Source: Aurantiacibacter sediminis (lineage in GTDB: Bacteria; Pseudomonadota; Alphaproteobacteria; Sphingomonadales; Sphingomonadaceae). Taken from it: a stretch of 64,000 bases of DNA. Positions within the stretch are counted from its first letter, which is position 1. The number at the start of each line of letters is the position of its first letter. Location of the stretch: the NCBI RefSeq assembly GCF_016019885.1, contig NZ_JAEANY010000004.1, positions 83,054 through 147,053 on the forward strand. Direction: 5' to 3'. A program made the position numbers and the translations under genes. A model generated the notes under the pieces. The model had not been told where the DNA came from. It ran no database searches and saw only the letters and a program-made list of their open reading frames with translations. This document shows, in pieces, positions 1 through 64,000 of this stretch.

Positions 1-22
1 TATCGGTGCTGACTGCTTTCAT
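1..22 (-). CDS. murC: UDP-N-acetylmuramate-L-alanine ligase MurC, first codons only
   Basis: Only the first seven codons are inside the window, reading MKAVSTD, and the rest lies beyond position 1. The ATG at 22-20 overlaps the TGA of murG in the same ATGA arrangement used elsewhere in this operon. Sphingomonad MurC proteins, as I recall them, begin with a very similar MKAV-x-TDIGTIHFVG leader, and murC normally follows murG in dcw clusters. The call rests on this short match and on position. The family adds L-alanine to UDP-MurNAc in the cytoplasm. Confidence 0.75.
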
Positions 23-1215
23 TCAGGGCGCTCCCGTGCCGCACCTTGACCAGCTTCGACACCCTGCGATGCGCCGCGCGCATTGTTTTCACCCACGCGG
101 ATCACATCCATCATGTCTGCGCCGCCGAAGCCTTCGACGAGATCGGCCAAATCGCTGGCAGCCTTGGGCCTGCCGCAATTCCACGCGGCATGGGCTGCTG
201 TTGCGAGCGTATCTGGCCGCTGCGCCATGGCTTGGATCTGCTTGGCGAGTTCTTTCGCTTCGAACTTAGTCTGACGAATTGAGCGTGCACCGCCCGCCCT
301 CACGATTTCGCGCGTGTTGGCGGCCTGGTGATCGTCTGTCGCGATGGGCAACGGGACCAGTATTGCGGGCCGACCGACTGCGGTGAGTTCGGCAATGGTC
401 GATGCCCCCGCGCGGCCGATGAAGAGATGCGCATCTGCCAGCGTCGCTGCCATGTCCTCGAAATAGGTCGCAAGCTCTGCCGGAATGCCGTGATTGGCAT
501 AGCGCTCGCGCACGGCCTCCAGATCTTCAGGACGGCATTGTTGCGTCACCTGCAATCGGCTGCGAAGCGCGGTGGGGAGCATGGATAGGCCATCGGGCAC
601 AACTTCGGAAAGCACCCGCGCACCCTGGCTGCCGCCGGTGACCAGCACGCGGAATAGGCCGTCTTCGGTAAAGGCGGGAAACGGCTCTTCGCGCAGAGAA
701 AGCACGCCCGGACGTACCGGATTGCCGACAAGGTGGACCTTGTCTGCGTGCTTGTCTTTCAACCGGTCAACTTCTGGATAGGCGGTTGCAATGGCATCCA
801 CCCGGCCCGCCATCAGGCGATTGACGCGGCCAAGCACGGCGTTCTGCTCGTGAATAACCGTGGGAATGTTCATCGCCTGCGCCCCGAACAGGGCAGGCAT
901 GGCGGGATATCCGCCAAAGCCGATCACCGCGCTGGGGCCGAAGCTTTCGAACAGGCGACGGGACATCGCCTTGCCCTTTTGCACGGCCGCGATCGCCTTG
1001 GGCCAGCGCAGCGGATTTTTGCCGAAGCGGCCCGCGGGCAGAACATGGGCGGTCAGAAAATCGGGCTTGCCGGGAATTGCCGCGCCGCGCTCATCAGTGA
1101 TCAGCGCAACATGGTGACCACGCCGCTCCAGCTTATGCGCCAGCGCGAAAGCGGGCGTCAGATGCCCGCCAGTGCCGCCTGCTGCCAATACGAAATGACG
1201 CGATGATGCCGTCAT
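19..1215 (-). CDS. murG: UDP-N-acetylglucosamine-N-acetylmuramyl-(pentapeptide) pyrophosphoryl-undecaprenol transferase MurG
   Basis: MurG transfers GlcNAc from UDP-GlcNAc to lipid I, making lipid II on the inner face of the inner membrane. The 398-residue protein has the N-terminal glycine loop GGTGGH (residues 13-18), HEQN (122-125), the second loop GGSQGA (194-199), GRAGAST with Glu276 (267-276) and the DHQ triad (295-297), all typical of GT28 MurG. The start ATG overlaps the ftsW stop by 4 nt. The protein is longer than usual (about 360) because of a hydrophilic, low-complexity tail from about residue 363, rich in Gly, Glu and Ala, of unknown role. Confidence 0.97.
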   Translation of the reverse strand: MTASSRHFVLAAGGTGGHLTPAFALAHKLERRGHHVALITDERGAAIPGKPDFLTAHVLPAGRFGKNPLRWPKAIAAVQKGKAMSRRLFESFGPSAVIGFGGYPAMPALFGAQAMNIPTVIHEQNAVLGRVNRLMAGRVDAIATAYPEVDRLKDKHADKVHLVGNPVRPGVLSLREEPFPAFTEDGLFRVLVTGGSQGARVLSEVVPDGLSMLPTALRSRLQVTQQCRPEDLEAVRERYANHGIPAELATYFEDMAATLADAHLFIGRAGASTIAELTAVGRPAILVPLPIATDDHQAANTREIVRAGGARSIRQTKFEAKELAKQIQAMAQRPDTLATAAHAAWNCGRPKAASDLADLVEGFGGADMMDVIRVGENNARGASQGVEAGQGAARERPE

Positions 1216-2444
1216 GTGTCACCCTCTTTCTCAATCGAACCCTTCCAGTCGAAGGGTTCTCGCGCGAGATAGGGATTGCGGCGAGTCACCGCCAGCAGCA
1301 GTCCCACGGTGAAGCAGATTGCGAGCGTCGATGACCCGCCATAGCTGATCAGCGGCAGCGTCATGCCCTTGGAGGGAAAGAGCTGCAGATTGACGAGGAT
1401 ATTGATGAACGCCTGTCCGCCGAACATCGCCGTCAGGCCGCTCGCGGCAAGAATGATGAACAGCCGGTCTTCTTCGACCATGCGGATCAGCACGCGCAGC
1501 ACAATGGCGAGGTACAGCAGCACGACGATACCGCAGACGATCAGTCCGAACTCCTCGCCAATGACGGAAAAGATATAGTCCGTATGCGCTTCGGGCAGAC
1601 GCATTTTATTATCGCCCAGCCAGAAGCCACTGCCGGTCCACCCGCCAGAGTTGAGCGTGCGGCTGGCGAGGTCCACGTGGTCGAACGCCGTCGGCCCGCC
1701 AAGGAAGGCGTCGATGCGGTGGCGCGCATTGTCGTAGAACAGATAGGCCGCGATCATCCCGGCAACGCCTGCTGCGGTCAGCATGCCGATCCGCTGGAGC
1801 GGAAGGCCCGCCAGCATCACCATGACAAACCATGTGCCGACAAACAGTATCGCGCCGCCTAGGTTGGGCTGCGCCATCAGAAGGACGACGATCAATCCCA
1901 CCAGAGCGCCCGAGACGCCGATGACGGGAAGCTTGTCGTCGCGAAGCTTCCAGCTGAGGATCCACGCGAGCATGATGGCAAAGGCGGGCTTTAGGAATTC
2001 GCTCGGCTGCAGGCTCATCCCGACATTCAGCCAGCGCCGCGCGCCGTTGATTTCCGTGCCCACGAAGGGAACCAGCACCATGGCAAACAGCATTGCGCAG
2101 CCGAGCGCGATTGCGCCGCGCCGCAGCAATTTGAGGGGCATGAGCGAGGTTCCGATCAGCACGCACAGGCCAAGCACTTGCATGCGGATATGTGCCCAGA
2201 AGAAATAAAGATCGGGCAGCTGCGTTTCTGCCGTGGAAAGGCGATTTGCACTTGCCGGAGAGGCCGCAGCGACCGCGAGCGTGCCGACCAGCATCAGCAA
2301 TGCAACAAAAAACAGCAGCCAGCGATCGACCTCGCGCCACCAGATGCGAAGCTCGCGCTTCCAATCGGTCTTCATGCGCGGCTGGCCAGAGAGGCTCGGC
2401 CGACGCTCACCCGGGCGGGGAATAAAGATGGGGCGTGTCGTCAT
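1212..2444 (-). CDS. ftsW: Lipid II polymerase FtsW (SEDS family)
   Basis: FtsW is the SEDS-family glycosyltransferase that polymerises septal peptidoglycan together with FtsI. The 410-residue protein has about ten hydrophobic segments. Its C-terminal part carries the conserved LPLISYGGSS motif and an extracytoplasmic SEDS loop with GDNKMRLPEAHTDYIFSVIG. I chose the ATG at 2444, which forms ATGA with the murD stop; a longer in-frame reading to 2492 lies inside murD and is not needed. A basic, Pro/Arg-rich cytoplasmic N-terminus precedes the first membrane helix. Confidence 0.96.
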   Translation of the reverse strand: MTTRPIFIPRPGERRPSLSGQPRMKTDWKRELRIWWREVDRWLLFFVALLMLVGTLAVAAASPASANRLSTAETQLPDLYFFWAHIRMQVLGLCVLIGTSLMPLKLLRRGAIALGCAMLFAMVLVPFVGTEINGARRWLNVGMSLQPSEFLKPAFAIMLAWILSWKLRDDKLPVIGVSGALVGLIVVLLMAQPNLGGAILFVGTWFVMVMLAGLPLQRIGMLTAAGVAGMIAAYLFYDNARHRIDAFLGGPTAFDHVDLASRTLNSGGWTGSGFWLGDNKMRLPEAHTDYIFSVIGEEFGLIVCGIVVLLYLAIVLRVLIRMVEEDRLFIILAASGLTAMFGGQAFINILVNLQLFPSKGMTLPLISYGGSSTLAICFTVGLLLAVTRRNPYLAREPFDWKGSIEKEGDT

Positions 2445-3802
2445 GCGACCGATCCTCCTTCCAGCCCGCAGGCTTCGCGGTCGCCCCCGCAAGCGATTTC
2501 GGCAACGGCTTCTTTGAACATTTCGCCGCGCACTTCGTAATCGCGGAACTGGTCGAAGCTCGCACAGGCAGGGCTCAGCATCACCACATCATTGGCGCGC
2601 GCGTTCTCGACCGCGCGGCGTACCGCCTCCGGCAGCATTTCGCAGCGGTGGACCGGCATCTGGCCTTCCAGCAGATCGGCGAACATCGGGCCCGCTTCAC
2701 CGATGGTGTAAGCCCGGGCGACATGGCTGAAGAAAGGCGCGCAATCATCGAGATTGTCTTCCTTCGCGAGACCACCGCAGATCCAGTGGATGCGCTTTTG
2801 CTCGCCCTCCGGCGGAAAGGCCGCAAGCGCGGGCGCGGTGGACGCAGGATTGGTCGCCTTGGAATCGTTCACGAACAGAACTTCGTCGCAAATCGCGACC
2901 CGTTCCATACGGTGGGGCAGACCGGGGAAGCTGCGAAGGCCCTCTTCAATCTGCTCTGAATTCAAGCCCATCGTGGTGCATAATTGTGCAGCAATTGCCG
3001 CGTTCTGCAGATTGTGCGGGCCCTGAAGGCTCGGCCAGTTATCTTGCTGATCGGCCCAGCGCGACGGGTCGACGCAGCGCGCCTGGCCTTCGAGTCGCCG
3101 CTCGGCTTCGGCAGACTGGATCGCCCGCGTCGGCGCATCGGCACAGCCGAACACCGCGAATTGGCCGCTGCCCTGCATCGTGAACAGCCGCCCCTTGGCG
3201 AAAGCATAATCGGCAAAGCCATCATAGCGGTCGAGATGATCAGGCGTAATATTGAGCAGCGCAGCCGCTTCACAGGCGAGCGAGCGGGTCAAATCGATCT
3301 GGTAGCTCGACAGCTCCAGCACATAGACGCCGCCTTCGGGCAAAGGCTCCTGGGTGAGAATCGGCAAGCCGATATTGCCGCCCATCGTTGTTGGGACGCC
3401 CGCAGTCTTGAGGATGTGGTGGACCAGCGCAGTCGTGGTCGATTTGCCATTGGTGCCGGTGATGCCGACGACCTTGTGCGGCGGCAGTTCGGACCGGGCG
3501 AGCGCGAAGAGCTCGATATCGCCGATGATCGGCACACCCGCAGCTTTCGCCCGCTCACGAAGCGGGTGGGTATTGAGCGGCACACCTGGTGAAACCACGA
3601 TTGCATCAAAGCCAGTGAGATCGATCTCAAGCGGATCGCCGATTTTCGCGCGGCCTTCCAACTGCCGCTTCGGCTCCGCGCGGCGATCCCAAACGGTGAC
3701 GTCGGCGCCGCTCGCCAGCAGGCTTTCGACCGTGGCCATGCCCGATCGCGCCAGTCCCAGCACGTGATAGCGTTTGCCGCGAAAGGCTTCTGCAGTGATC
3801 AT
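2441..3802 (-). CDS. murD: UDP-N-acetylmuramoyl-L-alanine-D-glutamate ligase MurD
   Basis: MurD adds D-glutamate to UDP-MurNAc-L-Ala in the cytoplasm. From the ATG at 3802 the protein has 453 residues, the usual family length. It shows the ATP-binding loop [10 protein letters not shown] (113-122), the Mur ligase middle-domain sequence LELSSYQ and the downstream LPHRMERV segment seen in MurD. The start overlaps the mraY stop (ATGA). The open frame continues upstream for 51 codons inside mraY, but that extension has no family similarity and was rejected. Confidence 0.96.
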
Positions 3803-4869
3803 CGCACCTTCAATGTCGCGAGCCCGATCACGGCGAGCACGATGGCGATAATCCAGAACCGGATCACGACCTTGCTTTCGCTCCAGCCGAGCTGTTCGAA
3901 ATGGTGGTGGATGGGGGCCATGCGGAAAATGCGCTTGCCGGTCCGCTTGAACCAAAAGACCTGCACGATCACGCTCACCGCTTCGAGGACGAAAAGACCG
4001 CCGATAATGGCGAGTACGATCTCATGATGGCTGGCAACGGCAATCGCGCCCAGCGCGCCGCCCAGGGCAAGCGATCCGGTATCGCCCATGAAGACCGCGG
4101 CTGGGGGTGCATTGAACCACAGAAAGGCAAGCCCTGCTCCCATGATGGCAGCGCACAAAATCGCCAACTCACCCGCGCCCGGCACATGCGGAATGCCCAG
4201 ATATTCCGAAAAGTCGACGCGGCCTACGAGGTAGCAGATGATGAGGAAAGCACCCGCTGCAATCACCACCGGCATGGTGGCAAGACCGTCCAGCCCGTCG
4301 GTCAAATTTACCGCATTGCCTGCGCCCACGATTACCACGGCGGCGAACACGTAATAGAACGGGCCGAGCGGTATCTGCACTTCAGAGAAAAAAGGAATGT
4401 AGAGATCGGTGCTGATCTGGCTGACGATCAAATAGCTGGCGATGCCGGCGACGATAAATTCAGCAAACAGCCGGACCTTACCCGAAACGCCTTTGTGGCT
4501 GCGCTTGGTCACCTTGTCGTAATCGTCGAGGAAGCCGATCAGGCCGAAACCTATCGTCACCGCGAGGCAAGCCCATACGAAGGGGCTGGAAAGGTCCATC
4601 CACAGCAGCATCGCGATCGTCAGGGCGATCAGGATCATCAGGCCGCCCATGGTCGGCGTGCCCACCTTGGCGAGATGCGACTGCGGCCCATCGCTGCGGA
4701 TCGGCTGGCCCTTGCCCTGCCGCACGCGCAGCATGTTGATGAATTTGGGCCCGATAATCAGGCCGATGATAAGCGCCGTCATCATCGCCGCACCAGCGCG
4801 GAAGGTCTGGTAACGAACGAGGTTCAGCGCGCCCTCAAAATTCAGAAGTTCGGCCAGAAAATAGAACAT
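3799..4869 (-). CDS. mraY: Phospho-N-acetylmuramoyl-pentapeptide transferase MraY
   Basis: MraY transfers phospho-MurNAc-pentapeptide to undecaprenyl phosphate to make lipid I in the inner membrane. The 356-residue polytopic protein shows the family landmarks: PTMGG near residue 72, the catalytic-region [18 protein letters not shown], and [11 protein letters not shown] near the C-terminal half, ending with the MAPIHHHFE histidine motif. This is the only junction in the cluster without overlap on its upstream side: 12 nt separate it from the murF stop. Confidence 0.97.
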
Positions 4870-4881
4870 AGGTTACGGGCG

Positions 4882-6342
4882 TCAGCCTTTCCTCGCGGCA
4901 AAATGATCGACCACGCGCGATAACCCTACAGAGTTCGATCCCTTGACCAGGACGGCGTCCCCGCCGGCAAGGCCGAATTCCTGTAGCGCCGCGATAGCTT
5001 CGCCCGCATTTTCGCAATGGGCAAAGCGGAAGGGATTGCCAAGCGTATCGCGGGGCAGTTTCCCCATTTCCCGTGCGAGGGCCGCCATCTCGGCGCCAAC
5101 GAGAATTGCGTAATCGACATTCGCATCTGCAAGCGGCTCGGCAAGATTGGCGTGGAATTGCGGGCCGAAATCGCCCAGTTCCTTCATGCTGCCGAGTACC
5201 GCAATCCGGCGCGAAGCGGGCGTTTGCCCAAGCTGCGCCAGCGTGGCGCGCATGCTCGCAGGGTTGGCGTTGTAGCTTTCATCGATGATGAGCGCGTGGC
5301 CGCCGGGAACCGGCACCCGCTGGCGCGCTCCCCGGCCCTTCAGTCCGCCCATTTCAGCGAGGGCAAGACCCGCTGCGCCCAGATCGCCGCCTGCCGCATA
5401 GACCGCTGCCATCACGCAGAGCGAGTTGTCGATCCAGTGTTCGCCCGGCTCCGCCACGGTAAAGCATAGGCGGATATTGCCCATCGCTGCCGTTACCAGC
5501 GCGCCGCCAGTCGCCTCGTCCGGCACGTGGTCGAGGAGGCGCATGTCGGCATTGGTACCGCGACCGAAAGAAAGGACTTTTGCGCCCTGCTTGGCCGCCG
5601 CATCGCGCAGCTGCTGGAAATGAGGGCTGTCTGCCGGGATCACTGCCGTGCCGCCTTCTACCAGGCCGTCGAAGATCTCCGCCTTGGCATCGGCAATCGC
5701 CTCCATGCTGCCGAGGTTCTCGATATGCGCGGGCGCGATGGTAGTGATGACGGCGACATGCGGGCGCACCTGCGTGGTAAGTCCGCGAATTTCTTCGGCA
5801 TGGTTCATGCCCATTTCAAACACGCCATATTTGCTGCGCGAAGGCATGCGCGACAGGCTGAGCGGCACGCCGACATGATTGTTGTAGCTGCGCACCGACC
5901 GATGCGCCGCCCCGCGGCTTGTGCGCTCTAGCGCGGTGAAAATCGCTTCCTTCACACCAGTCTTGCCGACCGAGCCGGTCACCCCGATGATGCGCGCTTT
6001 CGCACGGTTGCGCGCTGCTGCCGCGAGAGCGTGCAGCGCGCCGGTGGTGTCCTCCACCAGCACATGCGGATAATCGACCGGACGATCGACGATGGCCGCA
6101 GCCGCTCCGTTAGTGAATGCCGCATCGAGAAAGCGGTGGCCGTCCATCGCCTCGCCTTTCAGCGCGATGAAAAGGTCCCCCGATTGCACATCGCGGCTAT
6201 CCATCTCGACGCCGCTAACCTGAAATTCACCATAAGCGGTCCCGCCTGTAGCGTCGGCGATTTCGGCAGAAGTCCACAGGGCAAGGCGCAGCTCGTCGCG
6301 CGCAGGGCGCGGCCAGCGTAGAGTCTTGGCGAGCGCGCTCAC
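4882..6342 (-). CDS. murF: UDP-N-acetylmuramoyl-tripeptide-D-alanyl-D-alanine ligase MurF
   Basis: MurF adds D-Ala-D-Ala to the UDP-MurNAc-tripeptide, completing the cytoplasmic precursor. The 486-residue protein has the P-loop GVTGSVGKTG (120-129), MGMNHAEEI in the middle domain and DESYNANPASM in the C-terminal domain, all MurF signatures. The first ~20 residues are an extra basic/hydrophobic leader before the usual MurF start region (LWTSAEIA). The start codon is GTG and overlaps the murE TGA by 4 nt, so translation is probably coupled. Confidence 0.96.
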   Translation of the reverse strand: MSALAKTLRWPRPARDELRLALWTSAEIADATGGTAYGEFQVSGVEMDSRDVQSGDLFIALKGEAMDGHRFLDAAFTNGAAAAIVDRPVDYPHVLVEDTTGALHALAAAARNRAKARIIGVTGSVGKTGVKEAIFTALERTSRGAAHRSVRSYNNHVGVPLSLSRMPSRSKYGVFEMGMNHAEEIRGLTTQVRPHVAVITTIAPAHIENLGSMEAIADAKAEIFDGLVEGGTAVIPADSPHFQQLRDAAAKQGAKVLSFGRGTNADMRLLDHVPDEATGGALVTAAMGNIRLCFTVAEPGEHWIDNSLCVMAAVYAAGGDLGAAGLALAEMGGLKGRGARQRVPVPGGHALIIDESYNANPASMRATLAQLGQTPASRRIAVLGSMKELGDFGPQFHANLAEPLADANVDYAILVGAEMAALAREMGKLPRDTLGNPFRFAHCENAGEAIAALQEFGLAGGDAVLVKGSNSVGLSRVVDHFAARKG

Positions 6343-7811
6343 TGATCACCCCCGGCTGCCATAGCCGCAGCGCATTCGCGCGCGACGGTCACATCATCGA
6401 ACGGCAAAACCCGCATATTCTCTCCCGATCCCACGATCTGTCCCTGTTCGTGTCCCTTGCCTGCGACCAGCACGATATCGTCCTGGCCCGCCTCGGCGAT
6501 AGCTTCCGCGATGGCAGCGCGCCTTCCCGCGACATCGCGTGCACCCTTTGCTCCGCTGAGGACCTCGGCCCTTATCGTTTCCGGGTCCTCTCCGCGCGGA
6601 TTGTCGTCGGTGACGATCACCAGGTCCGAACCTTCCACAGCAGCAGCACCCATCGGCGCGCGTTTGCCCTGGTCCCGGTCCCCGCCCGCACCGAATACGG
6701 TGATGAGCCGCCCGGTAACATGCGGACGGAGCGCAGCAATCGCGGCGCTCAGCGCATCCGGCGTGTGGGCATAATCGATATAGACGGGCGCGCCACTCTG
6801 GCTGATGACGGCGCGCTCCAGCCGTCCGCGAACGGGTTGGAGGCGCGACACGGCATCGAAGACCTGTGCCGGATCGCTGCCGGTCACGAGGGCAAGGCCC
6901 GCAGAGGTCAGCGCATTGGCGACTTGATAGGCCCCAATCAGCGGTAGGCGGAACGTCCGTTCCTGCCCATCGTGCTCGAGCGTCAGTTCCTGTCCCAGCG
7001 GCGTTGCGCTGCGCGAGGTCAGGCGAATATCCTTGCCCTTCTCACCAACGGTGAAGATTCGCAGACCGCGCTCCTTTGCGACGGCAATCGCGCGCTCGGA
7101 CCATTCGTCGTCCGCCCAGATCACCGCTGCGCCGTCTGCATCGACCACTTCGGTGAACAGCCTCATCTTGGCCGCGAAGTAGTCTTCCATGTCCTTGTGG
7201 TAATCGAGGTGGTCACGGCTGAGATTGGTGAACGCGCCAGCTTTTACGGGCAGGCCTTCATTGCGATACTGGCTGAGGCCGTGGCTGGAGGCTTCATAGG
7301 CGACATGGGTCACGCCTTCGCGCGCAAGCCCGGTATTGTTGCCAAGGAAAGTTACGATGTCAGGCGTGGTGAGGCCGGTGGAGACGCTCTCGTCCGGCGT
7401 CGTTACACCCAGCGTCCCGATGCTGGCCGCGCGTTCCCCGCACATGCGCCAGATCTGCCGCGTCATTTCGACGCAAGACGTTTTTCCATTTGTGCCGGTT
7501 ACCGCGACGACCGTTGCGGGCGTGGGGCGGAAATATAGCGCTGCAAGATCTGCGAAAAGCTTGCGTGGTGTGTCGCTGGCGATGTGCAGCGCGCCCTCGA
7601 CCGTAGCTTCGGGACGGGCGACCACAGCAATAGCGCCCGCAGAAATCGCGGCGGGAATGAAGTCCTCACCATTTACTACGCTGCCCTGAAATGCGCCAAA
7701 CACATTGCCGGGCGCGACCTTGCGGTTATCAATGGCAAAGCCGGTGATAGCTGTATCACCGGCTTCGGCTGCGTCCGTTCCTGCGGCGCTGGCGAGATCG
7801 GAAAGACGCAT
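6339..7811 (-). CDS. murE: UDP-N-acetylmuramoyl-L-alanyl-D-glutamate-2,6-diaminopimelate ligase MurE
   Basis: MurE adds the third residue of the stem peptide. The 490-residue protein contains the P-loop VTGTNGKTS (104-112) and the DDNPRGEDP segment, whose DNPR motif is the known signature for meso-diaminopimelate rather than lysine selection, as expected in a Gram-negative cell. The GKGHEQGQ C-terminal motif is also present. The ATG overlaps the ftsI stop by one base (TGATG). Confidence 0.97.
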   Translation of the reverse strand: MRLSDLASAAGTDAAEAGDTAITGFAIDNRKVAPGNVFGAFQGSVVNGEDFIPAAISAGAIAVVARPEATVEGALHIASDTPRKLFADLAALYFRPTPATVVAVTGTNGKTSCVEMTRQIWRMCGERAASIGTLGVTTPDESVSTGLTTPDIVTFLGNNTGLAREGVTHVAYEASSHGLSQYRNEGLPVKAGAFTNLSRDHLDYHKDMEDYFAAKMRLFTEVVDADGAAVIWADDEWSERAIAVAKERGLRIFTVGEKGKDIRLTSRSATPLGQELTLEHDGQERTFRLPLIGAYQVANALTSAGLALVTGSDPAQVFDAVSRLQPVRGRLERAVISQSGAPVYIDYAHTPDALSAAIAALRPHVTGRLITVFGAGGDRDQGKRAPMGAAAVEGSDLVIVTDDNPRGEDPETIRAEVLSGAKGARDVAGRRAAIAEAIAEAGQDDIVLVAGKGHEQGQIVGSGENMRVLPFDDVTVARECAAAMAAGGDQ

Positions 7812-9574
7812 CAGTCGGTATCTCCTACGAGAGGGCGCAGGTCGGACAGGTCGATGTCGCGATCAGCATCGGGATAGACGCCCAATTGCGGACCGATGCG
7901 CGGGACCAAGCGGCCCACAATCGGTGCAGCGTTCCAAGCGGCGGTACGCTGATAGGAGCTGGCAACTGTGCCCTGCGGCTCATCCAGCATCACGATCACG
8001 ACATAGCGCGGATCGTCCATCGGGAATGCAGCGGCGAAAGTCGAAACCAGCGTGGTCTGGCGATAGCCGCCTGCGCCCGGCTTTTCCGCACTGCCCGTCT
8101 TGCCGCCCACGCGGAAGCCCGGAGCATCGGCGTTGCGCCCTGTGCCATAGACCGCAATCATCCGCAGCAGCTGGTTCATGCGCGCGCTGGTGCTGGCCTT
8201 GAATACGCGGCGACCGCGTGGCGCTTCACCCGGGCCGAGACGGTGGAGCGTCGCCGGACGCCAGATACCGCCATTCACCATGGCAGCATAGGCGCTTGCG
8301 AGGTGCAGCGGGGTCACCGCGATACCGTGACCGTAGCCGACCGTGACGCCGCGAATGCGAGACCATTCGCCCGACTGCCAGAGCGGGAAACCGCGTGCAG
8401 GCAGCTCGATGTAAGGCCGCTCATTCATGCCGAGCTCCACCATATACTGGCGCAGCGTGTCGGCCCCCATTTCATCAACGATATGGCCGGTCACAACGTT
8501 GGAGGAATGGATCAGCATTTCCGGCGCATTGAGAGTGGTGCCGTAATTGCTGAGATCCCGGATCGTTGCACCCTGCACCTGATAGGGCGTAGCGCTGTAG
8601 CGGCGACCAATATTGGTTATTGAGCCGCTGTCGATTGCTGCAGCCACGGTCAGCGGCTTGAATGTCGAACCAAGCTCGTAAACCTGGTTGGTGACGCGGT
8701 TGAAAGCCGGCGCGGTGATGCCGCGATCGTGTTGTTCCTGTGTCACTCGCACATCGGATGACTGCACGTCATTGGGATCGAATTCGGGCAGCGACGCAAG
8801 CGCGAGCACCTCGCCCGTGTCGACATCCAGCACGATGCCGGCGGCGCCCACCGCGTTCACCGAAAGCATGCCACGGCGGAGTTCGTCTTCGAGCGCACCT
8901 TGCGCGCGCATATCGATGCTGAGCGCCACCGACTGATCGCGGCGAGCGGGATCGAGCAATTGTTCGTCCAGCACCTCTTCCATGCCCACGCGGCCATGGC
9001 CATCCGCGCCGACGTAGCCCAGAACATGCGCCGCCATCGATCCTTGTGGATAGTGACGATCTTCTTCCTGCGGCAATTCCAGCGCCAATTCACCCAGAGC
9101 GCGGACGCGGTTGGCATCTTCGGGCAGGATGCGCCGACGGATGTACCCGCGCTCACCGGAGGCGAGCATTTCGGTGACTTCCTGCACATCAAGATCAGGG
9201 AATATATCGCGCAGTTGCTGTGCGATTTCACCAGGTTCGCCGATCAGAGGCGGCCCGCCATCGCCGCCCTCGCTCATCGCGTCAGGATTGAACCACAGCG
9301 CGTACGCCGGGAAAGCGCGCGCCAGCGGCACACCGTTGCGATCGGTGATCTCTCCACGCGGAGGCAGCAGCTGGTCTGCCATGCTCTGCCGCGCCGAGCC
9401 GGGCTCAGCAACGCCGATATAGGCTAGCTTGAGCAGCGCGACAGCAGCCACCAGCACGAACACCACGACCACCAGCAGGATGCGCAGTCGTGCGATCAGC
9501 AGAGAGCGGCGGCGGTGATCGATCTGCCCCGCAGGACGAGGAATGATTGTGTGCGGTGCGGCAAAGCTGGTCAC
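7811..9574 (-). CDS. ftsI: Septal peptidoglycan transpeptidase FtsI (PBP3)
   Basis: FtsI cross-links septal peptidoglycan in the periplasm and partners FtsW. The 587-residue protein has a short basic cytoplasmic N-terminus, one membrane helix (about 31-54), a PBP dimerisation domain beginning at RGEITDRNG (73-81), and a transpeptidase domain with the active-site tetrad STFK (Ser303), the SSN motif (357-359) and KTGSAEKP (492-499). The start codon is GTG, overlapping the TGA of the ftsL-like gene by 4 nt. Confidence 0.97.
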   Translation of the reverse strand: MTSFAAPHTIIPRPAGQIDHRRRSLLIARLRILLVVVVFVLVAAVALLKLAYIGVAEPGSARQSMADQLLPPRGEITDRNGVPLARAFPAYALWFNPDAMSEGGDGGPPLIGEPGEIAQQLRDIFPDLDVQEVTEMLASGERGYIRRRILPEDANRVRALGELALELPQEEDRHYPQGSMAAHVLGYVGADGHGRVGMEEVLDEQLLDPARRDQSVALSIDMRAQGALEDELRRGMLSVNAVGAAGIVLDVDTGEVLALASLPEFDPNDVQSSDVRVTQEQHDRGITAPAFNRVTNQVYELGSTFKPLTVAAAIDSGSITNIGRRYSATPYQVQGATIRDLSNYGTTLNAPEMLIHSSNVVTGHIVDEMGADTLRQYMVELGMNERPYIELPARGFPLWQSGEWSRIRGVTVGYGHGIAVTPLHLASAYAAMVNGGIWRPATLHRLGPGEAPRGRRVFKASTSARMNQLLRMIAVYGTGRNADAPGFRVGGKTGSAEKPGAGGYRQTTLVSTFAAAFPMDDPRYVVIVMLDEPQGTVASSYQRTAAWNAAPIVGRLVPRIGPQLGVYPDADRDIDLSDLRPLVGDTD

Positions 9575-10095
9575 CGGATGGTCGCCTCCGCAACTGCGCC
9601 GCTCACACCCGCGATCGGCATGCGCAGCGGCCCGGGCGCGACGGTAACGGCAAGACGGCCATCATCTTCAGCCTCTTCCTCGAGAAGGTTCGCATCGATC
9701 GGGCGGCCTGTGAGCCGGGAGACGATTTGTGGAAATTCGGGCACATCCTCGACGGAGCGCATGCCGGCAAGGCGAATGGGCGCAGGCGCATCGACGCTGG
9801 GCGGAGCACCATAGGATGCGAGCTGGCGCGGCCCCTCGATAAACTGGTCGGCGGCGGGTGCCTGAAAGCCGAAGTCCACCCGGTTCCAAGCGGCCAATTG
9901 CACCTGATTGGCGCGCGTGAGCAATTCGGTCTCGAGAAGCAGCTTCTGCTCTTCCAATTGAACAATCTGTTGCTCGGCGCGCACGACATCGGCGTGGACG
10001 GACGTGACCTTGATATGCAGCATGGCATAAAGCGCCAGGCAAATCCCCAACGCAGCAAACCAGCCAATGCGGCGAATACGACTTGGTGCGGTCAT
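9571..10095 (-). CDS. ftsL: FtsL-like bitopic division protein
   Basis: The position between rsmH and ftsI, a short basic N-terminus, one membrane helix (about 8-28) and a following helical, coiled-coil-prone segment (about 34-62, rich in Glu, Gln and Leu) identify an FtsL counterpart. FtsL forms the FtsQLB complex that activates FtsWI. At 174 residues it is much longer than E. coli FtsL (about 120), because of a Pro/Ala/Glu-rich periplasmic extension after residue 75. Sequence conservation in FtsL is poor, so the call rests on topology and context. It overlaps both neighbours by 4 nt. Confidence 0.8.
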
Positions 10096-11042
10096 GCGGC
10101 GTGCTCCCTTGCTGGTGCGGCAGTGCGTGTGCCCGCGCGCAAAGTGGAGGATCGGGCGCGCGGATTGCGGTCGATTTCGGCGGCGGACGGGCGGATAGCC
10201 TTTGTCAGTTGCCCGAAGCGCGGGAGGGGTGTTGTTCGCGCTTCGGGCAGGTGGCGCGAGCCGCGGGGGTTCATATTCGCGGCATCGCGGAAGAAGCTCT
10301 TCACGATACGGTCTTCAAGCGAGTGAAAAGAGACGACTGCGAGCCGACCGCCTTCTTTCAGCAGCGTTTCAGCGGCGCTCAACCCCTGCTCAAGCTCGTC
10401 CAGCTCGCCATTCACATGGATGCGGATGGCCTGGAAACTGCGGGTCGCTGGGTCTTTCTTGTCGCCGGCGCGATAGCGCAGCGCCTTGCGCACGACTTCG
10501 GCCAGTTCACCGGTGGTGGTGAGTGGACGCGCTGCCACAATGGCGCGGGCAACCCGGCGCGACTGACGCTCTTCGCCGTAGCGATAGAGCACGTCGGCGA
10601 TGTCTTTCTCATCCGCTTCATTGACGAAATCGGCAGCATTCGGGCCGGACTGGCTCATCGTCATGTCGAGCGGGCCGTTGCTGCTGAAGGCAAAGCCGCG
10701 CTCGGCCTGGTCAAGCTGCATGGACGACACGCCGATATCCATCGCGATGCCATCGACCTCGGCAATGCCGGCCTCTGCCATGCTTTCGACCATTTCGGAA
10801 AAACGGCGTGGGTGCAGGACCAGGCGGGGGGAATCGCCTTCGGTCTCCGGCCATTTTTGCCCAGCAGCGATCGCATCGGGATCGCGATCGAAGGCATGGA
10901 CAGTCGCACCGCGTTCGAGGATCGCGCGGGTGTAACCTCCGGCGCCGAAGGTCGCGTCGATGATGACATCGCCGGGCTGCGGGTCGAGCGCTTTAATCAC
11001 TTCATCGAGCAGGACGGGGACATGGGGCGCGGACTGGCTCAT
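10092..11042 (-). CDS. rsmH: 16S rRNA (cytosine(1402)-N(4))-methyltransferase RsmH (MraW)
   Basis: RsmH methylates C1402 of 16S rRNA using S-adenosylmethionine. The 316-residue protein begins with the family signature [13 protein letters not shown] (7-19), followed by the SAM-binding [10 protein letters not shown] (29-38), a [10 protein letters not shown] segment, and [15 protein letters not shown], and ends with [14 protein letters not shown] and the C-terminal basic tail. The ATG forms ATGA with the mraZ stop. It is the second gene of the dcw operon. Confidence 0.97.
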
Positions 11043-11548
11043 TTGCGCGCCGCCTTTGCCGCGGCCTTGGCGCGTGCATCTTCGGCCTCTGCCACGAACA
11101 GCTCGTGCCGCAGCGCCCAGCTGCCGCCCATCTGGCCCAGCCGGTCAAGATCCCACAGAGTGATGAAGGTGCCGCCGCCGATGAAACAGATATTGTGCGA
11201 AATCCCGCCGACCTTGCAGTAGCGTGGCGGCAGAATGAAACGGCCACTGCCATCGAAGGGCACTTCGTGGTGCGAATAAAGCTGCATCTCGCGCTCATCC
11301 CGATCAAAATCGAGATCGCGGCGCACGGCATTATCTTCCTCGCGATTGAGGATGTCTTCGAACTTGTCGATGCTCGAATGGCCGAAAGCGGTCAGGCAGG
11401 GATATTTGTGATGCGTGGTGACGCAGAGAACGCGGTCATCACCCAGTGCCTCGAATGTCTTGCGGAACATGGGAGGCAGGACGAAGCGATCCTTTTCGCC
11501 GCGAAGCGAAAAGCCCTCTCCTCTATATCCCGCCGTCTGCTGCGACAC
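11039..11548 (-). CDS. mraZ: MraZ, transcriptional regulator of the dcw cluster
   Basis: MraZ is a ring-forming DNA-binding protein with two AbrB-like swapped hairpins that controls its own operon. In this 169-residue protein the two repeats are visible as [15 protein letters not shown] (18-32) and [15 protein letters not shown] (about 101-115). The C-terminal [15 protein letters not shown] tail is basic and low in complexity. The only suitable start is GTG at 11548, giving [13 protein letters not shown]. The sequence before it (GGGGAATGGGAC read toward the gene) offers only a weak ribosome site. It is the first gene of the operon. Confidence 0.95.
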
Positions 11549-11670
11549 GTCCCATTCCCCGAAATTTCATTCCCCATCGGACAAATCTTCCCCGCATCCA
11601 GCCGCGCGCAAGCACGACCGAACGGCCTCCGAATGAGGCGCATTACGGGTTTGTTGTCCGATAGAATCAC

Positions 11671-11723
11671 GGAATAACGCGGGTTAACGCGGGATGGAAG
11701 GGGAAATTACGGGAAATTGTGGG
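11671..11723 (+). promoter_or_regulatory. Probable MraZ operator: GGG triplets at an exact 10-bp period
   Basis: On the plus strand GGG starts at 11681, 11691, 11701, 11711 and 11721, with a partial GGA at 11671. The best-matching repeat is TGTGGGA (11718-11724). In E. coli, MraZ binds three TGGGN pentamers separated by 5 nt, which is the same 10-bp period. The array lies about 125-175 bp upstream of the mraZ start. As written the G-rich strand is opposite to the mraZ coding strand, which weakens the match. The spacing is seen directly; MraZ binding is inferred. Confidence 0.6.
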
Positions 11724-11769
11724 AGAACAGCGCAAATACCTGATTTTACGACGAATCTTCCTCGTCTAT

Positions 11770-12639
11770 TTACGCGCATTCATGGTTAGCGTCATCAGCG
11801 TGGCAATTGGAATTGCTGGAAAATTCCGGCGAATCCGCCAGTCCTTCGGCATTTTCACCGTGATTTCCCGCACCGTCCCCAAATTCGGGAAAAATCGTCT
11901 GGAGCAGCATGCCAAAACCAGCTTCCGCCTTTGGATATGGCCCTGCGATATCAATGATCGCCGCATCGGCCATCACAAGCACCTCCCCCTCCCCAATCGC
12001 ACATCGCGCCAGCAATCCTGCCGAAAGCAGGGTGCAGTCGTCAGTATCCTCAACCAAAGCAAATTCGCCTGGCTCGTTGAATGGCAATTGCTGCCCGTTG
12101 AGCTCTGCCAGCTCCAGATTTTCAGCGCTGTGATCGTGGTGGGTGGCTGCGTCTCCATCGTGCAAAGTGAGCCGCAGCCCCCAATGCGTAAGAATTGGAG
12201 AAAGAAGGATCGTATCCTGTGGCCGCCGCCTGTCGCCGATGTGGAAGCGACTGGGGCCTGTCATCACCGGATCGGCAAAGAGCAGCAAACGCCCTCCCCC
12301 GCGCACCCATGCGTCCAGCGCGACATTTTCCTCGCCCGTCAGTCCACGCGGCTGGGCCATCAGCAGCATATTCAATGGCGCGAGCGCTTCCGGCGTCAAA
12401 TAATCGAGGGGGATCGGTTCAGCATGCTCTTCGATCAAATCGCGTGCCCAATGCGTATGCGCCTCTCCGCGTATCAGATCGCCCATGCCATCGGCTTCGC
12501 CCCAATAGATCGGGATAGTGCCCATCAGGCCAAGCTGGGGACGCGGAGGATCCACATGCGTCATCACCGGCTCCTGAGCGGCGGCAGGTGCGCTGAGCAC
12601 CAGCGCAAGCGACGCGAGCAGTTTACTGCAGCGGCGCAT
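11770..12639 (-). CDS. Exported GldG/DUF4350-like protein
   Basis: The 289-residue protein has a Sec signal peptide (about 1-21, ending APAAAQ). A central part (about 88-125) reads LDAWVRGGGRLLLFADP, the pattern of the GldG / ABC-type uncharacterised transport (DUF4350) domain, a glutamine-amidotransferase-like fold that usually lacks catalytic residues. Here it sits in the periplasm with no transmembrane ABC partner nearby. Its start overlaps the end of the upstream small membrane protein gene by 17 nt, so the two are probably cotranscribed. Its function is unknown. The family assignment is moderate, based on motif only. Confidence 0.65.
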   Translation of the reverse strand: MRRCSKLLASLALVLSAPAAAQEPVMTHVDPPRPQLGLMGTIPIYWGEADGMGDLIRGEAHTHWARDLIEEHAEPIPLDYLTPEALAPLNMLLMAQPRGLTGEENVALDAWVRGGGRLLLFADPVMTGPSRFHIGDRRRPQDTILLSPILTHWGLRLTLHDGDAATHHDHSAENLELAELNGQQLPFNEPGEFALVEDTDDCTLLSAGLLARCAIGEGEVLVMADAAIIDIAGPYPKAEAGFGMLLQTIFPEFGDGAGNHGENAEGLADSPEFSSNSNCHADDANHECA

Positions 12640-12988
12640 TGGAAGGCGGCAAATCTTCAGTCGGCGGAGGCGATGGTGAGGCGCTGTTCGTCGGCGTCGG
12701 CTCAGCGGGAAGCTCCGGAACCACGCCTGCGTCAGACAGCGGATCGCGCGGCGCGGCCGTTTCGGTCGGCTCGACTGTGGGCGCAGCGTCGGGCACGGTG
12801 ATCGCCTCGGTCTGCTGCGCGCGGCTGATGACGATATCGGCCAGCCCGATCAGAAGCACCATGGCGACAATACCGAATAGCCCGATTTGCAACCGTTGTA
12901 TGCGCTCTGCACGCGTCCCGCCGAGCGGCACATAAGGCGCGTTATCCGCCTCTCTCTGCCGCATCATTTTGTAGGGATCGAAAGCCAT
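12623..12988 (-). CDS. Small single-pass membrane protein with Pro-rich tail
   Basis: I do not recognise this 121-residue protein. The first ~32 residues are polar and basic (MAFDPYKMMRQRE), followed by one membrane helix at about 34-54 (IGLFGIVAMVLLIGLADIVI) and a Pro/Thr/Glu/Ser-rich tail that would lie in the periplasm. It overlaps the start of the following GldG-like gene by 17 nt, suggesting the two products work together at the inner membrane. The Pro-rich tail could be a spacer reaching into the periplasm. Confidence 0.7.
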   Translation of the reverse strand: MAFDPYKMMRQREADNAPYVPLGGTRAERIQRLQIGLFGIVAMVLLIGLADIVISRAQQTEAITVPDAAPTVEPTETAAPRDPLSDAGVVPELPAEPTPTNSASPSPPPTEDLPPSNAPLQ

Positions 12989-13005
12989 GGGCCAAGTTTA
13001 GCCCG

Positions 13006-14016
13006 TCAAGATGAACCTAGCCAGTCGAAAACTGGCAAGTCCTTCTGACGCAGCCAGTCGGCGTTATAGAGCGTTGAAAGATAACGAAAGCCGCTATCGC
13101 ACAAGATGGTGGCGATCCGCGGTGTTTCGCGCCCCTCCGAAACCAGCTGGCGACCGAGCGCAACTGCACCTGCCACATTGATGCCGCTCGATAGGCCGAG
13201 GCACAGCCCCTCTTCGCGTAGCAGCCGAGCGACCCAGTCGAGCCCTTCCTCATCCGAGATGCGGAATTGCGTATCGATCGGCGCGTCTTCCAGATTGGCG
13301 GTAATGCGCCCTTGGCCGATGCCCTCTGCGACCGACGAACCTTCGGATTTCAGCTCGCCTTCCGCGTAGTAATTATACAGCGCCGCGCCATGCGGATCGG
13401 TCAGCGCGATGCGGATATTCTCGTCCTTTTCCTTCAGCGCCAAACCCACGCCCGCAAGCGTCCCGCCCGTGCCCACAGCGCATGTGAAGCCATCGACGCG
13501 CCCTACCAGCTGATCCCAGATTTCAGGCGCGGTGGTTTCGATATGGGCGCGGCGATTGGCGACATTGTCGAACTGGTTGGCCCAGATGGCATTGTCCATA
13601 TCCTCTGCGATGCGGCGGCTGGTGTGCACAAAGTGATTGGGGTCTGCAAATTTGGTCGGCGGCACGGTAACCAGCTCTGCGCCGAGCGCTCGCAGCGTGT
13701 CCATTTTCTCCCGCGACTGATTGTCCGGCATGACGATGATCGTCTTGTAGCCGAGCGCATTGGCGACAAGCGCAATGCCGATGCCGGTGTTGCCCGCCGT
13801 GCCTTCGACGACGGTGCCGCCCGGCTTCAACTCCCCGCGCGCCTCGGCATCGCGCACGATCCAGAGTGCCGCGCGATCTTTCACCGATGCGCCCGGATTG
13901 GCGAATTCGCACTTGCCCCAGATTTCGCATCCCGCAGCCTCGCTCGGGCCGGAAAGCAGGACAAGCGGCGTATTGCCGATGAGGTTGAGAGTATCGGTAC
14001 GGACGGGTGCGTTCAT
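13006..14016 (-). CDS. cysK: Cysteine synthase A family PLP enzyme
   Basis: The family makes L-cysteine from O-acetylserine and sulfide in the cytoplasm. From the ATG at 14016 the protein has 336 residues: NLIGNTPLVLL (11-21), the PLP-lysine segment ANPGASVKDRAA with Lys46, the substrate loop EGTAGNTGIGIA, the PLP phosphate loop GTGGTLAGVG and the C-terminal LCDSGFRYLSTLYN, which matches the CysK PDSGERYLST region. An adjacent ATG at 14019 is also possible. A longer reading from 14055 has no support. A related member of the fold-type II family, such as a cystathionine beta-synthase-like enzyme, is the main alternative. Confidence 0.88.
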   Translation of the reverse strand: MNAPVRTDTLNLIGNTPLVLLSGPSEAAGCEIWGKCEFANPGASVKDRAALWIVRDAEARGELKPGGTVVEGTAGNTGIGIALVANALGYKTIIVMPDNQSREKMDTLRALGAELVTVPPTKFADPNHFVHTSRRIAEDMDNAIWANQFDNVANRRAHIETTAPEIWDQLVGRVDGFTCAVGTGGTLAGVGLALKEKDENIRIALTDPHGAALYNYYAEGELKSEGSSVAEGIGQGRITANLEDAPIDTQFRISDEEGLDWVARLLREEGLCLGLSSGINVAGAVALGRQLVSEGRETPRIATILCDSGFRYLSTLYNADWLRQKDLPVFDWLGSS

Positions 14017-14082
14017 CATGGCAGATGAGTTAGGCTTCACGCCGCCAATGCGCAACGCGATTGGTTCTTGAGGTGGCTAAAC

Positions 14083-14400
14083 TTAATCCTCTTCGGCGAT
14101 CGTCACTTTCAAACCATCCAGCTCACCTGTGAACGGGATCTGGCAAGACAGGCGCGAGTTGTCATCGCGGTGATCGCTGGAATCAAGAAGATCGTCCTCG
14201 TCCTCGCTCATGTCCGGCAGCTTGTCCTTAAAGGCCGGGTCGACATGCACGTGGCAAGTCGCGCAGGAGCAGCAGCCGCCACACAGCGCCAGCAGCTCGT
14301 CAAAACCATTGTCGCGGATCGCTTCCATCACCGTCAGGCCGTCATCGACCTCGATTGTGGATTCTTCGCCTGCGCGGTTGACGACGGTAAGCTTGGGCAT
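14083..14400 (-). CDS. Adrenodoxin-type 2Fe-2S ferredoxin
   Basis: A small electron carrier of 105 residues. The cluster ligands follow the plant/adrenodoxin pattern: Cys40, Cys46, Cys49 (C-x5-C-x2-C) and Cys86 near LSCQIPF. Two extra cysteines at 43 and 44 lie inside the binding loop ([10 protein letters not shown]). The acidic stretch [17 protein letters not shown] (64-80) resembles the partner-recognition helix of adrenodoxin/FdxB-type ferredoxins that serve cytochrome P450s or Fe-S assembly. It is transcribed divergently from the glycosylase gene, with 75 bp between the starts. Confidence 0.92.
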
Positions 14401-14475
14401 GGGCTTGCAATTCCTCTCTCTTGGGGCGAGGCGGAGCTAGGCAATTGCGCCAAGCTTGGCAAGGATGGACAAAGG

Positions 14476-15093
14476 ATGGGGCTGACCGCCGCTCAGATCA
14501 AAACCGCGCTGGACGAAGTAGCACACCGCGAGCCGGCGATTGCCGATGCGCTGGCGAAGGCGGGATACCCCGAACCGCGCATCCGGGAGACTGGCTACAA
14601 GACGCTGCTGCGCACCATCGTCGGCCAGCAGGTAAGCGTCGCTGCCGCCACTAGCATGTGGAACAAGCTGGAAGCCGAGCTGGGCGAAGACTTCGGCTGC
14701 GAAGACCTGCTATCCCGCGATTTCGACACCCTGCGCGCCTGCGGGCTTTCGCGGCAGAAGCAGGGCTATGCCCGGTCGCTCTGCGAACTCGTCAGCGCGG
14801 GCGAGGTCAATTTCGACAATCTTCCCGCAGACGATGAGGAGGCGATCGCCGAGCTCACCAAGATCAAGGGCATTGGCCGCTGGTCGGCAGAGATCTACCT
14901 GCTGTTCGCAGAGGGTCGCCCCGACATCTGGCCCGCCGGAGACCTAGCGGTGATGGCAGGCATCGGCAAAATCCTCCGAATGGAAGAGCGCCCTGACGAA
15001 AAAACCACCCGCGCCCTCGCCGAACCCTGGCGACCCCATCGCGGCGCAACGGCGATTTTCACGTGGCACTGCTACAACAATCCGGCGCTTTAG
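14476..15093 (+). CDS. DNA-3-methyladenine glycosylase II (AlkA/HhH-GPD family)
   Basis: The protein excises alkylated bases from DNA. From the ATG at 14476 it has 205 residues, the short form that lacks the N-terminal domain of E. coli AlkA. It shows the helix-hairpin-helix segment ELTKIKGIGRWSAEIYLL (about 122-139) followed by the catalytic aspartate in PAGDLAV. The GQQVS motif (54-58) also fits the family. AAGGA lies about 10 nt before the chosen start. The same frame stays open upstream to 14068, but that stretch is the antisense of the ferredoxin gene and was excluded. Confidence 0.92.
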   Translation: MGLTAAQIKTALDEVAHREPAIADALAKAGYPEPRIRETGYKTLLRTIVGQQVSVAAATSMWNKLEAELGEDFGCEDLLSRDFDTLRACGLSRQKQGYARSLCELVSAGEVNFDNLPADDEEAIAELTKIKGIGRWSAEIYLLFAEGRPDIWPAGDLAVMAGIGKILRMEERPDEKTTRALAEPWRPHRGATAIFTWHCYNNPAL

Positions 15094-15147
15094 CTTGGCA
15101 ACACGCCGCCGCGTTCCTAGCTGTCACCCTTATCCAAGGGAGACAAT

Positions 15148-17109
15148 ATGAGCACCACCGCCGCTGACCGCGTATCTTCCACGAAGCTCATCAGCCGTGA
15201 TGACCTGTTTGGAAATCCCACCCGCTCCGGGGGAAAGATCAGCCCCGATGGCAAATGGGTCAGCTGGATGGCGCCGTGGGAACGCGTGATGAACGTTTTC
15301 ATGGCTCCGGCAGACGATCCTGACAATCCGCGCCGCATGACGAGCGCCAAGGACCGCCCGATCCCGCAATATTTTTGGGCACCCGACAGCCAGAGCCTGC
15401 TCTACATCCGCGACAAGGAAGGCGATGAGAACTTCCTGCTCTACACCGTTCCCGTCACGGCGGAGGAAGGTGCTGAGGAGAAATGCCTCACTCCCTTCGA
15501 GGACACACGCGTGCAGGTCGTCGGCGGGTCCGAGACCATTCGCGACAAGATCCTGATCGGCCTCAACAATCGCGATCCGCGCTTTCACGATGTCCACCTG
15601 CTCGATCTGAACACCGGCGAGCTGGAGCTGGTGTTCGAGAACAACGAATGGGCCGGCTTCGAAGCGGATGACAGCCTCACCCTGCGCTGGGCAGTGCGGC
15701 AGAATGCCGCGGGCGGCACCGACATGCACGAGATCACCGATGGCGTGGTGGCGGACGAACCGCGCGAGACCACGGGGCTGGACGATGCGCTGACCACCGG
15801 CATGGCTGGCTACACCACCGATGGCAGCATCTTGTATTGGCTCGACAGCCGTGGTCGCGACACGGCCGCGCTCTTTGCCGAAGATACCGCGACAGGCGAG
15901 CGCACGCTGATCGCCGAACACGACAAGGCCGACATCGGCGGCACCATGCGCCATGCCAAGACCGGCGTAGTGCAGGCTTACAACGTCACTTACCTTCGCA
16001 CCGAACATCACGCGATCGATCCGGACATCGGTGCGGCCTTTGCCTGGCTGCGTGAGCGCTTGGACGGCGATTTCGGCGTGCAATCGCGTACCGATGATGA
16101 TCGCCGCTGGCTGGTATGGAACGACCCGCTAACTGGCCCGATCGCAAGCTATCTGTTCGATCGCGACACCGAAACGCTGACGCAATTTTACGTCACCAAG
16201 CCGGAACTCGAAGGCGCACCGCTCCAGACCATGCACGCGCGTGAAATCAAAGCCCGTGACGGGCTGACCCTGCCGAGCTACCTCACCCTGCCCCCGCAGT
16301 CGGATGCGGAAGCCACCGGCATTCCGCAAGCGCCGGTGCCGATGGTGTTGCTGGTCCATGGCGGCCCGTGGGCGCGCGATGGCTATGGCTATAACCGCGC
16401 GCACCAGTGGCTCGCCAATCGCGGCTATGCGGTGCTGAGCGTCAACTTCCGTGGCTCTACAGGCTTCGGCAAAAGCTTCATCTCCGCCGGCGACAAGGAA
16501 TGGTCCGGCAAGATGCATGACGATTTGATCGACGCGGTCGAATGGGCGATTGAACAGGGCATTGCCGAGCGCGACAAGGTGGCGATCATGGGCGGATCCT
16601 ATGGCGGCTACGCCACGCTGGTTGGCCTGACGTTTACGCCCGATGTTTTTGCCTGCGGTGTCGATATCGTAGGCCCGTCCAACCTCGAAACGCTGCTGGA
16701 AACCATCCCGCCCTATTGGGAGCCGATGGTGAAGCAATTCCATGAGCGGATGGGCGACCCAACCACGGCCGAAGGCGTCGAGTTCCTGAAGTCTATTTCC
16801 CCGCTCTACAAGGCGAACGAAATCATCAAGCCGCTGCTGATCGGCCAGGGCGCGAACGATCCGCGCGTGAAGCAGGCCGAAAGCGATCAGATCGTGGACG
16901 CCATGGAGCGCGACGGTGTTCCTGTCACCTATGTGCTCTTCCCCGATGAAGGCCACGGCTTCGCCCGGCCCGAAAACAACATCGCTTTCAATGCGATTGC
17001 GGAGAATTTCCTCGCCGAAGTGCTGGGTGGCCGCGCCGAGCCGGTGGGCGATGTGCTGGAAGCCTCAACCGCCGAAATCCGCACCGGCAAGGAGCATGTG
17101 GGGCTGTAG
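15148..17109 (+). CDS. S9 family (prolyl oligopeptidase-type) serine peptidase
   Basis: The 653-residue protein has a roughly 400-residue N-terminal beta-propeller part with WD40-like/PD40 segments (ISPDGKWVSWM, FWAPDSQSLLYI) and a C-terminal alpha/beta-hydrolase domain. The nucleophile motif is GGSYGGYA with Ser484; Asp571 (GANDPRV) and His603 (DEGHGF) complete the triad. HGGPWARDGYGYN is the oxyanion-side motif common to acylaminoacyl-peptidase-like S9C enzymes. No signal peptide is visible, so it is probably cytoplasmic. The start follows AGGGAGAC, a good ribosome site, by 6 nt. Confidence 0.93.
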   Translation: MSTTAADRVSSTKLISRDDLFGNPTRSGGKISPDGKWVSWMAPWERVMNVFMAPADDPDNPRRMTSAKDRPIPQYFWAPDSQSLLYIRDKEGDENFLLYTVPVTAEEGAEEKCLTPFEDTRVQVVGGSETIRDKILIGLNNRDPRFHDVHLLDLNTGELELVFENNEWAGFEADDSLTLRWAVRQNAAGGTDMHEITDGVVADEPRETTGLDDALTTGMAGYTTDGSILYWLDSRGRDTAALFAEDTATGERTLIAEHDKADIGGTMRHAKTGVVQAYNVTYLRTEHHAIDPDIGAAFAWLRERLDGDFGVQSRTDDDRRWLVWNDPLTGPIASYLFDRDTETLTQFYVTKPELEGAPLQTMHAREIKARDGLTLPSYLTLPPQSDAEATGIPQAPVPMVLLVHGGPWARDGYGYNRAHQWLANRGYAVLSVNFRGSTGFGKSFISAGDKEWSGKMHDDLIDAVEWAIEQGIAERDKVAIMGGSYGGYATLVGLTFTPDVFACGVDIVGPSNLETLLETIPPYWEPMVKQFHERMGDPTTAEGVEFLKSISPLYKANEIIKPLLIGQGANDPRVKQAESDQIVDAMERDGVPVTYVLFPDEGHGFARPENNIAFNAIAENFLAEVLGGRAEPVGDVLEASTAEIRTGKEHVGL

Positions 17110-17160
17110 TTGACAGCCATGTCAGTAGTGATATCGCCCTTAGCGAAAGCGAGAGGCAAT

Positions 17161-17976
17161 ATGACTGACTATAAAAGCATCCTCATCACCGGCGGCGGAT
17201 CGGGCATCGGGCGCGCAATTGCGCAACGTTTTTCGCGCGGGGGATGGTTTGTCGGCCTGGCCGATATCAGCGAAGACGGCATGGCGGAGACAGGCGCACT
17301 GCTCCCCGAAGGCACGTGGTCATCTCACACGCTCGACGTGCGCGATCCCGAACAGTGGGAGCGCGTCCTAAAGGAGTTTCATGAGGCTTGCGGTGGGCGG
17401 ATCGATTGCCTTGCCAACAATGCGGGCGTACCGCTGGGCGGCGATCTGGCGGATCTGACGACCGAGGAGATCGACCGCACGCTCGCGATCAATCTCAACG
17501 GCGTCATCTACGGCGCGCGTGCCGCCTATCCCTATCTCAAAGAGGCTGCACCCGGCTCCTGCCTGGTGAGCACTTGCAGTGCCGCGGGCCTTTACGGGCA
17601 GGCGGGCATGACCGTCTATTGCGCCAGCAAATTCGGCGTGCGCGCGATTACCGAAAGCCTCGATGTGGAATGGGCGGCCGACGGCATCCGCGTGACTGAT
17701 GTGATGCCCAGCTTCATCGACACGCCCCTTCTCGCGCAATCGAGCCATCATGGCGACAACACCCCGATCCGCGACCGCGTGCAGGCAGCGGGCCTCGAGT
17801 TCACGCCAGTGGAGGATGTTGCCGAGACCTTCTGGCGCGCGGTGCATGGCGACAAGCTGCACAATCCGATCGGCGCAACTGCCAAGAAGATCGCCACCGC
17901 GGCGCGCTGGATGCCCTCCTACATCCGCAACAAATCGCGCGAACTGGCGCTCAAGGGTCTCAAACCCATGGGTTGA
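17161..17976 (+). CDS. SDR family NAD(P)-dependent oxidoreductase, first of a tandem pair
   Basis: A classical short-chain dehydrogenase of 271 residues. The cofactor loop is TGGGSGIGRA, followed by NNAG (about 90-93), a catalytic Ser in STCSAAG and the YCASK catalytic Tyr/Lys motif. The start at 17161 follows GAGAGGCA. It is paralogous to the next gene: both share an unusual C-terminal half with NTPIRDRV, LEFTPVE and AVHGDKLHNPIG. The substrate is not predictable from sequence. The AWDAVHGDK-type tail is seen in oxidoreductases of unknown substrate. Confidence 0.92.
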   Translation: MTDYKSILITGGGSGIGRAIAQRFSRGGWFVGLADISEDGMAETGALLPEGTWSSHTLDVRDPEQWERVLKEFHEACGGRIDCLANNAGVPLGGDLADLTTEEIDRTLAINLNGVIYGARAAYPYLKEAAPGSCLVSTCSAAGLYGQAGMTVYCASKFGVRAITESLDVEWAADGIRVTDVMPSFIDTPLLAQSSHHGDNTPIRDRVQAAGLEFTPVEDVAETFWRAVHGDKLHNPIGATAKKIATAARWMPSYIRNKSRELALKGLKPMG

Positions 17977-18023
17977 CCAGCCCTTCCAATCGCATGATAG
18001 CGAAGGGCAAGGGAGAGGCGGAA

Positions 18024-18854
18024 ATGGCCACACAAAAAAGCATTTTCATCACCGGCGGCGGCAGCGGGATCGGCCGCGCGATGGCGCAGCATTTCGCAGC
18101 GCAAGGCTGGCTCGTCGGCATTTCCGACCGCAACCAGCAGGGCATGGATGAGACCAAGGCGCTGCTGCCGGACGGTCAATGCCACACCTATAAATTCGAT
18201 GTGACAGACCGCGCTGCATGGGACGAGGCGCTGTCCGCATTCACCAAGCACACCGGCGGGCGGCTTGATGTCCTCGCCAACAATGCCGGCCTGCCATCGG
18301 GCGGCCCGCTGACTGAAGTCACGCATGAGGAGCTCGACCTGCTGCTCGACGTAAACCTGCGCGCGGTGTTCTACGGCGCGAAGGCCGCCTTCCCTTACCT
18401 CAAGGCTGCAGCACCCGGATCATGCCTGCTCAATACCGCCAGCGCGGCCGCGATTTACGGCATGGCGAACCAGAGCGTTTACGGCGCGACCAAGGCTGGC
18501 GTGCGCAGTATGACCGAAAGCCTCGATGCCGAATGGGCGCATCTGGGGATCAAGTCGCGCTCGATCATGCCCAGCTTCATCGATACACCGCTGCTGCAAA
18601 ACCCGCCCAACCGCAGCCGCAACACGCCGATCCGCGACAGCGTGATGAAAGCAGGTCTGGAATTCACGCCGGTAGAGCAAGTCGCACAGGAAGCCTGGGA
18701 CGCGGTGCATGGCGACAAGGTTCACACCCTCGTCGGCAAGACCGCGCGCAAGATGGGCTTTGTCGGCAAGTGGTTCCCCGGCACACTACGCAAGCGCGCC
18801 AAGACGCTTGCGCAGGCGCATGAGGAAAGCGAAGGCCGCCCGGCGGAGAGTTAG
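18024..18854 (+). CDS. SDR family NAD(P)-dependent oxidoreductase, second of a tandem pair
   Basis: A 276-residue paralogue of the preceding gene. The motifs are TGGGSGIGRA, NNAG, NTASAAA and the catalytic YGATK. The C-terminal region keeps SFIDTPLL, NTPIRDSV, LEFTPVEQ and AVHGDKVHTL. The start at 18024 follows GGGAGAGGCGGAA. An in-frame ATG at 17994 is possible but has no ribosome site. The 47-bp gap to the upstream gene and the shared leader sequence suggest tandem duplication within one operon. Confidence 0.92.
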   Translation: MATQKSIFITGGGSGIGRAMAQHFAAQGWLVGISDRNQQGMDETKALLPDGQCHTYKFDVTDRAAWDEALSAFTKHTGGRLDVLANNAGLPSGGPLTEVTHEELDLLLDVNLRAVFYGAKAAFPYLKAAAPGSCLLNTASAAAIYGMANQSVYGATKAGVRSMTESLDAEWAHLGIKSRSIMPSFIDTPLLQNPPNRSRNTPIRDSVMKAGLEFTPVEQVAQEAWDAVHGDKVHTLVGKTARKMGFVGKWFPGTLRKRAKTLAQAHEESEGRPAES

Positions 18855-18906
18855 CGCTCAGTAGCCGCCCAAGTATTCGAATGGCAGTAGATGGGGTGGA
18901 AAGCTG

Positions 18907-19503
18907 TCATTCCCGATACGTCGCCCATGGTGCCCAAGCCGGGAACCGGTCGATACATTCATGGCTAGTGCCGGTATCGAACTTCACGCTCAGTACTCGA
19001 AAAACTGCGACAAACCCCTCGGGGGGCCAGTCGGGATTTCCGTAAGTTGGCAGCAAGTTTTCTGCTGGAGCAGGAGAGAATATTCCTACTCGGCAGATAC
19101 CATGGCTAGCAAGCGAGGCGATTGCCTTTCGGTAGACACCCACTGTCGCACTCTCTGGTAGGTCAACGATCACAAAGGGGCTGCTCCCATGTGGACCGAC
19201 TTCAAGGCCCTGAACCAGCGGAGCAAAATCATCAATACGATCTCCTCCTAGGTTCCATTGGCCAGTTTCAGGTTCAAACAATGGAAGGGATGGATTTGAA
19301 CCTTCTTCGAACACAATGCCACCGGGTTCGCCGTAAACCTCTAAAGCGAAATCTTTAGGGCCTGATGCGTCGAGATGTCCCGTTACCCATAACTGCGTCG
19401 CAGCCATCCGTGCAGCGTAGATAATCAAGATTGCGAAGAGAATTCCTAGCAGAAGCACTCTCGTTCGGCTTATACGTTTTCGGAGCATCTCTTCTTGTAG
19501 CAA
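18907..19503 (-). CDS. Orphan single-pass membrane protein
   Basis: I do not recognise this 198-residue protein. It has a basic N-terminus (MLQEEMLRKRISRTR), one membrane helix (about 17-36, LLLGILFAILIIYAARMAA) and a ~160-residue domain predicted to be periplasmic. The part VDLPESATVGVYRKAIASLA resembles the ExbD/TolR periplasmic fold in pattern only. The start may be Met1 or Met6. The gene is visibly less GC-rich than its neighbours and uses more A/T-ending codons, consistent with recent acquisition. It sits alone between two plus-strand operons. Confidence 0.65.
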   Translation of the reverse strand: MLQEEMLRKRISRTRVLLLGILFAILIIYAARMAATQLWVTGHLDASGPKDFALEVYGEPGGIVFEEGSNPSLPLFEPETGQWNLGGDRIDDFAPLVQGLEVGPHGSSPFVIVDLPESATVGVYRKAIASLASHGICRVGIFSPAPAENLLPTYGNPDWPPEGFVAVFRVLSVKFDTGTSHECIDRFPAWAPWATYRE

Positions 19504-19546
19504 GATAGGTCCGATTGGCCAACGTCCGCAATCGGGTCGATACCGG

Positions 19547-19846
19547 TCATCCCACCAGCGCGTCGATGTCCCCGGCCAGCTTCACATCACGTTCGCTCAA
19601 TCCATCCGCATCATGTGTGGTCAGCGTGATTTCGACCTTATTATAGACGTTGAACCATTCGGGATGGTGATCCTGCTTTTCGGCGAGGATCGCGACGCGG
19701 CTCATGAAGCCCCAGGCTTCCACGAAATCACCGAATTCGAAGGTGCGTTTGATCGCGCCGCCTTCGCGGTCGAATTCCCAGCCATTGAGGCTCTCTACAG
19801 CGACATTGGCCTCGGCTTCGGTCAATTTGGCAACAGACATCGTCAT
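19547..19846 (-). CDS. phhB: Pterin-4-alpha-carbinolamine dehydratase
   Basis: The enzyme dehydrates 4a-hydroxytetrahydropterin during pterin recycling for aromatic amino acid hydroxylases. The 99-residue protein has the family motif [18 protein letters not shown] (about 55-72) with the paired catalytic histidines, and [11 protein letters not shown] near the C-terminus. The length is normal. Met3 (19840) is an alternative start. No phenylalanine hydroxylase is in the window. Confidence 0.95.
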
Positions 19847-19892
19847 TCCTTTTCTTGCGCGTTTCGCATCTCTTGCCCTAACGCATGGGGCG

Positions 19893-20480
19893 ATGGAAAC
19901 GTGCCGACTAGCCGCAAATCATCTGGCGTGCCGCCGCGGCGAGCGGTTGCTGTTTACCGGCCTTTCGCTGGAGCTGGCGGGCGGCGAGGCATGCCACGTG
20001 ACGGGACCGAATGGCACGGGTAAGTCGAGCCTGATCCGCATCCTCGCCGGGCTTCTTCGACCCTTCGTGGGCACGGTGGAAAACACGGGTAGCATGGCGC
20101 TACTCGATCAGTCACTCGCGCTCGATGAGCATCTGCCGCTGGGAAAGTCGCTGGCTTTCTGGCGTGCATTAGATGGGGCTGCGGATCGTGATCTGGCGCG
20201 CCTTGGTCTGGCGGAGCTGCTCGAAGTACCGGTGCGTTACCTGTCCACCGGGCAGCGCAAGCGGGCAGCCATCGCCCGGCTTCTCGGCCAGAATGCGCCA
20301 ATCTGGTTGCTCGATGAGCCACTGAACGGCCTCGATACGCAGGCCGTGGCACTCGTGGAGCAATTGGTCGCCGAGCATGTGGCGGCAGGCGGCATCGCGC
20401 TCATTGCCAGCCATCAGGCTATTGCCGTTCCGGGAATGCGAACACTCGCCCTCCCCGATTTCGAACCTGAACTCGCGTGA
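19893..20480 (+). CDS. ccmA: Cytochrome c maturation ABC transporter ATPase CcmA
   Basis: CcmA is the ATPase of the CcmABCD complex, which releases holo-CcmE from CcmC for heme delivery to periplasmic c-type cytochromes. From the ATG at 19893 it has 195 residues, the normal short CcmA length. It has Walker [11 protein letters not shown], the signature [15 protein letters not shown] and Walker [13 protein letters not shown]. The open frame extends upstream to 19704 but that part is the antisense of phhB. The stop overlaps the GTG of ccmB. The rest of the ccm genes are not in the window. Confidence 0.93.
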
Positions 20481-21136
20481 GTACGATTGCCACCTTGCTG
20501 AAGCGTGACCTCGCGGCGCTGCTACCTGGCTCGGCCAAGGGCAATTCGCTGCTGCCGCTGCTGTTCTTCCTCGCCGTGGCGATGCTCTACCCGTTCGCTG
20601 TAGGCCCCGATGCTGCCTTGCTTGGAGCGACAGGTGGCGGGGTGATCTGGGTCGCGGCCCTCCTCGCTGCGATCCTGCCGCTCGACCGGCTGCTCGCGCC
20701 CGATGTCGAGAGCGGCTTCTTCGACCAATGGGCTCTGCGGGGTATCGCCGAGGAAGTCATCGTCGCCGTGCGCCTGCTGGCCCATTGGCTGAGTTTCGGC
20801 CCCTTCATCATGCTCGCCGCCCTGCCCGCGAGCGCCCTCGTCGGGATCGACAATGCGACTCTCCATACGGTGCTCCTTGGCCTGCTGGCCGGAACGCCTG
20901 GCCTCGCCGCTATCGGCATCATCATCGCGAGCGTCACGGTCGGCATCAAAGGCAATGCAGCGCTATCCGGCCTGCTCGTGATCCCCCTCGCCGTGCCCTT
21001 GCTGATCTTCGGCGCAGGCTCGCTATCCAGCGGCGGCGAAGGCGGATTGGCCCTCACCGGCGCCATCAGTCTCGCGCTCGTGGCAATGGCGCCTTTCGCA
21101 GGCGGAGCCGCCATCCGCGCGAGCCGCGAGAGCTAG
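20477..21136 (+). CDS. ccmB: Heme exporter permease CcmB
   Basis: CcmB is the six-helix membrane partner of CcmA in cytochrome c maturation. The 219-residue protein has the typical opening LLKRDLAALLPGSAKG and a FFLAVAMLYPFAVGP helix, then alternating hydrophobic stretches, with the GxxxNAALSGLLVIPLAVPLLIFG region near residue 160-180. The start is GTG inside GTGA, overlapping ccmA by 4 nt, which indicates translational coupling. Confidence 0.93.
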   Translation: MSTIATLLKRDLAALLPGSAKGNSLLPLLFFLAVAMLYPFAVGPDAALLGATGGGVIWVAALLAAILPLDRLLAPDVESGFFDQWALRGIAEEVIVAVRLLAHWLSFGPFIMLAALPASALVGIDNATLHTVLLGLLAGTPGLAAIGIIIASVTVGIKGNAALSGLLVIPLAVPLLIFGAGSLSSGGEGGLALTGAISLALVAMAPFAGGAAIRASRES

Positions 21137-21156
21137 CCACGCGGCAAAACCCAAAG

Positions 21157-22524
21157 TTAGTCGCAGAAGCTGATGCGGTAATTGCCGCTGGAATCGATCT
21201 GCGGGACCACGCGGCTCATTTCGCGCAAATCATCGCCGACGCGCACTTGGTCCACACCCACGCCGCGCACCGGGCGTTCGGGTCCACGGTGCCAATTGTC
21301 ACCAATATCCGCGTAATACAGCTCCGATCCATTGACGATGATCGCATCGCGGCGGTCCGAGAACGCGATGGCATTGTCATGTCCGGGAGCAAAGGTCCAA
21401 GCCCCGTTCCCGTTCATTCGCTGCCCATTCACCACGAGACTGAAGGCGATATTCTTCGTGACATTACAGCGATTGACCACCCGCAATTCAGCACGGCGAC
21501 CTTCCCCGCCAACGCCGCCGAAATGGATCCACGGCACATATCCCACCCCGCCATCATCAAGCGGAACCTCCGCGAAATCTCCGCCGACCGTGCCCGATAC
21601 GGTGGTGAGCGTGCTGACCGGGATCGTGTCGGTGACGGCGCTGCCATAATCGGGTGCAGAGTGAACGGTGGCGGGCTCAAGCGTGAAATAGTCATCCGCT
21701 GTCGAGCTATCGAGCGATGGCAGGTTGTCCTGCGCGAGCGCACTGCGCTGGACGTAGGCCTGCCGTCCGGCAATCCGGGCCCAATCGGGTGCGCCATCGA
21801 CCGACACCACCTCAACATAATCGCCTCTGGATAAGGCGCCGATCTCTCCCGCGCCGTCGCTTGGAGAATCGAAGAGAGCGACATTCCGCCGCGCGAAGGA
21901 AGGATCGCCGCTTTCTGCCGCGACCTCTTGAGCCGCGTCGTGATTGTTGGTCAGGCCACCAAACGCATCGTCCTGCGGCACGAACCCGCCGCCTTCGTCA
22001 TCGCCCATTTGCGACATCGCGAAAAACCCGATTCCCACGATGGCGACAGCGATCCCGACGGGGACCCAGCGCCCCTTGTTTTTCGGCGGCGGCGCATGGA
22101 TGGGCTCTTCAGGCTGTACGCGCGACGGCTCATGCCTGTCTTCCCGCACCACCTCTTCAGGCGCGTCATGATCTTGTCCCATGAAGGGTGGAACTTCCTC
22201 AACTGGCCGTCTGGCAGTTTCGGGTTCTACTGGCGGCGAAGCGGGCGTCGAAGTGGGTGCAGACGGAGGCGGTGGAGGCGGAGGAGGCGGTGCTGCAGGC
22301 TCTGGCGCGGGGCCGATAATCTCATCGAACAAACCAATCAGAGGCGGGCATTCGCCAGCCGGCATCGTGGCCTTCCGGCCGGGACCTGCTTCATAATCGA
22401 TGATTGTATCGCGGGTGATATCCTGCCGCTCAATGGCGGCGCGCCACTGCTTTTCGGTCGATAGCCGCCGTTTGCGACCACCGGTCGTCGCGATAATCTT
22501 GGCGCTGGAAAAATCGTCTGCCAC
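21157..22524 (-). CDS. Membrane protein with shared N-terminal domain and two periplasmic SH3b-like domains
   Basis: A 455-residue protein of no recognised family overall. Residues 1-71 form the N-terminal domain also found in the genes at 22576 and 32319 (GGRKRRLSTEKQWRAAI ... LFDEIIGP). A proline-rich linker with a run of nine prolines follows (77-150), then one membrane helix (153-172). The periplasmic part has two SH3b-like segments (about 212-263 and 281-337) and a C-terminal domain (about 345-455) starting with RVVNRCNVTKNI. It is the last gene of the minus-strand operon and converges on ccmB with a 20-bp gap. Confidence 0.75.
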   Translation of the reverse strand: MADDFSSAKIIATTGGRKRRLSTEKQWRAAIERQDITRDTIIDYEAGPGRKATMPAGECPPLIGLFDEIIGPAPEPAAPPPPPPPPPSAPTSTPASPPVEPETARRPVEEVPPFMGQDHDAPEEVVREDRHEPSRVQPEEPIHAPPPKNKGRWVPVGIAVAIVGIGFFAMSQMGDDEGGGFVPQDDAFGGLTNNHDAAQEVAAESGDPSFARRNVALFDSPSDGAGEIGALSRGDYVEVVSVDGAPDWARIAGRQAYVQRSALAQDNLPSLDSSTADDYFTLEPATVHSAPDYGSAVTDTIPVSTLTTVSGTVGGDFAEVPLDDGGVGYVPWIHFGGVGGEGRRAELRVVNRCNVTKNIAFSLVVNGQRMNGNGAWTFAPGHDNAIAFSDRRDAIIVNGSELYYADIGDNWHRGPERPVRGVGVDQVRVGDDLREMSRVVPQIDSSGNYRISFCD

Positions 22525-22575
22525 TTGTTCACATCCTGCCTGTCCGCACGGTTTGCCTGGAGATGACGGCCTGCG

Positions 22576-23640
22576 TCAATTCATCCGGTAGGTGATGGCT
22601 GTGGCGTATGTCCCGCGTGTGGGGGAGCCATCTGCATTGAGCGCGGGGTTGAAACGGGCATAGCGCCGCATACCGTCGCAAGCCGCATCGTCCAAAGTGC
22701 TGGACCCGCTGGAAGAGGTGACCGAACAGGTCGCCACGCGGCCATTGCTCCCGATAACGACGCTGACGCCGACGGATCCTTCTTCACCTGCCCGAAGGGC
22801 GCGAGACGGATAATTGTTGGCAATCTGCCGCGCCCAGCGTCCCTGATTGTCAGGCTGGGCCGGCCGGGCGAGCGACCGCGCGGGCGCGCCTGTCTTGTCA
22901 GGGGCCGGAGCAACACTAGACGCGAGTGTGGGCGTAGGTGTCGGCGTCGGACTGGGCGTAGCACGCCTTTCGCGAGCGGCATCGTCACTGGCGCTAGCAG
23001 AGGGCGTTGGCGTAGGCGCGATCTCTTCGGCGGGCAATTCTACCGCCGCATCCTCTTCCACTTCATCCGGAATTTCTTCGAGTGCAGCATCGGCGTCCGC
23101 CATCAGACCGTCGTCATATTGGCTGAAATTCGGCTCGGTATCGTCACCGCCGCCCATGGACAGAGCGCCTATCGCGACAATTGCGATCGCCCCCCCAATC
23201 CACAAGATGGCGGCGCGGGATGACTTTGGCTCTTCAGCAACAATTGGCTGATAGCTCGTTGGGCCAGACGCTGCAGAAGAAGCGACCGGAGCGGCAGCAG
23301 CAGCCGCGCCTGGCGCCGCTTTTTCAGCCTTACTCTCCGATCGAGCCGCCGGTGTCGCCGGGACAGGCTTAGGCTGCGCTGGCGTGGTCTTTGGGGATTC
23401 GGCCGCTGGTTTGGCCACAGGCGCAGCCGCAGGGCCGACGATGCTATCGAAAAGCGGCGCGAGCTCGGGGCAATCTCCGGCCACCGTTTCGACCGGGCCC
23501 TTGCCGGGCGCCTCGTAAGTTACAGGCGTGTCACGCTCCAATTCGCCATTTGTGATGGCCGCGCGCCATTGCTTCGGCGTCGAAAGCCTCCGCATGCGTC
23601 CGCCAATCTGGGCGGTAATCTTGGGATTGGGACCTGCCAC
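22576..23640 (-). CDS. Membrane protein with shared N-terminal domain and TonB C-terminal domain
   Basis: A 354-residue protein. Residues 1-70 match the shared N-terminal domain (GGRMRRLSTPKQWRAAI ... LFDSIVGP). After a Pro/Ala/Lys linker there is one membrane helix (143-162), an acidic and then Thr/Pro-rich periplasmic linker including TPSPTPTPTPT, and a TonB C-terminal domain (about 265-354) with EGSVGVSVVIGSNGRV and a characteristic YRMN end. Unlike true TonB, the N-terminus is a folded cytoplasmic domain. No ExbBD pair is nearby. It probably links the complex to another envelope component. Confidence 0.8.
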   Translation of the reverse strand: MAGPNPKITAQIGGRMRRLSTPKQWRAAITNGELERDTPVTYEAPGKGPVETVAGDCPELAPLFDSIVGPAAAPVAKPAAESPKTTPAQPKPVPATPAARSESKAEKAAPGAAAAAAPVASSAASGPTSYQPIVAEEPKSSRAAILWIGGAIAIVAIGALSMGGGDDTEPNFSQYDDGLMADADAALEEIPDEVEEDAAVELPAEEIAPTPTPSASASDDAARERRATPSPTPTPTPTLASSVAPAPDKTGAPARSLARPAQPDNQGRWARQIANNYPSRALRAGEEGSVGVSVVIGSNGRVATCSVTSSSGSSTLDDAACDGMRRYARFNPALNADGSPTRGTYATAITYRMN

Positions 23641-23658
23641 GGTTTACTCGCTCAGCTT

Positions 23659-24834
23659 TCAGGACAAGCCGCTGATCGCGCCTTTGGTCTTGAGCTTCCA
23701 CTCATTGTTCGAATCACGCTGCAATACGGCGGGGCGAATAACGGACAGCTTGTCCCCCCGCTGCATGTCGAAATGGTGCGCCAGCGGATGGTCCGATGCC
23801 TCCTGCCGATATTTCTGCCACGATTTTTTCAGGTTGAAGCCCGGAAGAAGCAGCGCCTCATTGCTGTTATTCGGATCGGGAACGACCCAGAATCGATCGA
23901 TATCGCTTTTGATCAGCGTGGTAATATCGGTGCTGCGCTCATTGGTGTAATATTGCGCCTTCACACTTTCCGCGAGCCGGGTGAAATCGCCCGGCTTGGT
24001 GGTGGAATTGAATTTGTTCACCAGATCGTCTGCATTGTGCGCGCTCGCCGCAGTTGGCGCCCTTGCGGCCGGTTCTGCTGGGCGGCTCTCAGGCTGAGGA
24101 GCGGGTCTCTCCGGCGGTGGCGGCGCGCCGCGATGCGGGTCTTCCGGGTCCTGCACACGATCATTCTTGCGGTCGTATACATTGCTCGAAGCTGCCGCAG
24201 CGGAGGTTGAGGAGGCAGGGGTATTGGCAGCGCTGTGGCCTCCCGCTTCCAGCTCCTGGACGCGCTTTCGCAGCGCATCGCGCTCTTTGCGCAGATCTTC
24301 AATCTGTCGTTGATAATCGGCGAGCACTTCGCTCGGATCCTGCACTTTTCCATAGGGAGGCATTGGCTCGTTCCCCTTTATCTTGACCGGCGAATTCTTG
24401 CGTGCGCCCCGTCCATCGTCGCTGGCAAATTTTCGGCGCAGCCAGAAAATGATCGGGATGGCCGCCAAGATGGCGAGCGCGAGGATGAGCAATTCCACAT
24501 GCTCGCGGACCATCGCCATGGCTGACGTATCTTCGGACGCAGGATCAGTCTCAAGCATTTCCGGCGTAAAGGTTTCGTCTCCGGCAGGCGGCTCTGCAGT
24601 CACAGGCAAAGCAGGTTCGCCCGGCTGTTGCGGCGATCCGGGCGCATTTGCATTCGGACTGCTCACCTCTGCGGGTGCAGCCTCAATCTCCGGCTGAGGA
24701 GCCGCCTCGGGCGCGGTGACGGTCCCGGTCGAAGTATCCTGCGCCGCGGCAGGTGAAAGTGCGAAACCCGCTGCAGCGATCGAAGCAAGGCCGATGGCGC
24801 GAAAGCCGCGAAGCAACGCCTGCGCCCTCACCAT
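23659..24834 (-). CDS. Bitopic membrane protein with signal peptide, coiled coil and unique C-terminal domain
   Basis: I do not recognise the family of this 391-residue protein. It has a Sec signal peptide (about 1-31, ending AAAQ), a Pro/Glu/Ala-rich periplasmic segment, a membrane helix (114-132), then a cytoplasmic part with a coiled coil (168-197, QRQIEDLRKERDALRKRVQE), a Pro-rich spacer and a ~125-residue C-terminal domain (266-390) containing DRFWVVPDPNN and LLLPGFNLKKSWQKY. Its ATG overlaps the end of the large ATPase gene by 7 nt. It could tether the ATPase or the tubulin-like protein to the membrane. Confidence 0.7.
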   Translation of the reverse strand: MVRAQALLRGFRAIGLASIAAAGFALSPAAAQDTSTGTVTAPEAAPQPEIEAAPAEVSSPNANAPGSPQQPGEPALPVTAEPPAGDETFTPEMLETDPASEDTSAMAMVREHVELLILALAILAAIPIIFWLRRKFASDDGRGARKNSPVKIKGNEPMPPYGKVQDPSEVLADYQRQIEDLRKERDALRKRVQELEAGGHSAANTPASSTSAAAASSNVYDRKNDRVQDPEDPHRGAPPPPERPAPQPESRPAEPAARAPTAASAHNADDLVNKFNSTTKPGDFTRLAESVKAQYYTNERSTDITTLIKSDIDRFWVVPDPNNSNEALLLPGFNLKKSWQKYRQEASDHPLAHHFDMQRGDKLSVIRPAVLQRDSNNEWKLKTKGAISGLS

Positions 24835-27800
24835 TTCGGGTCCTCATTCTGCACCGTCAACAGGTTCTGCCGTTCATCAACATTGCGCGCCAGCATATGC
24901 ACCAGCATCCGCAATTTGGAGATGAAGGGTGGTTCGATTTCCTGCGTTTCGCCGGTCTCGTCATCGCCCGATTGTTCCAGCGCCGCGAGTGCGCGGGAGA
25001 ATTCCCGGTCCACGCTGTTGCGGATGTCGTTCCGCGCCGCGCCATTTTTAGAATCGATCTTGATCTTCAGGCCCGTCCGCTTCGCGAGAAGGTCAAGGAA
25101 GCGATCGAATTCGTGATCGGTGACATCATCCAGCCGCAGGCCTTCGGGAAGGTCTTCCACCGCAAAATCGCTGCCGAAAGTCTTCTGCTCGCCATTGGAG
25201 AGAATGACTGCCTCACCCAGAGGCGTGGCGGTGTTGCGCGCATGGCGTTTACGGTCTGCGCGCGTGCCGCAAAGCATGCCATGCGCCACTTCGTGCTTGG
25301 GATGGGTGGAGAAAAGATCGCCCACGCGCGGGTCACTCGGCTCGGTGATGCGAGCATTTTCCTCGCCCTCCGCAGGCTCTGCATGGACAACATCGGTGAT
25401 CATCCGTGCCAGCTGGCCGAGCAGGCTGTATTCGTCTTCCGCGCGCCCGAAATGACTGAAGAAGCTCGACCCGCGTCCGGCGAATGCCAATGTCAGCGAA
25501 TTGATATCGCTATCGTTCAGCAGCCCCTTGCTCTTCAGGCTTCGCAGCACCAGTCCGGTGTAGTAAAACAGCCCTGCCAGAGCGAGCGTCGCGGTGTTGG
25601 TGAGGCCCACACCCTGCGGCTCATCGCTGAACATCGGATAACTGTCCGCAAATGTATCGTTGAAGTCCGGCTGGCTGATGTAAAGCTCGACAAAATGTTT
25701 CAGCGAAGCGTTCTGGCCGAAGCGTTCGAGCACGTCGCGCATCGATGATGCGGAGCTGCGGAATTCATCGAATACAGCGATGTTCTGCGACAGGAATTGG
25801 GTGAAGAAATCTCCGCCCGCGATTTTAAAGGAGCTGCGCCAGATTGTCTCTTCGCGATGATAGATCGCGATTTCCGTCGTGCCGCCGCCGATATCGAACA
25901 TGGTGATTAGCCTGCCGGCTTTGCCGACATGCTCCGGCCCATCGACGAAGAAGCGCAATGCTGCAGCCCCTTCGGTCTCGAAATCGACATAGTCTTTGAT
26001 ATTCGGCTTCTTCCCGATGACTGGCTCCATAATGCCGGTCCATGCGAGCTTTACCGCCTCCTGAAACACGTTGGCGTCCCTGGAACTCCAGGCCTGCGGA
26101 TAAGAAAAATGCCACTTGATCTTTTCCGGCATGACTTCGCGCGCCATGGCCTCGACCGTGCTCATCATGATGATCTGGCGGATGAAGCGCCGAACCATCC
26201 ATTTGATCTCAGGATCCTTGCTCCACTTCAGGTCGAAAGCGAGCTCCTTCTTCTCCTCCCGCTCGACGGCATAGCTGAACTTGTCCGCCACTTCCGGCAT
26301 GAAGAAGATATTGTCTGTGATACCGTGATAATTGGAATTGCCCACATCCCCGCTGGAATTGCCGCCGCGAAGGTCGAAGCTGCGGCGATACATGACTGTC
26401 GGGAAAGGCGAGATGACTTCTGTTGCCGGGAAAAACGGAACGCAGTCGTAGTGAAACTGGTCCTCATCCGCCAAGCGGCTGTGGATGGGCCGCGACACGC
26501 GCGGTTTGAATACCATCCGCTCCGTCTTCGAGCCTGACTTGAAATAGACAACCGTATTCGTCGTGCCGAAATCGACCGCAATATCCATCGTTCCCGGCCC
26601 TTGCGCGCTGCGCCGTTCGGGCAGCAGTATGCAGCCGGCGGGCATGATGTCGCCGCCATCGTCAGGCTTCATGCCGAAGAACAGGTAATCCGCGCCCTGG
26701 CCAAGGATGTGCTGTTCGCCAATCGCATCCTCGATATCGGTGAAACGGAAACGGTGGGCGATAAGCTTGCCGTCCTGACCTTTCAGTTCCCCTGAATTGC
26801 CTTGGAAGAATTGCTCCATCCGCTCGAACACCAGATCGTCATTCGATCCCAGCGACATGAGCAGCGCCATTGCCTCTGTCCGGCGGTTCTTGGACCGAAG
26901 TGCGACCGTATCGGCAAGGCTCTGCATGGATGCAGCAAAGCGCGGCGCCATTTCATAATCGGAATTGAAGCTGTAGCGCATGAAATTCCACGGCCAGTTC
27001 TTCATGCCGACGTCGGGCCACAGGATGATATCATCCGGCACGCTTTCCTCTGCCACCATGGTCTGCTTGTCATAAAGCTTGGAAATCGTGTGGATCGGCG
27101 CGCGCGATGATGAATCGGACGGTATCAGATCGAGTGTCAAGCGCACTTCAAAGGCATCGCCGCGATCATCGATCGATAGCTGGTGGCTGATCCGATCGCG
27201 CGAAATCAGGAACAGCACCAGCGGGCTGATCGGCAGGGTGAAGTTCTCCCAGCGGGGCCCGTGCTCTTCCACCGGGCCATCATTAGCGAGCTTCACCAGC
27301 TTTTCAGTAAACAGCTGATCGGGCGTGATGACCATATAGCCGTCGCGTTCAGCATCGCGCTGCAGCGCGTCGCGATTGCCGCCCTGATCGACGGTGCCGA
27401 GCATGTATTTGCTATAGAGCCGCACGTCCTGCGGCGCCTTCTGCAAAGTTTTCTTGGCGATATCGGGATCGATCAGGATCAGGCCGCGCAGTTTGCCTTG
27501 CTCATCATCGCTCCGCGCGAAAACGCCATTGTCCGGCAGGACTTTGAGCTCGCATTCCGAAATCGCACCTTCGACCTCGTCGCCCGGTGCGGGCGCGCTG
27601 CCGAGCACTTCGTAAAATGGATAAGGCAGGTCTTCGGAGAAGCCTTCGTAATTGCCTGCAAAAGCGCGCGCAGAGCCATCGATCTTTTCTTTGCAGGCCT
27701 TGCCGAAATCGCCGATCTCCGTGCGAATTTCATGCGCCTTGTGCGAGATATTCGGGCCATCGAGGGCTTTGAAAATATTGATCAGATAGGCGTATAGCGC

Positions 27801-28415
27801 GACCCACTGTTCCTGCGGAATATCATTGTAATTGCACGGATCGCGAAGGCCATCGCGCAGCCACGGCACGCCTTCCATCTGCAGATTGCGTGCACCGCGA
27901 GCAGGCGCCACGAGGCAATTGGGGACCATCAGGCCGATGGCATTGGTCTCGCCCACATCGAATTCATCTTCACCCGTCGTCCGGATCGTAATGACGCCGG
28001 TGCGCGTCCAATCGAGGTTCTGGTTCAGCGTGTCCTTCGGGGCAAGCCGCCGCAGCACGCTGCGGAACTTCGCATTGCCAACGCCCGTCTGGTCGAGATC
28101 GATCGTCTGCACGCGCAGGATGAAAGTGTTGGTGTAGAAATGCCGCAGCGCCAGCAGCGCAAGCAGGCCGCGCCACTGATCGCGCGCATCGGCTTTCGCG
28201 ATATGGCCCTTGGTGGTCAGCGCCTGGTTGAACAGCAGCGGGCGCGCCCATGGATCGGGCAGCGACTTAAGGCCATCGATCTCGACATCGTCATTCGACA
28301 GTTCGAGCGAGCTCGCCATGTCATTCAGGGCACCCGATTTCATCCACACGCCGGAAGCCGTTGCGGGCGGATAATCCTCGAAATTGAGTTTGGGGAGGTT
28401 GTAATAATGCGCCAT
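24828..28415 (-). CDS. Large protein with C-terminal actin/Hsp70-superfamily ATPase domain
   Basis: A 1195-residue soluble protein. Residues 1 to about 600 have no motif I recognise. From residue 610 an actin/Hsp70-fold ATPase begins: phosphate-1 MDIAVDFGTTNTVVYF (610-625), phosphate-2 MFDIGGGTTEIAIY (839-852) and an adenosine-like segment LTLAFAGRGSSFF (about 973-985). It is much larger than DnaK or MreB. SrfB-type virulence-associated ATPases are one possible relative, not confirmed here. The start follows AGGGGAACAGAAC. It is preceded by the tubulin-like gene with a 12-bp gap. Confidence 0.8.
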   Translation of the reverse strand: MAHYYNLPKLNFEDYPPATASGVWMKSGALNDMASSLELSNDDVEIDGLKSLPDPWARPLLFNQALTTKGHIAKADARDQWRGLLALLALRHFYTNTFILRVQTIDLDQTGVGNAKFRSVLRRLAPKDTLNQNLDWTRTGVITIRTTGEDEFDVGETNAIGLMVPNCLVAPARGARNLQMEGVPWLRDGLRDPCNYNDIPQEQWVALYAYLINIFKALDGPNISHKAHEIRTEIGDFGKACKEKIDGSARAFAGNYEGFSEDLPYPFYEVLGSAPAPGDEVEGAISECELKVLPDNGVFARSDDEQGKLRGLILIDPDIAKKTLQKAPQDVRLYSKYMLGTVDQGGNRDALQRDAERDGYMVITPDQLFTEKLVKLANDGPVEEHGPRWENFTLPISPLVLFLISRDRISHQLSIDDRGDAFEVRLTLDLIPSDSSSRAPIHTISKLYDKQTMVAEESVPDDIILWPDVGMKNWPWNFMRYSFNSDYEMAPRFAASMQSLADTVALRSKNRRTEAMALLMSLGSNDDLVFERMEQFFQGNSGELKGQDGKLIAHRFRFTDIEDAIGEQHILGQGADYLFFGMKPDDGGDIMPAGCILLPERRSAQGPGTMDIAVDFGTTNTVVYFKSGSKTERMVFKPRVSRPIHSRLADEDQFHYDCVPFFPATEVISPFPTVMYRRSFDLRGGNSSGDVGNSNYHGITDNIFFMPEVADKFSYAVEREEKKELAFDLKWSKDPEIKWMVRRFIRQIIMMSTVEAMAREVMPEKIKWHFSYPQAWSSRDANVFQEAVKLAWTGIMEPVIGKKPNIKDYVDFETEGAAALRFFVDGPEHVGKAGRLITMFDIGGGTTEIAIYHREETIWRSSFKIAGGDFFTQFLSQNIAVFDEFRSSASSMRDVLERFGQNASLKHFVELYISQPDFNDTFADSYPMFSDEPQGVGLTNTATLALAGLFYYTGLVLRSLKSKGLLNDSDINSLTLAFAGRGSSFFSHFGRAEDEYSLLGQLARMITDVVHAEPAEGEENARITEPSDPRVGDLFSTHPKHEVAHGMLCGTRADRKRHARNTATPLGEAVILSNGEQKTFGSDFAVEDLPEGLRLDDVTDHEFDRFLDLLAKRTGLKIKIDSKNGAARNDIRNSVDREFSRALAALEQSGDDETGETQEIEPPFISKLRMLVHMLARNVDERQNLLTVQNEDPKW

Positions 28416-28427
28416 GTTCTGTTCCCC

Positions 28428-30044
28428 TTATCCTTCGCTCGCCATGATCGGGCGGATGTCGCTGAATTCGTATAGCGCAGCGATGAAGCGGCCCATATTC
28501 TTGTGGTCGCCTTCCACTTCCAGCTGGGTCAAATTGTCCGAGAGGTCGACGACATTGGGCATGTCTGCATCCTTTTCGTCATCGAATTTCGTTGCGACCG
28601 ACGTGTAAAGCTGCTCGTACTCCGGGTAATTCAAGCCCGGTCGGACATGCGGATCGAGGTCCAGTCGGCGATAGTCTATTTCTTCGACCAGCGGATAGCC
28701 GACGCGCCACAGTTCGAAAGAATTGTCCGCGTCGCGGCGTGAATAGGCGTCGATCGACGCGCACCAGCCAACAGCGTGGTCAAGCGCATCCTCAAAATTG
28801 TTGAGCGCCTGCGAAGGGCTGTTCTCATCCCAATTGATGCGATCAAGCTGCTGCGTTTTATACCACTGATCGCGGCGCACTTCTTTGCGCTTGGACGGAT
28901 CATCGATCTGCGGCTTCCAGAACTTGAATGCGACAGCAAACCGCAGGAAGTTGGACACGATTTCGTGCAGCCGCTTGCGGTCTTCATCATTGCCGGAAAT
29001 CGCTGGGATATCGTCCCAATCGATACGGTGATAATCGCCGCGCGCGGACACGGTGATGTTCTGGGTCACCTCTTCGTCCGGCAAGCGCTGCGTTTCGAAG
29101 AAGCGATAGCCGGCCGATGCGGCGAGGAATTCCGGCAGCAGGGCCGGATTACGCTGCGTACCCGAACCCTTTGAGTGGACGTCGATAGAGAAAAACGGGT
29201 TCCAACCGATAAGGTAGAGCTGGTCGAAAATGTGCTCGCCATCTTCGGCCTGACCCTTATCACCCAGCATGTGCTGGTAGTGGCGCAGCGCCCCGCGGGC
29301 CTGCACCTGCTGCTCATGCGCGCGGGCGACATTCTGGTCCTGGTCTTCATCGGGATCGGGAAATCCGAAATAGGGGAGCATCAATATGCCGCCAATATCG
29401 ACATTGCGGGTGATGCCTTCCTCGCGGAGGCGATCGCGGATAATGCGCGCGATAGTGGGGAAGCCAGCTGCGCCGGTCCCGCCGAACACGGATCCGGCAA
29501 GCATGATGCGGCAATTGCCCTGCATGCCTGCGCTTTTAATTGCCTCTGTGATGGCGTCCCAGAAAGGATTGCGCTCTTCAGCGCGCAGAGTCATCGCCGC
29601 TGCACCGATATGCGGGCGACCGCGATAGCCCTGCCCCAGATCGAGGTTTTGCTCCTCGCTTTCCTCATCCCCGCCGGTTTCAAACAGCGCATCGAAAAGG
29701 TGCTTGTCTTCATTCATCGGGCCGAACACACCGGCGAGCGTTGCACCTGCTTTCTCGTCCGGGATCCACAGACCATCATCACCATCGAGCGGTTCGATCG
29801 CTGTCTTGAACAGTGGGCATTCGTCAGTACCGTCAATCGTGTGCGCGGAGCCGCCCCGCCAGGAATTGCGCGCACGGCGATAGGCTTCAAACACGGTGCG
29901 TGCACGGTTGAGGTTGCCGTTGCTTTCGTCCTGATCGACAAAGCCGACTTTCATCTCATTGGGCCCGACGCCCATGGCGGCGAGATTGATCACCGCTTCC
30001 ACGACCTTTGCGCCGGTACCGCCAACGCCAATGATGATATTCAT
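28428..30044 (-). CDS. Tubulin-like protein
   Basis: A 538-residue soluble protein. It opens with MNIIIGVGGTGAKVVEAVIN (1-20), the FtsZ/tubulin-style first nucleotide loop, has acidic residues at FVDQDESN (35-42), and carries LAGSVFGGTGAAGFP (182-196), a counterpart of the tubulin/FtsZ signature GGGTGTG that binds GTP phosphates. This fits the bacterial tubulin-like family catalogued as Tubulin_2 rather than FtsZ, whose T7 loop I cannot identify. The gene lies between a four-helix membrane protein and the actin-fold ATPase. GTPase activity and polymerisation are inferences. Confidence 0.75.
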   Translation of the reverse strand: MNIIIGVGGTGAKVVEAVINLAAMGVGPNEMKVGFVDQDESNGNLNRARTVFEAYRRARNSWRGGSAHTIDGTDECPLFKTAIEPLDGDDGLWIPDEKAGATLAGVFGPMNEDKHLFDALFETGGDEESEEQNLDLGQGYRGRPHIGAAAMTLRAEERNPFWDAITEAIKSAGMQGNCRIMLAGSVFGGTGAAGFPTIARIIRDRLREEGITRNVDIGGILMLPYFGFPDPDEDQDQNVARAHEQQVQARGALRHYQHMLGDKGQAEDGEHIFDQLYLIGWNPFFSIDVHSKGSGTQRNPALLPEFLAASAGYRFFETQRLPDEEVTQNITVSARGDYHRIDWDDIPAISGNDEDRKRLHEIVSNFLRFAVAFKFWKPQIDDPSKRKEVRRDQWYKTQQLDRINWDENSPSQALNNFEDALDHAVGWCASIDAYSRRDADNSFELWRVGYPLVEEIDYRRLDLDPHVRPGLNYPEYEQLYTSVATKFDDEKDADMPNVVDLSDNLTQLEVEGDHKNMGRFIAALYEFSDIRPIMASEG

Positions 30045-30109
30045 ATTCTCTCGTCCTTCAGAAGGATGTCATGCGCGCGGGGCTTGCGCCGCGCAGCTCA
30101 GCCAAAAAT

Positions 30110-30685
30110 TCAGCCGCCGGGGATGGACGGCTTCATTTTCTCAGGCGTGGAAATGCGCGTGCCGAGCCAGAAGGTGATCAGCCACACAACGACCATCATT
30201 GCCGGGAATCCCCAGCCGCGCGCCGGTGCCAATACCTGGCCCCAATTGCCGAAATAGCTGGAAAAATGCGCGAGCACCGCAAAGCCGATAGTCACGATCA
30301 CGATGGTGAGAGCATGGCCGAACCACGCACCGCGCATGGAGCGGAAACCCGCAGGGTCGCCCACCTTCTCTCCGCGCGCCACGATCTGGAACACGAACAC
30401 AAGGCCGATCACCAGCACGGCAAGCCCGGTCAGCGCATGCCAGAAAGCGATATCGCCCTGCGTGTCATCGACAAGCGATTCCAGCGAACGCTGCACCTGC
30501 GTCAAACATTCCTGCGCCTGGTTGCCCGAAAAGCCGCCGCCAGCGCCTTCGCAATTGGCGAGGCGCTCCGTCTCTAGTGTGGGATCGAGCGCATCGGTGG
30601 ACCCGTTCACGAAAAACAGGATCGCGCCAAACACCAGCATCACAGCCAGCCAGAGCCCTGCAAATTTGAACATTGATTGCGCCAT
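30110..30685 (-). CDS. Four-helix membrane protein of the tubulin/actin-fold operon
   Basis: A 191-residue integral membrane protein with four hydrophobic segments (about 7-26, 81-102, 121-144 and 158-177). The first loop (about 28-80) would face the periplasm and contains two cysteines (Cys45 and Cys60) that could form a disulfide. The C-terminus is short and ends PSIPGG. I recognise no family. The start follows GGGGGAAGTAAC. It lies 49 bp after the vWA-like gene and 65 bp before the tubulin-like gene. Confidence 0.75.
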   Translation of the reverse strand: MAQSMFKFAGLWLAVMLVFGAILFFVNGSTDALDPTLETERLANCEGAGGGFSGNQAQECLTQVQRSLESLVDDTQGDIAFWHALTGLAVLVIGLVFVFQIVARGEKVGDPAGFRSMRGAWFGHALTIVIVTIGFAVLAHFSSYFGNWGQVLAPARGWGFPAMMVVVWLITFWLGTRISTPEKMKPSIPGG

Positions 30686-30734
30686 TAGCGTTACTTCCCC
30701 CTTGTTCGCGCCGAGATGCGACGCGGCGTTTCAA

Positions 30735-32240
30735 CTATTCGCTTTGAATGATCACCTGTGTGGCTGATCGTTCGATTTCTTCGCGGCCCGGTATCATCAG
30801 CTCTGCCAGCAATATGCGGCGGAGCGGCTCAAGGCCGGGAACACCGGTGCGCTGAGCGCCCGACGATGCGCGCAGACGCTGCAGCAACTGAGAATTGTCC
30901 ATGGACCATTCGGTCATCCAAGCAGCCGCCGGATGATCGTTCACGATACCGCGCTGGCCGGCAACCACCTGCACCAGATAGGTGCCTTCACGGTCCGCTC
31001 CCAGCTGATTGAGCACATCCTGCGTCAGCGTGTAATTGACCGTTTGTCCGCTAACCGAGCCACCGCCGGGAGGCAGCGCCCCAACGCTGGTCCACGCCGC
31101 ACCGCTCTCACAGCCTTCGGCATCGAGCATGGTTGGATCGAGCCGCCAGACCCAGCCTTCCCACAACGGCTGGTTCCCAATTACTTCAAAATCGGCAACG
31201 CCTGCATCGGCCTCGACACTCAGTAACAGACCGCCTTCATCGGCGGCATCGGCGCGCTCGGCATCGAACACGTAGGATTGGATGCCTTCGGCCCCCGGAA
31301 TGCGGGTCTGGATCGGGCGCGCGATAAAGCCGGTCGAAACGCCCGACAGCGCAGGCTCGCCGAGCACAATGGAACCTGCTTCAAGCCCGAACAGTGCAAA
31401 GGAGCGGTCCGAAACGGCCGTGTCCGCGCTGAAAGGCGTGATTTCGGCAGTGTCGAGATATTCGAAATAAGTCCGCACCTGATAAGGCGTACCGATCAGC
31501 AGGATCACCAGCGGACGATCGGATATGGAAGCAGAAACCGCTTCGGTGCCGACAAAAATCCGGCCGTTGAAAGGCACGCGCACGGCAAGAATGCCGACCG
31601 ACAGGCCCTCTTCGACGATCATCGTGCGCAGGCTGCCGCCGACCGATGCCTCGAATGCGTCGATAGCCTCGCGGTCATCGAGCATTAGATCGGTGACGAT
31701 GACAGACAGCGCGCCCGAACCTTCACTCTCGCGCGAATGCAAGACCCATTCGAGCAGGTCGGCAATACGCGTCTCGCTGTCCGTATATATGGCGGGGCGG
31801 GCGAAGGCAGCGGGATCCTCGAACTGTTCGGGCGCTTCAGGCTCTGCGCGATTGAAGCGATATTCGCCAAATTTGTAATAGTCGACTTCGCCACCGCCGG
31901 CGCTGTAGAGGCTGCTGCGGGTGAAATTACGCGTTAGCGATGCGAGATTGCCGATGGCGTTGGGGCTGTTTGCAACATAACCCGCCATGCCGCCCGACAC
32001 GTCGAAATAGAGATCCACATCGCCCGGATTACGGCGAATGGCGGAAGACGCTGCCCGATAGTTTTCCACCGGCGCTGGCAGGCATGTGGCGACATTGTCG
32101 AGCGAGACTTCCGGTTCTTTCGTGAAAATGCGGTAGGCGATGATCGCCCCCACAAACAGCACCACAATTCCCCCTGCGACTGCCGCGATGCGCCAGTCAA
32201 AACCCTTTTCAGCCCGTCTCGCCAATATTCCCCCCGACAC
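30735..32240 (-). CDS. Membrane-anchored periplasmic protein with degenerate vWA-like domain
   Basis: A 501-residue protein with a short cytoplasmic N-terminus, one membrane helix (about 17-39) and a large periplasmic part. DVDLYFDVSGGMAGYV (74-89) resembles the DxSGSM MIDAS motif of vWA domains but with Gly replacing the second Ser, and SVIVTDLMLDD (179-189) fits the second metal-ligand strand. IYTDSETRIADLLE (151-164) could supply the MIDAS threonine. The C-terminal ~250 residues are beta-rich and unrecognised. The start is GTG at 32240, with no ATG alternative nearby. It is the first gene of the operon. Confidence 0.72.
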   Translation of the reverse strand: MSGGILARRAEKGFDWRIAAVAGGIVVLFVGAIIAYRIFTKEPEVSLDNVATCLPAPVENYRAASSAIRRNPGDVDLYFDVSGGMAGYVANSPNAIGNLASLTRNFTRSSLYSAGGGEVDYYKFGEYRFNRAEPEAPEQFEDPAAFARPAIYTDSETRIADLLEWVLHSRESEGSGALSVIVTDLMLDDREAIDAFEASVGGSLRTMIVEEGLSVGILAVRVPFNGRIFVGTEAVSASISDRPLVILLIGTPYQVRTYFEYLDTAEITPFSADTAVSDRSFALFGLEAGSIVLGEPALSGVSTGFIARPIQTRIPGAEGIQSYVFDAERADAADEGGLLLSVEADAGVADFEVIGNQPLWEGWVWRLDPTMLDAEGCESGAAWTSVGALPPGGGSVSGQTVNYTLTQDVLNQLGADREGTYLVQVVAGQRGIVNDHPAAAWMTEWSMDNSQLLQRLRASSGAQRTGVPGLEPLRRILLAELMIPGREEIERSATQVIIQSE

Positions 32241-32318
32241 TTGTCGCGATAATCAATGGCTCTACTGTTAACGTAAATCAATGATTCGGAAAGCCCCCGT
32301 GAGGATGAGAATTTTATA
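32241..32318. promoter_or_regulatory. Divergent promoter region of the tubulin/actin-fold cluster
   Basis: This 78-bp, locally AT-rich gap separates the GTG of the seven-gene minus-strand operon from the ATG of the plus-strand DUF805 gene, so it should carry both promoters. An 8-bp direct repeat, AATCAATG, occurs at 32251-32258 and 32276-32283 (25 bp apart), a possible regulator site. GAGGA at 32301-32305 and TGAGAA just before the plus-strand start may serve as its ribosome site. I could not define -35/-10 boxes with confidence. Confidence 0.4.
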
Positions 32319-33167
32319 ATGGCACAGGTCGAAAACAACTTGACCGTCACCGCTCGCGTCGGCGGCAGGCATCGCCGGCTCGCGACCGAGAAGCAATTGC
32401 GCGCCGCGATTGCCAAAGGCGAGCTTGATCGCAAGAGCGAAATCAGTGTCGAGCGCCCGGGTGCCGAAAAGCAGGTGATGGTGGCGGAAAACGTGCCCGA
32501 ACTCGCCGGACTCTTCGACGAGATGCTTGGCGCAAAGCCTGCTCCGCAACAGCCCGCGCCGGAAGTGACGCAGCAAGACGAGCAGCCACACCGGAGTGCG
32601 CCAGTGAATGCCGAAAGCGACCCTGCGCCCTCCCTCGCCACCGCGCCGATCCAGCGCAGCCAGCCACCGGCGAGCGACCGGACATTGTTCGAACGCGCGG
32701 AGGCCGGGGGAGCGATCAACCGCAACTCCTCTCGCCCAAATTATCGCGGCGGGGCGAGCGAGCCCTCACCTGTCGATTACATGGTGATGCCGCTTAAACG
32801 TTATGCCGAGTTCCATGGCCGTTCGAGCCGCAGCGAATATTGGTGGTTTCAGCTCGCCGTGATCGTGGCGATGTTCGGGCTTGTGGTTGTGGCTGGCGGG
32901 ATCATCGGCGAAGGCAGTTTCGGTATCATAGCGCTCGCATGGCTCGGCGTCCTGATACCGAGCTTTGCAGTCACCGTGCGGCGCCTGCACGATAGCGGCC
33001 TGTCGGGAACGTGGCTCATCGGCCTAATCATCGGATCGATAATCCCCATCGTGAATTTCCTGACGATAATCGTCTGGTTCATCCTGATGGTGCTGCCGGG
33101 AAACCAGGGCCAAAACCGCTTCGGCCCCGATCCTCTCGACCCGGCCAATGCAGAGGCGTTCAGCTGA
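32319..33167 (+). CDS. Shared N-terminal domain fused to DUF805 membrane domain
   Basis: A 282-residue protein. Residues 1-71 are the same domain seen at 21157 and 22576 (GGRHRRLATEKQLRAAI ... LFDEMLGA). A polar, Pro-rich linker (72-150) follows. The C-terminal part is a clear DUF805 domain: PLKRYAEFHGRSSRSEYWWF (158-177), hydrophobic segments at about 179-195, 202-218 and 232-260, VTVRRLHDSGLSGTW (218-232) and NRFGPDPL. It is divergent from the operon but linked to it by this domain, so probably part of the same system. Confidence 0.85.
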   Translation: MAQVENNLTVTARVGGRHRRLATEKQLRAAIAKGELDRKSEISVERPGAEKQVMVAENVPELAGLFDEMLGAKPAPQQPAPEVTQQDEQPHRSAPVNAESDPAPSLATAPIQRSQPPASDRTLFERAEAGGAINRNSSRPNYRGGASEPSPVDYMVMPLKRYAEFHGRSSRSEYWWFQLAVIVAMFGLVVVAGGIIGEGSFGIIALAWLGVLIPSFAVTVRRLHDSGLSGTWLIGLIIGSIIPIVNFLTIIVWFILMVLPGNQGQNRFGPDPLDPANAEAFS

Positions 33168-33175
33168 ACTGGACG

Positions 33176-33544
33176 TCAATAGGGTGGATGAAAATCTTCC
33201 GATTGCAGCGTGAGCATATAAACGACGAGCATTTCGGCTTCATCTTGCTCAAGATAGAAGTCCATTTGCTCGGGGTAATTATGCGCTTCTATCAGCCAAT
33301 TTGTGAGCGTTTCGCGCGTAAGACCCGGCGTATTGGCAATCACCGGAAATTCGGGCGCTTGCGGATTCGGAGACAGGCCCATCGGCTCGATCGAATGGCA
33401 TCCGGCACAGGCTGCCTGAGCTAGGGCGTACCCCTCTGAATGCATCGGCTGCGCGCCTGCCTCAGCAGTTTCCTGCCCGCTTGATGGCTGACACGCGGCA
33501 AGCGCAATCGCTGCCGAGGCCACTAGAAAATGCGAAGCTTTCAT
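33176..33544 (-). CDS. Small cytochrome c-type lipoprotein
   Basis: From the ATG at 33544 the protein has 122 residues. A lipoprotein signal ends in ALAAC (Cys18), and a single heme-binding CAGCH motif lies at 46-50. A candidate axial methionine is in EMLVVYML near the C-terminus. It is probably lipid-anchored and faces the periplasm as an electron carrier. The start is fixed by the strong GGGAGGG ribosome site 7 nt upstream; a longer frame to 33610 overlaps the map stop and was rejected. It needs the Ccm system, two genes of which (ccmAB) are in this window. Confidence 0.85.
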   Translation of the reverse strand: MKASHFLVASAAIALAACQPSSGQETAEAGAQPMHSEGYALAQAACAGCHSIEPMGLSPNPQAPEFPVIANTPGLTRETLTNWLIEAHNYPEQMDFYLEQDEAEMLVVYMLTLQSEDFHPPY

Positions 33545-33606
33545 AATCCGACCCTCCCAATCGTTTTCAATATCGCGGCTGACGGGTCGGCAGTCTTTGC
33601 GCCAGA

Positions 33607-34431
33607 TCAATAAGGCGGCTTGTGCAGACCCTTGGGCGAAGTTGTGAAGATCTCTGCGCCGTCTTCGGTAATGCCGATCGAATGCTCGAACTGCGCAGAG
33701 AGTGACTTGTCGCGCGTCACCGCGGTCCAGCCGTCATTGAGCAGTTTCACATGCGGGCGGCCGAGATTGATCATCGGTTCGATCGTCATGAACATACCTG
33801 CTTTCAGTTCCGGCCCCGTGCCGGCACGTGCGGCATGGACCACTTCGGGCGCATCGTGGAACAGGCGGCCAAGGCCGTGGCCGCAAAAATCGCGCACCAC
33901 ACCATATCGATGGCGCTCTGCCATTTTCTGGATTGCTGCGCCGATATCGCCCAGCCGCGCGCCGGGGCGCACTTGCGCGATGCCTTCCATCAGGCATTCA
34001 TATGTCACATCGACCAGCTTCTTCGCTTTCAGCGCAGGCTCACCGACGAAGAACATGCGGCTTGTATCGCCGTGCCAACCATCGAGCAGCGGGGTGACAT
34101 CGATATTGACGATATCGCCATCCTTTAGCCGCTTGTCCGACGGAATGCCGTGGCACACCACGTGGTTGATCGAGATACAGCAGCTGTGCGTATAGCCGCG
34201 ATATCCAAGCGTTGCCGGAACTGCGCCGGCATCCAGCATCATTTCACGCGCCACGCGGTCCAGCTCATCGGTGGTGACGCCGGGCTCTACCCGCGCCGTC
34301 AGTTCGTCGAGCACTTCAGCCGCAAGGCGACCTGCCTTGCGCATGCCTTCGAAACCTTCGGGGCCATGCAGTTTGATCGTGCCGTCGCGGTAGACGGACA
34401 TGTCTTCGGTTACGTGCTGATATTGCGTCAT
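33607..34431 (-). CDS. map: Type I methionine aminopeptidase
   Basis: Map removes the initiator methionine from nascent proteins in the cytoplasm. The 274-residue protein has the metal-binding residues in place: NIDVTPLLDGWHGDTSRMF (two Asp), CGHGLGRLFHDAPEVVH (His), MTIEPMI (Glu) and QFEHSIGI (Glu). His in YTHSCCISINHVVCHG matches the substrate-side histidine. The ~25-residue N-terminal extension before the catalytic domain is typical of alphaproteobacterial forms. Confidence 0.97.
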   Translation of the reverse strand: MTQYQHVTEDMSVYRDGTIKLHGPEGFEGMRKAGRLAAEVLDELTARVEPGVTTDELDRVAREMMLDAGAVPATLGYRGYTHSCCISINHVVCHGIPSDKRLKDGDIVNIDVTPLLDGWHGDTSRMFFVGEPALKAKKLVDVTYECLMEGIAQVRPGARLGDIGAAIQKMAERHRYGVVRDFCGHGLGRLFHDAPEVVHAARAGTGPELKAGMFMTIEPMINLGRPHVKLLNDGWTAVTRDKSLSAQFEHSIGITEDGAEIFTTSPKGLHKPPY

Positions 34432-34474
34432 GGATCGCTACCTAAGCGATCTCAGCCGCAATTGCGAGCCAGAC

Positions 34475-35296
34475 CTATTCCGGTGGCTGGAAGGCGGCGG
34501 CATATTCGGGCCGCACGATGTCGCGGATCTGGTCATCCACTTCGAAAGTGAATTCGTAGGAGCCTTCCGAATAGGGGCCCGCCAGATAGGGAGCGATCTG
34601 AATTCCGATGCGATCAAAAAATTCGCCATTGGTGGAGCCGAGCAGCAAGTTCGTCTCATCCGGCATAACGCAGGTATCGAAAATATCGTCCGATTGCGGG
34701 TCGACAGGGATGCCGCGCCGCTGCTCGCGCTCCATATTCAAGGCCTCGCACAGCCGTTCGCCCAAGGCTTCATCCAAAGCTTCGGGTGAGGTGAAAAAGG
34801 CGATCGGTTCTATCGGCGCATCGCCCTGCTTGTCCCAGACCATGGTGTCGAAGCCGTAATTGGGATGCGCGCCGCCTTCATAGGAACTGAGCGTTGCCGA
34901 CATGCTCAGCCAGTCGGGCAAATTCGATACAACTTCCCACGCGGTCTCGCTGGAATAGGAATTGAACGGGAAGCCATTGCTGCGCGCCCTTGCGCTGCCT
35001 CTAGCCGCTTCCGTGGCAAGCCGCTGGCGCTTTTCATCCATCCGTCCATCGAGCCACAGTGCGAGCGCGGGTATTTCGCCCGCCTCCTGCGGATAGGAAT
35101 AATCGAACAGGAATGTGTCGGTTTGCTCGGAGACCTCGCGCGCGCCGCCCACGGGCACGGGCAGAGAGGGATTTGGCGCAGCGCCGCTATCCGATCGCGC
35201 AGGTGCGTCGGGCGGCGCAGTTTCGCCTCGCCCGGATAGCGCATCGCATCCCGCCAACAGCAGGGCAGGAACAAGCAGCCACGTGATTCTTTGCAT
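34475..35296 (-). CDS. DUF3298/DUF4163-type lipoprotein
   Basis: From the ATG at 35296 the protein has 273 residues with a lipoprotein signal peptide ending LLLAGC (Cys17) and an Ala/Pro-rich mature N-terminus. The central part contains LSSYEGGAHPNYGFDTMVWD and FFTSPEALDEALGERLCEAL, the pattern of the DUF3298 domain also found at the C-terminus of RsiV-like proteins. It is probably an outer-membrane or periplasm-facing lipoprotein of unknown role. It is divergent from pepA, with 51 bp between the starts. Confidence 0.78.
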   Translation of the reverse strand: MQRITWLLVPALLLAGCDALSGRGETAPPDAPARSDSGAAPNPSLPVPVGGAREVSEQTDTFLFDYSYPQEAGEIPALALWLDGRMDEKRQRLATEAARGSARARSNGFPFNSYSSETAWEVVSNLPDWLSMSATLSSYEGGAHPNYGFDTMVWDKQGDAPIEPIAFFTSPEALDEALGERLCEALNMEREQRRGIPVDPQSDDIFDTCVMPDETNLLLGSTNGEFFDRIGIQIAPYLAGPYSEGSYEFTFEVDDQIRDIVRPEYAAAFQPPE

Positions 35297-35347
35297 GATC
35301 ACAAACGCCTCTTTCCAAACCACCACGAAAACGGCAAGCGATATTGT

Positions 35348-36730
35348 ATGACTATAGCGACAGACCTGATCCAGCCGGATCGCGGGCAGGATGCCACCGC
35401 GATCCATCTCGTGAACACTGATAGCTTTCAAGAATTCGCCCAGGGATTATCCGGCCCACAGCGCGCTGCGCTGGCCGCGCAAAAGTTCAAAGGCGGCGGA
35501 TATGATGTCGCTATCGTCCCGGATGGAGAAAGCTGGTTTGCCGTGGGCGGCGTGGCCGATCCGGCAGAACTTTCCAGCTGGTGCCTTGCCAAGCTTGCAG
35601 AAACCCTGCCAGCTGGCACTTATCGAGTCGCAGGCCGCCAGCCCGGCCCAGCCATGTTCGGCTGGCAAACCGCGCAATATGAATTCACCCGCTATCATAA
35701 ACCTGACGAGGCCGAAGGGCCGCGCATCCTGCTGACCGAAGATGTCGCCAAGATCGATCTCTGCGTCGCCGAAGCGCAGGCGAGCGCATTGGTGGCCGAT
35801 ATGGTGAATACCCCCGCCGAAGATATGGGCCCGGCCGCGCTGGAGGCCGAAGCCGAACGGATCGCGACAGAGCACAAGGCTGAGATGAACGTCGTCCGCG
35901 GCGATGCTCTCGAAACAGGCTATCCGATGGTTCATGCCGTTGGGCGCGCCGCCGCTCGCAGCCATGCGCCGCGTCTTATCCATTTCACCTGGGGCGATAA
36001 TAGCGATCCGACCATCGCGATTGTCGGCAAAGGCGTGTGTTTCGATTCAGGCGGCCTTTCCATGAAATCCCCGCGCGGCATGTTGCTGATGAAAAAGGAT
36101 ATGGGTGGCAGTGCACATGCGCTCGCATTGGCCGAACTCATCATGAAAGCAGGCCTCAAAGTGCGGCTGCATTGCATCGTGCCTGCGGTAGAGAATGCCG
36201 TAGCTGGCAATGCTTTCCGCCCCGGCGACGTGCTCAATAGCCGCAAGGGCCTGACGGTCGAGATCAGCAATACCGATGCCGAAGGGCGCTTAATCCTTGG
36301 CGATGCACTGACGCTCGCCAGCGAGCAGGAGCCGGAGCTGATTATCGATTTCGCGACACTGACTGGCGCAGCACGGGTGGCCGTGGGTCCTGACCTGCCC
36401 GCCCTGTTCACCCGGCGCGACCAGACGGCAGACCAGCTGATCGCCGCAGGCCGCGATCATGATGATGAGCCGTGGCGCCTGCCACTGTGGGACCCATACG
36501 CGGATTATCTGAAATCCCAGATCGCCGACACGGACAATTCCCACAGCAATGGCTTTGCGGGTGCAAGCGTTGCAGCAAGCTTTCTCGACAAATTTGTCGA
36601 AGACGGCGTGGAATGGGCGCATTTCGATACATTCGCTTGGCGACCCGCAGCCAAGCCGGGCCGCGCGAAAGGCGGCGCTGCACTGGGGCTTCGCGCGAGC
36701 TTCCACATGCTGCGCGGACGCTACGGTTAA
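35348..36730 (+). CDS. pepA: M17 family leucyl aminopeptidase
   Basis: A cytoplasmic zinc/manganese exopeptidase that releases N-terminal residues from peptides. From the ATG at 35348 it has 460 residues. The C-terminal catalytic domain holds VGKGVCFDSGGLSMK, MKKDMGGSAHAL and the M17 signature NTDAEGRLILGDAL, followed by IDFATLTGAARVAVG. The N-terminal domain is short and divergent. The frame is open upstream to 35291 but that part overlaps the divergent lipoprotein gene. Confidence 0.94.
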   Translation: MTIATDLIQPDRGQDATAIHLVNTDSFQEFAQGLSGPQRAALAAQKFKGGGYDVAIVPDGESWFAVGGVADPAELSSWCLAKLAETLPAGTYRVAGRQPGPAMFGWQTAQYEFTRYHKPDEAEGPRILLTEDVAKIDLCVAEAQASALVADMVNTPAEDMGPAALEAEAERIATEHKAEMNVVRGDALETGYPMVHAVGRAAARSHAPRLIHFTWGDNSDPTIAIVGKGVCFDSGGLSMKSPRGMLLMKKDMGGSAHALALAELIMKAGLKVRLHCIVPAVENAVAGNAFRPGDVLNSRKGLTVEISNTDAEGRLILGDALTLASEQEPELIIDFATLTGAARVAVGPDLPALFTRRDQTADQLIAAGRDHDDEPWRLPLWDPYADYLKSQIADTDNSHSNGFAGASVAASFLDKFVEDGVEWAHFDTFAWRPAAKPGRAKGGAALGLRASFHMLRGRYG

Positions 36731-36750
36731 GGGGCTCCCTTGTGCCGAAA

Positions 36751-36774
36751 GTCATGCGCGGCTAAGCGCGCTTT
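36751..36774 (+). terminator. Possible weak terminator after pepA
   Basis: Shortly after the pepA stop a hairpin is possible: GCGCG (36756-36760), loop GCTAAG, CGCGC (36767-36771), followed by TTTCT. The stem is short and the T run is interrupted, so this may be only an attenuator or chance. Confidence 0.3.
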
Positions 36775-36804
36775 CTCGAATTGCATAGCGAAGCAGGAAC
36801 GGCA

Positions 36805-37161
36805 TTGAGCCAGAACGACGCATCCACCGGCATCAGCCAGGGAAAAGGTCCCTTCATCCTTGCAGGGCCTATCGAGCGCCCCGATCCGCGCACCGTGCCG
36901 TTGCGCGGTGACATTGCGCATATCGCGCTCGCTGGAAAACACTTTGTACCGCACTACGCCGTGCCCCAGCCGCGCACTGTAATGCCCGGAGGTGCGCCTC
37001 TGCGCGCGGCGGCTGACGATACGGCCGAAGAAATCTGCGTCGTGATGGAAGGCGAAAGCTTCGAAGTGCTCGATGTGGCGGGGCAATGGGCCTGGGGCTG
37101 CCTCTCGGTCGAAGGCCCGGTGGGCTATATCCGCGCCGACCTGCTCGAGGCAGTCGAGTAA
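36805..37161 (+). CDS. SH3-only protein, probable remnant of an NlpC/P60 peptidase
   Basis: A 118-residue protein. The sequence FILAGPIERPDPRTVPLRGDI, HFVPHYAVPQPR and GESFEVLDVAGQWAWGCLSVEGPVGYI matches, from memory, the N-terminal bacterial SH3 region of sphingomonad C40 (NlpC/P60) peptidases, which usually continue into a catalytic domain. Here the frame ends (TAA) directly at the argC ATG, so no catalytic Cys/His/His is present. The start is most likely TTG at 36805, six nt after AGGA; TTG at 36781 is an alternative. It lies between pepA and argC on the same strand. Confidence 0.65.
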   Translation: MSQNDASTGISQGKGPFILAGPIERPDPRTVPLRGDIAHIALAGKHFVPHYAVPQPRTVMPGGAPLRAAADDTAEEICVVMEGESFEVLDVAGQWAWGCLSVEGPVGYIRADLLEAVE

Positions 37162-38087
37162 TGCCGCAAACGGTCTTCATCGATGGCGCAGCGGGCACTA
37201 CCGGCCTTGAAATTGCTGACCGGCTCGAAGGCCGCGAGGAATTCGATCTGGTCCGGCTCAGCGAAGCAGAGCGCAAAGACCCGGACTGCCGCCGTACCGC
37301 GCTTAATTACGCCGATTTTGCGATCCTTTGCCTGCCGGATGACGCTTCGATCGAAGCTGTTTCCATGCTGGATGAAAATAGCGAAACGCGGCTGATCGAC
37401 GCCTCCAGCGCCCATCGCGGCGCGCCGGGCTGGATTTACGGCTTCCCCGAACTGGTCGGGACGAATGCCATTGTGAATGCGAAGCGCGTGGCCAATCCGG
37501 GCTGCTATCCCACTGGCTTCCTCTCGCTGATCGCGCCGTTGATCAGGGCGAAGCTGCTGCCGCGCGACTGGCCCTACACGGTGAATGGCATTTCCGGCTT
37601 TTCCGGCGGTGGGAAGAGCCTGATCGCCCGGTTCGAGGACGAGGCAGACATTGCTTATCGCGCCTACGGGCTGGCGCTCGGTCACAAGCATTTGGCGGAG
37701 ATGAAAAGCAAGGCGGGTTTGGAGCATGAGCCGGTATTCTCGCCAGCCGTCGTGCCGGCCTTCCGCGGCATGCTGGTGGAAGTGCCGCTGCATGTGGCAG
37801 CCATGCGCTCTGCCGCAACGCCGGAAAAGCTGCGTGACGAATTGACGCGCTACTACGCCGAAGCAGCGCTGATTACCGTACATCAGGATAATCCAGATGA
37901 GCTGATCTTGCGCCAAGAGCAGGAGCCGTCCGACCGGATCGATCTGTGGGTCTTCGCCGACAAGGAAGGCGAAGCAGTCCGGCTGATCGCGCGGCTTGAT
38001 AATCTGGGCAAAGGCGCGGCGGGCGCGGCGGTGCAATCGCTCAACCTGATGTCGGGCGCGGACGAGCTTGCGGGCCTGCGCATTTAA
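37161..38087 (+). CDS. argC: N-acetyl-gamma-glutamyl-phosphate reductase, type 2 (short)
   Basis: ArgC reduces N-acetylglutamyl phosphate with NADPH in arginine biosynthesis. From the ATG at 37161 it has 308 residues, the short type. It shows the cofactor loop DGAAGTTGLEIADRL (8-22) and the catalytic cysteine in VANPGCYPTGF (Cys115); HKHLAEM supplies the conserved histidine. The ATG shares one base with the stop of the SH3 gene (TAATG). Confidence 0.95.
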   Translation: MPQTVFIDGAAGTTGLEIADRLEGREEFDLVRLSEAERKDPDCRRTALNYADFAILCLPDDASIEAVSMLDENSETRLIDASSAHRGAPGWIYGFPELVGTNAIVNAKRVANPGCYPTGFLSLIAPLIRAKLLPRDWPYTVNGISGFSGGGKSLIARFEDEADIAYRAYGLALGHKHLAEMKSKAGLEHEPVFSPAVVPAFRGMLVEVPLHVAAMRSAATPEKLRDELTRYYAEAALITVHQDNPDELILRQEQEPSDRIDLWVFADKEGEAVRLIARLDNLGKGAAGAAVQSLNLMSGADELAGLRI

Positions 38088-38088
38088 G

Positions 38089-38107
38089 CTGCCCAGCTTT
38101 TGGGCAG
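38089..38107 (+). terminator. Hairpin after argC
   Basis: A perfect 7-bp stem, CTGCCCA / TGGGCAG, with a 5-nt loop starts just after the argC stop. There is no T run downstream, so it may stabilise the 3' end of the mRNA or act as a weak terminator. Confidence 0.4.
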
Positions 38108-38211
38108 TCATGCCTCAAAATTCACCAATCGGGCTCGTCTCGATGGAGGGTGTAAGACCTTTGCACCCTTTCGCCCGAGGAGGCGATTGGTTACGCTCTC
38201 ACGCAGTAAGT

Positions 38212-38228
38212 CTGGCACGATTCTTGAA
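38212..38228 (+). promoter_or_regulatory. Sigma-54 (RpoN) promoter of glnB-glnA
   Basis: CTGGCACGATTCTTGAA matches the sigma-54 consensus YTGGCACGRNNNTTGCW at every defined position except one (A for C in the -12 element). It lies about 90 bp before the glnB start. Nitrogen-regulated sigma-54 promoters before glnB-glnA are known in proteobacteria. A lone TGCACC half-site of the NtrC pattern is at 38162-38167, about 50 bp upstream. The match is seen; use by RpoN/NtrC is inferred. Confidence 0.75.
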
Positions 38229-38291
38229 CTCTTTCGAGCGGGTAATGTCAGGCGGGAACACGCCCGGCACTTATCCGCTTAACAAGGATAA

Positions 38292-38657
<366 letters not shown>

Positions 38658-38714
38658 CGCTCAACCAATCCCGCAACAATACGAACAATACTACGTCTTG
38701 GAGGACATAGAATA

Positions 38715-40124
38715 ATGGCAAGTGCAGCTGATATCGTGAAGCAGATCTCTGACGAGGAAATCGAGTGGGTGGATGTCCGCTTCACCGATCCCAAGGGCAA
38801 GTGGCAGCACCTGTCCATGTGCGGCAGCGTCGTCGATGAAGACATGCTTGAAGAAGGCATGATGTTCGACGGGTCTTCCATAGAAGGCTGGAAGACGATC
38901 AATGAAAGCGACATGATCCTGAAGCCGGATCTGGACAGCGTCTATGTCGATCCGTTCAGCGCGACGCCAATGATGGTGATTTTCTGCGACATTGTGGAGC
39001 CGAGCAATGGCGAGCTTTATTCGCGTGACCCGCGCTCGACCGCCAAGCGCGCCGAATCCTATCTCAAGTCCACCGGCATCGGTGACACGATCTATGTCGG
39101 CCCCGAACCCGAATTCTTCATGTTCGACGATGTCCGCTTCGAAGACGGTTATGCCGGATCGGGCTACCAGATCGACGATATCGAGCTGCCGACCAATGGC
39201 GCCACCGAAATCGAAGGCGGCAATATGGGTCACCGCCCGCGCGCCAAGGGCGGCTATTTCCCCGTCGCTCCGGTCGACAGCGCCATGGATATTCGCGCCG
39301 AAATGGTTTCGACCATGATGGAAATGGGCCTTCCGATGGATAAGCACCACCACGAAGTGGCCGCTGCCCAGCACGAACTTGGCATTACCTTCAGCACGCT
39401 GACCAAGACGGCCGACCAGGTGCAGATTTACAAGTATGTCGTGCACCAGGTCGCTCACGCCTATGGCAAGACTGCGACCTTCATGCCCAAGCCGATCAAG
39501 GACGATAACGGCAGCGGCATGCACACCCACATGTCGATCTGGAAGGATGGCAAGCCGACTTTCGCGGGCAATGAATATGCCGGCCTGTCGGAAACCTGCC
39601 TCCACTACATTGGCGGTGTGATTAAGCATGCGAAGGCGCTGAACGCTTTCACCAACCCCAGCACCAACAGCTACAAGCGCCTGGTACCGGGCTTTGAAGC
39701 GCCGGTTCTGCTCGCCTATTCGGCGCGCAATCGCTCGGCCTCCTGCCGTATTCCGTACGGCTCGGGCGAGAAAGCCAAGCGCGTGGAATTCCGCTTCCCC
39801 GATCCGATGGCCAACCCCTATCTTGCCTTCAGCGCGCTGCTGATGGCTGGCCTCGACGGGATCGAAAACAAGATCCACCCGGGCGATGCGATGGACAAGA
39901 ACCTCTACGACCTGCCCCCGGCAGAGCTCGCCGATGTTCCGACGGTCTGCGGCAGCTTGCGCGAAGCGCTGCTCGCCCTGCGCGACGACCACGAATTCCT
40001 GCTGAAGGGCGACGTGTTCACGAAGGACCAGATCGACGCCTACATGGACCTGAAGTGGGAAGACGTGCTGCGCTTCGAAACGACGCCGAGCCCGGTCGAA
40101 TTCGACATGTATTACTCGTCGTAA
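38715..40124 (+). CDS. glnA: Type I glutamine synthetase
   Basis: GlnA condenses glutamate and ammonia with ATP. The 469-residue protein has the family segments [18 protein letters not shown], the ATP-binding [16 protein letters not shown] and [20 protein letters not shown]. Tyr398 in NLYDLPP is at the known adenylylation position, so activity is probably controlled by GlnE through PII. A GGAGG ribosome site precedes the ATG. A strong terminator follows. Confidence 0.98.
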
Positions 40125-40173
40125 ATACGACCACCGTCCGCTGCCCTCAAGCAGCGAAGCGGTAGGGCAATAG

Positions 40174-40207
40174 AAAGGCCGTCCGGAGCGATCCGGGCGG
40201 CCTTTTT
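40174..40207. terminator. Rho-independent terminator after glnA
   Basis: AAA, then an 11-bp stem GGCCGTCCGGA / TCCGGGCGGCC with one G-U pair and a GCGA-like loop (40177-40202), then TTTTT (40203-40207). It ends the glnBA transcript. It also lies just past the stop of the convergent minus-strand gene, with only AAA on that side, so it may work weakly in the other direction. Confidence 0.9.
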
Positions 40208-40226
40208 CGTTGCAATAATTTGCGCT

Positions 40227-40883
40227 TCAGAAAGGGGCCGGAATGCGACGATGGATTACGATAGGAGCGTCTTCCTCTGCCGGAACTTCCAGCTGGGTGA
40301 AGGGCTGGCCCATCCACAGCCGATAGCCGCCCTCGTCCAGATGCGCGATGCGGTTGAGCTTGAGGTAGCCGACGTTCATGCGCGTATAGTTGTCCGACCG
40401 GCAGAGCCCGGAATCGGTTTCGTCGCGGCATGAAATCGGGCGATCCAACGCTTCGAAGTCCGCCGCCAATTGCAACATGGCGACCGCTTCATCTGTAGAA
40501 ACTTCCTCGGCCAGCGTAGCGAAATCGGCAAACTCGCACGGGTCTTCGCGAGACAAGGCCACTTGCCTAAAGGGCCGTGCGCTGTGCGTCGATACCCCGC
40601 CGTCCATCGTGTTCAAGGTCACGTACCATGAAATCCGCGTGCAGGCGTCCCCCACCCTCTCGGGCCGTTCGAGCAGCGTGTAGTCGCGAAAGCCCGGCGG
40701 GGTCATGTCCTGCGTCCGGTCTTCGATCCTGACGATCGCGCCGTGCTCCTGCCCTTCCAGCATCACTGTGCCCATTTCAGATGCGCTCATGCCCTCGATC
40801 GCGTCAAACCAAGCGCTGTCCTGCGCCTGCGCTGCGGGGCCGGTAAGCAGAGCGCCGATTGCTGCGACGGAAAGCACCTTCAT
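40227..40883 (-). CDS. Exported protein of unknown function
   Basis: From the ATG at 40883 the protein has 218 residues and a clear Sec signal peptide (MKVLSVAAIGALLTGPAAQAQ). This start is set by the GGAGGAG ribosome site 6-9 nt upstream; the earlier GTG and ATG lie inside or next to that site. The mature part has four cysteines (in DACTRIS, EDPCEFAD, ISCRDE and GLCRSDN) that could form disulfides in the periplasm. No known domain was recognised. Confidence 0.72.
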   Translation of the reverse strand: MKVLSVAAIGALLTGPAAQAQDSAWFDAIEGMSASEMGTVMLEGQEHGAIVRIEDRTQDMTPPGFRDYTLLERPERVGDACTRISWYVTLNTMDGGVSTHSARPFRQVALSREDPCEFADFATLAEEVSTDEAVAMLQLAADFEALDRPISCRDETDSGLCRSDNYTRMNVGYLKLNRIAHLDEGGYRLWMGQPFTQLEVPAEEDAPIVIHRRIPAPF

Positions 40884-40961
40884 GTTCATCTCCTCCACCC
40901 GACTGGGTTAGGTGAAGAAATTATCACAGTAATCCCGCGTCCGCAAAAAATGCTTTGCCGA

Positions 40962-41621
40962 TCAACGCATCGCCAGCATTCCGCGCTTACCGCTGGCGAC
41001 AAACACTCCGAGCAGCAACAGGCCTGCGAACATCGACAGCCAGTCTAGCGGTGCGGGTGCGGTCGCGTAGTTCAGATGCGCGAGGAGTGACCAGCCGCCG
41101 CCGAACAGGAATAGTAGGTAGAAACAAAGCGCGGTTGCTTCTCTCGACACGCTGAGCATCAGCTCGTCTGTATGGCGGCGCTGGCGATGTCCGGCGAACC
41201 ATGCAAATCCGACCAAAACGATCACCGCGGCGAGGACAATTTCCCGACCGATAATGCCCGCAGGCTCCGCCAATGCAGCCATGATCAGGGCAAGCGCGAG
41301 GGCGATCATCCCCGCGCCGCTCCAGCTTAACATGGCTTTTTGTTCGCGCAGCTCATCTGCATCTTCGACGTTCAGGAATGTCGCCCCGGCCTTGGGCATG
41401 GCTAGCCCGAAAAGCACGGCGAGCGCAGTCAGCAAGTAAATCAGGCCGATGAGCATCGCGACTTCACGCGACGCGCCGAGCACGCCCAGCAAGCCGCTAT
41501 CGGCAAGGCGAAGGCCGCCCATCGCACCAAGAAAGCCGGCGATTGCGCCCAGCCCCACGGCGAAAAATGTCTTGTTGCGCCTGCGCTTCTTGTCTGCAGT
41601 TTCCATGTCAGTCTCAGTCAT
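40962..41621 (-). CDS. Polytopic membrane protein paired with an Xre-type regulator
   Basis: A 219-residue protein with about six hydrophobic segments and a basic cytoplasmic N-terminus (DKKRRRNK). I recognise no specific family; the general layout matches the membrane partners commonly encoded with short HTH regulators. Its start overlaps the regulator gene by 8 nt, so the two are cotranscribed and probably functionally linked. Confidence 0.75.
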   Translation of the reverse strand: MTETDMETADKKRRRNKTFFAVGLGAIAGFLGAMGGLRLADSGLLGVLGASREVAMLIGLIYLLTALAVLFGLAMPKAGATFLNVEDADELREQKAMLSWSGAGMIALALALIMAALAEPAGIIGREIVLAAVIVLVGFAWFAGHRQRRHTDELMLSVSREATALCFYLLFLFGGGWSLLAHLNYATAPAPLDWLSMFAGLLLLGVFVASGKRGMLAMR

Positions 41622-41823
41622 TGTCCGGTTCCCAATCGTCGATGAATATGTCCGGCACGTTCACGGCGAAAAGCTTCGCCATGCGCAGCGCCAGCGGCAG
41701 GGAGGGATCGTATTTATCGGTTTCGACCGCATTCACCGTTTGCCGAGAGACGCCAAGCCGCCTTGCCAGCTCACCCTGGCTCCAGCCCTGCGCTTCCCGA
41801 TAATGCTTCACGCGGTTGTACAC
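41614..41823 (-). CDS. Short Xre-family helix-turn-helix regulator
   Basis: A 69-residue protein made up of one HTH_3 domain: YREAQGWSQGELARRLGVSR then QTVNAVETDKYDPSLPLA and the C-terminal LFAVNVPDIF. This is the typical family of small regulators encoded next to a membrane protein. Directly upstream are three copies of a GTAAAGAG-type palindrome at 17-bp spacing, which is very likely its own operator, so the pair is probably autoregulated. Confidence 0.93.
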   Translation of the reverse strand: MYNRVKHYREAQGWSQGELARRLGVSRQTVNAVETDKYDPSLPLALRMAKLFAVNVPDIFIDDWEPDND

Positions 41824-41842
41824 CGAATCACCTCTTATGCCT

Positions 41843-41892
41843 GTAAAGAGCTCTTTACTGACAAGAGGTCTTTACAGTCAAGAGCTCTTTAC
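41843..41892. promoter_or_regulatory. Three-copy operator array upstream of the Xre-type gene
   Basis: A 14-bp element occurs three times at 41845-41858 (AAAGAGCTCTTTAC), 41862-41875 (CAAGAGGTCTTTAC) and 41879-41892 (CAAGAGCTCTTTAC), with starts exactly 17 bp apart. The first copy extends to the perfect 16-bp palindrome GTAAAGAGCTCTTTAC (41843-41858). The array begins 20 bp upstream of the regulator's ATG, where it would block or activate the promoter. Binding by the adjacent regulator is inferred. Confidence 0.85.
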
Positions 41893-41920
41893 AAGCGCGT
41901 GAGCTCAGCTTGGTGCTGCC

Positions 41921-42880
41921 TCAGCGCAAGGGTTCGGCGACGATGCGTGGCGGCGGGTCTTCCATCAGGCGCTGCATATATTCCGCGCGGTGTTCGGACA
42001 GCCCGGCATCGCACCAACTGCGCAAAGGATGATCGGCGCCGCCGGCAAAGCTGCGGAAAGTGGCCCAGTCCACACCTTCGAAAATGCAAATGCGCGCCAA
42101 TTCCTGCGACGGATTGGCAAGGTAAATTCGCGTGCCATCGGTCAATTCTGCCACCGCAGATGTCCATCGCGCAATCGGCAGCGCCATGGACCATGCAACC
42201 TCGCGCCCATCGAGATACAGATCGAGAGCTGCATCGGCATTGAAGCGCGAATGGACGTTTCCGGGATGGACGACAATCGCGGCGCGCGCCCCGTCCGGTT
42301 CGCCCGTTTCCGCGCGCATTTCATATCCATCATCGTAAGGCTGCGCGTTTTCCGGCAAGTCTGCCGGTTCGCCAGCCTCCTCCTGCAGCTCGCATGTCAG
42401 CGGATCAGGCCAAAGCGAGGTGATCTCACCGACTTTGGCAAAGCGCCTGTTACCCGGCAGGCTGTCAGGAATGATTTCAAACCGGCATGCATCGAAGCGG
42501 ACTTGCCCGTCCTCCACGATCGCGCGTTCCCACGGATCGATATTTCCGGAGGGGTATGGCCCCAGAAACGGGGCGACATAAAATACCCCTCCTCCCGGAC
42601 TGATTGCACCGACGAGATAACTTTCCGCCTGATAGCCGACCTGCATCGCATAAGGGATCGGCTCTTCGTCTCCCATGGCACGGGCATCCTCTGCGGCGCG
42701 CTCATAAAGCAGCTCATAGATCTGCGGCACGCGCCCCTGCCTCGGCTCATCTGGATCGGGCGCTGCGGGTAGAGTGATTTCTTCGAACGCGGACTCTTGC
42801 GCGGTGGCGACAGGCGCGCTGCAGGCGATGAGCGATGCGGCGACGGCCGGGGCAAGAAAGGCTCTGAATGTCGTGTTCAT
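41921..42880 (-). CDS. Exported protein of unknown function, possible lipoprotein
   Basis: A 319-residue protein with an N-terminal signal sequence. Either a lipobox (SLIAC, Cys20) or a signal peptidase I site (TATAQ-like, about residue 27) is possible. The mature part begins with acidic, Pro-rich sequence and has four cysteines after the signal (in DACRFEI, LTCELQ, ARICIFE and SWCDAG), suggesting a folded periplasmic domain. No known domain was recognised. The stop lies about 30 bp from the operator array and the gene stands alone. Confidence 0.7.
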   Translation of the reverse strand: MNTTFRAFLAPAVAASLIACSAPVATAQESAFEEITLPAAPDPDEPRQGRVPQIYELLYERAAEDARAMGDEEPIPYAMQVGYQAESYLVGAISPGGGVFYVAPFLGPYPSGNIDPWERAIVEDGQVRFDACRFEIIPDSLPGNRRFAKVGEITSLWPDPLTCELQEEAGEPADLPENAQPYDDGYEMRAETGEPDGARAAIVVHPGNVHSRFNADAALDLYLDGREVAWSMALPIARWTSAVAELTDGTRIYLANPSQELARICIFEGVDWATFRSFAGGADHPLRSWCDAGLSEHRAEYMQRLMEDPPPRIVAEPLR

Positions 42881-42981
42881 ATCAGTCGAATAGCAGGCTG
42901 GTGTGCCCGATAAATGCCTTTCCTACAGAATTTCGGGTAACCTATTCACCCGCTCCTTTCTGGACCATGAAAGGCGTTCCC

Positions 42982-43611
42982 ATGACCAATTCCGCCCCAC
43001 GCAAACCGCTATTCGACCTTATACGCCGTATACTCGGAAGACCGTTTCGGCAGAGCGAAGTCGACGTGATCGATTGCGTGCTGGACGGCGAAAAAGATTG
43101 TTTTCAGGACACTGTCACACCTGTCACACCCCCCTCCTCCATCGGCGCGGATGGCATCGCGCTGATCAAGCAGTTCGAAGGCTGCGCGAAGCGGCGGGCC
43201 GATGGCTTGATCGAGGCGTATCCCGATCCCGGCACAGGGGATGATCCGTGGACGATCGGCTGGGGCGCAACGGGCGCAGACCGGTTCAACGGTGGACGCA
43301 TCGCGCGCGGCACCGTGTGGACGAAGGCGCAATGCGATGCGCGGCTGGACGAAGACCTGGCGCGCTATGCCAAGGAGGTCGCGCAGGCACTGGGCGATGT
43401 TCCGACTACGCAGGCGCAGTTCGATGCCCTTGTCAGCTTTCACTACAATACCGGCGCAATCGGCAAGGCGACGCTAACGCGCAAACACCGCGCGGGCGAC
43501 CATGCCGGGGCCGCGCGCGAATTCGATCGCTGGTGCTATGCCGGTGGGCGCGTCCTTAAAGGTTTGGCGCGGAGGCGGGCTGCTGAATCGGCGTTGTATC
43601 GCGGCGGCTGA
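42982..43611 (+). CDS. GH24 (phage-type) lysozyme without signal peptide
   Basis: From the ATG at 42982 the protein has 209 residues. The muramidase domain starts at GIALIKQFEG (58-67) with catalytic Glu66, Asp82 (YPDPGTG) and Thr91 (PWTIGWG), followed by FDALVSFHYNTGAIGKATL and the C-terminal GLARRRAAE typical of GH24 enzymes. The first ~55 residues are a polar extension with PVTPPSS and no signal peptide. No other phage genes are nearby, so this is probably a resident chromosomal enzyme. AAAGG upstream supports this start; ATG at 42967 is the alternative. Confidence 0.9.
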   Translation: MTNSAPRKPLFDLIRRILGRPFRQSEVDVIDCVLDGEKDCFQDTVTPVTPPSSIGADGIALIKQFEGCAKRRADGLIEAYPDPGTGDDPWTIGWGATGADRFNGGRIARGTVWTKAQCDARLDEDLARYAKEVAQALGDVPTTQAQFDALVSFHYNTGAIGKATLTRKHRAGDHAGAAREFDRWCYAGGRVLKGLARRRAAESALYRGG

Positions 43612-43698
43612 GGCTAAGGCGGCGTGGGCTCACCCGAGCGTCTGTCGGGAACCGTCACGCTGCCAGTCCCGTTGCAAGGCCGAACAGGAGACTTCAGA

Positions 43699-44730
43699 AT
43701 GAAGCTTGTACTTGCAGCAGTATCAGCTCTCGCTTTGGCGGCCACACCGGCGCTCGCCCAGGGCCAGGGCAATGGAAACGGGAATGGCAATCGCGGCGGC
43801 GGTGGCCCTCCTGGCCAAGTCGAACGCGGCAATCCCGGCAATGGTGGCGGCAACGCCCAGCGCGGCAATCGCGGCGGCGGAAATGACCGTGTCGTGCAGC
43901 GCGGCAACCCCGGCAATGGCAACGCTAATCGCGGCGGCGGGAATGGCCGCAGCAATGGCGCGGGCAATGCCAATCGCGGCGGACCGCCGGTGATGGACGG
44001 CGGTAATGGTCGCGGCAACGGGCAGTCCGCTTTCCGTGGAAATGGCAACGGCAATGGCAATGGCAATGGCCGGGGCAACCGCAATGACGGGCTCGACATT
44101 CGCCTCGATACGCGCGGCGGTGGCGGGCTGATCGACCGGGTGCTGTACCGCGAAAGTGGCATCGTCAATGGGTGCCCTCCCGGCCTTGCGCGCAAACGCA
44201 ATGGCTGCCTTCCTCCCGGCCAGGCGCGGCAGCTGAACAACCGGTTTGACCGCTATTCTCGCTATTCGCCCAATTGGTGGGGCCTGCCCTATGGCGGCAG
44301 CAACTACTTCTACGATGATGGTTTCCTGCTGCGCTATGACGGCAACCGCGTGTCCGGCTTCATTCCGCTGCTTGGCGGCGCGCTGACGGTGGGCAATGTC
44401 TGGCCGTCCGATTACGGCTACCGCGAAGTGCCGCGTTACACCTCGCGCTATTACGGGCTGGGCGATAGCTATCGCTTTGCCGACAATGTCGCCTATCGCC
44501 TCGATCCGGAAACGGCAGCGATCACCTCGGTCGCGGCGCTGCTCACCGGCGACGAATTTACCGTCGGCAGCCCGATGCCACGCGGATATGATGTCTATAA
44601 CGTGCCCTATGGCTACCGCGATCGCTATCGCGACGGGCCGGATCGCTGGTATCGCTACAATGACGGCTATGTCTATCAGGTCGACCCTGAAACGCGGCTG
44701 GTCGCTGCGGCTATCGAACTGCTGATTTGA
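43699..44730 (+). CDS. Exported Gly/Asn-repeat protein with RcnB-like C-terminal repeats
   Basis: A 343-residue protein with a signal peptide (MKLVLAAVSALALAATPALAQ) followed by ~110 residues of low-complexity GN, RGGGN and NGNGNG repeats. After a GxxNGCPPGLARKRNGCLPPGQ segment, which recurs in RcnB-like periplasmic proteins, three related repeats appear, each with a Y-x-D/N-aromatic core (FYDDGFLLRYDGN; YRFADNVAYRLDPET; YRYNDGYVYQVDPET). It is presumably periplasmic or surface-exposed. AGGAG lies 8 nt before the start. Its role is unknown; nickel/cobalt homeostasis is only suggested by the family name. Confidence 0.8.
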   Translation: MKLVLAAVSALALAATPALAQGQGNGNGNGNRGGGGPPGQVERGNPGNGGGNAQRGNRGGGNDRVVQRGNPGNGNANRGGGNGRSNGAGNANRGGPPVMDGGNGRGNGQSAFRGNGNGNGNGNGRGNRNDGLDIRLDTRGGGGLIDRVLYRESGIVNGCPPGLARKRNGCLPPGQARQLNNRFDRYSRYSPNWWGLPYGGSNYFYDDGFLLRYDGNRVSGFIPLLGGALTVGNVWPSDYGYREVPRYTSRYYGLGDSYRFADNVAYRLDPETAAITSVAALLTGDEFTVGSPMPRGYDVYNVPYGYRDRYRDGPDRWYRYNDGYVYQVDPETRLVAAAIELLI

Positions 44731-44741
44731 GGGACGGAGTT

Positions 44742-45308
44742 ATGACATTCGCCAAACGATCGCGCACTTCGCTCGCTGCTGTGCTCGGCTGCACGTTGAT
44801 GCTCGCCGCCTGCGGAGACACTACTGCCGATGAGAGTGCCGCCACGCCGGGAGAGCCTGGAACACAGACAATCGCGGCCATGATCGCTGAGAACGACCAG
44901 CTGTCTTCCGTCGATGGATTGCTGCGGGATGCTGGGCTATCCGGCACTTTCGATGCGGCGCCCCATTACACAGTGTTCGCGCCCACCGACGAGGCACTCG
45001 GCTCTTTGGGTGAGGAGTTCACGGGAGAAGAGGCGCAGGCCGCGCTGATCGCCGTGCTGCGCGAACACGTGGTCCCCGGCTATCTGACGCCTGACGACAT
45101 CGCCAATGCGATCGAAGCCAATGCCGGGCCTGTCGAAATGGCAACCATGGGCAGCGGCACGCTCACTTTTGCGATGGATGGTGATACGGTCACCGTCGCG
45201 GGCGAAAACGGCGAACAAGGCAGCGCAATCGGCTCCGAAATGCTCGGCGCGAATGGCGTCGTCGTTCCCATCGATACCGTGCTGAAAGACCTCACGCCCG
45301 GCGGATGA
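44742..45308 (+). CDS. Fasciclin (FAS1) domain lipoprotein
   Basis: A 188-residue protein with a lipoprotein signal ending LMLAAC (Cys24), a short acidic linker and one FAS1 domain: HYTVFAPTDEALGSL (FAS1 H1 motif), then LREHVVPGYLTPDDI, and VVPIDTVLKDL at the end (H2 region). FAS1 proteins are extracytoplasmic adhesion-type domains. GGAG precedes the chosen ATG. It converges on tamB with a 30-bp gap. Confidence 0.93.
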   Translation: MTFAKRSRTSLAAVLGCTLMLAACGDTTADESAATPGEPGTQTIAAMIAENDQLSSVDGLLRDAGLSGTFDAAPHYTVFAPTDEALGSLGEEFTGEEAQAALIAVLREHVVPGYLTPDDIANAIEANAGPVEMATMGSGTLTFAMDGDTVTVAGENGEQGSAIGSEMLGANGVVVPIDTVLKDLTPGG

Positions 45309-45338
45309 GGCCGTCACTTATCGGTCGGGCGCTACTTC

Positions 45339-48300
45339 CTAGTAGTCCCGCCTGATCTCCGCCGCCACGCTCTGCCGGCCGACGGTGCTCACCGTCGCCA
45401 GCAGGTTCAGCCAGTTGGTGATGCGAAATTCGGCATTGGTGGCGGAATAGCCCGCGCCATCGGTGATGATCTCGACATAGAAGCGCCGACCGAAGTTCTT
45501 GCCGAGCGCAATCGAGGTTCCGCGATCGAGCGCCGCATCCGCCGGCACGATGCGCAGGCGATCGAGGCCGATGGCATCGCGCAGCTGGTTGATCGGGCCC
45601 ATACCCGACCCGCCGCGTAGGCTCGCCACAGCAGCGCCCAGTTGCAGCGCGTCAGTCGCAGAGAGCGAGGTGACAGAACCACCGAACAGCAGCCGCGCGA
45701 GCAGCTCCTCTTCCGGCAGCGCGGGGGTGGAGGAGAAGGTGATCTGCGGCTGGCTGGCATTGCCTTCCACGCTCACCTCGACAGACAGGCCGGTGACTTC
45801 CGTCTCTGCCGTGAGGTCAATACGCGGATCGATCGGCACGTTCTCGTCAAAGTCGATATTGCCGCGGGTTATCTCGAAACGCGTACCTGCAAAGGAATAG
45901 AAGCCCTGACGCGGCACGATGCTGACTTCGCCGCCCACGCGCGGATCATCGGTCGTCCCGCGAATGCGCAGGCCGCTTGAGCGCCATTCGCTATCGAGGC
46001 CTAGGCCATCGACCATGATGCCGCCCGGTGCGGTCACATTGATTAGGTAACGCCACGGTGTCGCATCCAGGGCAACCCGCTCGATATCGGCAGGCTGGTT
46101 GATCTCGGTGATGTTGACCCGCGGAAGTTCGGCCAGAGCCTCACTTGTCGCACCAAGCCGCCAGCGCGCTTCATTGGCGCGGAGACGGCCTGCGATCGTG
46201 CCGCCAATCCCGTTGGAAACGATGCGCATCGGCCCCGTCACCGTCGCGCCCATATTGGCGAGGTCGAGAATCTCGGCATTCTGGGCGGCGAGGCGGATAT
46301 CCATGCTCGGCCCACGTGTCGCCGTAATGCCGGACAGGTCGATGAAACCGCTGCCGCTCACTGTCCCGCCATTGCTCGCCGTTCCGGAAAAGCGCGTCAG
46401 GTTGAAGCGCGAACCGTCAAAGCTGCCGCGCGCGGTCACATCGGAGACATTGGTCCCGGTGAGGGGGCTGCGAACGCGCAGGTCATCGCCCGCCAGCGAA
46501 CCGGCGATGCGCGGATTGCCCAGCGTGCCGCGCATATTGGCAGCCACATCGATCCGGCCCGTCACATCGAGCAGCTCGATTGCCGCGAGCCGCCACAGCG
46601 AGGCAGCGGAACCCTCGAAACGGAATTCGCCGAGCAGGTCGCCTGCATAAAGCCGCTCATTCAGTGGGCCGCTTTGCGGCAGGTTGGCGATGCGTGCCTG
46701 CAGCCGCCCGTCGGAGGATCCATCGTCGGAAATGACCGCGCGAACCTGTGCGAGGCTTTCCGACAGGTCGCCGACCAGCGCGATATCCAGTGGATTGGAA
46801 ATGATAAGCGTGCTGGCCCGCGTCAGGTCGGAAATCATCAGCCGCGCTTCGCCGGTCGGCAGGCCATTGGCACCCGCTGCAAATTCGATCACACCCGAGA
46901 CCGCGCCGCCGACGCCCTGTTCACCCAGGAAAACGTCGGAGACTTGGAGCGGCATGTTGGTGAGGGCGAGGCGGCCTTGCGGTGCGGTATCTCCGCCGAA
47001 CCTGCCGCTGGCGATCACGAAGCCATCACCGAAAGATATCTGCGAGCGCTCCAGCTCCCATCCGCCATCTTCGAGGCGGTTCAGAACCGCACGGCGCGGC
47101 ATCGAAATCTCGCGCTCTTCATAAGAGCCATCTACCGCGACGGCGATCCGATCGGAAGTCGTGCGGCCATTGATCAGAAGTTCGAACTGGCTGCCCCGCC
47201 GCCCCGCAATCGCAGCATCGAATTCGCCATTGCCATTCACCACGCTGGCGTTGGCCGCCAGGCGTCCGATGAAAATGCCGCCATATGAAAGCCCCTGCGC
47301 GCTCGCGCTGCCGCGGATAGTGGTGTTGCCTTCATCCAGCCTGCCGCTCGCATCGATCTCTCCGCGAGCAATCGAAAGCGCGTTCTCTCCGCCGAACCGC
47401 GCATTGCGGAGCGTAAGATCGACATCGAAGGCCTGCACTCCGTTGGGCATGGACAGGGCGATGGTTCCATCCACCCCGCCGCGTGAAAGCGAAAGATCGC
47501 CCACCGCGCCGCCATCTGCAAGCTGCAGCTGACCGGCGATGCGGGTCGACGCAACATCGAGCTGCGCAATATCGATGACGGTCGCACCGTCTTCAGGAAT
47601 AGTGAGGTCAAGATTGCCCGCAAATTCGCCAAGCAGCGATTGCCCCTCGGTCTCGATCGCAAAGCCGTCTGCCGAGGGAGAAATGGCGACACGCACATCG
47701 CGAAGTCCGGCGGCGGGAAGCGGATCGGCGAAGACCAGTTCCGCGCGCGGACCATCTTCCGCTAGCGTCGCCTCGACAGTGAAAGGTCCGTAATCCGCCT
47801 GCCTGCCGGTGCCGGCAAGCGTCGTCTCGCCATCCTGGACCCGGCCATCGAGCGTCAAGGTCAGCTTGCTGCCATTGACGTTGAAGTTGCGGAAGTCGAT
47901 GGGCGAATTCCCGCCCAGGGTCACGCCGCCTGCGAACCGCAAATCCTCTCCGGCAAGATTGGCGATGGTCGAATTCGTCAATCGTTCGGCGCGGCCGCGC
48001 ACATCGGCATTCACGCGCCACGGATTGCCTCCACCCAATGTCACGTCGATCTGCGCAGCGGCATCGATTAAACCGATCCCGTCGAATGACAGATCGGCAA
48101 TGTTCACCGGACCGTTGACCTGCGTAATGCCGCTTTCAAGATTGGCGTTGAGGCCAAGCCTCGCCTGCAATCCGCGGAAATCTATCGCCAGATCATCCGA
48201 CAGCAGTTCGCCGCCTGCATAGACCAGCGTGCCATCAAGCGTACCGTTGACCAGACGCGGATCGACCCAGGTGATGCCGCTATTGACCCGGCCAATGTCT

Positions 48301-49559
48301 GCATCGAGCGGTACGGTGAACCGCGTGCCATCGAAGCTTGCCGTGCCGCGCTGCACAACATTGCTGAGGATGGTTCCGCCTGCATCCACTTCGGCGATGC
48401 GCAGCACATGATCCATGGAAAGATCGCGAAAAGGCCCGTCCAGCGTCGCCTCGAGCTCGGTGCCTTCGAGCGCAATATCGGGCGAAAACAGCGTCTCATC
48501 CAGCAATTGCACATCCAGCGCGAAGTCTTCGAATGCATTGTTCGCCAGGTCGATGACACCTTCACCCTCGGCATTGAAACCGCGTGCGCGCAGCATCAAT
48601 TCGCCTTCGGCCACGCTGTCTTCGAGCGTCCCGGTGAGGTTTACCATCACCGTCTCGCCCACCGCGCGAGCGGGCAGCCCTTCGAGATAATCGCCGGGCC
48701 GCGCGCGGCCACTCAGGCGATAAGTTCCGGCTTCATTGACAAGATCGAAATCGAGCAGCGGCTCCCCGCCTTGCAGCGCCAACAGGTCGCCTTCCCAAGA
48801 GGTCCAAGTGCCATCGCCTTCCAGCGTGATGGCAAGGTCTTCTTCCGCCCCGACCATAGTGGCGAGGAAACCGCCTGCGGGAGCCTGCCAGTTCAAATCG
48901 ATATCGAACTGATCCCCATCAGGCTCTGCATCGATCAGCGCGGCAAATTCATCTCCGCCGCCGAATTCGCCATCTGCATCGAGGAACAAACGGCCATCGC
49001 GAATGTCGGCTTCCGCCGCGAACTGGATCACACGCTCCTCGCCCAACAGCCCCTCTGCGACGGTCAGATCTTCGATCAGCAGCCGATCCACGCGAATGTC
49101 GAAATCGGGCAGAATCGGCGCATCAGGATCGCCCGGGATCAGCTCAGGCGCGGCGTAGAGAGTGGCATCGCGCGCGACGAGATAACGAATATCAAGTCCG
49201 CTGGTGAACCAGCGATGCGGGCGCCAATTGAGCTCGACCACAGGGATTTCGAGAAACAGCGTATCGTTCGCATCGCGCAGCTCGACATCCTTCAGCGTCG
49301 AGCTCCACAAGATCGATCCGTCGATTTCGCCAACTTCGACCGAAAGGCCCGAGGCGGGCGCGACTTTGGAAATCTGATCGACGATAAACTGCCGCCCCGG
49401 GGGCGTGTGCAGGAAGGCGACGAACAGCAGCACCAAGATAAGCAGGCCGAGCAGTACAAGGCCGATCGCGCGCAGCACCTTGTGCAGCGCACTGGTGCGC
49501 TTTTCCGATGCGTCCTGCGTCGCCTCATCAGGCGCGGTATCTGCGACGTCACTCGCCAT
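45339..49559 (-). CDS. tamB: Translocation and assembly module protein TamB
   Basis: TamB spans the periplasm from the inner membrane to TamA and is involved in outer-membrane protein assembly and lipid transport. From the ATG at 49559 it has 1406 residues: a short acidic N-terminus, one membrane helix (31-50), then a very long beta-rich (beta-taco) part, and a C-terminal DUF490 domain (about 1060-1406) with GEVSIVPRQGFYSFAGTRFE, TEVTGLSVEVSVEG and [14 protein letters not shown]. The ATG forms ATGA with the tamA stop, so the two are translationally coupled. Confidence 0.95.
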   Translation of the reverse strand: MASDVADTAPDEATQDASEKRTSALHKVLRAIGLVLLGLLILVLLFVAFLHTPPGRQFIVDQISKVAPASGLSVEVGEIDGSILWSSTLKDVELRDANDTLFLEIPVVELNWRPHRWFTSGLDIRYLVARDATLYAAPELIPGDPDAPILPDFDIRVDRLLIEDLTVAEGLLGEERVIQFAAEADIRDGRLFLDADGEFGGGDEFAALIDAEPDGDQFDIDLNWQAPAGGFLATMVGAEEDLAITLEGDGTWTSWEGDLLALQGGEPLLDFDLVNEAGTYRLSGRARPGDYLEGLPARAVGETVMVNLTGTLEDSVAEGELMLRARGFNAEGEGVIDLANNAFEDFALDVQLLDETLFSPDIALEGTELEATLDGPFRDLSMDHVLRIAEVDAGGTILSNVVQRGTASFDGTRFTVPLDADIGRVNSGITWVDPRLVNGTLDGTLVYAGGELLSDDLAIDFRGLQARLGLNANLESGITQVNGPVNIADLSFDGIGLIDAAAQIDVTLGGGNPWRVNADVRGRAERLTNSTIANLAGEDLRFAGGVTLGGNSPIDFRNFNVNGSKLTLTLDGRVQDGETTLAGTGRQADYGPFTVEATLAEDGPRAELVFADPLPAAGLRDVRVAISPSADGFAIETEGQSLLGEFAGNLDLTIPEDGATVIDIAQLDVASTRIAGQLQLADGGAVGDLSLSRGGVDGTIALSMPNGVQAFDVDLTLRNARFGGENALSIARGEIDASGRLDEGNTTIRGSASAQGLSYGGIFIGRLAANASVVNGNGEFDAAIAGRRGSQFELLINGRTTSDRIAVAVDGSYEEREISMPRRAVLNRLEDGGWELERSQISFGDGFVIASGRFGGDTAPQGRLALTNMPLQVSDVFLGEQGVGGAVSGVIEFAAGANGLPTGEARLMISDLTRASTLIISNPLDIALVGDLSESLAQVRAVISDDGSSDGRLQARIANLPQSGPLNERLYAGDLLGEFRFEGSAASLWRLAAIELLDVTGRIDVAANMRGTLGNPRIAGSLAGDDLRVRSPLTGTNVSDVTARGSFDGSRFNLTRFSGTASNGGTVSGSGFIDLSGITATRGPSMDIRLAAQNAEILDLANMGATVTGPMRIVSNGIGGTIAGRLRANEARWRLGATSEALAELPRVNITEINQPADIERVALDATPWRYLINVTAPGGIMVDGLGLDSEWRSSGLRIRGTTDDPRVGGEVSIVPRQGFYSFAGTRFEITRGNIDFDENVPIDPRIDLTAETEVTGLSVEVSVEGNASQPQITFSSTPALPEEELLARLLFGGSVTSLSATDALQLGAAVASLRGGSGMGPINQLRDAIGLDRLRIVPADAALDRGTSIALGKNFGRRFYVEIITDGAGYSATNAEFRITNWLNLLATVSTVGRQSVAAEIRRDY

Positions 49560-51760
49560 CAGAAAGCCTGCCCCAGCGCGACGTATACGGCGACCCAATT
49601 GTCATTCGGACCCGGATTGAGCGGGAATGCGACATCCAGACGCAGCGGCCCAAAAGTGGTGGCATAGCGAACACCCAAGCCAGCGCCGAAACGGATCGTC
49701 TCGAAGTCAGGTGTCGAGCTGCGCGAGACCGTGCCTGCATCGACAAATGGGACGACCGAAACCGCACCATCGAGCAGCGGCGTCTGCACGCGCGCTTCCA
49801 AAGATGCCTCGACCAGCGAGCGCCCACCGCTCGGTTCGCCAAGCGTATTGGTAGGGCCGATGGCGTTGAAGCCATAGCCGCGAACCGATCCGCCACCACC
49901 CGCATAGAAGCGGCGTGACGGTGCAATATTCTGCACCGGCGCACCGACGATCGTCCCGGCACGAAGGCGACCGGCCAGCACGACCCGGTCGGACACCGAT
50001 TGGTAATTGGCGAGATCGAATTGGAGGTTCAGATAAGTCGAGTTCTCCTCGAAGACGCGGGAGATTTCTGGCGACACCGCGCCCCTGATGCGGAAGCCTT
50101 CGGTAGGATCGAGCAGATCATCCGACGTGTCATATTGCACATAGCCCGGCAGGGCGGCGACGAGGAAGTCGGTTTCGCCGCTCACCTGACCGTCCGATGT
50201 GATTTCGGCTTCGCGCGTCGCCACCAATTCGAAGCCAATGCCCCAAGATAGTTCCTTCTGGAAAAGCAAGGTCGATCGCCGCTCATACAGGCCAACCAGC
50301 GAAACCGTTTCGGCGTCGAAGGCATCGGTATCGATCGTGGTGGCGAAGGCATCGATCGTCAGGATGCGATCACGGCCGAGGAAGTTGCTCTTCTGGAAGG
50401 TGACACCCGCCAATTGTTCGCGCGTCCCCGCAATCCCGCGGACCCGCAGCAGGCCTTCGGGCGGGAAGAGATTGCGATGCTCCCACGATCCTTCGAGCCG
50501 GATGCCTTCTTCGGTGCCAAAGCCGATATTGCCCCTCAGCGTGCGGAGCGGTGCGGGCGTCATATCGGCTTCGATATTGACGCGGCCCGGAGCGCCATTG
50601 GCGGGTTCTTCCACTACTACCGGCGTGAGCGAGACAGAGCCGACCAGACCTGTTGCAAGGATCGCGCGGCGCAAATCTTCCTCATCGCTTCGCTGGTAGA
50701 GATCACCCGGATCCCAGCGAGCAATGCGAGAAAGATGGCGACCGGACAGGAAATCGGGCAGCGTGCTGGTGACAACGCCAAAATTATACTGACCACCCGG
50801 CTCCACCGGCATGGTCAGATCGCCCTCTTCTCGGGCATGGTCGATCAGCAGTTCCGGTTCTTCGATAGCGGCGAAGGGGAAGCCCTGCTCGCCTAGCGCA
50901 ACATCCAGATCGAGCTGCTCGGTTTCGATTGCATCGAGCGAAATGAAATCGCCCGACTGGATTTCAAAAGCGCTGCGCAGCGACGGGTAGGCATCGCCTG
51001 CCTCCGCCAGATTGCCAAGGTCGATTTCACCGAAGCGATAGCGCGTGCCCGGCAGGATATCGAAACGCGCCGCAGGAACCTCGAGTTCTGCATCCACGCT
51101 GTCATCGACGCGGCCAATGCTGCGGGTGATGGTCCCGTCAAAATAGCCGTAGACGCGCAGAAGTCGGGCCAGCAGCTCCTCATCATTGCGCGCTTGCACG
51201 GCAAGTCGAGCGACATTGCCGTCATCGTCCAGCTCTTCGATGGTGGACAGCGCATTGAAGCGATCGAGAAATTCCTCACGCTCGGGGAAGAGGGAATTAT
51301 CGGTCGGGAAGACGAGCACGAGCTCATCCGAAATCCGCTCTTCACTTCCTGCGACCAGTGGCGGAATTTCCTCGTCGAATGTGGCGAATTCGATCGGCTC
51401 TTCCGGCTCGAGTGGATCGAGAGTCGGAATCTCGGAGCCATCGGGCCATGGTATGCTTACCAGCGGCATTTCCGAAAGCGGATCATCGCTATCGAGGCGG
51501 AAATCCTCATCTTCTGGGGTCGTGGTGTCGCCTTGCGGAATGCCCTGATCAGCCCAACTTTCCGGATTTTCGACTGCTTCGGGTGGAATCAGCTCATCGA
51601 GGCTGCGATTGTCAGGCGCATCCTGCGCAAAAGCGGGTTGAGCCGCGAACGCGCAGACCGCCGCCAGCGCTGCCCAACGCAGACGCTTGCGCGAGTTCGC
51701 AAATTCAAGCGAGTTTATATTCGGCCTGCAGGCCGGGAGTGTTATCTTTGGATCCGCCAT
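49559..51760 (-). CDS. tamA: Outer-membrane Omp85-family protein TamA
   Basis: TamA is the outer-membrane barrel partner of TamB. From the ATG at 51760 it has 733 residues: a signal sequence (about 1-45), an unusually acidic Pro/Glu/Asp-rich segment (about 46-135), POTRA domains, and a C-terminal 16-strand barrel with the [14 protein letters not shown] and [21 protein letters not shown] signatures, ending in aromatic F as usual for barrels. The start overlaps bpt by 56 nt; no alternative start gives a signal peptide, although the ribosome site is weak. Confidence 0.92.
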
Positions 51761-52556
51761 CAGGCGCTGGTGTCCGTTCCGTGCCCCCGGATGTGACCCC
51801 CTTGATAAGTGCGCGCTGTTCCTCGTCAGACATGCGCCGCCACCCATCGGGGCCGAGCCGTTCGAGCGGGCGGAAGCGCACCTTGTATTGCATACGGTCG
51901 GACCCTTCGACCCAATAGCCGAGATAGACATAAGGAAGGCCTGTTTCCGCTGCGCGGCGAATGTGGTCAAGAATGACGTAAGTACCAAGCCCGCTGCGTC
52001 CCTCATGCTCCGGGTCGAAAAAGCTGTAGATCATCGAAAGCCCGTCGCCCTGCCTGTCCATCAGGCAGGCCGCCACCAGACGCCCTACGCTTCCGTCGGT
52101 AGCAGGTTCCCGATATTCCACAACAAAACTCGAGACGCTGGTGTGCTCCACCATGTCGGCATAATCGACCTCGTCCATGGCCGCCATGCCGCCACCGGGG
52201 TGCCGATTGGCGAGATATTTCTGCAGCAATTCGAATTGCTCATGCGTGGCCCACGGGCGACACTCAGAAGTGACGAGATCAGAATTGCGCTTGAGCAGGC
52301 GCTTTTGCGAGTTGGACGGTTTGAAGTCCAACGCGGCAACGCGGACGGAGACGCAGGCGCGGCAATCGGCGCAACTTGGGCGATATGCCACCGTCTGGCT
52401 GCGGCGAAACCCGATCCGCCCCAGCGCATCGTTCAGCTGCTCCGCATGCTCACCCTTCAGCTCCGTGAACACCTTCCGCTCCGTCTTGCCCGGCAGATAT
52501 GGGCACGGCGCAGGGCTCGTCACGAAAAAGCGGGGGAAGCGAACGGGAGCCGTCAC
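51705..52556 (-). CDS. bpt: Aspartate/glutamate leucyltransferase Bpt
   Basis: Bpt adds leucine from leucyl-tRNA to proteins with N-terminal Asp or Glu, marking them for ClpAP degradation (N-degron pathway). The 283-residue protein, from GTG at 52556, starts [20 protein letters not shown] and contains [39 protein letters not shown] and [15 protein letters not shown], all family signatures. A longer GTG start at 52589 is possible but no ribosome site supports it. The 3' end overlaps tamA by 56 nt. Confidence 0.93.
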
Positions 52557-52589
52557 GGGTACAAGTAATCCCTTCAACAATCGCGGCAC

Positions 52590-52758
52590 GAACAGGTCTG
52601 CTGCGCCAACCCCGCCCTTGAATCACGCGGAGTGGCGCTTGTGAATCATGTTAACCATAAAAAACGCAAATTGCAGGATTTATTTCCACAGGCTGCCTCG
52701 CGCCCCGAAGGAGCGGCCCGGAATGGGTCAGTCTTTGTGGAGGGCCTGACGGCTGCGT
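52590..52758. other. Gap between ilvA stop and bpt start
   Basis: About 200 bp (52557-52758) between the ilvA stop and the bpt start. An AT-rich patch at 52643-52690 is the likely site of the bpt promoter, but I could not assign -35 or -10 boxes. No terminator or small gene was found. Confidence 0.35.
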
Positions 52759-53979
52759 TTAGTTAACGGCGACCGAGCTGACTTCGTAGCCCTTGCCGCG
52801 TAGCGCCTGCACCAGCGCATTGAGCTGCGCTTTGTCGCGCGCTTCGCATTCAATATCGGTGACTAGGCCCTTTGCCGGCAGGTTGGTGAAAATCCGCTGG
52901 TGGTAGATCTCGATGATATTGACATTATGCGCATCGAATTCGCGCATCACGCGGAAAAGCGCGCCCGGGCGATCCTGCAAAGTGATCTGCAAACGCGCCA
53001 GACGGCCAGAGCGAGCAAGGTCACGCAAAAGCACATTGGCGAGAAGCCGCGTGTCGATATTGCCACCGCATAAGACAAGGCCGATTTTCTTTCCCTTGAA
53101 TCGCTTCGGATAGGAAAGGATCGCCGCAAGGCCCGCAGCGCCTGCGCCCTCGACCACCGTCTTCTCGATTTGTAGCAGCAGGCTGACCGCTTCTTCCAAA
53201 TGTGGCTCGTCTACAAGGACGATATCGTCGACCAGCCGGTCGATAACGGTCTGGGTGAATTTGCCCGGCTCCTTTACCGCAATGCCCTCTGCCAACGTAT
53301 CGCCGCCCGATGGCAGGTCCTCGCCTTTGTATGCATTGTATGATGATGGATAGAGCTGCGCCTCTACACCGATCACTTCGAGCGGCGGCTGGTGGTCCTT
53401 CGCAACCGTCGCCATGCCCGAGATCAAGCCGCCACCACCAATCGGCACGACGATGCAATCGAGTTCGGCAGCGTCTTCAAGCAATTCGAGCGCCACCGTG
53501 CCCTGGCCTGCGGCGACCTTTGGATCGTCGAAGGGATGCACGAAGGTCAGGCCCATTTCCTTTTCGAGCTTGCGCGCATGAGCGCTCGCTTCATCGAAAG
53601 TCTCGCCTTCGAGCACGACATTCCCGCCGACCGCCTCGGTCTGCATGACTTTCACCACAGGCGTTGTGCGCGGCATGACGATAGTCACCGGTACGCCCAA
53701 ACGCTTGCCGTGATAGGATAGCCCTTGCGAGTGATTGCCTGCGCTCGCCGCGATGACACCGCGCGAACGCTGCTCATCGCTCAGCTGCAGCAAGGCATTA
53801 AGCGCGCCGCGCTCCTTATAGGCGGCGGTGAACTGCTGGTTTTCAAACTTCAGCCAGATTTCCGCGCCGGTAATGGCAGACAAGGTCTGCGAGTGCATGG
53901 TGGGCGTGCGCACTACAGCGCCATCGATGCGCTTTGCAGCGGCCCGGACATCGGCGATAGTCAGTTTTCCCTCACTCAT
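52759..53979 (-). CDS. ilvA: Threonine ammonia-lyase with C-terminal ACT domain
   Basis: The PLP enzyme converts threonine to 2-oxobutanoate, the first step toward isoleucine. The 406-residue protein has the PLP-lysine motif FTAAYKERGALN (Lys55), ASAGNHSQG, the phosphate loop PIGGGGLISG and a C-terminal ACT domain (about 330-406, ITLQDRPGALFRVM ... HQRIFTNLP). A single ACT domain and this length match the short threonine dehydratase form. It is divergent from the following oxidoreductase gene with 115 bp between the starts. Confidence 0.94.
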   Translation of the reverse strand: MSEGKLTIADVRAAAKRIDGAVVRTPTMHSQTLSAITGAEIWLKFENQQFTAAYKERGALNALLQLSDEQRSRGVIAASAGNHSQGLSYHGKRLGVPVTIVMPRTTPVVKVMQTEAVGGNVVLEGETFDEASAHARKLEKEMGLTFVHPFDDPKVAAGQGTVALELLEDAAELDCIVVPIGGGGLISGMATVAKDHQPPLEVIGVEAQLYPSSYNAYKGEDLPSGGDTLAEGIAVKEPGKFTQTVIDRLVDDIVLVDEPHLEEAVSLLLQIEKTVVEGAGAAGLAAILSYPKRFKGKKIGLVLCGGNIDTRLLANVLLRDLARSGRLARLQITLQDRPGALFRVMREFDAHNVNIIEIYHQRIFTNLPAKGLVTDIECEARDKAQLNALVQALRGKGYEVSSVAVN

Positions 53980-54094
53980 GGGGCGCGAGGCCTAGCCAAA
54001 TGTGCGCGTGAGGGAAATAGGATTGCTGCTTTGCGACATGAAAGTTTGCCTTGCCCGATTGCGTCTTGCCGGCGGAACGGGCATCCCTGCCGCC

Positions 54095-54994
54095 ATGAGT
54101 AAAGACGGATTGAAAATTGCGTTTCTTGGTCTCGGCGTGATGGGCGGCCCGATGGCTGCGCATCTCGCGCGCGCCGGTCACATTGTGACAGGCTATAACC
54201 GCACGCACAGCAAAGCGCAGGCGTGGCAGAGAACGCTGTCGGATGACGGCGTTGAGGTTGCTATCGCCGAGACTCCAGCTGAGGCAGCAGCAGGTAAGGA
54301 CGTGGTGCTAGCCTGCCTCGGAAATGATGATGATGTCGCATCGGTCGTTTTTGGCACGGGCGGCGCGCTCGCGGCGATGAAGCAAGGCGCCACCTTTATC
54401 GATCACACGACGGTATCTCCGGCGCTTGCGCGGGGGATTGCAGAAGAATGCGAACAGCTCGGCCTGCACGCGGTCGACGCGCCAGTTTCTGGCGGTCAGG
54501 CGGGTGCGGAGAATGGCAAGCTCGCGATTATGTGCGGCGGATCGGATGCGGCGATGGCGGCGGCCGCGCCTGTGATGGAAGCGTTCGCCGCGCGCATCGT
54601 CCATATCGGCGATGCAGGCGCAGGGCAGGCGTGCAAGGCGGTGAACCAGGTGTGCATCGCAGGCGTGCTGGCGGGCCTTTCCGAAGGCGTCCGGCTGGCG
54701 CAGGCGACGGGCGTCGACACAGGCAAAGTGCTCGAAGCGATTTCAGGTGGCGCGGCGCAAAGCTGGCAGATGGAAAATCGCTGGCAGACCATGGTGGAGG
54801 GCGAATTCGACTTCGGCTTCGCAATCGATTGGATGCGCAAAGATCTCGCCATTGCACTTGGCGAAGCGAAGGCCAATGGCCTCTCCATGCCGGTCGCCGC
54901 CCTCGTCGATCAATTCTATGCGCAGGTGCAAACTGCCGGCGGTTCGCGGCAGGATACCAGCGCTCTTATCCGTCATTTGCCGGAGGTAAAGTAA
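54095..54994 (+). CDS. 3-hydroxyisobutyrate dehydrogenase-like NAD(P)-dependent oxidoreductase
   Basis: The 299-residue protein, from ATG at 54095, has the nucleotide loop FLGLGVMGGPM (10-20), the substrate loop DAPVSGGQAGAENG (128-141) and the catalytic Lys181 in ACKAVNQ, typical of the beta-hydroxyacid dehydrogenase family. The exact substrate (3-hydroxyisobutyrate, tartronate semialdehyde or other) is not resolved. It ends 1 nt before the GTG of the amidohydrolase gene, which shares its ribosome site. Confidence 0.93.
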   Translation: MSKDGLKIAFLGLGVMGGPMAAHLARAGHIVTGYNRTHSKAQAWQRTLSDDGVEVAIAETPAEAAAGKDVVLACLGNDDDVASVVFGTGGALAAMKQGATFIDHTTVSPALARGIAEECEQLGLHAVDAPVSGGQAGAENGKLAIMCGGSDAAMAAAAPVMEAFAARIVHIGDAGAGQACKAVNQVCIAGVLAGLSEGVRLAQATGVDTGKVLEAISGGAAQSWQMENRWQTMVEGEFDFGFAIDWMRKDLAIALGEAKANGLSMPVAALVDQFYAQVQTAGGSRQDTSALIRHLPEVK

Positions 54995-54995
54995 C

Positions 54996-56687
54996 GTGAA
55001 ATTCGCTCGTATCGCAGCCGCTTTTGCTGCGCTTTCTGCCTTTTCGACGCCCGCGCTGGCGGACACCTGGATCGACAATGTCGAAGGTATTTCGATAGGC
55101 CGCGATGGCACTATCGATCGCTTTACCGGCATGGTGATCGACGAGGACGGGCGCATTTCCGAATTGCTCGACTTCGGCGATCGGCCCACGCGCGAAATAG
55201 AATACCGCGTCGATGGCGAAGGCCGCGTCATGGTGCCCGGCTTTATAGATGGCCACGCGCATCTCATGGGGCTCGGTCTCGGCACGCTGGTGCTCGATCT
55301 GTCCGGCACGACTTCGCTCAGCGAAGCGCTCGGCCGCATCGAAGCCTATGCCGCCGCCTATCCCGACCGACCGTGGATTATCGGGCGCGGCTGGAATCAG
55401 GAGCTTTGGGGCCTTGGCCGTTTTCCGACTGCGGCGGATCTCGATGCTATTGTGCCTGATCGCCCTGTCTGGCTGGAGCGTGTGGATGGCCATGCCGGCT
55501 GGGCTAACTCGATTGCCTTGGAAGCGGGCGGGGTAACAGCTTCCACAGCCGATCCCGATGGCGGACGCATTGAGCGTCTTGCCGGATCGCGCGCTCCGGC
55601 AGGCGTGCTTGTCGATGCAGCCATGCCGATGGTCGCCGAACAAATCCCCCCGCCTTTGCCCGAAGATCGCGACCTGGCGCTGTACAATGCGCAAAATTTG
55701 CTGCTGAGCCACGGCATCACCGCGATGGCTGACATGGGCACCACCGTCGAGGACTGGATGACCATTCGCCGCGCAGGGGATGCCGGATGGCTGCAGATCC
55801 GCGTGATGGCCTATGCCGATTCGGTAGACTCCATGCTGCTCATCGGCGGACCGCGCCCTTCAGATTGGCTTTATGATGATCGCCTGCGTCTCAATGGCGT
55901 GAAGCTCTATCTCGATGGCGCGCTCGGCTCACGCGGAGCCTTGCTGCTCGATGATTACGAGGACGATCACGGCAATCGCGGGCTGCCGCTCCTCAATGGC
56001 ACGCAGCTGCGCAATTTGATGAGCCGCGCCGCGCTCGACAGTTTTCAGGTCGCGGTGCATGCCATCGGAGATGCCGCCAATCAGGAAGCGCTGACGGCTA
56101 TCGAGGAATTGTCGGAGGATTACAGCGGCGATCGGCGTTGGCGAATTGAGCATGCGCAAATTGTGACGCCGCAAGATCTGCCCCGCTTTGGTCGAAACGG
56201 AATTATCGCCAGCATGCAGCCGGTCCACCAGACAAGCGACATGTTCATGGCAGAAGCACGGCTGGGCGATAATAGGCTGGGCGGTGCCTATGCTTGGAAA
56301 TCGATCCTCGATGCAGGTGGAACGTTGGCATTCGGCACCGATGCACCTGTGGAGCCTGTAGACCCCATGGCTGGCCTCGCGGTTGCCACGACACGGATGA
56401 ATGCAGACGGCGCGCCCGAAGGCGGATGGCGTGCGGAAGAGGCAATCAGCCGTGAACAGGCGCTTGCCGCCTATACTGCTGCCGCAGCCTATGCCGGTTT
56501 TGCCGAGGGCCGCTTTGGCAGGCTTGTACCCGGTGAGCGCGCGGATTTCGTGTTACTATCGGCGGACCCCTTGTTAGTCGGATCGCAACAAATCCGCGAT
56601 ATCAGGGTCTTGGAAACATGGATTGCCGGTCAACGTGTGTATGATGCGGACTTGCAACAGCCGGTGATTGAAGGGCCGGGCGAATAA
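54996..56687 (+). CDS. Exported amidohydrolase (YtcJ/Amidohydrolase_3 type)
   Basis: A 563-residue metal-dependent hydrolase with a Sec signal peptide (about 1-23, ending PALAD). It has the metal-ligand HxH at GFIDGHAHLMG (His87, His89), then a second-half VDGHAGWANS, IEHAQIVTP and a later GTDAPVEPVDP, as in YtcJ-type amidohydrolases. The GTG start lies 9 nt after GGAGG located at the end of the upstream gene. A periplasmic location is predicted; its substrate is unknown. Confidence 0.92.
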   Translation: MKFARIAAAFAALSAFSTPALADTWIDNVEGISIGRDGTIDRFTGMVIDEDGRISELLDFGDRPTREIEYRVDGEGRVMVPGFIDGHAHLMGLGLGTLVLDLSGTTSLSEALGRIEAYAAAYPDRPWIIGRGWNQELWGLGRFPTAADLDAIVPDRPVWLERVDGHAGWANSIALEAGGVTASTADPDGGRIERLAGSRAPAGVLVDAAMPMVAEQIPPPLPEDRDLALYNAQNLLLSHGITAMADMGTTVEDWMTIRRAGDAGWLQIRVMAYADSVDSMLLIGGPRPSDWLYDDRLRLNGVKLYLDGALGSRGALLLDDYEDDHGNRGLPLLNGTQLRNLMSRAALDSFQVAVHAIGDAANQEALTAIEELSEDYSGDRRWRIEHAQIVTPQDLPRFGRNGIIASMQPVHQTSDMFMAEARLGDNRLGGAYAWKSILDAGGTLAFGTDAPVEPVDPMAGLAVATTRMNADGAPEGGWRAEEAISREQALAAYTAAAAYAGFAEGRFGRLVPGERADFVLLSADPLLVGSQQIRDIRVLETWIAGQRVYDADLQQPVIEGPGE

Positions 56688-56769
56688 ATTGTTACATATT
56701 TGGTCTCGCCTTTCTCAGGATGAGACGTTATGCAACCATGTGAATCGAAAAATTGGGGTGAGTAACTCG

Positions 56770-57009
56770 ATGATGAAGAAATTTTTTACGACTGCTGCCG
56801 TTGCTGGCGCAATGATTGCGACACCGGCCATGGCGCAGGATGCCGCTTTTGACCGTCTGCCTGCTCCGGCTGAGCAGGGCGAAGACCTTTCCGCAACGCC
56901 GCCTGCCGGCATTTTCATCGGCATTGCTGCTGTCGTTGCAATCGTTCTGGGTGTCATCATTGCCACTGGCGAAAACGACGCGGACGAAACTCTGCCGACC
57001 AGCCCGTAA
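56770..57009 (+). CDS. Small exported membrane protein
   Basis: A 79-residue protein from ATG 56770 (or 78 from 56773), after a GGGGTGAG ribosome site. A signal peptide (MKKFFTTAAVAGAMIATPAMAQ) is followed by a ~20-residue polar part, one membrane helix (about 48-66, GIFIGIAAVVAIVLGVIIAT) and an acidic C-terminus. No family was recognised. It has its own strong terminator and may be an abundant small envelope protein, perhaps encoded with the amidohydrolase (82-bp gap). Confidence 0.75.
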   Translation: MMKKFFTTAAVAGAMIATPAMAQDAAFDRLPAPAEQGEDLSATPPAGIFIGIAAVVAIVLGVIIATGENDADETLPTSP

Positions 57010-57030
57010 GGACCGAGTTGAATGAATACG

Positions 57031-57056
57031 AAAAGGGGGCCGCGGCCCCCTTTTTT
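57031..57056. terminator. Strong bidirectional-type terminator
   Basis: AAAA, then the perfect 16-bp palindrome GGGGGCCGCGGCCCCC (57035-57050), then TTTTTT (57051-57056). It ends the plus-strand small membrane protein transcript and may also serve the convergent tatC transcript, which stops about 90 bp further on. Confidence 0.92.
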
Positions 57057-57143
57057 GTGCGCCATTGAGATGTGACGTGGCGCGGACGAATTGCGAGCGT
57101 GGGTTCGCAAACCATCGCCGCGCCGCCGCAGCTGACTTTTCCG

Positions 57144-58010
57144 TTAGTCTTTGCCCTTAGCCGGAGCTGCGCCTTCTGTTGACGCCGGCGCAATTTCAGC
57201 TTTCGCTTTCGCATCGGCTTTAGCCTGCTCGGCAGCTTCTTTCGCTTCCGCCTTGCGCCGCCTTTTTTCGCTAATCCGCATAAGGATGAGCGAGCCTTCG
57301 AATAGGACTATCAAAGGCGCGGCGAGCATAAGCTGCGACACGACATCGGGCGGGGTGATGATTGCAGCCGCAGCAAACACCGCGACAATCACATATTTGC
57401 GGCCAGCGACAAGCTGCTCGCGCGTCACCAGACCTGCCGCGTTCAGCAGCATCAGGACGACCGGCAGCAAGAAACTCACCCCGAAAGCCAGAATGAAGCG
57501 CATCACGAGATCGAGATACTCGCCCATGGCAGGAAGCGCCTGTGCGTTCAGGCCGCCCGCATCGCCTTGGAAACCAAGGAACCAGGTGAAAGCCAACGGC
57601 ATCACCACGAAATAAGCGAGCGAGCCGCCCAGGATGAATAAGATCGGTGTCGCAATCAGGAAGGGAAGAAAAGCCTTCTTTTCCTTGGCGTAAAGGCCGG
57701 GCGCGACAAAGCGCCACAGCTGGTTCGCGATGATCGGGAAGGACACGAAAATCGCGGCAAACAAAGCGACTTTGATCTCGACAAAGAACGCCTCGTAAAG
57801 CCGCGTATAAATGAGCTGGCCCTGCCCCTCTGGAAAAGCCGCAGTCAGAGGGCGGACAAGAAAGCCGAAGATCTCATCGGCGAAATAGAAGCAAATCGCG
57901 AAAGCGATGCCGATCGCGATGACGGCCCTGAACAGGCGACCGCGCAGCTCGACCAGATGATCGAGCAGCGGGGCCTGTGTCTCGTCGAGATCGCTGACTT
58001 TGAGAGCCAT
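57144..58010 (-). CDS. tatC: Twin-arginine translocase subunit TatC
   Basis: TatC is the membrane receptor for twin-arginine signal peptides and translocates folded proteins. The 288-residue protein has six hydrophobic segments, the N-terminal Glu in LLDHLVELRGRLFRAV (TatC signature), FVAPGLYAKEKKAFLPF in the first cytoplasmic loop and a basic/Ala-rich C-terminal tail. It follows tatB by 3 nt and is last in the operon. Confidence 0.97.
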   Translation of the reverse strand: MALKVSDLDETQAPLLDHLVELRGRLFRAVIAIGIAFAICFYFADEIFGFLVRPLTAAFPEGQGQLIYTRLYEAFFVEIKVALFAAIFVSFPIIANQLWRFVAPGLYAKEKKAFLPFLIATPILFILGGSLAYFVVMPLAFTWFLGFQGDAGGLNAQALPAMGEYLDLVMRFILAFGVSFLLPVVLMLLNAAGLVTREQLVAGRKYVIVAVFAAAAIITPPDVVSQLMLAAPLIVLFEGSLILMRISEKRRRKAEAKEAAEQAKADAKAKAEIAPASTEGAAPAKGKD

Positions 58011-58013
58011 CGC

Positions 58014-58514
58014 CTAACTGTCCTTGCTCTCGGCGGGGGCTGCAGCAGGCGCCTTGTCGTCGGTATCCGGCGGCAAATCAGCTTGCTTGGCAGCCTGCGC
58101 TTCCAGTTCCGCTTCGCGCGCCGCGCGCTCGGCTTCCTCAGCCGCCGCCCGCTGCTTTTCCGCGATGATTTTCAATTCGGTTGCCTTGTCACGCGGAGCT
58201 TCCTGGGGCTTCGTTGGAGCCGCGGCGACCGGCTTGGCAGGGTAAGCGCCTGTCGGCTCCATTTCTGCAGGAGCGCCTTCGGGATGCTCACGCATGATGC
58301 GCTCATTCTGCTCTTTCCAGCGCTTCTCCATGTCCTCGAGTTCAGCATCGCGGACTACCGTATCGAGGCCGGAGCGAAACTGGGCAGAAAGCTTGCGCAA
58401 TTTACCCACCCAGCGCCCGACCATGCGCAGCGCAACCGGCATGTCATCCTTACCGATGACGAGCACCGCCACCACAAAGATGAGCAGCAATTCTACTGCA
58501 CCGATATCGAACAT
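58014..58514 (-). CDS. tatB: Sec-independent translocase subunit TatB
   Basis: TatB forms the receptor complex with TatC. The 166-residue protein has the short N-terminal helix with Glu8 (MFDIGAVELLLIFVVAV), an amphipathic helix (MPVALRMVGRWVGKLRKLSAQFR) and a long coiled, Glu/Ala-rich C-terminal part. The usual GP(K)DLP turn reads GKDDMP here, so the conserved first proline is replaced by Lys. It sits between tatA (34-bp gap) and tatC. Confidence 0.93.
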   Translation of the reverse strand: MFDIGAVELLLIFVVAVLVIGKDDMPVALRMVGRWVGKLRKLSAQFRSGLDTVVRDAELEDMEKRWKEQNERIMREHPEGAPAEMEPTGAYPAKPVAAAPTKPQEAPRDKATELKIIAEKQRAAAEEAERAAREAELEAQAAKQADLPPDTDDKAPAAAPAESKDS

Positions 58515-58548
58515 CTAAAGCGCCCTCACCAGCCGCGCGGGGCCGGGA

Positions 58549-58794
58549 TCAGCCGGCAGTCTTGTCGTTTCGCGACTGAGTTTCGGGGGTTTCCGAAGCT
58601 GCAGGTGCATCCTCGGCCGGGGCTTCGATCTGCGGGCTGTTTTCAGAAGACGCGCGCGTTTCCTCAGTCATACCCTTTTTGAAGCTACTAATCCCCTTGC
58701 CGAAATCGCCCATCATTTCAGAAATGCGGCCGCGCCCGAACAGGACGAGAACGACAATAGCGACGATCAGAATCTGCCAAATACCTGGCTGCAT
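58549..58794 (-). CDS. tatA: Sec-independent translocase subunit TatA
   Basis: TatA forms the size-variable translocation element of the twin-arginine pathway. The 81-residue protein has a short membrane helix ([16 protein letters not shown]) with the FGRGRI turn replacing FGxxKL, an amphipathic helix starting [18 protein letters not shown], and a polar acidic tail. It sits between scpB and tatB. Confidence 0.95.
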
Positions 58795-58826
58795 GATATT
58801 TCCTCGATTGGGATTGAGGGCTTAAC

Positions 58827-59522
58827 TTAAGCCTTTTCGTCCGGAGTTTCCAGCGCTGCGATTCTCGCCGCGCTATCTGCATCCGAAATGTTTGCACTCA
58901 TATCGGCCTCTTCGGCCGTATCTTCTGCCTCCGCAGCCTGCTCTGCTGCCAACTGCTCTTCCTTCTTGGCGACCATGTCATCATAGGCATCGTTGACCGG
59001 ATCGAGCAGGCCCGCGGCTTTCAATTCGGCAAGGCCCGGCAAGTCCTTGCGGGTCTCCAATCCGAAATGGCCGAGAAAATCCGGCGTCGTGGCGTAGATC
59101 ACCGGCCGACCGGGCACTTCACGCCTCCCTGCGGCGCGCACCCAGCCTGCTTCCATCAGCACATCCAAGGTCCCGCCACTGGTCTGCACGCCGCGAATCG
59201 CCTCGATCTCCGCACGGCTGACAGGCTCGTGATAGGCAATGATTGCGAGAACTTCGGTGGCCGCGCGCGAAAGCCGGCGCACCTGCTCTTTTTCTCGCCG
59301 TAGTAGATGTGCAAGATCGGGCGCGGTCTGAAATTGCCAGCGCCTGCCTCTCTCCACCAGCACCACGCCGCGATCCTGATAAAGTCCCTGCAATTCCGAA
59401 AGCGCATCCTTGACATCGGCATCGCCCAAATGCGCGGAAATCTGCTCGCGCGTCATCGGCTCTTCCGCTGCGAAAAGGCAGGCCTCCACCGCGCGTGCGA
59501 GATCGGATGGTTGCGCGCTCAT
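58827..59522 (-). CDS. scpB: Condensin complex subunit ScpB
   Basis: ScpB is a winged-helix protein that joins ScpA and SMC in chromosome segregation. The 231-residue protein has the N-terminal LARAVEACLFAAEEPMTREQI, a second winged-helix part with ATEVLAIIAYHEPVSRAEIEAIRGVQ (seen in all ScpB proteins), and a Glu/Asp-rich C-terminal tail. Its ATG overlaps the scpA stop by 4 nt. Confidence 0.96.
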   Translation of the reverse strand: MSAQPSDLARAVEACLFAAEEPMTREQISAHLGDADVKDALSELQGLYQDRGVVLVERGRRWQFQTAPDLAHLLRREKEQVRRLSRAATEVLAIIAYHEPVSRAEIEAIRGVQTSGGTLDVLMEAGWVRAAGRREVPGRPVIYATTPDFLGHFGLETRKDLPGLAELKAAGLLDPVNDAYDDMVAKKEEQLAAEQAAEAEDTAEEADMSANISDADSAARIAALETPDEKA

Positions 59523-60343
59523 GCCCGCATCCGCCGCAGATGGAGCGGGCCGAAAGTGTCGTCCTGACGAAGCTCCGCCTTGCCCAGCCGCGCCAGTTCC
59601 AGCGCCGCAACGAAACTCGATGCAAGCGCGCTTTTCTTGAGGCGCGGTTCGGCATCGCCCGGCAGGAAAGCGCGGATTTCCATCCAGTCCACTGTGACGC
59701 CGAGCAGGGCAGAAACGCGATCAAGCGCGCTATCCAGGGTCATCACAGGCCGCTCAGCCACCATGTGCACGACAGGCTCCGTGCGCAATTTGACCTGCCC
59801 GTAAGCGCGCACGAGCTGATACCAATCGCATTGCCACGCGTTCTTGCGCAGGATCTTCAGGCCTTCCGGCGCGCCGCGAGCGAATACATCGCGGCCCAAT
59901 CTATCCCGTGTCATAAGGCGAGCGCCCGCTTCCCGCATCGCGCCCAAACGCTGGAGCCGCAATTGCAGCCTGAGCGCTAGTTCTTCAGGCGAAGGGTCTT
60001 CCTGCTCTTCCTTTGGCAGCAGCAGGGCGGATTTAAGGTAAGCGAGCCAAGCGGCCATCACAAGATAGTCTGCCGCGATCTCCAGCTTCAACGCTTCGGC
60101 CCGCTCGATATAATCGATATATTGATCGACCAGCGCGAGGATGGAAATGGATTTGAGATCGACCTTTTGCCGGCGCGCGAGATCGAGCAACAGGTCAAGC
60201 GGGCCTTCCCAGCCATCGAGCTCCAGATAGAGCGCATTCTCATCGACCGTGCCCGGTGCGGCGATGCCCCGCCATTCTTCACCGCTATCCGTGACCTCGT
60301 CAGTCCGTTCGACCAACCCGCCTTCTTCGATGGCCGCGCTCAT
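59519..60343 (-). CDS. scpA: Condensin complex subunit ScpA
   Basis: ScpA is the kleisin of the SMC complex. The 274-residue protein begins the conserved domain at LELDGWEGPLDLLLDLARRQKVDL (about 36-59), followed by ISILALVDQYIDYI and YLVMAAWLAYLKSALLLP, with a C-terminal winged-helix part (LARLGKAELRQ). The first ~30 residues are an acidic extension. The ATG overlaps the nagZ stop by 4 nt. Confidence 0.96.
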   Translation of the reverse strand: MSAAIEEGGLVERTDEVTDSGEEWRGIAAPGTVDENALYLELDGWEGPLDLLLDLARRQKVDLKSISILALVDQYIDYIERAEALKLEIAADYLVMAAWLAYLKSALLLPKEEQEDPSPEELALRLQLRLQRLGAMREAGARLMTRDRLGRDVFARGAPEGLKILRKNAWQCDWYQLVRAYGQVKLRTEPVVHMVAERPVMTLDSALDRVSALLGVTVDWMEIRAFLPGDAEPRLKKSALASSFVAALELARLGKAELRQDDTFGPLHLRRMRA

Positions 60344-61359
60344 GCCTGCACTCCCGCCGCTTCAAGCAACCCATCGCGCTGGGCGACGAGTTTGTCACGA
60401 GATGCAGAATCACCAGGCGTGCCAGTATCAGCGAGCGCCCGATCTAGCCGAGCATGCGCTGCATCTGTCATGGCAGGAACGGCTTTCATTGTGCCTTCCA
60501 TGTCGTCCATCTTGCCCCAGCAATTGAGCACGACATCACACCCCGCCGCGATCGCGCGGGCAGAGCGTTCAGGAATAGTGCCTTCCAGCGCTTCCATGTC
60601 GATATCATCGGTCAAAAGCAGACCATCGAATCCTATGCGGCCGCGAATGATTTCGCCGATGACCTTTTCGGACAAAGTTGCCGGATTGTCCCTATCCCAT
60701 GTGGGGTATCTGATATGCGCGCTCATGCCGATTGGAGCGTCAGCGAGCTTCTGGAACGGCGCGATGTCGACTTGCAGTTCTTCCGCGCTCGCTTCCACCA
60801 CGGGCAAGTCCTTGTGGCTATCCACCATGGCGCGCCCATGCCCCGGCATGTGCTTGATGCAACCCGCAACGCCGCCGCGCGCGAGGCCATCGAGGACGGC
60901 CCGACCAAGTGCAGCGACTTGCATCGGTTCTGCACCCAGAGCCCGGTCTCCGATCACATCGTGAGAGCCCTCCACTCGCACATCGAGGAGCGGCAAGTAA
61001 TCGACGGTGATGCCGACTTCGTGCAAATCCATCGCCAGCAATTGCGCATTGGCGCGCACCGCCTGGATCGCGCTGGCTGGTGCAATCTCGTAGAGCTGGG
61101 CGAAGACGCCCTGCGGTGGGTAGGCGGTCCATTCGGGCGGCTTCATCCGCGATACGCGGCCGCCTTCCTGGTCGATACTGATCAGCAGCTTTTCTCGGCC
61201 ATGTATGCTGCGTAGATCGTCGGTCAGCGCACGCAATTGCTCACGCGTTTCGACATTGCGACCGAACAGTATGTAGCCCGCCGGGTCAGCCTCTTTGAAG
61301 AAAGCGCGTTCGGCATCGGTCAGCTGCGGACCGGAAAGGCTGAAAATTGCGGGCGTCAT
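60340..61359 (-). CDS. nagZ: Beta-N-acetylhexosaminidase NagZ (GH3)
   Basis: NagZ removes GlcNAc from anhydromuropeptides during cell-wall recycling in the cytoplasm. The 339-residue protein shows SIDQEGGRVSR, the catalytic loop CIKHMPGHGRAMVDSHKDLP (the Asp-His pair) and the nucleophile segment LLTDDIDMEAL. The length matches the family. It opens the nagZ-scpA-scpB-tat part of the operon, 99 bp after the SPOR gene. Confidence 0.96.
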   Translation of the reverse strand: MTPAIFSLSGPQLTDAERAFFKEADPAGYILFGRNVETREQLRALTDDLRSIHGREKLLISIDQEGGRVSRMKPPEWTAYPPQGVFAQLYEIAPASAIQAVRANAQLLAMDLHEVGITVDYLPLLDVRVEGSHDVIGDRALGAEPMQVAALGRAVLDGLARGGVAGCIKHMPGHGRAMVDSHKDLPVVEASAEELQVDIAPFQKLADAPIGMSAHIRYPTWDRDNPATLSEKVIGEIIRGRIGFDGLLLTDDIDMEALEGTIPERSARAIAAGCDVVLNCWGKMDDMEGTMKAVPAMTDAAHARLDRALADTGTPGDSASRDKLVAQRDGLLEAAGVQA

Positions 61360-61458
61360 ATGCTCTATTTACGCCTGAAAAGCGCCAATCGCGCAAGCGA
61401 TTCACCATAGCCCATAGGGGAAAACGACAGGAACTGCCGGATCTAGTCGGCCCTGCAA

Positions 61459-62157
61459 TTAGCGCACATAGCAATCCCCGCCCGATGCGCGGATTGAGCG
61501 GCAAACGCTATCGGCTGCAGAACGATCGGAAGCGACAGCTTGCAAGCGGAATACATCCGCGCCATTCACTTCGGCTTCGACAATGCGATAGCGCAGCCCT
61601 GACAGCGCGCTGAAACGGTTCGAAGCGCTGCTCCAGGCTGTCTGCGCATCGGAACGGCTACCGAACGCACCGATCTGGACGTAAGCGCCGCCAGTAGCTT
61701 CCGTTTCGCCGCGTGAGCCCGATACACCATCCTGATTGCGATCTATGCTGGGGCGTGCATTGCTATCTCCGCCATCGCTCGCCTCGATCCGGCCGCGCGT
61801 GCTCTCACCCTCGGCGACTTGGAAGGCCTGATCGCCCGTGCCCGAAACGTCGCGGCCACCCGGATCTTCCGGGCGCTGTTTGTAGGCGCCTTCCGGCGCT
61901 TCGATTGTGCTGCCGTCTGCGATCAGTTCAGCATCGGGCGTGTCTTTCGTGAACCACCAGACGCCGAACAGCGCCGCGGCGACAACCAACAGGCCGACTA
62001 CCGCAATGCCGATCAGGCGGAAGTCGAAACCACCTTCATCCTCGTAATCATCGCCTTCGAGCCATGGGAGATCCTCATCCTCGTCAGCAAGAGCCAGCTG
62101 CTCCTCCTGCTCCAAGGATTCATCCCCGGTCTCGTTTTCATCACCTTGATAGGTCAT
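61459..62157 (-). CDS. SPOR domain membrane protein
   Basis: A 232-residue bitopic protein: an acidic cytoplasmic N-terminus (about 1-45), one membrane helix (about 47-68, LIGIAVVGLLVVAAALFGVWW), a polar periplasmic linker, and a C-terminal SPOR domain (about 153-232) with AYVQIGAFGSRSDAQ and VFRLQAVASDRSAADSVCRSI. SPOR domains bind denuded glycan strands at the septum, so a role in division is likely. Its ATG is 3 nt after the argS stop. Confidence 0.93.
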   Translation of the reverse strand: MTYQGDENETGDESLEQEEQLALADEDEDLPWLEGDDYEDEGGFDFRLIGIAVVGLLVVAAALFGVWWFTKDTPDAELIADGSTIEAPEGAYKQRPEDPGGRDVSGTGDQAFQVAEGESTRGRIEASDGGDSNARPSIDRNQDGVSGSRGETEATGGAYVQIGAFGSRSDAQTAWSSASNRFSALSGLRYRIVEAEVNGADVFRLQAVASDRSAADSVCRSIRASGGDCYVR

Positions 62158-62160
62158 GTG

Positions 62161-63909
62161 TTACAACTCCTCGACGGCTTCGACCCCCAATAGCGCGAGC
62201 CCGTTACGAATTACCTGCCCGATCTGCGCTGACAAGAACAGTCTCGCGGCGGACAAATCGGGCTGCTGTGCCACGATAATGCGCTTTTCCGCATCGTCAT
62301 TGCCCAAATTCCAGAAGGCATGGAAGGCGGCTGCGAGGTCATAGAGATAGAAAGCGATCCGGTGCGGTTCGCGCGCGCGGGCAGCAGCTTCGACCTCGCG
62401 CGGGAATTGTGCAGCTTGCTTGACCAGTGCCAGATCATCTTCGCCTAGCAATTCCAGTGAATAGCCGGAAGGCTCGATACCCTGCTCATCCGCCTTGCGC
62501 AGGATCGAGCAAATCCGCGCATGGGCGTATTGCACGTAGAACACCGGATTATCTTTCGAGGCTTCGACCACTTTGGCAAAGTCGAAATCCATCTGCGCTT
62601 CGGGTTTGCGGGTGAGCATGGAGAAGCGAACGACGTCCTTACCCACTTCATCGACCATGTCGGCGATGGTCACGAAATTGCCCGAACGCTTGGACATCTT
62701 CGCAGGCTCGCCATCGCGCAGCAGCTGCACCATCTGCACCAGCTTAACATCGAAAGGGATGGGCTTGCCGTCGCCTTCGGACAATGCTGCGACGGCCGCC
62801 TTGATGCGCTTCACCGTGCCTGAGTGATCCGCACCCCAGATGTCGATCAGCTCGTCAGCCTTTTCGGCCTTTTGCATGTGATAGGCGAGATCGGCGCCGA
62901 AATAGGTCCATTTGCCGCCAGACTTTTTGATCGGGCGGTCCTGATCGTCGCCATATTTGGTGGAGCGGAACAGCGGCAGTTCGACAGGCTCCCAATCCTC
63001 CGGCGGGGCCTTGCCCTTGGGCGCTTCCAGCACACCGTCATAGACAAGGTCATGTTCGCGCAGCCAAGCCTCGGCAGCTTCGGGCTTTTTCGCCGCCTGC
63101 AGCGCCGCTTCGGACGCGAACACGTCGTGTTCGATACCAAGCTTGCCGAGATCGGACTTGATCATGTCCATCATCCGCTCGACAGCAAAGGCGCGGAAGA
63201 TGGGCAGCCACTCCGCCTCATCGGCGGCCTGGTAGCGATCGCCGAATTCGCTTTTCGCATCCTCGCCGACCGAGACGAGATAGGCACCGGGGTAATAACC
63301 TTCGGGAATCTCGCCGATGTCTTCGCCCAATGCTTCGCGGTAGCGCAGGTGCGCCGAGCGGGCGAGCGTATCGACCTGGCTGCCAGCGTCATTCACATAG
63401 TATTCGCGCGTTACCTCATGTCCTGCATATTCCAGCAGGCTGGCGAGTGCATCGCCGACCACCGCGCCGCGGCAATGGCCCATATGCATGGGGCCGGTGG
63501 GGTTGGCTGAGACATATTCGACATTCACGCGCTTGCCCTGCCCCATGGTCGATTTGCCATAGGCATCGCCAAGCGCAGCTATCGCGGCAATTTCCTCGCG
63601 CCATACGATGGGAGCCAGACGCAAATTGATAAAGCCGGGGCCTGCGATTTCAGCGCTTTCGATCAGCGCATCGCGGTCCAGATGTTCGACGATCTTTTCC
63701 GCGAGCGCACGCGGATTGGTCTTCGCCTGCTTGGCCAGCACCATGGCCGCATTGGTGGCGAGATCACCATGCGAGGAATCGCGCGGCGGCTCTACGCTGA
63801 CATTGTGGCGCGGCGTATCGGGCGGCAGCGTGCCTTCCGCCTCAAGCGCGGCGAGCACCGCATCGATTTTCTCCGCAAAAGCGGCGTAAAGAGTGTGTGT
63901 TTCAGACAT
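62161..63909 (-). CDS. argS: Arginyl-tRNA synthetase
   Basis: ArgS charges tRNA-Arg. The 582-residue protein has the N-terminal ARG additional domain, the class I HIGH equivalent in SANPTGPMHMGHCRGAVVGD, the KMSKS equivalent KMSKRSGNFV, and a DALR anticodon-binding domain at the C-terminus (YVQYAHARICSILRK). It heads the operon with the SPOR, nagZ, scpAB and tat genes, an order common in alphaproteobacteria. Confidence 0.97.
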   Translation of the reverse strand: MSETHTLYAAFAEKIDAVLAALEAEGTLPPDTPRHNVSVEPPRDSSHGDLATNAAMVLAKQAKTNPRALAEKIVEHLDRDALIESAEIAGPGFINLRLAPIVWREEIAAIAALGDAYGKSTMGQGKRVNVEYVSANPTGPMHMGHCRGAVVGDALASLLEYAGHEVTREYYVNDAGSQVDTLARSAHLRYREALGEDIGEIPEGYYPGAYLVSVGEDAKSEFGDRYQAADEAEWLPIFRAFAVERMMDMIKSDLGKLGIEHDVFASEAALQAAKKPEAAEAWLREHDLVYDGVLEAPKGKAPPEDWEPVELPLFRSTKYGDDQDRPIKKSGGKWTYFGADLAYHMQKAEKADELIDIWGADHSGTVKRIKAAVAALSEGDGKPIPFDVKLVQMVQLLRDGEPAKMSKRSGNFVTIADMVDEVGKDVVRFSMLTRKPEAQMDFDFAKVVEASKDNPVFYVQYAHARICSILRKADEQGIEPSGYSLELLGEDDLALVKQAAQFPREVEAAARAREPHRIAFYLYDLAAAFHAFWNLGNDDAEKRIIVAQQPDLSAARLFLSAQIGQVIRNGLALLGVEAVEEL

Positions 63910-63976
63910 GCCGGGCCGGTTAGCCTTTTTGCATGCCAGGGGGAAGGCTCTGATTGTGCCCCGAGGGGGCGATCAA

Positions 63977-64000
63977 TCAGCGGGTCGCGTTATATTCCAA
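63977..64000 (-). CDS. Possible 3' end of an upstream gene
   Basis: Reading in from the right edge, a frame is open for seven codons (LEYNATR) and ends in TGA at 63977. It could be the last codons of the gene upstream of argS. This is too short to identify. A small GCCCC/GGGGC hairpin without T run lies between it and argS. Confidence 0.25.
   Translation of the reverse strand: MEYNATR

Follow-up and report, generated by a model that had tools for sequence, protein, structure and literature searches.

In bacteria, the main known case of a tubulin relative acting together with an actin relative is that of FtsZ and FtsA, and the locus described here raises the question of what a tubulin-like protein other than FtsZ does beside an actin-fold protein in a single operon. 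The locus lies in a window of 64,000 nucleotides (the whole stretch of DNA analysed) from Aurantiacibacter sediminis. The reading favoured below, to which we give a probability of roughly 0.55, is that the two proteins make up one membrane-anchored assembly acting across the cell envelope and not in division. Their genes belong to a run of seven on the same strand, the tubulin-like gene being third, in the order vWA-like, small membrane, tubulin-like, actin-like, membrane/coiled-coil, TonB_C and SH3; the first five are separated by 49, 65 and 12 nt and then by an overlap of 7 nt. The features, in window coordinates, are as follows.

28428..30044, minus strand: tubulin-like NTPase-fold protein, 538 aa, by Tubulin_2 Pfam match and predicted structure
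24828..28415, minus strand: actin-fold protein, 1195 aa, 12 nt from the tubulin-like gene
30735..32240, minus strand: vWA-like protein, 501 aa, by alignment of 16 homologues
30110..30685, minus strand: small membrane protein of 191 aa, for which hydropathy gives as many as four hydrophobic segments
23659..24834, minus strand: membrane and coiled-coil-like protein by hydropathy, 391 aa, overlapping the actin-like gene by 7 nt
22576..23640, minus strand: accessory membrane protein, 354 aa, Pfam TonB_C at 69 bits, hydrophobic segment 144-162
21157..22524, minus strand: accessory membrane protein with bacterial SH3, 455 aa, SH3_3 at 40.9 bits, hydrophobic segment 153-171
32319..33167, plus strand: accessory membrane protein, DUF805 at 90.8 bits, divergent from the operon
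21137..33175, no strand: the whole cassette of ~12 kb, missing as a block from congeneric genomes

The reading frame that the earlier note had placed at 28428-30044 is real and lies on the minus strand, running for 538 codons from an ATG at 30044, preceded by a ribosome-binding-like GGACGAG, to a stop at 28428. Both glycine-rich nucleotide loops of the Tubulin/FtsZ superfamily are present where that note had seen them, T1 (residues 6-13, GVGGTG) within GVGGTGAKVVEA at residues 6-17, and T4 (FGGTGA) as SVFGGTGAAGFP at residues 185-196. The likeness noted there to the tubulin/FtsZ loops is not a matter of chance, the glycines being invariant in 21/21 aligned sequences; the full set of invariant loop positions is G8, G9, G11, G188, G189, T190, G191 and A192, in an alignment of the window's protein and 20 others (without L009, L010, L050 and L054). 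A third tubulin-type element, absent from the earlier note, is the T3-like GYRGRPHIGAA (residues 139-149), which a profile comparison pairs with the FtsZ stretch GLGAG..PEVG..A at E 0.002 and a probability of only 13.8. The protein passes Pfam Tubulin_2 (45.3 bits, cut-off 27) and falls below Pfam Tubulin, PF00091 (21.4 bits, cut-off 33). When the Tubulin_2 model was run against the genomes of five relatives, two exceeded the cut-off and three (G466, G695, G696) gave no match, more distant members lying under Pfam detection; one further genome, G489, holds a single Tubulin_2 match below the cut-off. The tubulin-like profile drew two low-level matches from PDB sequences, neither significant.

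Structure prediction agrees with the motifs. An AlphaFold2 model from 14 input sequences (mean pLDDT 79.3, pTM 0.88) has as its best match by VIA-align, a rescoring of Foldseek's list, the FtsZ of S. aureus (Z 16.4, rmsd 3.2, 201 residues), a match spanning approximately residues 1-355, and all 50 VIA-align matches listed are by their titles FtsZ, CetZ, PhuZ or tubulin/microtubule structures. Foldseek itself ranked CetZ first at E 4e-4, with a loose superposition (TM-scores 0.19 and 0.27, rmsd 12.6). The earlier note had named a predicted fold that is not tubulin-like as the outcome that would refute it; the fold predicted is tubulin-like, with Z reaching 16.4. A Rossmann dehydrogenase or ThiF fold was considered and rejected: ThiF matches were weak (E 0.1 to 0.3), and Rossmann/ThiF structures were absent among the 50 matches listed by Foldseek and by VIA-align.

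That the protein is not FtsZ, also claimed at the outset, holds on several counts. The genome encodes a true FtsZ, its sole match over the PF00091 cut-off (176.7 bits), beyond the window and ~34 kb away on the same contig; the tubulin-like protein's own PF00091 score is under the cut-off; and it has no recognised FtsZ-type T7 motif. The companion statement that the gene is not near division genes stands for the surrounding reading frames listed, but has to be read with FtsZ ~34 kb off on the same contig. The absence of an FtsZ T7 loop is sustained at the sequence level, as no NxDxxD-type motif was seen in the 21-row alignment, where, past residue 260, just two columns have an acidic residue in 70% or more of the rows, E305 (21/21) and D345 (18/21), the latter within a W-x-D-L-P motif. 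With the T7 loop unrecognisable, a classical filament-activated GTPase becomes doubtful. Against a profile of 30 FtsZ sequences the T3-T4 stretch alone aligned. Three canonical Tubulin_2 proteins aligned over residues 165-319 with probability 95 and E 3e-8, and by this profile evidence the protein is a divergent, short branch of the Tubulin_2/FtsZl1 family.

The partner encoded 12 nt downstream is a much larger protein, in which an N-terminal part of ~600 aa without an assigned fold precedes an actin/Hsp70-type domain at ~607-1060 carrying both phosphate motifs (DFGTTNT, 615-621; DIGGGTT, 841-847). Its profile, built from 14 homologues of which two are damaged or truncated, matched an MreB chain at E 2.4e-8, the match covering 33 profile positions in the neighbourhood of the second phosphate motif. 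The structural model (pTM 0.54) matched FtsA best (7q6i_D, Z 17.2, rmsd 3.1, 265 aligned, model residues 609-1053), and FtsA, DnaK, MamK and MreB are near-tied within ~1 Z unit. The MreB profile match and the FtsA structure match together support the earlier identification of an actin-fold neighbour. In Pfam the protein falls below the MreB_Mbl cut-off (21.9 bits, cut-off 27) and has no SrfB match at E 1. The predicted actin fold is accordingly well supported, unlike any preference for a filament over a chaperone or the reverse. In two acidobacterial loci (L027, 11650-14400, and L028, 16724-19444) there is a further actin-like protein, shorter than the first and rich in cysteine at its beginning; that of L028, 3' of the pair, scores 34.5 bits in Pfam HSP70, over the cut-off of 20.6, and an SrfB match at 24.6 bits lies just under its cut-off of 27.1.

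The association of the two genes is more constant than the earlier note had supposed, each of the 25 loci found via the tubulin-like protein having an actin-like gene downstream of it on the same strand, in addition to one natural fusion. These loci were gathered by the tubulin-like protein alone and without regard to adjacency, the fused G466 being kept apart. They came from the window's order (6/296 genomes), plasmids (six records, three used), genome contigs (13 loci), viral contigs (one locus), the window's phylum (3/398 genomes: the window's own, G096 and G466) and the phylum of Terracidiphilus (7/247 genomes with a tubulin-like match); L017, L018, L020 and L021, being duplicates of L008 to L011, add nothing to the count. 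The profiles were made from 18 of the 25 loci. Genome contigs yielded no loci with a single tubulin-like protein as query and 13 with the alignment as query. Spacing within the pair is at most 86 nt, or overlapping, in 23/25 loci, and 1,214 nt as called in L050 and L054. Carriers belong to the Pseudomonadota, Acidobacteriota, Cyanobacteriota and Bacteroidota. Regular expressions found the first actin phosphate motif (D.G[TS][TSG].T) in 24/25 neighbouring actin-like proteins and the second (D[IV]GGG[TS][TS]) in 19/25, and T1 and T4 in 19/25 and 20/25 tubulin-like proteins, the misses coming from a group of acidobacterial outliers and from a few genes that are divergent or damaged.

Pairwise tubulin-like and actin-like distances correlate at r = 0.986 over 22 loci (the short actin-like reading frames of L024, L026 and L048 being excluded), a value reached in 0/2000 permutations, the best of which gave 0.475; much of this correlation could stem from shared descent of the hosts. 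The tubulin tree gives good support to the window's sphingomonad clade (7 rows) and to the Caulobacteraceae (2 rows), its deepest forks being weak; alignment A5 leaves out L024 and L026, with their frameshifted and truncated genes. One contig of a viral collection (L033, IMGVR_UViG_3300034171_000222) carries vWA, short reading frame, tubulin and actin genes in that order, and a search of 50,697 phage records gave no match. Near the pair of L048 (13186-18001) lie reading frames that, judged from their starts, are protein-kinase-like and DnaK-like, kinases being common in FtsZl1 operons as well.

In one genome the pair is a single gene. In G466, of the window's phylum and with completeness 100, a minus-strand reading frame of 1766 aa (locus L053) joins the two parts. 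Its residues 2-320 match the tubulin-like profile at E 2.4e-17, and three stretches lying between residues 1015 and 1590 match the actin-like profile at E 9.2e-16, E-values given for a database of 1000. It retains GVGGSG, FGGTGSG, DFGTSNT and DVGGGTTD, and its Pfam matches are weak, Hsp70 (13.9 bits) and Tubulin_2 (11.8 bits) both lying under their cut-offs. Upstream is a 209-aa reading frame with hydrophobic stretches, and downstream, in the next same-strand region, a vWA-profile match; a longer antisense reading frame overlies the fused gene. The fused form is known only from this genome, the sole full match among 299 of its order, with weak matches (E ~3e-4) in G524 and G1058. In L012 (10582-10588) a lone stop codon divides the tubulin-like gene from an actin-like gene in the same frame, a single step short of such a fusion.

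The genes around the pair encode envelope-type proteins. The vWA-like protein has one N-terminal hydrophobic anchor, a MIDAS-like DVSGGM and a VTD with invariant D184 in 16 homologues, and is presumably periplasmic; Pfam gave it no match at E 1, and its profile met an integrin I domain at a non-significant E of 0.22. A vWA-profile match precedes the pair on the same strand in 22/25 loci, that of L048 being weak and partial; the exceptions are L013, where it is on the opposite strand, and L019 and L026, where it is absent from stretches that start close to the tubulin-like gene. The small membrane protein has profile matches in near relatives only, and several other loci have short reading frames at its position, whose membrane character was judged by eye from the sequence. 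Just 3' of the pair, a coiled-coil-like profile match occurs in 15/18 loci, with L015 at E 6e-3 only; this count weighs little, since the profile also catches accessory proteins sharing a common stretch. About 124 residues of the window's coiled-coil protein reappear in a 573-aa SH3 accessory protein of L008.

Parts of the TonB_C and SH3 kinds usually function in the periplasm. The two accessory proteins that carry them have one strong hydrophobic segment each, and the DUF805 protein has several. All three share an N-terminal module, GxRxRRLxTxKQxRAAI, without a Pfam match of its own, which we presume to be reminiscent of GYF_2 domains, and to which short BLAST matches occur in other clusters. 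Proteins of the same kinds stand beside the pair elsewhere (TonB_C in L012, SH3_3 in L008 and L022, DUF805 in L011 and L012). Pfam recognised no kinase, P-loop GTPase or integrase among the eight cassette proteins.

The cassette is rare, being carried by 1/25 genomes of the genus and 6/296 of the order, with copies of the system on cyanobacterial plasmids. In seven of eight congeneric stretches read about the right flank, the left and right flanking genes stand no more than ~4.4 kb apart, too close for ~12 kb, and in two (L109, L110) they adjoin directly; L107, the eighth, carries other cargo at this place. Adjoining flanks in congeners imply that the cassette arrived as a single insert or was lost as one. 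Its G+C content of 0.597 is close to the 0.619 and 0.606 of its flanks. In L107 (10914-19008), from the close congener G002, the flanking gene is bordered by an M23 peptidase gene, beyond which come genes of a Tad pilus (RcpC/CpaB, secretin, TadE/G); this would make the site a possible hotspot for genes of surface structures.

These observations can be combined into a mechanism. The tubulin-like protein and the actin-fold protein, whose gene lies 12 nt 3' of its own, would be dedicated partners and would form one cytoplasmic, nucleotide-driven assembly, as FtsZ does with FtsA. Tethering to the inner membrane would fall to the coiled-coil membrane protein and to the small membrane protein, and from there the assembly would act through the envelope upon the vWA-like protein as well as TonB_C and SH3 proteins; the TonB_C and SH3 parts, with the anchored vWA-like protein, point to a machine across the envelope with its NTPases inside. 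Its job would most likely be to remodel or power a surface or envelope structure, in adhesion, motility or transport, and not to divide the cell. The impaired phototaxis of mutants in the likely Synechocystis counterpart, described below, also counts in favour of this account. For the pair we thus infer a physical complex, polymerisation, use of GTP and ATP, and an envelope function. The literature searched held no biochemical report of polymerisation or GTP use for any member of the tubulin-like branch.

The strongest competitor, which we consider somewhat unlikely, makes the tubulin-like protein a non-polymerising GTP switch or scaffold and the actin-fold protein an Hsp70-like remodeller or chaperone of a membrane complex. 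The unrecognisable T7 loop would suit such a switch, and a chaperone-like role is made possible by the near-tie of the structural matches together with the modest pTM, the partner being tied with DnaK and BiP and Foldseek placing Hsp70 chains first; the HSP70 match of the second actin-like protein of L028 points the same way. Yet the sequence-profile search was led by MreB and not by Hsp70, the filament-forming FtsA, MamK and MreB score equally with DnaK, and we know of no dedicated tubulin-like partner of Hsp70. Considerably less probable is a defence or conflict system, the least favoured of all the readings: patchy, portable occurrence, with plasmid copies, few carriers in genus and order and a block absent in congeners, is what such a system would display, but the eight cassette proteins have no PADLOC match at E 1, and their Pfam matches include no recognisable effector domain.

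A system that assists type IV pilus motility, the suggestion made for Synechocystis, is doubtful too, if slightly less so than defence. PMC9880817 describes insertion mutants of sll0445, sll0446 and sll0447 with impaired phototaxis, and association of the three proteins with the pilus proteins Slr2015 and Slr2018. The seven genes sll0443 to sll0449 are predicted to be transcribed as a unit, with a putative CRP binding site (PMC2633013), and PMC12313861 lists Sll0445 and Sll0446 as deregulated in a comFB mutant. The same mutants, however, showed altered photosystem II fluorescence (PMC9880817, same passages), so that the effect on motility may be indirect. Moreover, PilT exceeds its cut-off in only 7/16 carrier genomes, with weaker matches in 16/16, and the best match in the window's genome reaches 59.8 bits against a cut-off of 319.1; PilT-driven type IVa pili therefore cannot be the general function. 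In a lexA-mutant RNA-seq table (the part of PMC4759255 available), sll0443-sll0445 and sll0448 are several-fold higher in the second column of each pair, hinting at LexA-linked control of the likely Synechocystis counterpart.

Weighed against these, a membrane-anchored tubulin-actin assembly acting across the envelope remains our preferred account. A bolder form of it, which we advance tentatively and rate short of an even chance, is that the cassette represents a second, division-independent bacterial tubulin-actin cytoskeleton: an obligate unit of a tubulin-like GTPase and a giant actin-like ATPase, a single protein in one species, that is anchored in the inner membrane, drives a machine spanning the envelope and travels as a portable cassette through at least four phyla. 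If it is indeed a second conserved pair, one with no part in division, its natural fusion and small operon would make it a tractable system for learning how two filament folds cooperate, and part of the Tubulin_2 family would gain a concrete role; in those parts of the literature covered, Tubulin_2 function amounts to a proposed part in membrane remodelling and a single set of mutants affected in motility. No description of a tubulin-actin pair outside Synechocystis was found in the literature searched, supplements aside, nor any of the wider operon or the fusion; the tubulin family and the Synechocystis trio are already in print.

Set beside known systems, the pair shares with FtsZ-FtsA a tubulin fold and an actin-fold partner, FtsA being that partner's top structural match, though tied. 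It departs from it in that the genome has a separate FtsZ, the T7 loop is unrecognisable, the partner has 1195 aa with ~600 aa of extra N-terminal sequence, and the neighbours are envelope-type proteins with no division genes. CetZ, the best Foldseek match (E 4e-4), and PhuZ have the nucleotide-binding fold in common with the window's protein, the alignments ending at about residue 357; for neither do we know of an actin-like operon partner.

The FtsZ-like 1 (FtsZl1) family, Pfam Tubulin_2 PF13809, was described by Makarova and Koonin in 2010 (PMC2875224). The window's branch has in common with it a Tubulin_2 score over the cut-off and a T6-H7 and T7 region that is not confidently identifiable. 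Most FtsZl1 operons include a vWA-domain protein, and the vWA-type protein of the window's operon has vWA-like motifs. The branch is shorter, at ~520 aa against 1050-1530 aa in three canonical Tubulin_2 loci. Most FtsZl1 members have a long coiled coil and a helical C-terminal domain (PMC2875224); the helices of the 538-aa model past its nucleotide domain are at most 29 residues long. Unlike FtsZl1 operons, the cassette has no kinase or P-loop GTPase match, and an actin-fold partner, not found in the portions of PMC2875224 consulted, accompanies the window's branch. The three canonical loci gave no actin-like profile match at E 0.01, and one (L062) has a vWA-profile match just upstream at E 3.2e-6. 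In FtsZl2, T6, H7 and T7 are conserved and neighbours are not; the window's protein differs, no T7 motif having been seen in it and its neighbours being strongly conserved.

There is a likeness in layout to Synechocystis sll0443-sll0449, which shares the gene order tubulin-actin-coiled coil and in which Sll0445 is assigned Tubulin_2, Sll0446 FtsA and Sll0447 DivIC (PMC9880817, in part). A homologous Picosynechococcus plasmid cluster, L014, has a similar layout of seven genes, agreeing with that unit in their number and in the order of their kinds, and the homologues in L013 and L014 give weak FtsA and DivIC Pfam matches below the cut-offs. From this layout and these matches, sll0445-sll0447 are likely the counterpart of the cassette, the orthology resting on gene order and domain labels; the Synechocystis cluster has been described in one organism and is tied to phototaxis and photosystems (PMC9880817).
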